This document shows positions 1 through 38,537 of a DNA stretch of 38,537 nucleotides, in pieces. The DNA comes from Chitinophagales bacterium (GTDB taxonomy: Bacteria; Bacteroidota; Bacteroidia; Chitinophagales; JADJOU01): NCBI GenBank assembly GCA_016787225.1, contig JAEUUY010000007.1, forward strand, positions 1-38,537, read 5' to 3'. Within the stretch, counting starts at the first letter, position 1. The number at the start of each line of letters is the position of its first letter. The notes beneath the pieces were generated by a model, which was given only the letters and a program-made list of their open reading frames with translations, was not told the DNA's origin and did not search any database. The translations under genes were made by a program, and so were the position numbers.

Positions 1-106
1 AGACTCAAATGAGTATCAGGAAATAATTAAAAAAAATAAAATACATTATATCAATAAAACAATTGAGAAATATAAAATTGCAAAAGACTGTATACTAGCT
101 AATTGA
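1..106 (+). CDS. 3' end of an unidentified gene (partial)
   Basis: An open frame enters from the left edge (first full codon at base 2) and ends with TGA at 104-106. It gives 34 residues ending KIAKDCILAN, rich in Lys and Ile. No family is recognisable from this tail. It has the same strand as fhs but is about 350 bases from it. The fragment is short enough in AT-rich DNA to be chance, so this is a tentative call. Confidence 0.35.
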   Translation, partial: DSNEYQEIIKKNKIHYINKTIEKYKIAKDCILAN

Positions 107-127
107 GGGGTAGTTAGATAGAATTCC

Positions 128-355
128 GCATTAGAAAATGCTGAATCGATTAAGAATTTGTATTTCAATCCCGTACATACAGGATTGAAACAAATTCTAA
201 ATCGTCCCGAGAAAACTTCGGGACAACTAAATCATATAGTTCGCCACCTTGTGGCTTCTAATGATTAAATTGGGATTAACATAGTTCACTTCAATCCACT
301 AGCGTATTTACTTTAGTCAAATTTCGTATGGATCCTAGAACTAAATAAATGTCAT
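128..355 (+). repeat. Dispersed intergenic repeat, copy 1, with three hairpins
   Basis: This fills most of the gene-free stretch 107-453. It shares scattered, ordered blocks with 28382-28543: GCATTAGAAAAT near the start, CGGGAC, TCATATAGTT, CCAC-N3-GTGGCTTCTAAT, and CTAGAA followed by ATAAATGT near the end. Three hairpins are visible. The first is at 153-198 (AGAATTTG and TTTCAATCC, pairing with GGATTGAAA and CAAATTCT). The second is at 204-224 (GTCCCGA/TCGGGAC). The third is at 243-255 (GCCAC/GTGGC). No protein is encoded. It could be a degenerate mobile element or a family of structured intergenic repeats. Confidence 0.5.
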
Positions 356-395
356 CCCGCGTTTAGAATCAAAATCCTGAATAAAAAAATTCATG

Positions 396-403
396 TACAT
401 TTG
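396..403 (+). promoter_or_regulatory. Putative fhs promoter, -7 box TACATTTG
   Basis: TACATTTG fits the Bacteroidota -7 consensus TAnnTTTG and lies about 50 bases before the fhs ATG. No convincing TTTG -33 element is seen at the expected distance, so this is a motif-only call. Confidence 0.4.
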
Positions 404-453
404 TTTGTCACTATTTTTTTATAACCTTAATAAAAATTTAACCGAAATAAAGC

Positions 454-2124
454 ATGAAGTCAGACATAGAGATAGCGCAGAGTGCGCAGATGGAACACAT
501 AAAAGATATAGCTAAAAAGATAAATGTATCAGAGGATGATTTAGAATACTATGGAAAGCGCAAGGCTAAATTACCTCTAAAACTTATAGATGAGGATAAA
601 GTAAAGAAATCGAAGCTCATACTTATCACGGCACTCTCCCCCACTAAGTACGGTGAAGGCAAGACAACCATGACTATAGGATTAGCTGATGGATTGAGAA
701 AGATTGGTAAGAAATCTATGGCTGTGCTTCGCGAGCCTTCTTTAGGTCCTGTTTTTGGGGTTAAGGGCGGAGCAGCAGGCGGTGGATACTCGCAGGTAGT
801 CCCTATGGAGGACATTAATTTACATTTTACTGGTGATTTTGCAGCTATCGAGAAGACTAATAATTTATTATCAGCTGTGATAGATAATGATCTACATAAC
901 GGCAAAGATTCGTTACAAATAGACCCAAGAACTATCGCTTGGAAGCGGGTCATGGATATGAATGATAGAAGTCTCAGACAAATTATCATAGGAACAGGTG
1001 GCAAGGCTAATGGAGTTGTGCGAGAGGATGGATTTAACATTACGCCTGCATCCGAAATCATGGCTATCCTTTGTCTATCAAAAGATATGGAAGATTTGAA
1101 AAGAAGAATGTCGAATATATATATTGGTCAAACATATACCGGTGAAGCGATTTATGCAAAAGATTTGAAAAGTATTGGTGCGATGGCTGTTTTAATGAAA
1201 GATGCCATCAAACCAAATCTGGTACAGACATTAGAAGGAACTCCTACTATTTTACATGGAGGTCCATTTGCGAGTATAGCCCAGGGTACCAATTCTATTA
1301 TTGCTACGAAAATGGGGCTTTCTTTGGCTGATTATGTAGTGACAGAAGCGGGCTTTGGTTCAGATCTGGGTGCAGAGAAATTTATGCATATCAAATGTGC
1401 TCCGAATGGATTGAAACCCGATGCAGCTGTGATAGTAGCCACCGTAAGAGCCATCAAACATCATGGAGGCTGTAGCGCAGAAGATTTGACCAAAGAAAGT
1501 ATAGAATTCATAGAGAAGGGATTTTGTAATCTAGAAAAGCACATCGAGAATATCAAAAAATTTGGAATAACTCCTATCGTTTGTATCAATGCATTTCCTT
1601 TCGACACCGATGCTGAAATCAATAAATTGAAAGAGCTATGTTCTGCAATGGGTGTCAAAGTGTCTAGGAGTACAGCTTTTGTCGATGGAGGTCAAGGTTC
1701 TGCGGAACTAGCAGGTATGGTGATAGAAGAGATCGAAAGTGGCAAAAACAACTTCCAACCACTCTGCAATGAAAAGCATACACTCGAAGAAAAGATTAAT
1801 ATCATAGCTAAAGAAATTTATGGTGCGGCAAATGTTGCCTTTTCTGCGAAAGCTAAGTCACAGTTAAAGCTGATTCAAAAATTAGGCTTATATCATATGC
1901 CAGTCTGTATGACTAAGACACCAGCCAGCTTTAGTGACAATGAGAAAAAAATAGGTCGTCCTACAGGTTTTGAAATTAATGTAAGAGAATTTGAAATATC
2001 GAGTGGTGCCGGATTTATAGTGGCTCTGCTAGGAGATGTCATGCGTATGCCAGGACTACCAAAGATCCCTAATTCTGTGAATATTGACATAGATGATAAT
2101 GGGAAGATAGTGGGGCTGTCATAG
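454..2124 (+). CDS. fhs: Formate-tetrahydrofolate ligase
   Basis: ATP-dependent ligation of formate to tetrahydrofolate, giving 10-formyl-THF for one-carbon metabolism (purine synthesis, fMet-tRNA formylation). Cytoplasmic. The 556 residues match the usual family length of about 555. The P-loop SPTKYGEGKTT is at residues 62-72. Both family signatures are present: GVKGGAAGGGYSQVVP starting near residue 103, and ATVRAIKHHGG near 329-339. The ATG start follows an A-rich leader and a TACATTTG box. The gene stands alone. Downstream comes a MITE-like insertion and then a palindromic terminator shared with the convergent ribosomal cluster. Identification is very secure. Confidence 0.97.
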   Translation: MKSDIEIAQSAQMEHIKDIAKKINVSEDDLEYYGKRKAKLPLKLIDEDKVKKSKLILITALSPTKYGEGKTTMTIGLADGLRKIGKKSMAVLREPSLGPVFGVKGGAAGGGYSQVVPMEDINLHFTGDFAAIEKTNNLLSAVIDNDLHNGKDSLQIDPRTIAWKRVMDMNDRSLRQIIIGTGGKANGVVREDGFNITPASEIMAILCLSKDMEDLKRRMSNIYIGQTYTGEAIYAKDLKSIGAMAVLMKDAIKPNLVQTLEGTPTILHGGPFASIAQGTNSIIATKMGLSLADYVVTEAGFGSDLGAEKFMHIKCAPNGLKPDAAVIVATVRAIKHHGGCSAEDLTKESIEFIEKGFCNLEKHIENIKKFGITPIVCINAFPFDTDAEINKLKELCSAMGVKVSRSTAFVDGGQGSAELAGMVIEEIESGKNNFQPLCNEKHTLEEKINIIAKEIYGAANVAFSAKAKSQLKLIQKLGLYHMPVCMTKTPASFSDNEKKIGRPTGFEINVREFEISSGAGFIVALLGDVMRMPGLPKIPNSVNIDIDDNGKIVGLS

Positions 2125-2142
2125 GAGTAGACCATACTAAAT

Positions 2143-2390
2143 AGGGTCTGCTCAAAAACGTCAAAACAATTGATAGTCAAAACATTGCAAAAAGGTTCTA
2201 ACCCAAAAATGCAAATTGTAAAAACAAGTTTACTGGAGTTCGTGCCTAAAGATCTTACAGTTATCAGCAAGAATTTTTGGCTACTCAGAAGCACACCAAC
2301 TACTTCGCCATCTTTACCTCGCAGTATGTCTATACAGCTTCGGCTTGATGACTCGTATTTGGCCCACTTCTGAGTTTTTCAGCAGACCCT
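2143..2390. mobile_element. MITE-like, internally deleted insertion element
   Basis: A 248-bp segment is bounded by imperfect 17-bp terminal inverted repeats. The left end is AGGGTCTGCTCAAAAAC (2143-2159) and the right end is GTTTTTCAGCAGACCCT (2374-2390), differing at one position. Both sides carry AAAT (2139-2142 and 2391-2394), a likely 4-bp target duplication. The interior holds only a 67-codon frame, too short for a transposase, so this is a non-autonomous derivative. A 4-bp duplication and ends of this form would suit IS5- or IS1182-like transposases; that assignment is an inference. Confidence 0.75.
2170..2373 (+). pseudogene. Possible transposase remnant inside the MITE-like element
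   Basis: A 67-codon open frame fills the element. Its TGA (2371-2373) abuts the right inverted repeat, as transposase stop codons often do. The segment from MQIVKTSLLEFVPKDL onward could be a transposase N-terminus fused by deletion to a C-terminal tail ending SYLAHF. I see no catalytic motif. It may equally be a chance frame. Confidence 0.3.
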
Positions 2391-2394
2391 AAAT

Positions 2395-2426
2395 AAAAAT
2401 GGACTATCAATTGATAGTCCATTTTT
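2395..2426. terminator. Bidirectional terminator between fhs and rplQ
   Basis: A perfect 32-nt palindrome, AAAAATGGACTATCAA followed by its reverse complement. It forms a 16-bp stem whose A/T ends give a U run in both transcription directions. It lies 22 bases past the rplQ stop and past the MITE after fhs, so it can stop both convergent transcripts. Confidence 0.9.
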
Positions 2427-2447
2427 GTTTATACCGAATGATTATTC

Positions 2448-3056
2448 TTATTTAGTTTCTTCTGTAGCTTCATTAGTTTCTGCACTAGACTCTGCTACTT
2501 CAGGAGCAGCTTCATCTGCCGTATCTTGAGCTATTTCTTCCAATGCTTCTGACACATTTTCTACTTCAGCCACATCTTCTACAAGCTCTTCATTTGTAGC
2601 AGTCTCCTCTGCTTTTGATTCTGCTACAGCAGCCGATTTCTTAGATCGACCTCTTCTAGTCTTGCCTGTAGCTGCTTTAGTTTCTTTTACATAGATTTCA
2701 TTGAAATCTACCAATTCGATCATAGCTATATCTGCGGCATCTCCTTTTCTAAAGCCTAGTTTGATGATTCTTGTATAACCACCTGGTCTATTAGCTACTT
2801 TATCAGCGATAACGCCAAAAAGTTCTTTAATACTTTCTTTATCCTGAAGATATGAGAATAGAATCCGTCTATTGTGCGTGCTATCATTTTTAGTCTTATT
2901 GATTAAAGGCTCAATATGCTTTCTTAGCTCTTTTGCCTTTGCCAATGTGGTTGTGATTCTTTTGTGCTGAATGAGCGCATTAGAAAGATTCATTAATAGC
3001 GCTTTTCTGTGTGCAGTTTTCCTGCCTAGGTGATTCACCTTGTTACCGTGTCTCAT
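2448..3056 (-). CDS. rplQ: 50S ribosomal protein L17 with acidic C-terminal tail
   Basis: bL17, last gene of the cluster. The N-terminal [18 protein letters not shown] and the following segment to about residue 125 are the conserved core. A linker with [10 protein letters not shown] follows near residue 132. The tail to residue 202 is dominated by Glu and Ala with Val, Thr and Ser, and is probably disordered. The family core is about 115-130 residues, so the protein is about 70 residues longer. Such tails occur in other Bacteroidota L17 proteins as I recall. It is separated from rpoA by an unusually long spacer (184 bases) containing a terminator-like structure, so its level may be set separately. 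Confidence 0.97.
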
Positions 3057-3175
3057 TTTTTTTGTTTTTAAACTAATTGCACCGTATCAGGTATGCAATA
3101 AGAAATTAAGAAATAATTTTTTTTTATAGCCTTTAAGGCGACTAATGACCTTTACTTTAGTTAAAAGTTTAAAGC

Positions 3176-3238
3176 AAAAAGGTGAAAGTTTGGTGGTAAT
3201 AAATTACTCTTTCTACTTTTCACTTTCTACTTTTCACC
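3176..3238 (-). terminator. Terminator- or attenuator-like hairpin between rpoA and rplQ
   Basis: On the minus strand, just past the rpoA stop, GGTGAAAAGT (3238-3229) can pair with ACTTTCACC (3189-3181) with one bulged A. TTTTT (3180-3176) follows. The loop is long (about 39 nt). The 5' arm is duplicated: CTACTTTTCAC occurs at 3213-3223 and 3227-3237 on the plus strand, so two alternative 5' arms exist. This could be a partial terminator lowering rplQ relative to rpoA. The structure is seen in the sequence; the function is inferred. Confidence 0.3.
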
Positions 3239-3240
3239 CA

Positions 3241-4239
3241 TTAATCTTCTTCGTGTAATCTATACTTCGCTATATCCATACCGAAAGAAAGACCCTTCTC
3301 TACTAATAGTTCTTCGATTTCTACCAAAGATTTTCTACCAAAGTTTCTAAACTTCAATAAATCGTTTGTATCGAACTGTACAAGCTCCTCCAATGTCTCG
3401 ATTTTTGCTGTCTTCAAACAATTGAAAGCTCTTACTGAAAGATCTAAATCTTCTAGAGGAGTTTTTAGTAATTTTTTCATGTACATAGAATGCTCGTCTA
3501 CGACCACCTCTTTCTTCACCTCTTGTACATCCAAAGTTATTTTCTCATCAGTCAATAACAATAAGTGCTGAACTAATATTTTAGAAGCCTCTTTGATAGC
3601 ATATTCTGGATGAATTGTACCATCTGTTTTGATATTGATATTCAATTTTTCAAAGTCTGTTCTTTGCTCTACACGGAAATTTTCGATATCATACTGTACA
3701 TTTCTTATAGGAGAGAAAATTGAATCGATTGGAATATAACCTATTGGCATTTCGGGCATGATATTCTCCTCAGCAGATACGTAACCACGTCCTTTCTGAA
3801 CAGAAATTTCAAGATTCAGCGCAGAAGCTCCATCAAAATTGCAAATCACGAGATCAGGATTAACTACTTCAAATGAAGAAGTTGCTTTACCTATATCACC
3901 AGCGGTAAACTGATTTTTACCTTTAATCGTAAGATTAATTTTCTCGTGTGAAACCTCCGCCTCTGTAGCCTTTTTAAATCTTACCTGCTTCAAATTCAGA
4001 ATCATCTCGGTAGTATCCTCTAATATACCAGGTATCGTAGAGAATTCGTGTTGAATACCTTCGATTTTTACACCAGTGATAGCATATCCGCTTAATGATG
4101 ACAAGAGAACACGTCGGATAGAGTTCCCTATAGTAACACCGAAGCCAGGCTCTAACGGCTTGAATTCAAAGTTTCCTTCGAACTCAGTCGACTTATTCAT
4201 TAATATTTTATTTGGCTTCTGAAATGGTAAAATGGACAT
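3241..4239 (-). CDS. rpoA: DNA-directed RNA polymerase subunit alpha
   Basis: RNA polymerase assembly platform and promoter/activator contact subunit. The 332 residues have the usual two-domain layout. The N-terminal dimerisation domain is at about 1-235 and includes the conserved LEPGFGVTIGNSIRRVLLSS near residues 30-49. The C-terminal helix-hairpin-helix DNA-binding domain is at about 258-325 (LDLSVRAFNCLK, then FRNFGRKSLVEIEELL). It lies 103 bases after rpsD. That gap carries heptamer-like repeats (CAGTCGT, CAGTTGT, CAGTT at 4255-4273). Placement between rpsD and rplQ is canonical. Confidence 0.98.
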   Translation of the reverse strand: MSILPFQKPNKILMNKSTEFEGNFEFKPLEPGFGVTIGNSIRRVLLSSLSGYAITGVKIEGIQHEFSTIPGILEDTTEMILNLKQVRFKKATEAEVSHEKINLTIKGKNQFTAGDIGKATSSFEVVNPDLVICNFDGASALNLEISVQKGRGYVSAEENIMPEMPIGYIPIDSIFSPIRNVQYDIENFRVEQRTDFEKLNINIKTDGTIHPEYAIKEASKILVQHLLLLTDEKITLDVQEVKKEVVVDEHSMYMKKLLKTPLEDLDLSVRAFNCLKTAKIETLEELVQFDTNDLLKFRNFGRKSLVEIEELLVEKGLSFGMDIAKYRLHEED

Positions 4240-4254
4240 ATATATTGGTTTTTT

Positions 4255-4273
4255 CAGTCGTCAGTTGTCAGTT
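4255..4273. repeat. Short heptamer tandem repeat upstream of rpoA
   Basis: Plus strand CAGTCGT, CAGTTGT, CAGTT: 2.7 copies of a 7-base unit. In the mRNA this reads AACTGACAACTGACGACTG. It lies 16-34 bases before the rpoA start codon and resembles the units upstream of rpsD, rpmJ, rpmD, rplN and rplV. Confidence 0.6.
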
Positions 4274-4342
4274 CTAAGTCGAAAATTGACTTGTCTCTGC
4301 TTCTTAAAACTTAATGGTTATTTAATACTTGATTAAAGACTA

Positions 4343-4948
4343 TTATTTTGAATACAATTCTACGATTAACTGCTCGTTAATTTTCTCAGGAATCTCATCT
4401 CTTGTAGGGTAGTTGATAAATTTACCTTCTTTCAGGTTATCATTAACATCTAACCAAGAGAATTTTCTCTCTGTGTTAGCCAAAGCTGAGCTCACAAGAT
4501 CCAAAGATTTGGACTTTTCTCTTATAGCTACCACATCTCCTGGCTTTAAAGAAAAAGAAGGAATGTTAACTACTCTATCATTCACTGTTACATGCTTATG
4601 AAGAACCACTTGCCTAGCTTGTCTTCTGGTAGCAGCAAAGCCTAATCTGAAAACGGTATTATCTAATCTAGCTTCTAGCAATTGGAGTAATACTTCACCT
4701 GTTACACCATGCTTACTTAAGGCTTTCTCAAATGTCTTATAAAATTGTCTTTCTAGTAACCCGTAAGTATATTTTGCTTTTTGCTTTTCTCTCAACTGAA
4801 TAGCATACTCACTCTGAGACTTTCTCTTTCTTGACTGTCCATGTTGACCAGGAGCATATTTTCTTCTTTGGAAATATTTGTCATATCCAAAAATTTCTTC
4901 TCCGAATTTTCTAGCGATTTTGGTACTAGGACCTCTATATCTTGCCAT
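4343..4948 (-). CDS. rpsD: 30S ribosomal protein S4, zinc-less form
   Basis: uS4, a primary 16S rRNA binder and early assembly protein. 201 residues. The N-terminus [18 protein letters not shown] lacks the CxxC zinc-ribbon cysteines found in zinc-binding S4 proteins. The [19 protein letters not shown] segment (about 32-50) and the S4 RNA-binding fold (about 92-155, [20 protein letters not shown]) are clear. It lies 36 bases after rpsK. Its leader carries a 7-base tandem repeat (4953-4975). Confidence 0.98.
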
Positions 4949-4952
4949 AAAC

Positions 4953-4975
4953 TAGTTATTAGTTGTTAGTTATTA
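4953..4975. repeat. Heptamer tandem repeat upstream of rpsD
   Basis: Plus strand TAGTTAT, TAGTTGT, TAGTTAT, TA: three copies of a 7-base unit, beginning 5 bases from the rpsD start codon. In the mRNA it reads as repeated AACTA(A/G) motifs. Confidence 0.65.
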
Positions 4976-4984
4976 CGTTATAAA

Positions 4985-5377
4985 TTAAACTCTTCTCTTT
5001 TTAGGAGGGCGACATCCATTGTGTGGCATAGGAGTGATATCCTTTATTACCGATACTTCCATACCATTTGTTACTACGGTTCTAATAGCACTTTCTCTAC
5101 CTGCTCCAGGACCTTTAACAAAAACCTCCACCTTTCTTAAACCTGCTTCGTAGGCTACTTTAGCTGCATCATCGCATGCCATTTGAGCTGCATATGGAGT
5201 ATTCTTTTTTGAACCTCTGAATCCAGCTTTTCCAGCGCTACCCCAAGAAATAACTTGGCCTGTATTGTTTGTGAAAGAAATAATAATGTTATTAAAAGTA
5301 GCGTTAATATGGACTTGTCCTTCCTTCTCTACTTTTACAACTCTTTTTTTAGCACTTTGTTTAGTCGTCTTTGCCAT
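4985..5377 (-). CDS. rpsK: 30S ribosomal protein S11
   Basis: uS11 lines the mRNA exit channel of the small-subunit platform. 130 residues, normal length. Family landmarks are [17 protein letters not shown] (20-36), [20 protein letters not shown] (44-63), [13 protein letters not shown] (88-100) and the basic terminus [11 protein letters not shown]. It lies 69 bases after rpsM and 36 before rpsD, in the usual alpha-operon order. Confidence 0.98.
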
Positions 5378-5446
5378 TTGTTATATTTTTTTAGTCTGAA
5401 CTTAGTACAATCTAATTCCTAAATTCTTACTTCTAGATTCTAATGT

Positions 5447-5824
5447 TTATTTAGTTACTTTTTTCTTATTTGCTACTGTTTTCTTCTTGCCTTTTCTAGT
5501 TCTAGCATTATTCTTAGTAGATTGACCTCTCAAAGGCAAGCCTTTTCTATGTCTAATGCCTCTGTAGCACGCTATATCCTGAAGTCTTTTTATATTCAAT
5601 TGTACCTCAGATCTCAATTCCCCTTCTACTGTGCAATTATCTGCAATATACTTATTAATTTCAGCTATTTGCTCATCTGTCCATTGATTGACTTTCATGT
5701 TTTTATCCATAGACAATTTGCTCAAGATTTCTACTGCTGTAGATCTCCCGATTCCGAAAACGTAAGTTAACCCTATTTCGCCTCTCTTGTTTTTTGGTAA
5801 GTCGATACCTGCTATTCTCGCCAT
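5447..5824 (-). CDS. rpsM: 30S ribosomal protein S13
   Basis: uS13 sits in the small-subunit head and contacts the large subunit and tRNA. 125 residues, typical. The start [21 protein letters not shown], the helix-hairpin-helix region (about 14-65) and the [20 protein letters not shown] segment (about 93-112) followed by a Lys-rich tail are diagnostic. First S-protein gene after rpmJ (35 bases). Confidence 0.98.
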
Positions 5825-5859
5825 TTAACTTTGATATTAATGTTATTTAAAAGTGGTTA

Positions 5860-5976
5860 TTAACCTTGTCTTTGTTTGAATTTAGGATTTTTCTTGTTGA
5901 TGACATACAACCTGCCTTTTCTGCGCACAATTTTGCAGTCTTCACTTCTTTTCTTTATAGATGCTCTTACTTTCAT
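5860..5976 (-). CDS. rpmJ: 50S ribosomal protein L36, zinc-less form
   Basis: bL36, 38 residues, found by reading the gap between infA and rpsM. It starts [20 protein letters not shown] and ends NPKFKQRQG. The zinc-binding form has three Cys and one His. Here only Cys14 remains; the positions equivalent to Cys11, Cys27 and His33 of the zinc form are Ser, Asn and Phe, so it cannot hold the usual zinc. Length and position (29 bases after infA) are standard. The mRNA leader contains ACTGAATAAACTG. Confidence 0.97.
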
Positions 5977-6005
5977 TTTTATACAGTTTATTCAGTCTTT
6001 TTTTA

Positions 6006-6224
6006 CTACTTATACCTAAATGTAATTCTTCCTCTATTCAAATCATAAGGACTCATCTCAACAGCTACCTTGTCTCCAGGAAGGATTTTAATATAATTCA
6101 TCCTCATCTTCCCAGAAATTGTGGAAATAATCTCGTGTCCATTTTGAAGCTTCACTCTAAACATAGCATTAGAGAGGGCTTCCACAATTTCACCGTCAAT
6201 TTTTATTAAATCCTGTTTACCCAT
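6006..6224 (-). CDS. infA: Translation initiation factor IF-1
   Basis: IF-1 binds the A site of the 30S subunit during initiation. 72 residues forming a single S1/OB domain. [20 protein letters not shown] at the start and [20 protein letters not shown] at about 38-57 are clear family segments. The gene lies between map (65-base gap with a TATCTTTG promoter box) and rpmJ, the normal location in Bacteroidota. Confidence 0.98.
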
Positions 6225-6241
6225 TTAATTTTTTAGGTCGG

Positions 6242-6249
6242 CAAAGATA
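6242..6249 (-). promoter_or_regulatory. Internal promoter upstream of infA, -7 box TATCTTTG
   Basis: On the minus strand TATCTTTG (6249-6242) matches TAnnTTTG 17 bases before the infA ATG. Its start TATCTTTGC equals that of the proximal rpsJ promoter box. A TTG lies 16 bases upstream, closer than the usual 19-21. It would let infA, rpmJ and the alpha group be transcribed independently of the S10/spc genes. Confidence 0.5.
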
Positions 6250-6289
6250 TTACATTTTATCTAAGCAACTTCCTTTTTTTGCATTTTTT

Positions 6290-7090
6290 TTAGACAAAAA
6301 TGAGTTCTTTATTCATTTTTATCGCTTCTTCGCACCAATCATGCCTAGTTAAAGCCTCAGCATCATCTAATCTGACCCAAACCGTATGCTCATAATGGGC
6401 AGACATTTTATGATCATTTGTGTTTACAGTCCATTTATCCTCTGCAGTATAAACATCCTTTTTCCCCATGTTTATCATCGGTTCTATAGCTATCACGATA
6501 TTTCTCTTAAGAATATCTCCTTTGCCCTTTTTTCCATAATTAGGCACATCTGGTGCTTCGTGCAAGTCTCTTCCTACGCCGTGACCTACAAGCTCTCTTA
6601 CTACAGAATAGCCATGTTTTTCACAATAAGATTGAATTTCATGTCCTAAATCTCCTGTTCTTACTCCCGCTTTTACCATATCTACACCTAATTGAAGTGA
6701 CTTTTTAGTCACTTCCATTAGTCTTAAAGTTTCGGTATCCACCCGTCCAAATGCATAAGAATATGCACAATCCCCATGAAATCCTTTATAATAAACCCCA
6801 CAATCGATAGAAACTATGTCCGTTTCCTTAAAAGGAATATTACTTGGAAATCCATGTACCACAGTATAGTTTGGTGAAATACACAAGGTGTATGGAAAAC
6901 CGCCATACCCTTTGAAAGAAGGTTTTGCCTGGTGGTCTCTTATAAATTCCTCTGCTAATTTATCTAATTCTACGCCTGTCTTACCTATTCGAAGTTCTTT
7001 GGCCATGAGTTCATGAACCCTTGAAACCAATTCACAGCTTTCACGCATAATTTCAATCTCCTCATCTGTTTTGATTTGAAGTCTTTTCAA
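6290..7090 (-). CDS. map: Type I methionine aminopeptidase
   Basis: Removes the initiator Met from nascent proteins; a dinuclear-metal enzyme. 266 residues. The pita-bread-fold metal ligands are all present: Asp96 (SIDCG), Asp107 (HGDCAYSY), His170 (LVGHGVG), Glu203 (AIEPMI) and Glu234 (YEHTVWV). The substrate-side His79 (VVHGFPSN) is also conserved. There is no N-terminal zinc-finger extension. It lies between secY (25 bases) and infA, a common position linking it to nascent-chain maturation. Confidence 0.97.
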   Translation of the reverse strand: MKRLQIKTDEEIEIMRESCELVSRVHELMAKELRIGKTGVELDKLAEEFIRDHQAKPSFKGYGGFPYTLCISPNYTVVHGFPSNIPFKETDIVSIDCGVYYKGFHGDCAYSYAFGRVDTETLRLMEVTKKSLQLGVDMVKAGVRTGDLGHEIQSYCEKHGYSVVRELVGHGVGRDLHEAPDVPNYGKKGKGDILKRNIVIAIEPMINMGKKDVYTAEDKWTVNTNDHKMSAHYEHTVWVRLDDAEALTRHDWCEEAIKMNKELIFV

Positions 7091-7115
7091 AATAGTGGGA
7101 ATTTAGAAGACTAAG

Positions 7116-8513
7116 TTAAACTTCTGAAAATTGACGACTTTGCAACTTATTGTAGTCCGTCAAGCCATCATATTTTTTATGCGCAAGATGACCATCAACC
7201 TGCATAATAGTATCTAAAATAACTCCAATGGCTATCAACAATGAAGTGCCTCCATAAAAGCTAGCCCACTGCTGATCCACCTTTAAAAATAAAGTAACAA
7301 AGAATGGGAATATAGCTATAAGTCCTAGGAAAATAGAACCTGGAAGGGTGATTCTAGAAATAATCATATCTAGATAATCTGCCGTTTCACTTCCTGGTTT
7401 TACACCTGGTATAAATCCATTATTTCTCTTTAAATCATCCGCCATTTGAGAAGGGCTCATAACAATAGCAGTATACAAAAATGTCATGACAACAACCATT
7501 GCAAAAACCACTAAATTATATACCACACCACTAGGATTGGTTAAGTTAATCATCAATGTGCTATTCGGGTCAATAATTTTAAACTGCCCCAATAATGAAG
7601 GAAGGAACATAACTGCTTGAGCAAAAATGATAGGCATTACACCTGCAGTATTCAACTTCAAAGGTAAATATTGTCGCACACTCCCTGCTACTTCAGATGC
7701 CTCATCTTTTGAACTGGGAGCTGATTGTCTTCTACCAGGGATGACACTCATACCTCCACCTTCTACGATTCTTCTGGCATACTGTACTGCAACTTTTCTA
7801 GTAGCTTGTAGTACAAGAATAGTAACCATAATAACAAATACGAACAACAATAATTCCATGAGAATTAAGACAAGACCTCCCGTAGAAACTTGCTTTGCCT
7901 GCAATTCGTTGTAAAATGATACAGGTAAACGTGCTATAATACCTGCCATAATTATGATAGATACACCATTACCAAGTCCTCGTTCAGTAATTCTTTCACC
8001 TAACCATACTACGAATAATGTACCTGAGGTCAATACAAACATAGTCATAATAGTGAAGAAGGTTGTATTGATACCGGCTGCAGGCTGCATCCCCAGCCCA
8101 CGAAGAAAGGTAATATATCCTGCACCTTGGAATAATGTGAATAAAATGGTTAAATATCGTGTATACTGATTTATCGTTCTGCGACCACTTTCACCTTCCA
8201 TCTGTAATTTCTTAAATGAAGGAATTACAAACCCTAAAAGCTGCATAGCGATAGAAGCAGAGATGTATGGCATAACACCTAATCCGAATATTGAGGCCTG
8301 CGCAAAAGCACCACCAGCAAACATATTAAATAACCCTAATAAACCACCTTCAGCACTCTTACCTATATCTTTAATTGAAGCTAAATCAATACCTGGTAGT
8401 ACAATATGCGTACCCAATCTATAAATAGCTAATAAAATTAATGTATAATAAATCTTATTTCTAAGTTCTTTTATACTCCAGATACTCTTTATAGTTTCAA
8501 TAAATCCTTTCAT
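7116..8513 (-). CDS. secY: Protein translocase subunit SecY
   Basis: Channel subunit of the SecYEG inner-membrane translocon. 465 residues with about ten hydrophobic helices, starting with YYTLILLAIYRLGTHIVLPG (near 22-41), where SecY family members are strongly conserved. The cytoplasmic loop VQYARRIVEGGGMSVIPG (about 237-254) corresponds to the conserved C4-region motif. It lies 31 bases after rplO and 25 before map. Length slightly exceeds the E. coli protein. Confidence 0.97.
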   Translation of the reverse strand: MKGFIETIKSIWSIKELRNKIYYTLILLAIYRLGTHIVLPGIDLASIKDIGKSAEGGLLGLFNMFAGGAFAQASIFGLGVMPYISASIAMQLLGFVIPSFKKLQMEGESGRRTINQYTRYLTILFTLFQGAGYITFLRGLGMQPAAGINTTFFTIMTMFVLTSGTLFVVWLGERITERGLGNGVSIIIMAGIIARLPVSFYNELQAKQVSTGGLVLILMELLLFVFVIMVTILVLQATRKVAVQYARRIVEGGGMSVIPGRRQSAPSSKDEASEVAGSVRQYLPLKLNTAGVMPIIFAQAVMFLPSLLGQFKIIDPNSTLMINLTNPSGVVYNLVVFAMVVVMTFLYTAIVMSPSQMADDLKRNNGFIPGVKPGSETADYLDMIISRITLPGSIFLGLIAIFPFFVTLFLKVDQQWASFYGGTSLLIAIGVILDTIMQVDGHLAHKKYDGLTDYNKLQSRQFSEV

Positions 8514-8544
8514 GGTCTAGATAAGGTGTTTATAATTCTTAGTA

Positions 8545-8991
8545 CTAAATAATTGATACATTACAACCTTTCGCCTCAGCTGCCTCTTTCGCTTTAGCGC
8601 TGATAGCATGAACTTTCATAGGAACTGAGATTGTCAATTCTCCATGAGCTAATACTTTAACTTTGTCAAATTTTTGAATAACTCTATTTTCTCTCAATGT
8701 TTCGAAAGAAAATTCGGTCATGGCGTACTTAGTTACCAATTCATTAATCTTAGTTAAATTGAATGGAACATATTCTACTTTGTTCAAAGATTTGAATCCT
8801 TTTTTAGGTATTCTTCTTTGTAATGGCATCTGTCCTCCCTCGAATCCTCTCTTTTGAGAATAGCCAGAATTAGACTGAGCACCTTTATGACCTCTAGTAG
8901 ATGTTCCACCTTTACCAGAACCTTGTCCTCTACCTACTCTTTTTGAACTTTTAACTGCGCCTTTTGCTGGCTTCAATTCATGTAACTTCAT
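8545..8991 (-). CDS. rplO: 50S ribosomal protein L15
   Basis: uL15, late-assembly 23S rRNA binder. 148 residues. The N-terminus MKLHELKPAKGAVKSSKRVG followed by the Gly-rich GRGQGSGKGGTSTRGHKGAQ (22-41) is diagnostic. GFEGGQMPLQRRIPKKGF follows, then the C-terminal globular domain. It is between rpmD (28 bases) and secY (31 bases) as usual. Confidence 0.98.
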   Translation of the reverse strand: MKLHELKPAKGAVKSSKRVGRGQGSGKGGTSTRGHKGAQSNSGYSQKRGFEGGQMPLQRRIPKKGFKSLNKVEYVPFNLTKINELVTKYAMTEFSFETLRENRVIQKFDKVKVLAHGELTISVPMKVHAISAKAKEAAEAKGCNVSII

Positions 8992-9019
8992 TATACTATG
9001 TATTTTCTATTTAATACTA

Positions 9020-9199
9020 TTACAGATTTTCTACTGACAATAAGTGTTTTACTTTATTGATCATTCCTTCCATCGCTGGATTTAACTCCACCTCGCGCGA
9101 TTGATTCATTTTACGCAAACCCAATGCTATCAATGTAGCTTTCTGGTCCTTGCTTCTATCTATAGAACTTTTAACTTGTGTTATTCTTACCTTGCTCAT
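9020..9199 (-). CDS. rpmD: 50S ribosomal protein L30
   Basis: uL30, 59 residues, read directly from the rpsE-rplO gap. It begins MSKVRITQVKSSIDRSKDQK and continues through ATLIALGLRKMNQ, the family pattern, ending KHLLSVENL. Spacing is 54 bases from rpsE and 28 to rplO. Its leader has two tandem copies of a 16-base unit containing ACTGAACAAACTG (9206-9237). Confidence 0.97.
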   Translation of the reverse strand: MSKVRITQVKSSIDRSKDQKATLIALGLRKMNQSREVELNPAMEGMINKVKHLLSVENL

Positions 9200-9205
9200 A
9201 TTTTG

Positions 9206-9240
9206 CAGTTTGTTCAGTTTACAGTTTGTTCAGTTTGCAG
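9206..9240. repeat. 16-bp tandem repeat in the rpmD leader
   Basis: Plus strand CAGTTTGTTCAGTTTA then CAGTTTGTTCAGTTTG, then CAG: two 16-base units differing in one base. It starts 7 bases from the rpmD start codon. The unit matches the single copies before rpmJ, rplN and rplV. Confidence 0.7.
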
Positions 9241-9253
9241 TAGTATCTTATTT

Positions 9254-9769
9254 TTAACCGTTGAATACTTTATCCATTTTTACACTTCTATTGAAAGCTA
9301 TGGTAGAAGGAGTTCTCAATTTTGAAAGGGCATCAAACGTCGCTTTGATAACGTTATTAGCATTTGATGTACCTTGCGATTTAGCCAATACGTTATGGAT
9401 ACCCGCACTTTCAAGTACTGTTCGCATAGCTCCACCAGCGATAACACCCGTACCATTTGTTGCAGGCTTAATCAATACCTTTCCAGCACCGAATTTTCCT
9501 GTCTGCTCATGAGGAATAGTTCCATTCAAAACAGGTACTGTAATCAAATGCTTTTTAGCATCATCAATTCCTTTTTGAATAGCATCAGTTACTTCTTTTG
9601 CTTTACCTTGTCCATATCCTACTACACCGCTACCGTTACCGATAACTACTGTAGCAGAAAAACTAAAGTGACGACCACCTTTAGTGACCTTTACTACTCT
9701 TCTTAGAGCTACAACTTTTTCTTTAAGTTCTAGTTCACTTGCCTTTATACTATTTACTGTATTCGTCAT
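9254..9769 (-). CDS. rpsE: 30S ribosomal protein S5
   Basis: uS5 takes part in decoding fidelity and the mRNA entry helicase. 171 residues. The N-terminal dsRBD-like domain with [20 protein letters not shown] (about 18-37) and [12 protein letters not shown] is followed by the C-terminal fold with [20 protein letters not shown]. It lies between rplR (27 bases) and rpmD (54 bases). Confidence 0.98.
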
Positions 9770-9796
9770 ACTGATAATTTGTTATAGTCGTTGATA

Positions 9797-10141
9797 TTAA
9801 AATTTAAGTCCTGCTTCTCTAGCAGCTTCTGCTAATGCTTTTACTCTTCCATGATATAAAAAACCACTTCTATCAAATACCACGGAGCCTATACCTTTAG
9901 AACTTGCTTTCTCTGCGATAGCCTTGCCTACCTTAGCAGATACATCAGACTTTGGTCCACCATCTTTTATTTCTTTCGAACTTGCAGATACTAAGGTGTT
10001 ACCATTGATATCGTCTATCAACTGCACATAGATTTGCTTATTACTTCTATAGACAGTCATACGAGGCTTTTCAGTCGTTCCTGTAATTTTTGAACGTATT
10101 TTCTTGTGAATTTTTTCTCTTCTCTCAGATTTATTTATCAT
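9797..10141 (-). CDS. rplR: 50S ribosomal protein L18
   Basis: uL18 binds 5S rRNA in the central protuberance. 114 residues, usual length. [20 protein letters not shown] (25-44), the [13 protein letters not shown] segment and the C-terminal [20 protein letters not shown] (87-106) are diagnostic. It is in the standard position between rplF and rpsE. Confidence 0.98.
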
Positions 10142-10187
10142 TTCAATTCTATTTTAATCTTAATACCTTAAACTCGATACCTTAATA

Positions 10188-10742
10188 TTACTTCTTAGCG
10201 CCAGCTTTTCCAGCTTTCTTTCTCAATTCTTGACCTTGGAACTTGATACCTTTTCCTTTATATGGCTCAGGTTTTCTTATCTTCTGTATTCTTGCTGCTA
10301 CCTGACCTAATAATTGCAAATCATGTGACTCTAACGTAATGGTAGGAGGAGTACCTTTTTCCATAGCTGTAGATACTTTGATTTCACTTGGTATCATAAA
10401 CACTACAGGGTGAGAATATCCAACCGCCAATTCTAGCAGTTGACCTTGATTAGAACATCTAAAACCTACACCGATCATCTCCATTTTCTTAGTATATCCC
10501 TCTGATACACCTACAACCATATTGTTTATTAATGCTCTATATAGACCATGCATCGCTTTGTGTCTCTTCTGCTCAGTAGGTCTTTCTACTGTCAGTTCAC
10601 TTCCATCTATTTTCACATTTATATCTCTATCGATAGCCTGGACCAATTCTCCTTTTTTACCTTTAACGGTAACTTGTCCATTATTAAACTTCACCTCTAC
10701 TCCCGCTGGGATTGTAATAGGATTTTTACCAATTCGTGACAT
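10188..10742 (-). CDS. rplF: 50S ribosomal protein L6
   Basis: uL6, near the factor-binding site of the large subunit. 184 residues with two repeats of the same fold. It starts MSRIGKNPITIPAGVEVKF. The C-terminal signature PEPYKGKGIKFQGQELRKKA (158-177) matches the family. A leader with AAACTG-rich sequence lies before the start. It lies 48 bases from rpsH and 46 from rplR. Confidence 0.98.
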   Translation of the reverse strand: MSRIGKNPITIPAGVEVKFNNGQVTVKGKKGELVQAIDRDINVKIDGSELTVERPTEQKRHKAMHGLYRALINNMVVGVSEGYTKKMEMIGVGFRCSNQGQLLELAVGYSHPVVFMIPSEIKVSTAMEKGTPPTITLESHDLQLLGQVAARIQKIRKPEPYKGKGIKFQGQELRKKAGKAGAKK

Positions 10743-10790
10743 ACTTTTTTCTTTTTATCGATTTACAGTTTGTATTAACTTGTATTTATA

Positions 10791-11195
10791 TTAGCTTACA
10801 GAACAAATCAATTCTCCGCCTACATTCAATTTTCTAGCTTCTTTATCTGTGATAACGCCTTTAGGTGTACTTAAAATCGTGACTCCTAATCCTGACATGG
10901 TTCTAGGTATTTCATTACAAGAAGCATAGGCTCTTAATCCTGGTCTACTCAAACGCTTGATAGTTCTAATAACAGGCTGTCTAGTCACAGGATCATACTT
11001 TAATGCTATCTTGATAACACCTTGACCACCGAAAGCTTCATTCTCAAACTTATATTTTGCAATGAATCCATGATCGTGTAATATTTCCGTGATTTTTTTC
11101 TTTAGATTAGATGCTGGAATCTCTACAATTCTATGACCTGCAGCTTGTGCATTTCTCACTCTTGTCAAATAATCTGAAATTGGATCTGTATACAT
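10791..11195 (-). CDS. rpsH: 30S ribosomal protein S8
   Basis: uS8 binds the central domain of 16S rRNA; in E. coli it also represses the spc operon by binding its mRNA. 134 residues. Landmarks are MYTDPISDYLTRVRNAQAAG at the start, RTIKRLSRPGLRAYAS (77-92) and the C-terminal GLGVTILSTPKGVITDKEAR (101-120). It lies between rpsN (41 bases) and rplF. I could not recognise an S8-binding mimic in the adjoining leaders. Confidence 0.98.
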   Translation of the reverse strand: MYTDPISDYLTRVRNAQAAGHRIVEIPASNLKKKITEILHDHGFIAKYKFENEAFGGQGVIKIALKYDPVTRQPVIRTIKRLSRPGLRAYASCNEIPRTMSGLGVTILSTPKGVITDKEARKLNVGGELICSVS

Positions 11196-11236
11196 ATTTC
11201 TTCTTTATTAGTTATTTGTTTATTTTATCCTCAATT

Positions 11237-11506
11237 CTACCAGCTTGCTTTTGTCACACCAGGTAGTTTGCCATACGAAGCTAATTCTCTAAATACGTTA
11301 CGTGAAATTCCAAAATGTCTAATATAACCTTTTGGTCTTCCTGTGATTTGACATCTATTGTGCAGTCTATTCTTACAAGAATTTTTTGGTAGCTTATCTA
11401 ACTCTAACCAATTTCCTTCTTCTTTAAGAGCTTTTCTTTTTTCAGCAAACTTTGCTACTAGTTTAGCTCTTTTAACTTCTCTTGCTATGATTGATTTACT
11501 TGCCAT
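11237..11506 (-). CDS. rpsN: 30S ribosomal protein S14, long zinc-less form
   Basis: uS14 of the small-subunit head. The 89 residues and the lack of two CxxC pairs define the long zinc-independent type. Only two isolated Cys occur, in [20 protein letters not shown] (42-61). The C-terminal [20 protein letters not shown] is typical. Its leader shares TTTCAGTTTATTC and TTATCCGTT with the rplV leader. Lies between rplE (37 bases) and rpsH (41 bases). Confidence 0.98.
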
Positions 11507-11543
11507 ATTTTCAGTTTATTCTATTATCCGTTGTTTCAGTTGA

Positions 11544-12092
11544 TTAGCTTTTGAAAGGTAGTCCTAGTAATTTTAACAGTTCAAAACACTCTGCATCTGT
11601 CTTCGCCGAGGTTACGAACGTAATATCCATACCAGAGATTTTATTGATCTTATCGATATCTATTTCTGGGAAGATAATTTGCTCAGTTATACCCATATTG
11701 TAGTTACCTCTTCCATCAAAACCTTTATTATTTATTCCTCTGAAATCTCTTACCCGTGGTAAAGAAACAGAAACAAATCGATCTAAGAATTCATACATCT
11801 GATTGCTTCTCAAAGTCACTTTAGCTCCAATAGGCATACCAGAACGCAATTTGAAATTTGCAATATCTTTCTTAGAATATGTGGCTACTGCTTTTTGTCC
11901 AGAAATTATTGTCATTTCTTCTACAGCATTGTTGACTAATTTCTTATCAGCTACGGCACCTTTCACACCTTGGTTCAACACTATTTTCTGAAGTCTAGGA
12001 ACCTGCATGACAGACTTATAACCGAATTTCTCAGTCATCTGCTTGACTATTTCTTTTTTATATCTTTCTTGTAATCTTGGTATATAACTCAT
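11544..12092 (-). CDS. rplE: 50S ribosomal protein L5
   Basis: uL5 binds 5S rRNA and contacts P-site tRNA. 182 residues. [40 protein letters not shown] (31-50) and the family segment [20 protein letters not shown] (108-127) are clear. Start chosen at the ATG 15 bases after rplX; no in-frame alternative fits better. Confidence 0.98.
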
Positions 12093-12107
12093 GATTCTTT
12101 TATTTTA

Positions 12108-12422
12108 TTACTTAATAATCTCTCCTGATTTTTTTGAAAATCTTACCCAGCTGTCACCTTCTTTCTTTTTACCGACTCTAGAAGCATTTCCCTTTGCATC
12201 CAAAAGCATAACATTGCTCACATGGATAGGAGCCTCTTTTTCTATGATACCACCTTCAGGTTTAGAAGCTGATGGTTTTGTATGTCTCTTCACCATATTG
12301 ATACCTTCTACCAATACTCTCATTTTCTTAACATCTACAGACTTAATAACTCCTGATTTTCCTTTATCATCACCAGCTATTACTTGTACTGTATCTCCTT
12401 TCTTTATTTTTAACTTTATCAT
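12108..12422 (-). CDS. rplX: 50S ribosomal protein L24
   Basis: uL24, an assembly-initiator protein near the tunnel exit. 104 residues. The KOW motif [20 protein letters not shown] is at about 9-28, followed by [17 protein letters not shown]. The usual KOW-protein length. It lies 36 bases from rplN and 15 from rplE. Confidence 0.98.
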
Positions 12423-12458
12423 TTTCGTACGTTTTTATCGTTGTGTTTGCTATTTGAA

Positions 12459-12827
12459 TTATAGTACCTCTGGTGCCAATGAAACAATTTTCATAAAGTT
12501 TGAATCTCTTAATTCTCTAGCCACTGGACCGAAAATACGCGATCCTCTTGGCTCATCAGAAGCATTTAACAACACACAAGCATTGTCATCAAATCGGATA
12601 TATGAACCATCTTTTCTTCTTGTTTGCTTCTTCGTTCTCACGACTACAGCTCTCGATACGATTCCTTTTTTTATACCTGCCTGAGGTAAAGCTTTCTTTA
12701 CCGTTACAATTACTTGGTCGCCAATAGAAGCATATCTTCTCTTAGTACCACCTAAAACTCTTATGACAAGAACTTCTTTTGCTCCGCTATTGTCTGCTAC
12801 ATTTAGTCTCGACTCTTGTTGTATCAT
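12459..12827 (-). CDS. rplN: 50S ribosomal protein L14
   Basis: uL14 forms inter-subunit bridges and is the binding site of the silencing factor RsfS. 122 residues, exactly the common length. It starts [20 protein letters not shown], and the [20 protein letters not shown] segment (84-103) is diagnostic. Its leader has ACTGAATAAACTA 8 bases before the ATG. Confidence 0.98.
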
Positions 12828-12901
12828 TTCTTTTAGTTTATTCAGTTGACAGTGGGTAATAAATGATTGCTACCCTTCTTATTTTATTTTTTTCAATATA
12901 C

Positions 12902-13159
12902 TTAGATAGCTCTTTCTAAAATTTCTATCAATCTCCAACGCTTCGTTTTACTCAATGGTCTAGTCTCCATCACCTTCACAATATCGCCTACTTTGCACTC
13001 ATTATTTTCATCATGAGCCTGAAATTTCTTAGAAGATTTCATAACCTTTCCATATAATGGATGCTTTATCTTTTTCTCTACTAGTATTGTAATAGTCTTG
13101 TCTCTTTTATCACTGACTACTTTACCTTGAATTTCTTTTCTTTTATTTCTTACTTCCAT
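12902..13159 (-). CDS. rpsQ: 30S ribosomal protein S17
   Basis: uS17, an early 16S rRNA binder with an OB fold. 85 residues. [20 protein letters not shown] (7-26), [20 protein letters not shown] (33-52) and [18 protein letters not shown] are family signatures. It follows rpmC by 21 bases. The next spacer (74 bases to rplN) is the longest within the S10-spc part. Confidence 0.98.
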
Positions 13160-13180
13160 GACTAAATGTTTCTATATAAA

Positions 13181-13375
13181 TTATTTACTAGCTAAGGCTG
13201 TTAACATTCTAGCTATATTTCTTCTTGCTATTCTCAATTCTATTGGATTAGCGAGCGGTGATACCGCATGATTAAACTGCATCTTGTAGTATTTTTGCTT
13301 CTCCTGAACTATGCTCTTGACTAAATCTTCCTTAGCCATATCATTATAGTTTACTTTTTTCGCATTCTTTGCCAT
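13181..13375 (-). CDS. rpmC: 50S ribosomal protein L29
   Basis: uL29 lies at the polypeptide exit and takes part in trigger factor/SRP docking. 64 residues, two helices. NPIELRIARRNIARMLTAL (43-61) is the conserved helix 2. The N-terminal dozen residues (MAKNAKKVNYND) are a slight extension compared with E. coli. Flanked by rplP and rpsQ as expected. Confidence 0.97.
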   Translation of the reverse strand: MAKNAKKVNYNDMAKEDLVKSIVQEKQKYYKMQFNHAVSPLANPIELRIARRNIARMLTALASK

Positions 13376-13425
13376 TTCCTTATTTTTATATTTTCTAGAA
13401 AATCTTATATTTCTCTCTACAATAA

Positions 13426-13848
13426 TTATGCTTCTACGTAATCGTGTCTTGTAATGATTTTACACTTACAAGGCATTTTCTGAGCAGCTAGTCTTAAAGC
13501 CTCGTTCGCCACCTCAGATGGTACACCGTCAATTTCGAACAATATAGTTCCTGGCTTAATCACTGCCACCCAGCCTTCTGGGTTACCTTTACCCTTACCC
13601 ATACGTACCTCAGCTGGTTTCTTGGTGATAGGCTTGTCTGGAAATATTTTGATCCAAACCTGTCCTTCTCTCTTCATATATCTAGTTAAAGCGATACGGG
13701 CAGATTCAATTTGTCTATTTGTAATCCATCCTTCGTCTAAGCTTTTTAATCCGAAAGAGCCTTGAAGAAGTTCAAAACCTCTCGTGGCATTTCCTTTAAT
13801 CTTTCCTTTAAATTGCTTTCTAAATTTCGTTCTTTTAGGGAGTAACAT
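13426..13848 (-). CDS. rplP: 50S ribosomal protein L16
   Basis: uL16 organises the A-site/peptidyl-transferase region. 140 residues. It starts [19 protein letters not shown]. The family signatures [20 protein letters not shown] (51-70) and [18 protein letters not shown] (82-99) are intact. The Arg that YcfD-type oxygenases hydroxylate in E. coli corresponds to the region around residue 81; no such enzyme is in this window. Between rpsC and rpmC. Confidence 0.98.
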
Positions 13849-13873
13849 ATTTCTCTATTTTTTCTACTAAATA

Positions 13874-14671
13874 TTATCTTCTATCTCTATCTCCACCTCT
13901 TCTATTGCCTTCTCTATCTCCACCTCTTCGGTTACCTTCTCTATCTCCGCCACCTCTTCTATTGTCTCTTCCACCTTCACCTCTATTCGATGTCATTTTA
14001 CCGCCTTTGTCACCAGCTTGTTCTTGATTCGGAGTTAAATCTACTTTACCTAGCATTTCACCTCTACATATCCAAACTTTCACACCGATTTTTCCGTAGA
14101 TAGTCAATGCTTCTTTCCAGGTATAGTCTATATCAGCTCTGAAAGTATGTAATGGTGTTCTACCTAACTTGAATTCTTCCGTTCTAGCCATCTCCACTCC
14201 ACCTAATCTACCAGAGGCTCTCACCTTAATACCTTCAGCTCCTGCTCTCATAGTAGCTGCTAATGCCATTTTTATAGCTCTTTTATAGGCTACTCTGGCC
14301 TCGATTTGTTTGCAGATATTTTCACCTACGATATTCGCATCCAATTCCGGATTCTTTACCTCCATAATATTGATCTGGATTTCTTTCCCAGTCAATTTAT
14401 CTAAATCTTTTTTCAATAACTCTACATCTTGGCCTCCTTTACCTATTACGATACCTGGTTTAGAGGTATGAATCGTCACAGTAACTCTCTTCAATGTTCT
14501 TTCGATAACTACCTTAGCTATACCAGCCTTAGCTATTTTTTTCTCGATATATGCTCTTATCTTCTCATCTTCTGCCATTTTGCTAGCAGCATCTTTACCA
14601 CCATACCAGTTAGATTCCCATCCTCTGATAATACCTAATCTATTTGCAATTGGATTCGTCTTTTGTCCCAT
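13874..14671 (-). CDS. rpsC: 30S ribosomal protein S3 with Arg-Gly-rich tail
   Basis: uS3 of the small-subunit head, with mRNA-entry contacts. 265 residues. The KH domain with [20 protein letters not shown] (75-94) and the C-terminal fold ([20 protein letters not shown], about 143-162) are complete by about residue 215. The rest is an Arg/Gly/Asp/Asn-rich tail with near-perfect repeats of GNRRGGDRE, probably disordered. E. coli S3 is 233 residues, so this is about 30 longer. The repeats are visible as repeated DNA at 13874-13960. Confidence 0.98.
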
Positions 14672-14676
14672 TATTC

Positions 14677-15021
14677 TTATGAGTTTTTGTTATCTAAAAT
14701 GATTGATACGTGGTTACTTCTTTTTCTGATTCTGTATGCTCTTCCTTGTGGTGCAGGTTGAAATCTCTTCAGCATTTTACCTTCATTCACCATGATAGTT
14801 TTTACGAAAAGATTTACACTATCTGCACTATCACCACTTTTTTGCTCCCAGTTATTCACTGCTGATAAGAGTAGTTTGTGCAATTTGACAGCAGGCTCTT
14901 TCTTTGAGAACTTCAGTATGTTTAGAGCTTCATTGACCTCTTTTCCTCTTATGATATCTGCTACTAGTCTCATCTTACGAGGAGAGGTAGGGCAGTTATT
15001 TAATTTTGCTACAGCTTCCAT
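14677..15021 (-). CDS. rplV: 50S ribosomal protein L22
   Basis: uL22, whose loop lines the exit tunnel. 114 residues. [20 protein letters not shown] (8-27) and the C-terminal [20 protein letters not shown] (84-103) are diagnostic; the tunnel loop is uninterrupted. Five bases separate it from rpsC. Its leader has ACTGAATAAACTG followed by AAAAGTA before the ATG. Confidence 0.98.
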
Positions 15022-15064
15022 TACTTTTCAGTTTATTCAGTTATCCGTTTATATACTTACTTTA

Positions 15065-15334
15065 TTATTTAATTTTCTTAGAAGAGTGACCTTTGAATTG
15101 TCTTGTCGGTGCGAATTCTCCTAACTTATGTCCTACCATATTTTCTGTAACATAGACTGGGAAAAATTTATTTCCATTATGTACAGCGAAGGTATGACCT
15201 ACCATATCAGGAATAATCATACTGGCTCTGCTCCAAGTCTTAATGGTTACTTTTTTGTTTGCATCATTTGCAGTTTCTACTTTTTTCAATAAAGTATATG
15301 CTACATATGGTCCTTTTTTCAGTGATCTTGCCAT
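15065..15334 (-). CDS. rpsS: 30S ribosomal protein S19
   Basis: uS19 of the small-subunit head. 89 residues. [20 protein letters not shown] at the start, [20 protein letters not shown] (34-53) and the C-terminal [20 protein letters not shown] (66-85) are unmistakable. Between rplB (35 bases) and rplV (43 bases). Confidence 0.98.
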
Positions 15335-15369
15335 TTCTTTTCGTTTTTCGTTATATGTTTATTCGAAAA

Positions 15370-16194
15370 TTATTTTTTCTTTCTAGATATTATATGTCTG
15401 CTACTTGCCTTATTTACATCTCTTGTCTTAAGACCCTTAGCCTTCTGACCGTTTCTAGATCTTGGGTGACCACCTGTTGATCTACCTTCACCACCACCCA
15501 TTGGGTGATCGACTGGGTTCATAGCTACACCTCTTACTCTAGGTCTTCTTCCGATATGTCTGCTTTTACCTGCTTTACCTTTCACCTCTAGAGAATGGTC
15601 TCCATTTGAAACAGTACCTATAGTCGCTAAGCAATTGGCTAAAACCAATCTATTCTCACCTGAGCTCAACTTTAAAAGAGCGTATTTACCTTCTCTGGAA
15701 AGCAATTGAGCACTAGTACCTGCGCTTCTTACCATTTGAGCCCCTCTTCCTGGTTGTAATTCGACATTATGAATCATTGAACCTAGAGGCACTTCACTCA
15801 AAGGTAATGTGTTTCCTAACTCTGGTGCAGAACCTGGTCCAGAAATAATTTTCTGACCTACTTTGATACCTGCAGGAGCCAATACATATCTCTTATCACC
15901 GTTTTTGAAAACTACTAAGCAAATGAAAGCAGTTCTATATGGATCGTATTCGATTGTTTTAACCTCTCCTTCGATTCCAAAATTATTTCTCTTGAAATCG
16001 ATGATTCTATACTGCTTCTTATTACCACCACCCAAGTAACGCATTGTCATTCTACCTTGGTTATTTCTACCACCAGAGGATCTCAGTGTAGTAGTTAATG
16101 ATTTCTCAGGAGTACTTGTCGTTATCTCAGAATAGGTATTACCTATTCTATGTCTCATACCTGGGGTTATCGGTCTATATTTCTTGATTGCCAT
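15370..16194 (-). CDS. rplB: 50S ribosomal protein L2
   Basis: uL2, essential for subunit joining and peptidyl-transferase organisation. 274 residues, usual length. RNNQGRMTMRYLGGGNKKQY (43-62) is the N-terminal RNA-binding part. NPVDHPMGGGEGRSTGGHPR (about 226-245) is the signature containing the conserved His near the catalytic centre. Standard place between rplW and rpsS. Confidence 0.98.
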   Translation of the reverse strand: MAIKKYRPITPGMRHRIGNTYSEITTSTPEKSLTTTLRSSGGRNNQGRMTMRYLGGGNKKQYRIIDFKRNNFGIEGEVKTIEYDPYRTAFICLVVFKNGDKRYVLAPAGIKVGQKIISGPGSAPELGNTLPLSEVPLGSMIHNVELQPGRGAQMVRSAGTSAQLLSREGKYALLKLSSGENRLVLANCLATIGTVSNGDHSLEVKGKAGKSRHIGRRPRVRGVAMNPVDHPMGGGEGRSTGGHPRSRNGQKAKGLKTRDVNKASSRHIISRKKK

Positions 16195-16234
16195 CTTTAT
16201 CTAATTTTCTACTCTAATTAATTTGAAGAATCGA

Positions 16235-16531
16235 TTAACTGTAAATGTCTATCGTATTACCTTCTTTCAATGTAATATAAGCTTTTTTAGCAGCTGATTT
16301 TCTACCAGATACCATACCTTTTTTTGTCATTTTAGTAGTCACTTTACCTGGAGTGATAGAAGTGTTTACTGCTACTACATCTACATTGAAATATGATTCT
16401 ACCGCAGATTTGATTTCTGCTTTCGTAGATTTTCTATCTACGATAAACACATATTTATTTTGCTTCTCTGTTACTAGATTGCTCTTTTCTGTAACAAGTG
16501 GTCTGATTAAAACTCTTTTTGTCCCTTGCAT
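16235..16531 (-). CDS. rplW: 50S ribosomal protein L23
   Basis: uL23 at the tunnel exit is the docking site for trigger factor and SRP. 98 residues. RPLVTEKSNLVTEKQNKYVF (10-29) is the family start, and VDVVAVNTSITPGKVTTKM the middle. It follows rplD by 6 bases and precedes rplB by 40. Confidence 0.97.
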   Translation of the reverse strand: MQGTKRVLIRPLVTEKSNLVTEKQNKYVFIVDRKSTKAEIKSAVESYFNVDVVAVNTSITPGKVTTKMTKKGMVSGRKSAAKKAYITLKEGNTIDIYS

Positions 16532-16537
16532 GATTTC

Positions 16538-17164
16538 TTATTTTAATCTTTCAGTTAATAATGATACACTGCTCTCACAAATTACCAATTTATCACAATT
16601 CATAATATCATATGTATTCAAATCACTAGGACGCACTGTCAAAGTATTTGGAATATTTCGTGAACTCAAAGCTACGTTACTATCTGTAGTTGAAATTACA
16701 AATATTGATTTATTATTGGATAAATTTAAATTGGATAATGTGCTTACGAAATTTTTCGTCTTTGGTTCATTGTAGTTAAAATCTTCGACTACGATAATAT
16801 TGTTTTCTTTGGTTTTATAAGAAAGTGCAGACTTAGTAGCTAATGTCTTTACTTTTTTATTCAACTTGAATGAATAATTTCTAGGTCTAGGACCGAAAAT
16901 TCTACCATTACCGAAAACTGGGTTTTTGATAGAGCCTTTTCTAGATCCACCTGTTCCTTTTTGTCTATGAAGCTTTTTAGTAGAGCCAGCTACCTCACCT
17001 CTTTCTTTTGTCTTGTGCGTGCCTTGTCTTTGATTTGCCAAATATAATTTAGCAGCAAGATACAATGCATGGTCATTGGGTTCAATAGCGAACACCGCCT
17101 CATCCAATTCGATACTTTTACCTGTAGACTTACCGTCAATATTTAATATATCTATTTTCATCAC
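16538..17164 (-). CDS. rplD: 50S ribosomal protein L4
   Basis: uL4, tunnel-lining protein. In E. coli it also autoregulates the S10 operon through the rpsJ leader. 208 residues. The extended loop KTKERGEVAGSTKKLHRQKG (about 51-70) then GRIFGPRPRNYSFKLNKKVK (92-111) are conserved. The C-terminal half is more divergent, as usual for this family. Five bases follow rplC. Whether it regulates here is unknown; a small hairpin lies upstream of rpsJ. Confidence 0.97.
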   Translation of the reverse strand: MMKIDILNIDGKSTGKSIELDEAVFAIEPNDHALYLAAKLYLANQRQGTHKTKERGEVAGSTKKLHRQKGTGGSRKGSIKNPVFGNGRIFGPRPRNYSFKLNKKVKTLATKSALSYKTKENNIIVVEDFNYNEPKTKNFVSTLSNLNLSNNKSIFVISTTDSNVALSSRNIPNTLTVRPSDLNTYDIMNCDKLVICESSVSLLTERLK

Positions 17165-17169
17165 TTAGC

Positions 17170-17790
17170 TTATTTTTTATTTTGAAGGACTACGTATGAA
17201 CCATTTGCGCCAGGCACAGAACCTTTAACTACTAGTACATTTTTATCTTCGATTACTTTCAATACTTTGATTCCTTTCAATTTCACTTGATCACCGCCCA
17301 TTCTACCGGCCATTCTCGTACCAGGGAAAACTCTTGATGGGAAGGAAGAAGCACCAATAGAACCTGGAGCTCTCTGTCTGTCATGCTGACCGTGTGATCC
17401 CATACCTACTCCAGAGAAGCCATGTCTTTTCACGACACCTTGAAATCCTTTTCCTTTAGAAATACCTACGATTTCTACCACATCGCCTTCAGCAAAGTCA
17501 GCAGCAGAAATGGTATCTCCAAGGTTTTTACCTTCATGTCCAGCGATTTCTACTAATTTTTTCTTTGGAGTGGTGTTAGATTTTGCGAAATGACCCTTCA
17601 TTCCTGCTGAAGTGTTTTTTTCTTTTTTCTCTTCAAATCCAATTTGAAGAGCATTGTAGCCATCCACTTCTTGTGTTTTTACTTGCGTTACCACACATGG
17701 ACCAGCTTCGATAATGGTACATCCGATGCTTTTTCCTTTGTCATCGAAGTAGCTCATCATTCCTAGTTTTTTTCCTATTATTCCTTTCAT
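17170..17790 (-). CDS. rplC: 50S ribosomal protein L3
   Basis: uL3, reaching toward the peptidyl-transferase centre. 206 residues. It starts [19 protein letters not shown]. The long central extension [20 protein letters not shown] (127-146) and [19 protein letters not shown] (155-173) are conserved. It lies between rpsJ (43 bases) and rplD (5 bases). Confidence 0.98.
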
Positions 17791-17833
17791 GATTTAACAG
17801 CGGCTATGGTTAAGCTTATTTTTAAGTGATTAA

Positions 17834-18139
17834 TTATATTTTAATATCTACATCAACACCAGAAGGTAATTCTAACTTCATGAGTGCATCTACGGTCTTA
17901 GATGAAGAAGAGTAAATATCTAATAGTCTCTTATAAGTACACAATTGAAACTGCTCTTTAGAGTTAGAGTTTACGTGTGGAGAACGCAAGATGGTAAAGA
18001 TATTCTTGTGCGTAGGTAATGGAATAGGTCCAGACACTACAGCACCAGTAGCCTTTACTGATTTTACGATTTTCTCAGCAGACTTATCTACTAGATTGTG
18101 GTCGTACGACTTCAATTTTATTCTAATTCTTTGACTCAT
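17834..18139 (-). CDS. rpsJ: 30S ribosomal protein S10
   Basis: uS10 (NusE) is both a small-subunit head protein and an antitermination partner of NusB/NusG. 101 residues. [20 protein letters not shown] at the start, [20 protein letters not shown] (34-53) and the C-terminal [11 protein letters not shown] are diagnostic. First gene of the cluster. fusA, rpsG and rpsL, which precede it in many genomes, are absent here; a surface-adhesin gene is there instead. Two promoter boxes and a leader hairpin lie upstream. Confidence 0.98.
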
Positions 18140-18174
18140 ATTGTCTATTTACTTTTCTCTTTTTCGTTTTAATC

Positions 18175-18208
18175 CTTGATACCAAAGCGATTTGGCACTA
18201 TGACCAAG
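18175..18208 (-). promoter_or_regulatory. Leader RNA hairpin upstream of rpsJ
   Basis: In the rpsJ mRNA, an outer helix CUUGGU/AUCAAG (18208-18203 with 18180-18175, one G-U pair) encloses an inner hairpin CCAAA-UCGC-UUUGG (18195-18182). It ends 36 bases before the rpsJ start and lies inside the predicted leader. It may serve autoregulation of the cluster or be incidental. I cannot assign it to a known leader family. Confidence 0.4.
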
Positions 18209-18234
18209 TCTTCCCTGACATTTTTTTGAGGGTG

Positions 18235-18242
18235 CAAAGATA
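18235..18242 (-). promoter_or_regulatory. Proximal rpsJ-cluster promoter, -7 box TATCTTTG
   Basis: Minus-strand TATCTTTG (18242-18235) fits TAnnTTTG and is followed by CACCC. It lies about 95 bases before rpsJ. AT-rich sequence precedes it, but no clear -33 TTTG. The distal box at 18386-18393 shares CTTTGCAC. Confidence 0.55.
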
Positions 18243-18385
18243 ACTAGATAAATTTTATTGAAAAGAAAAAATTAGACACTAGTCTAAAATAGCTGTAAAT
18301 CAGCGAATTCTAATCAACAAAATCCTAGGCTTCTACACCTCAAAACGGATGATTTGTTGTTTTTCCCTTTTTTTCTAAGGGAGTG

Positions 18386-18393
18386 CAAAGGTA
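18386..18393 (-). promoter_or_regulatory. Distal rpsJ-cluster promoter, -7 box TACCTTTG
   Basis: Minus-strand TACCTTTG (18393-18386), followed by CACTC, is a second TAnnTTTG match about 150 bases upstream of the first. With the proximal box, it suggests tandem promoters in the 404-base gap between the adhesin gene and rpsJ. The rest of that gap is a leader hairpin (18175-18208), an AT-rich spacer and a hairpin at 18429-18469. Confidence 0.5.
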
Positions 18394-18428
18394 GTACTTT
18401 TTCCTAAAAAAATCGTATTTTTTTGAAA

Positions 18429-18469
18429 ATCAAGTATCGTTTTAATTATAAACAATAGAAACGCTTGAT
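18429..18469 (-). terminator. Putative terminator of the adhesin gene
   Basis: On the minus strand ATCAAG-CGTTT (18469-18459) pairs with AAACG-ATA-CTTGAT (18442-18429): an 11-bp stem with a 3-nt bulge, followed by TTTC. It lies about 75 bases past the adhesin stop codon. The U run is short, so it is a moderate call. Confidence 0.4.
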
Positions 18470-18543
18470 AATGTGTCTATTAACATAAAGATTAGGCTTA
18501 AGAAATAAAGGAATTTGAACTTTACATCCAGCTTTACCATTTC

Positions 18544-21500
18544 CTAAAACAAACTCACCTCCCCAGACTTCACTAAACGAATACCATCTAACTTAGTTAA
18601 GCGAAGGGTATATGTATAGACTCCTTTGGCAGCAGGCTCCCCTTTGTAGGTTCCATCCCAGCCTAGGCGAATATCATCTGTTTCGAAGACTTTCTCTCCC
18701 CATCGGTTATAGACAGCCATTTCGAAACGCAAGACCCGATTGGCATAAGCTTTGAACGTTAGATTTTCTGATTTTTCAGCATGAGGGGAGAAGGCATTCG
18801 GAACAAAGAGTTCATCACTTTCTGTTCCTTCGACTTTGACTATAGTGGAGAAATCTGCTATACAACCATCCCCATATTTCAAATTCAAATTGAAACGTGT
18901 AGTTTGATATCCGCTAAATTCTGGGCTAAGACAATCTGTACAACTCAAGCCTAAGCCTGGACTCCATGTAGCTATATAAAATGCAGAACTAGGAGTTAAA
19001 GTCAATGCAGGATTTATAAGAATAGTTTCTCCTGTCTTTATATTAAAAACGGTATCGAGGGACAAAGTAAGTTTATAGATATAGTCTATATAAATAGGTT
19101 TCGAGTCTGTGCATGCACTATCATCTTTTATCGAAACTAGGTAGTTACCATAGCTCAAGCCCGAAAAGTAAGGCTCTTTCGTGTACCCTTTACTGCTATC
19201 TACACGATATGAATATGGTGGTGCGCCTCCATAGGGAAACACTGTAATCGTGCCATTAACATCCTCCTTACATTTTAAGTCCGCATATTTTGAATTTAGA
19301 TAAAGTGAATCTGGTTGCGACAAGGTATCATAGACTATATAGTTACAATTTTCATCATCAGTAATCGTAACCGAATAGGGCAAATTCGCTTGAAGATTCG
19401 TGATAAGAGGCGAAGTTTCTTTCGTATTCCAGAGATATTTATAGGGCGAATATCCGCCTTTAGCGTCTACTTTCAATCTACCATCGTTTAGTTGATAACA
19501 CCTCAAATTTTTCTTCTCTACGATTACCCCATGTAAAGCTCCATCAGGTAGTCGAAGATTCAAGGATGTTCCTACTTTACATCCATAGCTATCATGAACT
19601 ACCAGCTCATAGTAGCCTGTCAGATTATATCTAGCAGAATCATTCACCGCCCAAAACGCTCTTGGCCATTCGAAGGTATAGGGTGTCTTACCCCCGGTGA
19701 CTAATGCCTTTACGGGGAATATATTGGCAGTCTCGCAAGGTGGGGGATACTTGATTAACTCGAGCTTCATAGTATCCCTAGGCACTAGGTCTAAGGAATC
19801 CAAATATTCACAACCATATACATCTTTAACTAAAATGGTATATTTAGAATTTTTCTGATTGATGAAATTTCCTGAATTGTTCTGGACACTTCCCAGATTA
19901 AACTCTATAGGGTTTGTGCCAGTCAGAGGTTGCATTCTCAGATTTAGTAGACTATATGGACACCTAGGAATACCTAAGGTATCTAGTTTCACTCTTAGCA
20001 CATACATAGTATCTATGTATTCCTTTTTTTGTTTTTGACAGTTATTGGTATCTGTAATGGTGATAGTATAAGATTGAAAAGGTTCTAAATTGGTAACATT
20101 CATAGAAGAAGGACCATGACTCCAGTTGTACTTGAAAAATGGAGCCGTACCTCCTTTCAGATTTGTTACATCTAGTTTGCCATCCTTGGAAGCTGCACAG
20201 TGACTCTTAGTTGCTTTTAATTCGTAAGAGATCGAATCAGGTTGTGTGAGGTTATAAACTCTTATAGTAGTACATAAATTTCTATCTGTAATTGTAACAG
20301 AATAAATTCCTGATGTTAAATTTGTGATAGAAGAGGTGGAATTTCCATTTGACCAGTTATAGCTATAATTTGCTGGTGGTATAGGACTAGCCCCAGTTAC
20401 GATTAAAGCTATACTTCCATCTGTATCTCCAAAACATTTTAAATTCTTTTGATTCACCACTACATTAAAATTTGGAGGTTCGGTAACTGACATAACTGCT
20501 GTTTTTAAACAGTTTTTAGAATCACGCACGGAGACTGTATAGTTTGCAGCAGCTAAATTAACCACACGATTCGTATTCCCTCCATTAGACCAGCTATAGG
20601 TATGTGGCATTTTACCGCCAGATGAGGAAACTTCTAGTCTCCCTTTGCTTTCATTAGAACATAGATTTCCTATATTACTATCGATATTAATAAGAATAGG
20701 ACTAGGATTTGTTAAAGTCACTGCTAGATTGAGGATACAATTATAGTAATCTCTAATTTGAATGACATGATTGGTAGGTGGCAAATTGTTAATTACATTG
20801 TTCGTGGTAAATAAGCCAGAATTTAATCTATACTGGTAAGGTGGTTTACCTCCAAATGCAGTTATTGTTACCCTACCATTGCTAGCATTATTACAGTCTA
20901 TACTATCCACCGTATATGTATAATAAAATGTATCGCTTGACTTAACTTCTACATTGGTATCTTTGATACATAGATTCGCATCTCTTACTTTTAGATTGTA
21001 AAAGCCCGCAGCTAGATTAACAAAGGTATTGGCTGAGGTAAAGGTCTGACCATTAAAAGAAATCATATAGCCTGGAGTGCCGCCAGAAGGATTCACAATA
21101 ACACTGCCAGTGGTCTGTTTAAAACATTTGACACTATCGATGATAGCTGGACTTCGGATTTGACTTGGTTGAGTAATGGTCACAGTGCCATTTTTTATAC
21201 AATTATAAAAATCTCGAATGCTGTAATTATAAGTACCAGCAGGTAGTTTGGTAAAAGTATCTACAGTATTACTGGCAGAACCATTAAATGAAATTAGATA
21301 TGGCGGAGTGCCACCTGAAATTAAAAATTTTACTTTTCCCAGGCTATCTTTAAAGCATAAATTCTGGGTTAACTGAGGTACAATAACCATAGAATCTATT
21401 TGTGTAATCGTTACATTTTGCGACTTTATACACTGATACTGATCACGCACCTTGGCAGTCTGAACGCCAGCAGCCAATCCAGTAAATAAATTAGAAGACC

Positions 21501-24500
21501 CAAAGGCTGAAGCATTTATACCATAGGAATATCCGCCTGCACCTCCGCTAGCGGAAATAGTCATAGCCGCATTTGTATTTCCAAAACATTTTATGGTATC
21601 CTTTTGAGTTGTTATGACTATATCCGGATACTGAGGAACATTCATCAAGGAATCTACCTTACAATTATTTACATCTAATACTTCAATTAAATAATTTCCT
21701 ACACTCAGATTTTTCACCGTATCACCTATATTCACCATTGAATTACTTCTAATTGTTTTAGTGCCTGTACCGCCAGAATGGTTAACTGTAATTTTACCAG
21801 TACTGGCTCCGAAACATCGAATGGAGTCCATTTTATATGTTGCGGTCAAAGGGGCTGGCGTTATTAAAGTTGGATTAAATATTTTGCTACATAAGTTTAT
21901 ATCTCTAACTACGACAGTATAACTAGTCCCAGTCAGATTAAAAAATGAATCAGTGGTATTGAAAGCAGAAGCATTGAAGGAATACTGAAATGGAGCTGTG
22001 CCTCCTATAGGTATTGCTTTTATCGAACCTAATGTATTATGACACCTAGGGTGATACAAATTAAAACTTGCGTGAAGTGAGTCTGGTTGGGTGATGTTAA
22101 ATGAGACAGAATCTTTACAATTTTTGGTATCGGTTATGACTACATAATGGGGGCCTCTATTTAGAGTTATATTGGAATCCAAAGTCACATTATTTGACCA
22201 TAAGTAGGCGTATGGAGGCTGTCCACCGACTACATTTACCTTCGCTTTAGCGTCAGATAAGCCAAAACAAGAGACATTTTTCTGAATGGTTACATTGGAT
22301 GTCATACCTGATGGTTCTGACATAAATATAGAATCCAATACTTCACAATCATACGCATCCTTTACTCGTATATACTTCATGCCCGTATTCAGGTTCAGGA
22401 AGATATGAGATGTCTGAAATACTCCTCCATTGATGGAATAAGTATAAGGCGAACGTCCACCAGAAGCCGTAATCGATATCCTTCCATCATTCCCATTTTT
22501 ACATCGTATCGTATCTAGAATGCTTTTGACCATAGTGATTGGTGCATAAGTAAATACTTGGATCGAAGAGTCTTTGGTACAGCCATTCGTATCTTTTATA
22601 GAAACAGTATAGTTCGAGGCTACAAGATTTAGTTTGAAACTAGCGGTATCATAAGCAAGACTATTTAAACGGTAGGTATAGCCTGGACTGCCTCCCGAAG
22701 CGAAAAATAGAATTCGACCACTGTTTCCACCAAAACATTTTACACTATCTGAAATTAGCGATAACTGCAAAGCGGATGGATTAGTCAAAGTCAGAGAATA
22801 AGATTTTAAGCACGACTGACTATCTCTTATTTGAATGTTATATACCGCACCGATTAACCCGCCAAAGCTATCCGAATTTGAAAAAGCGGACGCATTGATA
22901 GCATATTGATATGGTGCTGTACCACCTTGAGGTAGGACTCTGATAAATCCATTCGAAGAAAGATGACATAGTGGATGTTTAAAATTCAAACTTGCCCTTA
23001 GCGAATCGGGCTGGGTTATCACTATAGATAATGTGTCTCTACAACCATTAGAATCTGAAACGAAAGCTATATAAGAAGCACTGGACAAATTAACCAAAGA
23101 GTCATTACTACCTGTAAGGTTCCATGAATAGGTATACGGTGTCTTACCCATACTAGTATTCACTTTTATTTTACCATCACTGAATCCAAAGCAGCTCACA
23201 TTTTTTTTCATTATCAATCCTAAAACAGGTTTTGAATGACTTTTAAGTGTATCTTGAAATATGCGAATACAATTATTTCTATCACGGATAGAATAATTAA
23301 AGGCACCATTTATCAGATTAATAAAATTGGGGGCTGTTTGAAATGCTCCGCTATTATACCTATACTCATAACTAGGATTTCCCCCATTGGCGGAAATAGA
23401 TAGAGCTCCATTCGCATTAAATGGACAATTATTTTGCTTCGAGACAGAGGCTGTAATCAGAGGATACTGAAGGATAGTAATCGAAGTATCGATCGGACAA
23501 TTTGCTGCATCTTTCGTTTTGATTATATAGCTTCCCGCCTTCAATGTATTAAAAACCCCAGAAGATGTAAAACTCCCATTATTGATTGAATAAAAATAAC
23601 CCGGTTTACCACCAGACAAACTAGCTACTATTCTACCACTGGAATCTCCGAAGCATTTAGCACTGTCTCGAGTGAAAGCAAGACTTAAATTAGTAAATGG
23701 GACTATAGTATCCGTGCGCTGAATGCTGCATCCAGCCCTGTCGGTAACTTGGATAGTGTAGATACCGGTTGTAATTTTATTGAATGAATCTACAGACTGA
23801 GGAGATCTACCCGTAAGTACATAGGTAAACGGGGAATAACCTCCTAGTGGTGTTAAGCGCATCAACCCGCTGGAATCCTGATTGCAGTAATTGACTCTTT
23901 TAGAGTAAATAGTAGACATGGAATCGTGAGTTAGGGAAATAGAATCTGCGCAACCTCCCGCATTCCGAACCCAATAAGTCATACTCCCACGAGTTTGATT
24001 CAAAATTGGATTGGTATTCGAAGTTGGATTAGGGATGGTGCCTAATCGCAAGCCTCCAGTATCTCCAGATACGAAGAGTCTTAATTGACCATTAGCCAGA
24101 GAATTAAAACATCCAATTCTTCGAAAGGAGTCAATTTTAGGTTGTACATATTTTATTACATTATAAAACACGGTATCTCTATTGCATCCGAGAGCGTTAA
24201 ATCTTCTTACGACATAATATCTTCCTGTATTCGAAACCGTTCGAGTAGGGCTTGTAGAGCCATTATCCCAGGTATAATTGAGTGCGGAAACATTCGTAGC
24301 ATTTAATAGTTTCGAATTTTGACACTTGATGGTATCATATAATTCGGAGACCTGTACTACATTATTTATTCCATAAACCTTGAGCGTATCACGCGCTATT
24401 AGCGTGCCAGATGGGCAGGGCTGAGAGATCGTAACGCTCGCAACATAATTAGCTGAATCATCATTCGCTACAAAATTTGCAACTGCTGCAGAGCTAATTG

Positions 24501-25425
24501 CGGATCCATTTTTAGTCCATTGAACTGTCGTAGTATTGAGACTTCCATTTGGGGTAAATCGCACAGCTGTATTTGCTCCATTCCATAAAGAGCTATCTCT
24601 CCCTGGGGTCACTATAAATTTAAATATAGAATCTCCTTGCAAGCCTTGAGTAGCAGGATATCGCAATACGGTGCTAGATAAGGTACAAATAGGCTTAGTT
24701 TTTATATAGATATCAATCAAATTGGTTGTCTCATATAACACAATTTTCATATTTAAGACCATATTGGGATCGCTTCTACAGCTTGATAAAAAATATCTGC
24801 AATTATTCCATTTCACGATGTATGCTCTAAAAGGTGCTGTACCTACCAATTGAGTAGTAATGGTGCCTCCACCAGGATTAGAACCAGTAGTCACTAAGTA
24901 GGCATCAAACCAAGCACCTAGAATACTATTGGGTGGCAAGGTAGTGGCTACAGAGGAAGGGTTAGGATTAGCAGAAAGAGGCAATCTTCTAGGCACAAAG
25001 GGAGCTGTATACGTAGACAACACAGGTTTATTGGTAGAGAAGGTAAGAAAGCCATTATCGCAGATTTGCATCTGAGTATGCTGTACCCCGAAAAAGCAAA
25101 AATTAAACCCAATATTCTGAATGGCAGAATAGGCGTCATCAATGGTAATTCCAGCACCTGCCACCAATGAGCCTGTGGTTTCACATGGAAGGGTATCCAC
25201 GTGTGGAATGGTAGTGACGGTATAAGATGTCGTGGAGCGCAGCGTAGGTATACTTACAGATGCAGACAAGCTAGAGCCTTTACATACGGTGGTATCTCTT
25301 TTAGGAGCTGATAAAGGACTAGGACTCACTCTTACAGACACTGCACTACAACCCTGCCCTTTCATTTCTGACATGAAATACACAAATAAAATTAATATTG
25401 AAAATATGTATCTCCTTAGAAGCAC
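18544..25425 (-). CDS. Giant secreted SprB-repeat adhesin with type IX C-terminal sorting domain
   Basis: 2293 residues. The GTG start (25425-25423) is preferred because a stop lies just upstream in frame and it gives a signal peptide (basic LLRR, then hydrophobic YIFSILILFVYF). Residues about 60-290 resemble the N-terminal globular domain common in such proteins (DAYSAIQNIGFNFCFFGVQ, later GLQGDSIFKFIVTPG), followed by an Ig-like stretch. From about 430 to 2160 I count about 21-22 SprB-type repeats with the pattern CFG-S-G-I-V-GG-PY-Y-W/N-L-G-Y-V-D-C. The last about 90 residues are the gliding-motility/type B sorting domain (LFVPNAFSPHAEKSENLTFK, then VYNRWGEKVF and GWDGTYKGE). Such proteins are exported by the type IX system; SprB itself is a gliding adhesin. 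The actual role here is unknown. Confidence 0.93.
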   Translation of the reverse strand: MLLRRYIFSILILFVYFMSEMKGQGCSAVSVRVSPSPLSAPKRDTTVCKGSSLSASVSIPTLRSTTSYTVTTIPHVDTLPCETTGSLVAGAGITIDDAYSAIQNIGFNFCFFGVQHTQMQICDNGFLTFSTNKPVLSTYTAPFVPRRLPLSANPNPSSVATTLPPNSILGAWFDAYLVTTGSNPGGGTITTQLVGTAPFRAYIVKWNNCRYFLSSCRSDPNMVLNMKIVLYETTNLIDIYIKTKPICTLSSTVLRYPATQGLQGDSIFKFIVTPGRDSSLWNGANTAVRFTPNGSLNTTTVQWTKNGSAISSAAVANFVANDDSANYVASVTISQPCPSGTLIARDTLKVYGINNVVQVSELYDTIKCQNSKLLNATNVSALNYTWDNGSTSPTRTVSNTGRYYVVRRFNALGCNRDTVFYNVIKYVQPKIDSFRRIGCFNSLANGQLRLFVSGDTGGLRLGTIPNPTSNTNPILNQTRGSMTYWVRNAGGCADSISLTHDSMSTIYSKRVNYCNQDSSGLMRLTPLGGYSPFTYVLTGRSPQSVDSFNKITTGIYTIQVTDRAGCSIQRTDTIVPFTNLSLAFTRDSAKCFGDSSGRIVASLSGGKPGYFYSINNGSFTSSGVFNTLKAGSYIIKTKDAANCPIDTSITILQYPLITASVSKQNNCPFNANGALSISANGGNPSYEYRYNSGAFQTAPNFINLINGAFNYSIRDRNNCIRIFQDTLKSHSKPVLGLIMKKNVSCFGFSDGKIKVNTSMGKTPYTYSWNLTGSNDSLVNLSSASYIAFVSDSNGCRDTLSIVITQPDSLRASLNFKHPLCHLSSNGFIRVLPQGGTAPYQYAINASAFSNSDSFGGLIGAVYNIQIRDSQSCLKSYSLTLTNPSALQLSLISDSVKCFGGNSGRILFFASGGSPGYTYRLNSLAYDTASFKLNLVASNYTVSIKDTNGCTKDSSIQVFTYAPITMVKSILDTIRCKNGNDGRISITASGGRSPYTYSINGGVFQTSHIFLNLNTGMKYIRVKDAYDCEVLDSIFMSEPSGMTSNVTIQKNVSCFGLSDAKAKVNVVGGQPPYAYLWSNNVTLDSNITLNRGPHYVVITDTKNCKDSVSFNITQPDSLHASFNLYHPRCHNTLGSIKAIPIGGTAPFQYSFNASAFNTTDSFFNLTGTSYTVVVRDINLCSKIFNPTLITPAPLTATYKMDSIRCFGASTGKITVNHSGGTGTKTIRSNSMVNIGDTVKNLSVGNYLIEVLDVNNCKVDSLMNVPQYPDIVITTQKDTIKCFGNTNAAMTISASGGAGGYSYGINASAFGSSNLFTGLAAGVQTAKVRDQYQCIKSQNVTITQIDSMVIVPQLTQNLCFKDSLGKVKFLISGGTPPYLISFNGSASNTVDTFTKLPAGTYNYSIRDFYNCIKNGTVTITQPSQIRSPAIIDSVKCFKQTTGSVIVNPSGGTPGYMISFNGQTFTSANTFVNLAAGFYNLKVRDANLCIKDTNVEVKSSDTFYYTYTVDSIDCNNASNGRVTITAFGGKPPYQYRLNSGLFTTNNVINNLPPTNHVIQIRDYYNCILNLAVTLTNPSPILINIDSNIGNLCSNESKGRLEVSSSGGKMPHTYSWSNGGNTNRVVNLAAANYTVSVRDSKNCLKTAVMSVTEPPNFNVVVNQKNLKCFGDTDGSIALIVTGASPIPPANYSYNWSNGNSTSSITNLTSGIYSVTITDRNLCTTIRVYNLTQPDSISYELKATKSHCAASKDGKLDVTNLKGGTAPFFKYNWSHGPSSMNVTNLEPFQSYTITITDTNNCQKQKKEYIDTMYVLRVKLDTLGIPRCPYSLLNLRMQPLTGTNPIEFNLGSVQNNSGNFINQKNSKYTILVKDVYGCEYLDSLDLVPRDTMKLELIKYPPPCETANIFPVKALVTGGKTPYTFEWPRAFWAVNDSARYNLTGYYELVVHDSYGCKVGTSLNLRLPDGALHGVIVEKKNLRCYQLNDGRLKVDAKGGYSPYKYLWNTKETSPLITNLQANLPYSVTITDDENCNYIVYDTLSQPDSLYLNSKYADLKCKEDVNGTITVFPYGGAPPYSYRVDSSKGYTKEPYFSGLSYGNYLVSIKDDSACTDSKPIYIDYIYKLTLSLDTVFNIKTGETILINPALTLTPSSAFYIATWSPGLGLSCTDCLSPEFSGYQTTRFNLNLKYGDGCIADFSTIVKVEGTESDELFVPNAFSPHAEKSENLTFKAYANRVLRFEMAVYNRWGEKVFETDDIRLGWDGTYKGEPAAKGVYTYTLRLTKLDGIRLVKSGEVSLF

Positions 25426-25443
25426 GTCATGACTATGTTACTA

Positions 25444-25451
25444 CAAATATA
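25444..25451 (-). promoter_or_regulatory. Putative adhesin promoter, -7 box TATATTTG
   Basis: Minus-strand TATATTTG (25451-25444) lies 18 bases before the GTG start, giving a very short leader. No good -33 element is seen. The 164-base divergent gap also holds the sulfatase-gene promoter motif at 25531. Confidence 0.4.
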
Positions 25452-25530
25452 ACAAAGTTTAAATCAATTTATATATATATTAAAATGAAAGGTTACTCCC
25501 GATTAAGAGTTTACAACAAATAATCAATCA

Positions 25531-25538
25531 TATTTTTG
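25531..25538 (+). promoter_or_regulatory. Putative sulfatase-gene promoter, -7 box TATTTTTG
   Basis: TATTTTTG matches TAnnTTTG about 50 bases before the ATG at 25590; a TTT lies 18 bases upstream. AT-rich surroundings make chance matches likely. Confidence 0.35.
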
Positions 25539-25589
25539 AAATTTTTAAATAATTGTGCTTTATATTTATTTCTCGAAATAAATTAACAA

Positions 25590-27422
25590 ATGCAGCCTAA
25601 ATATAGAGAATTTTTATTTTTTAATATTACCTCTTTGCTGTATATATTGATAGCTATTCCTTATCTTAAGTATTTAGATTTTGAAATAAGTTGTTTTCCT
25701 TTTGCTTATTTATTAATTCTTAATTTTTCTCATTTTTTTGCAATCGGATATTTAGCTCTTATCTTATATAAGATTTTAAGTCTAGTATCAAGTGGCTATA
25801 AATACAAAATAATTCTTGCTGCACTAATTTCTTCAATTATAGCTTGGATTTTATATTTAGACACCATTGTTTATAATCTATACCGAATGCATATAAATAT
25901 TTTTACCCTTGAACTATTGTTAGCTAAGGGTGGACTAAATATATATTATTTGCATAAAAGCCAGTATGCCATTTTAATTGCAATTTTTATTTTAATGTTT
26001 AGTAGCTTATTTTTCCTAGCTAAAAAGATTTTTACTTATGACATGAATTATTGCCCTGTTCCAAAGTGGCTTATGGTTGCATTGGTAGCAATGGCAATGT
26101 TAACATCGCATTTTATTCATGGATACTCGTTTGTCTATAATAAGACTGATAATCTAAGGATTTCCAGTCTATACCCTTTATATTTTCCTACACAGAATGA
26201 TGAATTCTTTTCAAAATTTAGATTTTCTAAATTTGATAGTTTGGTTCATAAAAAGCCTCATATAACCAAAGTAAATGAGGCAAACTTTGTTTATCCTCGA
26301 GAGCAAATTGTAGCAGAAAAAAGCGAAAACAAAAATATTATACTAATATTGATTGATTCATGGCGATACTTAGCCTTCGACTCTATAACAATGCCAAACA
26401 TTTTCAAATTTTCAGAAAAATGTCAGGTTTTTGAAAATCATTTTAGTGGCAGTAATGCAACTAGGAGCGGATTATTTTCTTTGTTTTATGGTATTCCCGG
26501 CATTTATTGGGAATCAGCATTAAACAATAACACTCGACCCGTTTTCATAAACTTGTTAGAAGAAAAGAATTACCTAATTTCGACTTTCAGTTCTGCTTCA
26601 TTAATGAACCCACCATTTCATAGAACTATCTTCTGGAATGTAAATAATATAGATTTAACTGCTTTATCTGATGCCCCTCATTACAATGATAACGTCATTA
26701 CCCAGAATTATATTAAACATTTAACCCAAAATAAAAAAGCTTCGAAGATTCCAAGATTTGACTTTATTTTTTACGATGCCATGCACTCAATTTCTCATCC
26801 AAGCGATTTCAAGGGACCTTTTCAACCTGAATGGGAATATGCAAAATATGAATTTCTAACTAATAATACTAATCCTGATAAGTTTTATAACCTTTACAAA
26901 AATTCTGCTTATTATGTGGATTCTCTTGTTGGTATGATACTAAAAGTTTTAGAAAAAACGAACGAATTAGAAAATTCTATAATCATTTTAACTGGAGATC
27001 ATGGACAAGAATTTAATGATAATAAAAAAAATTATTGGGGACACAATGGAAATTACTCTAGAGCGCAGTTGCATGTTCCACTATTAATTTACGACAAGAA
27101 TTTAACTCCTAAAAAGTACTCCCACTGGACCTTCCACTATGATGTTTTCCCAAGTATACTAATAGATTACTTTAATGTAAAGAACAATTTGAGTAGTTTC
27201 AGTTATGGAGCATATTTATATAGGAAGTCCCAAAGAAAACAAATATTGGTAGGCAGTTCTGATGATTTTGCAATTATAAGTCAAGATGACATACTAAAAA
27301 TTTATTATTCAGGAATGTATGAATTTACTGATATGAAATTAAATAGAAAATTAGACAAAATTGAATTTGAAAGTGTTGTGAAAGTTTTAGATTCAGCTCA
27401 GAAATTTTACATCCGTTACTAG
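25590..27422 (+). CDS. Inner-membrane sulfatase-fold protein, YejM/PbgA-like
   Basis: 610 residues. About five N-terminal membrane helices (roughly 8-30, 38-64, 73-95, 126-146, 160-180) are followed by a periplasmic alkaline-phosphatase-superfamily domain. The linker SSLYPLYFPTQNDEFF resembles the DUF3413/YejM junction. Metal/nucleophile-type residues are visible: Asp256 (LILIDSWR), Thr291 (GSNATRSGLFSLFYGIPGIY), Asp470-His471 (TGDHGQEF) and GHNGNYSRAQLHVPLL. E. coli YejM controls LPS synthesis through LapB/LpxC and is thought not to be a classical sulfatase; whether this homologue does the same, or modifies an envelope lipid, is not known. No neighbouring gene supports either role. It stands alone, divergent from the adhesin gene. 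Confidence 0.82.
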   Translation: MQPKYREFLFFNITSLLYILIAIPYLKYLDFEISCFPFAYLLILNFSHFFAIGYLALILYKILSLVSSGYKYKIILAALISSIIAWILYLDTIVYNLYRMHINIFTLELLLAKGGLNIYYLHKSQYAILIAIFILMFSSLFFLAKKIFTYDMNYCPVPKWLMVALVAMAMLTSHFIHGYSFVYNKTDNLRISSLYPLYFPTQNDEFFSKFRFSKFDSLVHKKPHITKVNEANFVYPREQIVAEKSENKNIILILIDSWRYLAFDSITMPNIFKFSEKCQVFENHFSGSNATRSGLFSLFYGIPGIYWESALNNNTRPVFINLLEEKNYLISTFSSASLMNPPFHRTIFWNVNNIDLTALSDAPHYNDNVITQNYIKHLTQNKKASKIPRFDFIFYDAMHSISHPSDFKGPFQPEWEYAKYEFLTNNTNPDKFYNLYKNSAYYVDSLVGMILKVLEKTNELENSIIILTGDHGQEFNDNKKNYWGHNGNYSRAQLHVPLLIYDKNLTPKKYSHWTFHYDVFPSILIDYFNVKNNLSSFSYGAYLYRKSQRKQILVGSSDDFAIISQDDILKIYYSGMYEFTDMKLNRKLDKIEFESVVKVLDSAQKFYIRY

Positions 27423-27450
27423 GTTGATGTAGTTTACGACTTTTGCTTAG

Positions 27451-27482
27451 AATAAAAAAGCAGCCTATTTCTAGACTGCCTT
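27451..27482 (-). terminator. Rho-independent terminator of the response-regulator gene
   Basis: On the minus strand AAGGCAGTCTA (27482-27472), a GAAA tetraloop, then TAGGCTGCTTT: an 11-bp stem with two G-U pairs, running into a T run (27459-27454). It lies 30 bases past the response-regulator stop. Confidence 0.85.
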
Positions 27483-27512
27483 CAACCAAAAATTAATTAT
27501 GAAAAAAATCTA

Positions 27513-28211
27513 CTAGTTTTGAGCTACAACTAATTTGTAACCCTCACCGTGGATATTTTGAATTTCGATATTGCTATCTTTACTTAAGTACTTTCTTATT
27601 TTGGTGATATACACATCCATACTTCTTCCAGTGAAATAGTTATCAGAACCCCAGACCGCCTTTAATGCTATTTCTCTGGTCAATACCCCATTTTGCTGAA
27701 TGCAAAGCTGCTCTAAAAGTCCAGCTTCTTTGGTTGTTAGCTTTTGAGCCACTCCTTCGAAAGTCAAGGTTCTACTATTCAAATTGAAAGTATATTTACC
27801 GATAACGAACTCGGTCTTACCTTCTAGGTTGACACCTTTTTGAGAACGTCTAAAGATAGCTTCTATGCGAGCTACCAACTCATCAATTTCAAACGGTTTA
27901 GTCATATAGTCATCTGCTCCTACTTTGAAGCCCAAAATTTTATCTTCTTTCAAGCCTTTGGCTGTCAGGAAAATAATAGGAATCATTGGATCTACTTTTC
28001 TGACTTCACGTGCCAGAGATATACCATCTCTCTTGGGCATCATAATATCTAATAGAAGCATGTCATACTTTCCTTTTTCGAAATTATTCCATGCCTCTTC
28101 TCCATTGCGATATAGAGTCACTGTATAATCATTGATTTCAAGACTATCATAAATCATGTTTCCAAGATTTACATCATCTTCTACAAGCATTAAATGTTTT
28201 TTAGTAGCCAT
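27513..28211 (-). CDS. OmpR-family response regulator (kinase not adjacent)
   Basis: 232 residues. The receiver domain (about 6-122) has the acidic pocket Glu11-Asp12-Asp13, phosphoacceptor Asp55 (LLLDIMMPKRDG), Thr83 and Lys105 (TKPFE). The C-terminal winged helix (about 135-230) has the effector signature LTTKEAGLLEQL and DVYITKIRKYLSKD, so it binds DNA. No histidine kinase is encoded on either side, so the partner is elsewhere or the regulator is orphan. The gene has its own terminator. Two GTTAA-type palindromes lie upstream (28244-28264, 28304-28317). Confidence 0.95.
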   Translation of the reverse strand: MATKKHLMLVEDDVNLGNMIYDSLEINDYTVTLYRNGEEAWNNFEKGKYDMLLLDIMMPKRDGISLAREVRKVDPMIPIIFLTAKGLKEDKILGFKVGADDYMTKPFEIDELVARIEAIFRRSQKGVNLEGKTEFVIGKYTFNLNSRTLTFEGVAQKLTTKEAGLLEQLCIQQNGVLTREIALKAVWGSDNYFTGRSMDVYITKIRKYLSKDSNIEIQNIHGEGYKLVVAQN

Positions 28212-28243
28212 ATTTTTGAATTTTAAAATGAATTTAATTTATT

Positions 28244-28264
28244 ATATAGTTAAATTAACGATAT
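28244..28264. promoter_or_regulatory. Palindrome upstream of the response-regulator gene, candidate operator
   Basis: ATATAGTTAA-A-TTAACGATAT: a 21-bp near-perfect palindrome (one mismatched pair), 33 bases before the response-regulator start codon. A related TTAAC-TATT-GTTAA lies at 28304-28317. Autoregulation of OmpR-type regulators is common, though they usually bind direct repeats. Confidence 0.4.
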
Positions 28265-28381
28265 ATCTTTGATTTTAGTTTCTCAATTAAAAAAAACATT
28301 TAGTTAACTATTGTTAATTACGTGTAAGCGCTTGATTATGTAATTTTTATTTTCCATATATTTTTGTATAAACCCTAATTC

Positions 28382-28543
28382 AGCATTAGAAAATACAAAT
28401 TCTTAATCACCAAATTACGGGACTGGTTGGGATAAACCCAATTAATTCATATAGTTTTCCACGTTGTGGCTTCTAATTATAACTTTGATTCATTTTGCAT
28501 TTCACAAAAGGAGGTTATAAAACTCTAGAAGAATAAATGTTAT
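28382..28543 (+). repeat. Dispersed intergenic repeat, copy 2
   Basis: Related to 128-355 by ordered shared blocks: GCATTAGAAAAT, CGGGAC, TTCATATAGTT, CCAC-GTT-GTGGCTTCTAAT, CTAGAA and AATAAATGT. It includes hairpins TTGGG-ATAAA-CCCAA (28427-28441) and CCAC-GTT-GTGG (28459-28469). Copy 2 has AATACAAATTCTTAATC, the reverse complement of a piece of copy 1. The 481-base gene-free stretch 28212-28692 is this repeat plus the regulator upstream region and the promoter of the next operon. Confidence 0.5.
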
Positions 28544-28643
28544 GCTATAAGCTAAATTCTCTCGACTAGACAAAATAAAAGGGCTTCAAATAGAAGTAAG
28601 CAATGCCTCCCCCCTTTTTCTCCATGAATCTAAATGATTTTTT

Positions 28644-28651
28644 TATATTTG
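28644..28651 (+). promoter_or_regulatory. Putative operon promoter, -7 box TATATTTG
   Basis: TATATTTG matches TAnnTTTG 41 bases before the ATG at 28693. It is the only good match in the 150 bases upstream of this three-gene operon; a canonical -33 is not evident. Confidence 0.45.
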
Positions 28652-28692
28652 TTGAGTTATAAACAGCAATTAAAACCAGACATTCTCATTCT

Positions 28693-31600
28693 ATGCTATT
28701 TCTAGGCCTCAAAAGAAACGTGACGTTTCTAGTATGTATTTCAGTACTTGGTATTCAACACCTCTCCGCTCAAAGAATCAAAGATTATATTTCTGCAGAT
28801 ACCGCTATTTTTCGTGGGATTGTTCTACATGACAAAGAACAATATCAGAAAGCTATCGAATCATACAAACTAGTATCATCTAATGACCCTAGTTATCCTC
28901 TCGCTTTATATGAGATTGCCTTGAGTTTTTATGAATCTAAGAATTATGATTCTGCCTATGCCTATGCTACAGAATGTATAACATATCCAGAATCTAATTT
29001 TTATGAAAGTGCGGTTATATTGCGTGGTAACTCATTAAAAGAACTAGAAAGATTTCCAGAAGCACTGCAAAATTATGACGCAGCCTTGTCGAAATTTCCT
29101 AAAAATGTAAGTCTGCTTCATAACAAAGCGATGGTTTACAAAAAATCGAAAGAGTTTCAAAAAGCCCTTGATTTATTCAAAGAAGTCAATGTAGAATATT
29201 CTGGGTATATCAAAAATCAGCTCGCTATTGCTCAATTAGCAGAAGAAGAAGGATTTCTCACTCAAGCCTTCTTAGCATATAGCCATGCTTTGTTATACTC
29301 CATTGGTACCAAGCATCATCTATCCATCTTAGCGGAAATGAACAAGCTAGCTGCAAAAAAACTAGAGGAGAATCCGAAAGATATCATCTTTAGCGCAGAA
29401 GGAGATCAGTTTGGTGATATAGAAAATTTATTGAAAACACAGGCTGCTCTTCAAAAAAAATACAAAATTAATACCGAGATTGACCTACCTATTGTACGAC
29501 AGTTACATCTACTTTTTGCTCAATTAGAAAACTATGAACCTGGTAATGGCTATTTTGACAAATACTATGTGCCTTTTTATAAAGACATCGCTAAAGATGG
29601 AAAATTTAACCAATTTATTGACATTCTATTTTTGCCTATAAACGATCCTCAGATACAACGATTGATAGGAGGTAGAAGCAAAGAGGTTATCAAATTCGCA
29701 GAAGAATTAGGAATAAAGCTTGCCAATACTGTAAATAGAAGAGACCTTACTATTATGGACAAAAAACTTAATCTCGCATGTCATTTTAATAAGGGTATAA
29801 AAAGCTGTGGAAACTATAACGAAGATAATAAGAAAGACGGCGTCTGGTATGTTTTTCATACCAATGGTAATCTTAATAGATATGGAGAGCTAGTAAATGA
29901 CAAAGCTACCAATCTTTGGGAATACTATTATACGGATGGTAAAAAAAGTGCAGAATATATGTACAAGGATGATAATATGAATGGAGTTTATAAGAGATTC
30001 TATCGCAATGGGAAAATAAGTGAAGAGGGAAGTTATCTAGAAGATAGTCTCGATGGTGAATTTAAGTCCTACTATATGAATGGTAATTTAAAATCTAAAG
30101 GAAACTATATCAATAATAAATACGACTCAGAATGGAGAACATACTACGTAAACGGAAATCCAAAAGGAATTTTTAATTATAAAGAAGATCTTTTTGATGG
30201 TGAGTACACAACCTTTGCTGTCGATGGTAAGACTGTTTTATCTAAACTCAATTATAAAAATGGGAAATTAGACGGCAAACAAGAAACCTATCACCTCAAT
30301 GGCAATAAGGAGAATGAAGGTGAATTTAATCTAGGAAAACGAATAGGAGAACATAAAGAGTATTTTACCAATGGGGTACTGAAAGAAGAAACCAAGTATG
30401 AAGATGACGAACTCATAGACCAAAAAGACTACTATGTCAGTGGAGCACTTTATACGAAATATGGCTACAAAAAAGGTGAGCTGGAATCTATGGATATGTA
30501 CGACTATGACGGGAATCATACAACTACCTACAAGTTTAAAAATGACTATCTCAAGCAAATGATAACCTATAACAAAAATGGTGAAGAACTGGAGAAAGAG
30601 TCTATTGGTAAAAATGATGAGTTTGCTGGAAAGTGGTTTTATACAAATAATCGATCTATGCAAGGAAATTATAAAAAAGGGAAAAGACACGGGCGCTGGG
30701 TTTTTTATAATATAAATGGAACTAAAGATAGCGAGTCAAACTATGAACTAGGTGTAAAGAATGGTCTTCAGCGTGAATATAATTACCTAGGGATACTCTC
30801 TTCAGAATTTCGAATGGAAGATAATAAAAATCATGGCTATTACAGAACCTATTATCCATCTGGAGAACTGAAATCAGAAAGCTGGTATATCGAAGGGAAA
30901 TTAAACGGTCCTCGATACGAATACTATATAGATGGAACCACTATGAATGAGTCCTACTATGTCGATGGAGATCTGGAAGGCAAATACATAGAATACGATC
31001 CAGATGGGAAGGTCCTGGCTCACTACAATTACAAAAATGATGAATTTATCTCCTATACGAATTTTGATAGAGATGGAAAAGAACTCAATAGTGTAGTCAT
31101 TTCCGAAAACAAAACAGAAATGAAACCATGCTCTAAATTAAGTTTCACAAGTTATAAAAGAGATAAAATCTATGGTCTGAATGAAGGCGAGACCTATAGC
31201 GAACCCGCTCCAGGTATATTTGACTTTAAGGGAAATTATTTAGCTGGTGAGTTGCACGGTGTTTTTACTCACTACTACAGCAATGGAAATAAAAATGTAT
31301 CGGCGAATTATCTCCTAGATAATAAAGATGGATCTGATACATTCTTTTATCATAATGGCAATATTTTTTCTATAGAAAACAATATTCTAGGAGTCAACTA
31401 TGGTAAATATAACCGCTTTTATTATACTGGTCAGCTATGGCTCGAGAGAAATTATATCAATGACAACAGGGATGGTTTTGAAAATGTATACGGCATCAAT
31501 GGGGAACTCGTTCTTCAGAAAATATATAAACTGGGTTACTTCTACGGCATTGTTCGTAACAATGCCAATGGCGAACTAGCCGATACCTTAAAGGCTCGCA

Positions 31601-31977
31601 ACGAAACCCTCGAATACGAAGCCAATTATAAGAATGGAAAAACCGCAGTCAAAGAATCTATCAAACTGGACAACCTATTAAGTTCAGAGTTTTTTGATGA
31701 AAATGGACAGCTCTTATATATATATCAAGGTGAGGAAAATGGCAACGATCTAAAAAAAGAGTACTACTACACCAATGGAAAACTCATGAATGCTACCAAA
31801 TTTGATAAAGGTCAACAAACAGAAAAACTATTTTATAGAGCTGATGGATCATTAGAAATGAAGGAAGAATTAAAATTTGATCAGGTTCATGGCAGAACTA
31901 TAGTCAAGGATGAGCAAGGAGCTACTAAACTGAATTTAATTTACAGAAATAATATAGCATATGAACTGGGCGAATAA
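28693..31977 (+). CDS. Secreted TPR and MORN-like (YwqK-type) repeat protein
   Basis: 1094 residues with a signal peptide (MLFLGLKRNVTFLVCISVLG, cleavage likely after LSAQ near 26). Residues about 30-220 are TPR-like (for example YQKAIESYKLVSSNDPSYPL, FPEALQNYDAALSKFPKN). From about 365 comes an array of roughly 25 MORN-2-type repeats of pattern Y-NG-KSEG-Y-DGEW-YY, interrupted near 810-850. MORN-2 repeats are commonly protein- or lipid-interacting; the function here is unknown. First gene of an operon: its last 17 bases overlap the next gene, implying translational coupling with two DUF3857/transglutaminase proteins. Confidence 0.85.
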   Translation: MLFLGLKRNVTFLVCISVLGIQHLSAQRIKDYISADTAIFRGIVLHDKEQYQKAIESYKLVSSNDPSYPLALYEIALSFYESKNYDSAYAYATECITYPESNFYESAVILRGNSLKELERFPEALQNYDAALSKFPKNVSLLHNKAMVYKKSKEFQKALDLFKEVNVEYSGYIKNQLAIAQLAEEEGFLTQAFLAYSHALLYSIGTKHHLSILAEMNKLAAKKLEENPKDIIFSAEGDQFGDIENLLKTQAALQKKYKINTEIDLPIVRQLHLLFAQLENYEPGNGYFDKYYVPFYKDIAKDGKFNQFIDILFLPINDPQIQRLIGGRSKEVIKFAEELGIKLANTVNRRDLTIMDKKLNLACHFNKGIKSCGNYNEDNKKDGVWYVFHTNGNLNRYGELVNDKATNLWEYYYTDGKKSAEYMYKDDNMNGVYKRFYRNGKISEEGSYLEDSLDGEFKSYYMNGNLKSKGNYINNKYDSEWRTYYVNGNPKGIFNYKEDLFDGEYTTFAVDGKTVLSKLNYKNGKLDGKQETYHLNGNKENEGEFNLGKRIGEHKEYFTNGVLKEETKYEDDELIDQKDYYVSGALYTKYGYKKGELESMDMYDYDGNHTTTYKFKNDYLKQMITYNKNGEELEKESIGKNDEFAGKWFYTNNRSMQGNYKKGKRHGRWVFYNINGTKDSESNYELGVKNGLQREYNYLGILSSEFRMEDNKNHGYYRTYYPSGELKSESWYIEGKLNGPRYEYYIDGTTMNESYYVDGDLEGKYIEYDPDGKVLAHYNYKNDEFISYTNFDRDGKELNSVVISENKTEMKPCSKLSFTSYKRDKIYGLNEGETYSEPAPGIFDFKGNYLAGELHGVFTHYYSNGNKNVSANYLLDNKDGSDTFFYHNGNIFSIENNILGVNYGKYNRFYYTGQLWLERNYINDNRDGFENVYGINGELVLQKIYKLGYFYGIVRNNANGELADTLKARNETLEYEANYKNGKTAVKESIKLDNLLSSEFFDENGQLLYIYQGEENGNDLKKEYYYTNGKLMNATKFDKGQQTEKLFYRADGSLEMKEELKFDQVHGRTIVKDEQGATKLNLIYRNNIAYELGE

Positions 31978-33892
31978 AATTATTCTATTCTTTCTCTGCA
32001 TAGCCACGAGCATCCATGCTCAAGTAGAGGACTATGTCAAAAAATTAGAAGCCAAGTATCCAAAGGAGAATTTTATCACTACCTTAGAATCTAAGAAATT
32101 CAAAATTGAATTAAAAAACAATAGTCCCAAGGTCTATCTTGAGAGCTACTCTGAAACTATCCTAATGAATGACTTTCTCAGAGGAGCTGATGAAGGCAGT
32201 GTAGGTTATTCAAAATTTCGAAAACTGACGGACGTAGAAGCCTGGACCATGACCCCAGTAAAAGATGAGTATAAGAAAGTAAAAGTAGCTAAATATGAAA
32301 CAAAGAAAGAGCTGGACAATGCTATATTTCATGATGATCACGAAGAGAAAGTTTTTAACTATACCGAATTAAAAAGAGGAGCGAAACGCTGTCTTAAATC
32401 TTCTTATGAATTCGAACTACCTCAAATGTTTGACTATGTCATACTGATGAATCAATCCTCTATAGAACAATATGATGTAGAAGTAGAAGTAGATAACGCT
32501 ATCACTCTGAATTTTAAGGAATACTATCTTGAAAACAAAAAATTTGATTTCGAAAAAAAGGTAGAAAAAAATAAAACTATCTACAAATGGCGATTCAAAG
32601 ATCTACCAAAGTACAAAGCAGAGAGTGGGTCCTGTGATTTTCTATATTTCGCTCCGCATATACGATTTCTCATATCTCATTATATTGGTAAAAACGATGA
32701 TACCATAAAAGTCCTGCAGACACCTCTTGATTTATATAAGTTCAATTATCAATTCATAGCTAATCTTAAAGAATGCAGTAACCCGAGTTATAAAAAAACG
32801 ATAGACTCGCTCATAGCTGGGGTCTCTGATGATGAAATCAAAGCGAAGAAAATTTATCAATGGGTACAAAAAAACATCAAATATATAGCCTTTGAAAGTG
32901 GATTTCAGGGCTATATCCCGAGAGAGGCAGACGATATTTTTACCAAGAAATTTGGAGACTGTAAAGACATGGCGAATATTATACATAAATCATTCAAATA
33001 TGCCAAGCTGGACAGTGTCTATCTCACCTGGATAGGTTCGGACAAGCTTCCATATCGAATAGAAGAATTTCCAATTCCTGGAGTATTTAACCACATGATA
33101 GCTGTATGGAAACATAAAGGAAAAAACTACATTTTAGATGCTACCAATTCCTACACAAAATGGGGATTGCCCTCGAGTTTTATCCAGACAAAGCAAGCTT
33201 TTATAGGACTAAGCCCTACAGCATATGAAATCTATAATATAGACCCCGTTTCGGATGAAGTCAATCAGAAGATAATTACTGTAAGAGCTAAAATATCAGG
33301 AGATACATTGAAAGGCAGTGGCAGTGTAAAACTCACAGGGTATCTGAAAGATTATTTTATAGGACGGACAGATCACCTCAAAGGTAATGATCGATTTCAA
33401 TATCTCAAAAATTTCGTTCAGTTAGGTAATAATAAATTTATTCTGCAAAATCAAAAAGAATTTAATATTGATGAGATTGATAGCCCATATCTGGTGACTT
33501 TTGACTTTGCCATACTCAATTATGTTTCGAAAATTAAGGATGAAATTTTTATAAACCCATATCTAGAAAAATATGGCTCCACAGATGACCTTAACGATAA
33601 GAGAATCTCCGATATTAAGGCGGATTTTCATTCTAAGCAGTCTATCGATATAGAAATAGACATGCCCGAAGGCTATCAAGTCAAGTATCAACCGAAAAAT
33701 GAATTTATAGAATACGACGAATTGTTTTTCACTTCAGAACTTCATGTGAAGGAAGATAAAATAAAATTGTATTATGAGTTCGTTCACGATTTCATCATTC
33801 TACCGAAATCAAAATATAAAATACTCAAAGATTACCAAAACAAAGTCTTAGACCTATTATCTGAAACCATTTCCTTTAAAAAAATAAATTAA
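31961..33892 (+). CDS. Secreted DUF3857/transglutaminase-like protein, intact triad
   Basis: 643 residues. The signal peptide is MNWANKIILFFLCIATSIHA, cleaved before Q. The N-terminal part (about 25-260) fits a DUF3857 beta-rich domain. The transglutaminase-like domain (about 270-410) keeps the Cys-His-Asp triad: Cys334 (FGDCKDMANI), His378 (VFNHMIAVW) and Asp393 (YILDATNSY), after KAKKIYQWVQKNIKY. A C-terminal beta domain follows. Such proteins may act as cysteine peptidases or crosslinking enzymes; the substrate is unknown. It overlaps the MORN protein gene and is followed one base later by a sister protein without the triad. Confidence 0.88.
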   Translation: MNWANKIILFFLCIATSIHAQVEDYVKKLEAKYPKENFITTLESKKFKIELKNNSPKVYLESYSETILMNDFLRGADEGSVGYSKFRKLTDVEAWTMTPVKDEYKKVKVAKYETKKELDNAIFHDDHEEKVFNYTELKRGAKRCLKSSYEFELPQMFDYVILMNQSSIEQYDVEVEVDNAITLNFKEYYLENKKFDFEKKVEKNKTIYKWRFKDLPKYKAESGSCDFLYFAPHIRFLISHYIGKNDDTIKVLQTPLDLYKFNYQFIANLKECSNPSYKKTIDSLIAGVSDDEIKAKKIYQWVQKNIKYIAFESGFQGYIPREADDIFTKKFGDCKDMANIIHKSFKYAKLDSVYLTWIGSDKLPYRIEEFPIPGVFNHMIAVWKHKGKNYILDATNSYTKWGLPSSFIQTKQAFIGLSPTAYEIYNIDPVSDEVNQKIITVRAKISGDTLKGSGSVKLTGYLKDYFIGRTDHLKGNDRFQYLKNFVQLGNNKFILQNQKEFNIDEIDSPYLVTFDFAILNYVSKIKDEIFINPYLEKYGSTDDLNDKRISDIKADFHSKQSIDIEIDMPEGYQVKYQPKNEFIEYDELFFTSELHVKEDKIKLYYEFVHDFIILPKSKYKILKDYQNKVLDLLSETISFKKIN

Positions 33893-33893
33893 T

Positions 33894-35870
33894 ATGACCT
33901 CTTCTCATCTGAAAACAGGGCTTTTGTTGACTTTTGTGATCTGTTCTATCATCACACAAGCTCAAAGATTTTCTTACTATAACTACAACTGGAAGGATAC
34001 AGTTGAAAAATTTGAATTAAGCGAACAAGAATCCAAAAAACCAGTAGTGGTGGTTAAGGAAAAGCGTGTGACTGAGTTAGTGGTTGATAAAGCTGGAGTA
34101 ATCACCTTCGAACTTAAACACACTATAAAAAAGGTCAATACAGATCATGGTATTGAAAAGAGCAATAAAGTTTATATATATGAAAGTAAGCGCAATGAGA
34201 TTATTAGCAATAAACTTCGAGTGATAAATCCAAATGGAAACATCATAGAACTGACTCAGGAGGATATCCAAGAAGCTGTAGATGAAACTACGAAATCAAA
34301 ATATAAATACTATGCCGTGAAAGGTCTAGAAATAGGGAGTATCATAGAGGAACTCGTCGTTACGAAATCGACAGCTAGTATGAATGGAAAAATACTACCT
34401 ATTCAGACGAGTGACTATAAGAAAAATGTAGAAGTAGAAATCATTTATCCATCATTTTTAAAGTTTGAAGTCAAAACTTACAATGGATTAGCGAAAGCCA
34501 TCATAGATGATACGACCTTTGAGAAAAAAATCGTTCACAGAATAGTAGCAAATTCGATCGACGAATTAGAAGATGAAAAATATAGCAACTATAAAGCTAA
34601 CTTACAATACCTAGCCTATAAACTCATAGCTAATAAAGCTGCGAATAGTCATAATCTCAATAGCTTTAATTCCATAGCGGAAAATGTCTATGCCTTATAC
34701 AACAAAGAATTAGATAGAAAGTCAGAAAAAGCGCTACAGGAATATATCGCTAAGTTTAATTTTCCTGAAAATGCTACCTTGGAAGATTCTATCAAAACTA
34801 TCGAACATGCTATAAAACTAGATATCGTCTACATGGAGGATATGCCTACCGCCAATGAAAATTTAGCTCAGGTCATACAGTCTAAAAAAGCCACCGAGCA
34901 GGACCTTACCATCTTATATACCAATATATTTAAAGTATATGGCATCAAAGCAAATCCAGTCATCACCAATAATAGATTTAACTATCCATTTGATCACAAA
35001 TTTGAAAATGTCAATCAACTCGAAGCACTTTTATTCTATTTTCCAGATAGTAAAAAATTTATTTGTCCTGCTTCACAATCCTCGCGCTATCCCAATTTTC
35101 CTTATGCATACGGATCGAACTATGGTTTGCTTATCAAAACCCAAGACATAGGCGGTACGGAGCTCGTAGTCAAGGAAATGAAAAAAATAGAAATCCCATC
35201 GAATTATGGCAAAGACTCATTAGATATAACCTATGACTTTACAGAATCTATGAGTCAACCTAAAACGAAAATAGTATCCACACTCTATGGACATGATGCC
35301 GAAAGTTTTCAGTTTGCATTTAGTTTCGCAGATGATAAGCAGAAAAAGGAAATGCTAGAGTCTTATATAAAAAATTATTGTGGAGAGACCGATCTCGAGT
35401 ATGTGCATGAAAATGGAGGTAAAGAAAACTTAGGACAAAAACCCTTTATCGTTTCTACCGAATTTACAAGTAATAAACTCTTAGAAAAAAATGGAGAAAA
35501 CATTATTTTAAAATTAGGCGAATCCATAGGTCCACAGTCAGAGCTTTATCAGGAAAAAGAAAGAGTATTGCCTATAGAAATGCCTTTCCCGCATACCTAT
35601 AAGAGGCATTTCAAAGTCATCATACCAGCAGAATATGAGTTTAATAATCTAGAAGCGCTTCAAATGAACCATGAGCTCAAAGAAGGAGATAAGGTTTCCT
35701 CAGCATTCTATTCTAGCTATAAGCTCGAAGGAAATGTTCTCTATATCGATGTCATAGAGTTTTATTCTAAAACAAACTATCCCAAATCGGACTATCCTGC
35801 TTTTAAAAATGTAATTAACGCCGCAGCCGATTTCAATAAGATTAAGATTATACTAACTAAAAAGGGTTAG
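33894..35870 (+). CDS. Secreted DUF3857 protein with degenerate transglutaminase domain
   Basis: 658 residues with a signal peptide (LLLTFVICSIITQAQ near 11-25). Same overall plan as the preceding protein: an N-terminal DUF3857-like domain (ELKHTIKKVNTDHG, then NGNIIELTQEDIQEAVDE), a middle alpha region, then a C-terminal beta domain. In the transglutaminase segment the Cys position reads KKATEQDLTILY (Glu335), the His position NVNQLEALLFY (Gln) and the Asp position KKFICPASQ (Pro). All three catalytic residues are therefore absent by my alignment. It is probably non-catalytic, a scaffold or regulator. It begins one base after the active homologue and ends the operon. Confidence 0.82.
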   Translation: MTSSHLKTGLLLTFVICSIITQAQRFSYYNYNWKDTVEKFELSEQESKKPVVVVKEKRVTELVVDKAGVITFELKHTIKKVNTDHGIEKSNKVYIYESKRNEIISNKLRVINPNGNIIELTQEDIQEAVDETTKSKYKYYAVKGLEIGSIIEELVVTKSTASMNGKILPIQTSDYKKNVEVEIIYPSFLKFEVKTYNGLAKAIIDDTTFEKKIVHRIVANSIDELEDEKYSNYKANLQYLAYKLIANKAANSHNLNSFNSIAENVYALYNKELDRKSEKALQEYIAKFNFPENATLEDSIKTIEHAIKLDIVYMEDMPTANENLAQVIQSKKATEQDLTILYTNIFKVYGIKANPVITNNRFNYPFDHKFENVNQLEALLFYFPDSKKFICPASQSSRYPNFPYAYGSNYGLLIKTQDIGGTELVVKEMKKIEIPSNYGKDSLDITYDFTESMSQPKTKIVSTLYGHDAESFQFAFSFADDKQKKEMLESYIKNYCGETDLEYVHENGGKENLGQKPFIVSTEFTSNKLLEKNGENIILKLGESIGPQSELYQEKERVLPIEMPFPHTYKRHFKVIIPAEYEFNNLEALQMNHELKEGDKVSSAFYSSYKLEGNVLYIDVIEFYSKTNYPKSDYPAFKNVINAAADFNKIKIILTKKG

Positions 35871-35953
35871 TTCTAGACTAATCGACACCAGCACTGGAGT
35901 TACTATCTTTGAGTGGATAAAAAAATTACGCCCCATTTTGCTAACTTTACATA

Positions 35954-36246
35954 TTGGAAAATAAAAAAACAGGTACAGCATAGAGTTTAAATTAAAGGCT
36001 TTAGAATTGTTGAATCTACGTGGTGATTTATTATCCGTTGCTCAAGAATTAAACATTAGTCATGAAACGCTTAAAAACTGGAAAAAAGGCAAATATATAG
36101 GCAATCAAGCTAGTGGTTCATCGATTAAAATAAAGTCAAAGGAAGAGGAGGAAATCCTTCGTTTACGAAAGGAGTTATACGAAACAAAATTAGAGCACGA
36201 TATCTTAAAAAAGGCGGTAGGCATCTTCTCCAAGAGCGACAGGTAA
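35954..36246 (+). pseudogene. IS3-family orfA, frameshifted at the 5' end
   Basis: The HTH protein reads RYSIEFKLKALELLNLRGDL, AQELNISHETLKNWKKGKY and a C-terminal leucine-zipper-like helix ending KAVGIFSKSDR. The start (TTG GAA AAT) is out of frame by one base because of a run of 7 A (35963-35969) where 8 would join the frames. A canonical -1 slippery heptamer A_AAA_AAG lies in phase at 36207-36213, as used to make the OrfAB transposase. Confidence 0.7.
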
Positions 36247-36366
36247 GATTTAGATTTATTAAAGATCATACAAAAGAATTCCCTATTGAGACACCAACAT
36301 TTAAACAACTTAACAATTTTAGAGTACAACCAATTAGTTATTAACAATTTAAAAAATGCAGCCTAA
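36213..36366 (+). pseudogene. IS3-family orfB remnant, both ends only
   Basis: After the -1 shift, GRHLLQERQVRFRFIKDHTK then EFPIE is the typical OrfB beginning. The frame then changes near 36282, and a second frame reads HQHLNNLTILEYNQLVINN to a TAA at 36364-36366, which may be the original C-terminus. The DDE integrase core is deleted. That the second segment is the OrfB tail is an inference. Confidence 0.5.
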
Positions 36367-36460
36367 GAGAGATAATTTTTATGTCTACTTTTTATAAGCA
36401 ATTCCAAAAGAAATAACGTATTCTTTTTTCTACAGCGGATCGCAAGAAGGGGCTACATAG

Positions 36461-36483
36461 GAACCGATGTTGTGTGCTGTGCT
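36461..36483 (-). repeat. Cassette-flanking inverted repeat, left copy
   Basis: 23 bases matching the reverse complement of 38385-38407 at 20 positions. Core GTTGTGTGCT. It ends 5 bases before the stop codon of the ASCH gene, so it marks the 3' border of the two-gene unit. Confidence 0.7.
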
Positions 36484-36488
36484 TTTAT

Positions 36489-36866
36489 CTATTTGTCTGT
36501 CCAATATGCAAAAGATTGAGGAGGTAATAGATTAAAGTCTTCTCTTAAACATTTTGGCGTTCGGTATTTTCTTGGTTTTTTAACTTCAATTGCAAATCCC
36601 ATTTCTTTGTCGGCAAAATATTGATAATAAAAATCTTCACTTATGCCTGAATGTTCTTGTGTCATTTCCCAAAGTGTGTCAAGGTCGTGATTATGGATGT
36701 GCTCAATTTGAAATTCTCCAATTACTTGTTGAACTGGTGAAGAAGCGTAAACAATAACCGATTTAACTCTGGGGTCCTTAAAAATTGATTTTCGGAACTC
36801 AAATTTTTTTGTTCCGTCAAATATTTTAAAAGCGAACTCTGGCTTTATTGATAATACTACTTTCAT
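36489..36866 (-). CDS. ASCH-domain protein
   Basis: 125 residues, a single ASCH (PUA-fold) domain. MKVVLSIKPEFAFKIFDGTK then the GxKKFEFRK signature (Lys20, Glu23, Arg25), then SVIVYASSPVQQVIGEFQIE, are typical of the family. ASCH proteins bind RNA or modified nucleobases; E. coli YqfB is an N4-acetylcytidine amidohydrolase, but its catalytic Thr position appears to be Glu23 here, so that activity is uncertain. The ATG lies inside the end of the upstream gene (4-base overlap), so it is translated with the PIN-GNAT fusion. Confidence 0.85.
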   Translation of the reverse strand: MKVVLSIKPEFAFKIFDGTKKFEFRKSIFKDPRVKSVIVYASSPVQQVIGEFQIEHIHNHDLDTLWEMTQEHSGISEDFYYQYFADKEMGFAIEVKKPRKYRTPKCLREDFNLLPPQSFAYWTDK

Positions 36867-38356
36867 TTTCCTATTGAATATTGTGCAATTTTACGAAAAT
36901 TTTCTCTTGATATTTCTTGAAATCCTCTTGGAACGCTATTAACGTCTGCAATAATTCCATTTTCTATTAACCATTGTAAGTTTGGTCGCTTTCTAAATGT
37001 ATATGAATAAATAAACTTAACTACAAATGGTTTTAAACTTGGGTAAAGTGTCCAATGCCCTTTTAGTTCTTCATCTGTAAATACACTACGTTTTTTACAT
37101 AATGTAATAAATGTCTCTAAATTGGGGATATTAGTTGTTACACTTTCCACAATTCCTACTGTTGTTACAACACCTTTATATAATCCGCCGGTCATATAGA
37201 AAACAATGATGTCGCCCGAATTTAACTCCTTAAAATGTGAACGGGAAATATACACTTTGCTTAAAGCATTTCTATGAGGTTTGTTTTCTACAAAATCTAT
37301 CGGTGATTCATTTCGCAAAATTGAATCGGGAAATAAATCAGTGTGATATGCAGGATAGATAGGAACAATATAAACTTTTGTATCTTGTGAAATAAAAGGA
37401 AAGCTTTTTTTAGGAGCTAATAAATTTATTTCTTGGTTTCTGTCAAAGTTCTTTGTTAGAACAATTTCGCCTGTTGATTTTTTAACTCCCGATTTTTCAA
37501 AGCCCCATTCTTCTAACAAATTTATTAGTCGGATTTGTTCGGCACTTTTTTCAAAAATTGTTACATAAATTTCATCCACTTTTGATTTTAGTGCATTGTC
37601 AAAAATTATTTTTAAAAAACGTTCGCCAATTTTAAATCCGTTGCTTGTTACTTTAAATGTTCCAATTTTTAATCTCTTTTTTGGTTTGAAAATTGGTTCT
37701 ATATCAGAATAATTTTCAGTTTCATCCTCGGATTTGATATATAAAAATGCAGATAAAGAATTATTACTATAACAGATATAAGAAATCTCATCAGCTTTTT
37801 TGTTAAACCACTTATCAAACTCCTGATAATCTTCTCTAAAACTGTCAAAAAATGAATTTTGTAAATCTACTTTTGCAAAATATTCTTTCTTAACTGCTAA
37901 AACTTTATAGTCTACCAAATTTGGGTTATTTGCGACAACCATCTCCAAAAATTGGTCAATTTTAAAAACCCTGTCAGCTATACCTAACAGCTCTGCTTTT
38001 GTGTGATTTTTTTTATCTTCGGAAATTAATATTTCAACTCTATCACATAAAACTTCGTTCAGTAATTTAGTGTCATTTTTATCGTTTTCGGTTGTGTCAA
38101 TTTGCAAGCTTACATTTTTCAATAAATCGCTTTCGGGAGCAAGATTTATTATTTGATTATAGCTCTGAATTTTAATATTAAATGTCTCTACAGTTTTTTG
38201 GTCTTTATTTCTGTTAAGCTCTTCAACTGTAATAGGATGAATGTACTTTTTGTAATTGAGTTTGTCTAACCAATTGAAAAGAACGCCAATGTCGGCATTA
38301 ACAACTTTTGGTGTCTCTCTGTGAATTATTATGTTAGTGTCTAATAAAACTTTCAT
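36863..38356 (-). CDS. PIN-GNAT-EVE/PUA-like fusion protein
   Basis: 497 residues in three parts. The N-terminal PIN domain (about 1-130) has MKVLLDTNIIIH, with acidic residues Asp6, Glu45/Glu46, Asp95 and Asp114 forming a plausible metal site, so it is probably an RNase. A GNAT-like domain (about 220-305) reads KRLKIGTFKVTSNGFKIGER then INLLEEWGFEKSG; its acetyl-CoA loop is degenerate. The C-terminus (about 325-497) resembles the EVE/PUA fold (SGDIIVFYMTGGLYKGVVTT, HFKELNSG). No signal peptide. The 4-base overlap with the ASCH gene implies one operon. Family assignment is by eye. It could be a toxin, defence or RNA-processing enzyme. Confidence 0.78.
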   Translation of the reverse strand: MKVLLDTNIIIHRETPKVVNADIGVLFNWLDKLNYKKYIHPITVEELNRNKDQKTVETFNIKIQSYNQIINLAPESDLLKNVSLQIDTTENDKNDTKLLNEVLCDRVEILISEDKKNHTKAELLGIADRVFKIDQFLEMVVANNPNLVDYKVLAVKKEYFAKVDLQNSFFDSFREDYQEFDKWFNKKADEISYICYSNNSLSAFLYIKSEDETENYSDIEPIFKPKKRLKIGTFKVTSNGFKIGERFLKIIFDNALKSKVDEIYVTIFEKSAEQIRLINLLEEWGFEKSGVKKSTGEIVLTKNFDRNQEINLLAPKKSFPFISQDTKVYIVPIYPAYHTDLFPDSILRNESPIDFVENKPHRNALSKVYISRSHFKELNSGDIIVFYMTGGLYKGVVTTVGIVESVTTNIPNLETFITLCKKRSVFTDEELKGHWTLYPSLKPFVVKFIYSYTFRKRPNLQWLIENGIIADVNSVPRGFQEISRENFRKIAQYSIGK

Positions 38357-38366
38357 CTCTTTATTT

Positions 38367-38423
38367 ATGTTAGGGCTGTCTCACAGCATAGCACACAACG
38401 TCAGTTCGTCTAAAAACTAACAT
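38367..38423 (-). promoter_or_regulatory. Structured 5' leader of the PIN-GNAT-EVE gene
   Basis: ATGTTAG (38367-38373) is the exact inverse complement of CTAACAT (38417-38423). The interior holds GCTGT-CTC-ACAGC (38375-38387) and the flanking inverted repeat. The leader lies 11 bases before the start codon and would fold as a closed helix in the mRNA. It could also be a recombination site. Confidence 0.45.
38385..38407 (+). repeat. Cassette-flanking inverted repeat, right copy
   Basis: 23 bases (AGCATAGCACACAACGTCAG then TTC), inverted relative to 36461-36483 with 20/23 identity. It lies 29-51 bases before the PIN-GNAT-EVE start codon. The two copies bound a 1.95-kb unit with both genes. Confidence 0.7.
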
Positions 38424-38428
38424 TTAGA

Positions 38429-38436
38429 CAAATATA
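38429..38436 (-). promoter_or_regulatory. Putative cassette promoter, -7 box TATATTTG
   Basis: Minus-strand TATATTTG (38436-38429) matches TAnnTTTG about 75 bases before the PIN-GNAT-EVE start. Transcription from it would include the structured leader at 38367-38423. It lies outside the inverted repeats. Confidence 0.4.
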
Positions 38437-38486
38437 AGGTTTTAGAACTTAAATACATAGCGTTTATTGAGTTCAAATTTTGAGTT

Positions 38487-38537
38487 ATGTTAGATTTGAA
38501 GTTTTGTGATGAAAAATTAGAAGACGTAGAATGGAAG
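38487..38537 (+). CDS. Possible 5' end of a gene (partial)
   Basis: ATG followed by 16 sense codons to the right edge (MLDLKFCDEKLEDVEWK). Divergent from the cassette. Too short to identify, and could be chance. Confidence 0.3.
   Translation, partial: MLDLKFCDEKLEDVEWK

Follow-up and report, generated by a model that had tools for sequence, protein, structure and literature searches.

We propose that the window, by which we mean the whole 38,537-nucleotide stretch of Chitinophagales DNA analyzed here, encodes an enzyme and a catalytically dead relative that work together. P1 is probably an exported cysteine hydrolase of the transglutaminase fold, with P2, the product of the adjoining gene, as its obligate pseudoenzyme partner. 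Pairing of one live and one or more dead copies recurs in every tandem cluster that we examined across the Bacteroidota, which suggests that dead copies are kept as functional partners, not as relics. An enzyme with a pseudoenzyme partner had been put forward in a preliminary description of this DNA, and the idea is now strongly supported by a pairing without exceptions, by purifying selection on P2, and by two genomes that keep both genes although they are unlinked. The genes are listed in Table 1.

Table 1. Genes of the operon and further features of the window
Feature	Position	Strand	Length	Remarks
P3, MORN/TPR repeat protein, exported	28693..31977	+	1094 aa	MORN_2 and TPR matches; first gene of the operon
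P1, DUF3857 and transglutaminase-core protein	31961..33892	+	643 aa	Pfam; Cys334-His378-Asp393 intact
P2, DUF3857 protein with degenerate transglutaminase domain	33894..35870	+	658 aa	Pfam; E335, Q375, P392
SprB-repeat protein	18544..25425	-	2293 aa	14 SprB repeat matches; CHU_C type IX secretion signal
ASCH-domain protein overlapping a second protein	36489..38356	-	125 aa; 497 aa	weak PIN-domain start, below cut-off, in the 497-aa protein

Organization of the locus and catalytic residues

The P1 and P2 reading frames lie on the same strand with a single base between them, and the last 17 bases of the P3 frame overlap the beginning of P1. Both P1 and P2 begin with a signal-peptide-like N-terminus ending in AQ, so that reading frames, Pfam matches and N-termini all agree with the earlier view of two secreted DUF3857 proteins one base apart. 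Judged by the signal peptides alone, both would be located in the envelope. Beyond P3, P1 and P2, no neighbor was conserved across related loci except for local synteny in Flavobacterium, and we therefore read no function from the SprB-like and response-regulator genes found close by. The SprB-repeat protein encoded a few kb from the operon is likely a type IX-secreted adhesin; no SprB-type neighbor figures in the conserved gene families of related loci. On the other side of the operon, the ASCH protein resembles the C-terminal part of the NCBI "L22/unknown domain fusion" model.

Both proteins belong to the DUF3857 family (PF12969), with 40.0 bits for P1 and 41.7 bits for P2 against a Pfam cut-off of 24.6. 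For Transglut_core (PF01841, cut-off 23), P1 passes with 24.3 bits and P2 stays under with 12.4 bits; P1 combines a passing score with Cys-His-Asp, and P2 has neither. The C-terminal domain DUF3858 (PF12970) was not matched in Pfam by either protein at E-values up to 1. In the window, P1 and P2 are only about 18% identical, and BLASTP found no significant similarity between them; their relatedness is clear in profile comparison. A profile-profile alignment of the two families places P2 residues E335, Q375 and P392 opposite the P1 residues C334, H378 and D393, exactly the full triad in the first protein and the Glu, Gln and Pro in the second that had been read at the outset.

These assignments hold across the families. 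Positions 334/378/393 are C/H/D in P1 and the triad is present in 81/81 P1 relatives. Since this set came from a scan with a Cys-bearing seed, the triad was rechecked by a profile search independent of the Cys motif, and C-H-D was again found in all 18 P1 proteins retrieved from 296 genomes. By the same reading, the triad occurs in none of the 79 relatives of P2, where the nucleophile column is variable (Q27, S17, E14, L8) and never holds Cys; likewise, Cys and His residues both close to their catalytic positions were found in 0/79 P2 sequences.

Conservation of the pairing and of the MORN/TPR gene

Scanning genome contigs turned up 80 P1 relatives, which makes 81 with the window; two of these loci end at a contig edge. 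In all of the 79 readable loci, window included, P2 lies directly downstream of P1 on the same strand. The survey of homologous operons that had been suggested for this locus thus returns the active/inactive pairing throughout, and the possibility that the pair is unique to this genome is dismissed. The spacing is tight, many gaps ranging from -4 to +7 bases. Among 296 Bacteroidota genomes, 18 contain a strong P1, and every one of them also holds either P2 (11 genomes) or P2' (7 genomes), a diverged form of P2 of about 730 aa; neither form occurs in any of the other genomes. The two proteins are paralogues of which one has an intact triad and the other a lost one, and both are conserved together. 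The Bacteroidota P1-P2 pair also occurs on a MAG contig under the title Klebsiella pneumoniae, probably a mislabelled or contaminated bin.

Two genomes separate the genes. In one (G190), P1 and P2 are carried by separate contigs, each with intact and unrelated flanks, and no MORN gene stands beside either; in the other (G289), P1 sits at a contig end and P2' is found elsewhere. Few as they are, these two genomes show that shared transcription is not the sole force that keeps P1 with P2.

The association with P3 is looser. It was found upstream of P1 in 72/78 loci and was absent from 6, with 3 further loci in which it is cut off. When the six genomes without it were searched, no full-length P3 relative was found elsewhere in them, only short TPR or MORN matches, nor does P3 adjoin the pair in any of the six variant clusters. 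Because the pair persists without P3 in the six loci and in a two-gene variant clade, P3 is a frequent accessory outside the core. Of the arrangement first suggested, in which a repeat scaffold takes part alongside the two DUF3857 proteins, the frequent presence of P3 upstream is borne out, but its place in the core is not.

Selection on P2

Conservation was compared over 39 non-redundant loci, where the mean pairwise identity of P1 (38.2%) is about equal to that of P2 (39.3%). Its distribution is shifted between the two proteins: columns at least 95% identical make up 16.7% of the transglutaminase domain and 3.8% of the C-terminal domain in P1, and 2.7% and 9.4%, respectively, in P2, which by invariant columns is least conserved in its transglutaminase domain. 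Conserved motifs in the C-terminal domain of P2 lie around residues 542-557 and 640-649. Median dN/dS was 0.058 for P1, 0.044 for P2 and 0.093 for P3; these values come from closer pairs among the other loci, because the window and its nearest relative are saturated at synonymous sites. Purifying selection on P2 is strong, equal to or above that on P1. That one copy of an ordinary tandem duplication is decaying with little function is accordingly most improbable. Duplicates often do lie in tandem, and the low identity of the copies in the window would fit such a history, but a dN/dS of about 0.04, conservation equal to that of P1 and presence in 79/79 loci already contradict it. The pattern seen in P2 looks to us like that of a binding protein, neither an enzyme nor a relic.

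What P2 would bind is a separate matter. Its former catalytic domain retains several near-invariant residues (R361, F366, D367, F370, Y382, P392, R398), and R361, F366, D367, F370 and R398 could form a ligand site or another active site. P2 might on this evidence be an independent ligand- or peptide-binder, or an enzyme whose active site is new, merely co-transcribed with P1; inactive relatives in other clusters, described below, often retain the Asp and sometimes the His, so their pockets have not simply been wrecked. We nevertheless consider this unlikely, given that the nucleophile column of P2 varies, that the transglutaminase domain is the part of P2 with the fewest invariant columns, and that the pairing has no exception and survives even a separation of the genes.

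The evolutionary distances of P1 and P2 are also correlated. Their partial correlation given P3 is 0.65, compared with 0.40 for the pairs that include P3, which is a comparison with a single control protein. The P1-P2 correlation beyond the P3 signal points to partnership, but is suggestive only; adjacency and correlated divergence can also come from co-inheritance.

Tandem DUF3857 clusters in other Bacteroidota

DUF3857 regions were fetched from other Bacteroidota genomes drawn evenly over the phylum. All 31 tandem DUF3857 clusters sampled (25 canonical and 6 variant) contain a single Cys-bearing member, accompanied by one or two that lack the Cys. When the labels of the 25 canonical clusters were dealt at random in 20,000 trials, a mean of 11.8 clusters and a maximum of 21 fit the rule, a result that is not a formal probability because related genomes are not independent. 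DUF3857 genes also occur singly, and these are mostly active, with a few inactive ones. One such solo inactive protein (L154, 5022-7016) has no live neighbor within the 12 kb fetched. The genome of the window itself encodes a third DUF3857 protein, solo and active with C-H-D (L124, 6068-9032), followed after about 95 bases by a 306-aa MORN-repeat protein, which makes this the second DUF3857-MORN neighborhood of the genome.

Like P1 and P2, the canonical clusters combine one C-H-E/D member with one or two inactive neighbors. They differ in that, in the tree, their members group in clades distinct from those of P1 and P2 and in that the inactive gene can come first. The P3 profile detected no MORN/TPR neighbor of the canonical clusters, and the PF12970 (DUF3858) scores of their members run from values under the cut-off to values slightly over it. 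P1, P2 and both variant forms each make a single clade in the tree, and the canonical active and inactive members come close to doing so. Loss of the triad needs two changes on a tree of 109 proteins and one on a tree of 50 proteins (support 84).

The canonical inactive members (for example L133, 3825-5909, and L136, 7575-9533) often keep the Asp and sometimes the His, with S-H-D in some. Besides this S-H-D kind, with Ser for Cys, there are others with V, A or I at that position and Tyr at the position of His. The Ser-type inactive members could have residual or altered chemistry.

One live gene for every one or two dead genes in each cluster, together with the tight spacing, would also suit a dedicated inhibitor or a prodomain-like chaperone that holds P1 off until a signal arrives, and inactive paralogues are known as regulators in other protease families. 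We regard this role as quite improbable for P2, which has its own signal peptide and a full three-domain fold; besides, no sequence feature tells inhibition from activation or recruitment.

Proposed mechanism and implications

Returning to P2 as an obligate partner of P1, we propose the following model. P1 would be a cysteine hydrolase, probably a peptidase, that is exported, most likely to the periplasm. P2 would have arisen when a gene with the three-domain architecture of P1 was duplicated in the distant past, and would then have lost the catalytic triad and been retained as an obligate non-catalytic partner. Most likely it would use its N- and C-terminal domains, which are conserved, to bind P1, the substrate or both, and would thereby recruit substrate or regulate P1. 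P3 would be an optional addition, probably a scaffold at the surface or facing the cell wall.

It is possible, and we offer it only tentatively, that exported hydrolases widespread in the Bacteroidota work solely as heteromers of one catalytic DUF3857 subunit and one or more obligate pseudoenzyme subunits, an undescribed general machine of the envelope of which the rule of one live member in each cluster would be the mark. Enzyme-pseudoenzyme pairs and inactive proteins of the transglutaminase fold are already known as kinds. No description of a P1-P2 type pairing in DUF3857 proteins was found in the literature searched, where the family is mentioned only in passing; since the search covered open-licence papers only, this absence is weak evidence. 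The exceptionless rule of one live member turns a set of unannotated genes, in a phylum abundant in soil, water and gut, into a testable hypothesis of a heteromeric envelope enzyme. It predicts that an assay of any single member alone may miss activity.

Predicted structures and comparison with known systems

AlphaFold2 models based on the family alignments were confident, with a pLDDT of 91 and a pTM of 0.85 for P1, and a pLDDT of 89 and a pTM of 0.83 for P2. Both models have three parts, a beta domain at the N-terminus, a transglutaminase-like domain in the middle and a beta-rich domain at the C-terminus, and share the order of their secondary structure elements. The helix that starts at C334 in the P1 model, where it carries the nucleophile, has its counterpart in P2 starting at E335.

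The only near full-length solved relative that we found is BDI_1141 of Parabacteroides distasonis (PDB 3KD4), a DUF3857/DUF3858 protein labelled "putative protease". A direct sequence search of the PDB with P1 or P2 alone found nothing; the P1 family profile found 3KD4, and the P2 family profile gave chance matches only. The three-domain fold is shared near full length with both proteins (Z 24.8 for P1 and 19.4 for P2) at an identity of about 10-12%. In the sequence alignment, 3KD4 reads YGTPLEIA where P1 reads FGDCKDMA, and it therefore also seems to lack the catalytic Cys. The nearest solved structure, in spite of its label, thus appears to be an inactive member of the family; no partner or function of BDI_1141 has been described.

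The middle, catalytic domain of P1 resembles LapG (Z 11.7), a periplasmic transglutaminase-like cysteine protease (PMC3032545). LapG belongs to the BTLCP family (DUF920) of such periplasmic proteases, which also includes Caulobacter HvyA (PMC3032545, PMC4241560). P1 and LapG/BTLCP proteins have in common a transglutaminase fold with Cys-His-Asp and export, predicted for P1 from its signal-peptide-like N-terminus. They differ in family: P1 matches DUF3857 and Transglut_core in Pfam and had no Pfam match to BTLCP, so the likeness is at the level of the fold only. LapG is regulated by LapD, and to our knowledge it has neither a DUF3857 domain nor an inactive paralogue that regulates it. The structure of erythrocyte protein 4.2 is also among the P1 matches (Z 8.9). 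That protein is a transglutaminase homologue which has lost catalysis and kept the fold for binding; it is eukaryotic and cytoskeletal and does not stand in tandem with an active partner, whereas P2 is encoded in tandem with P1.
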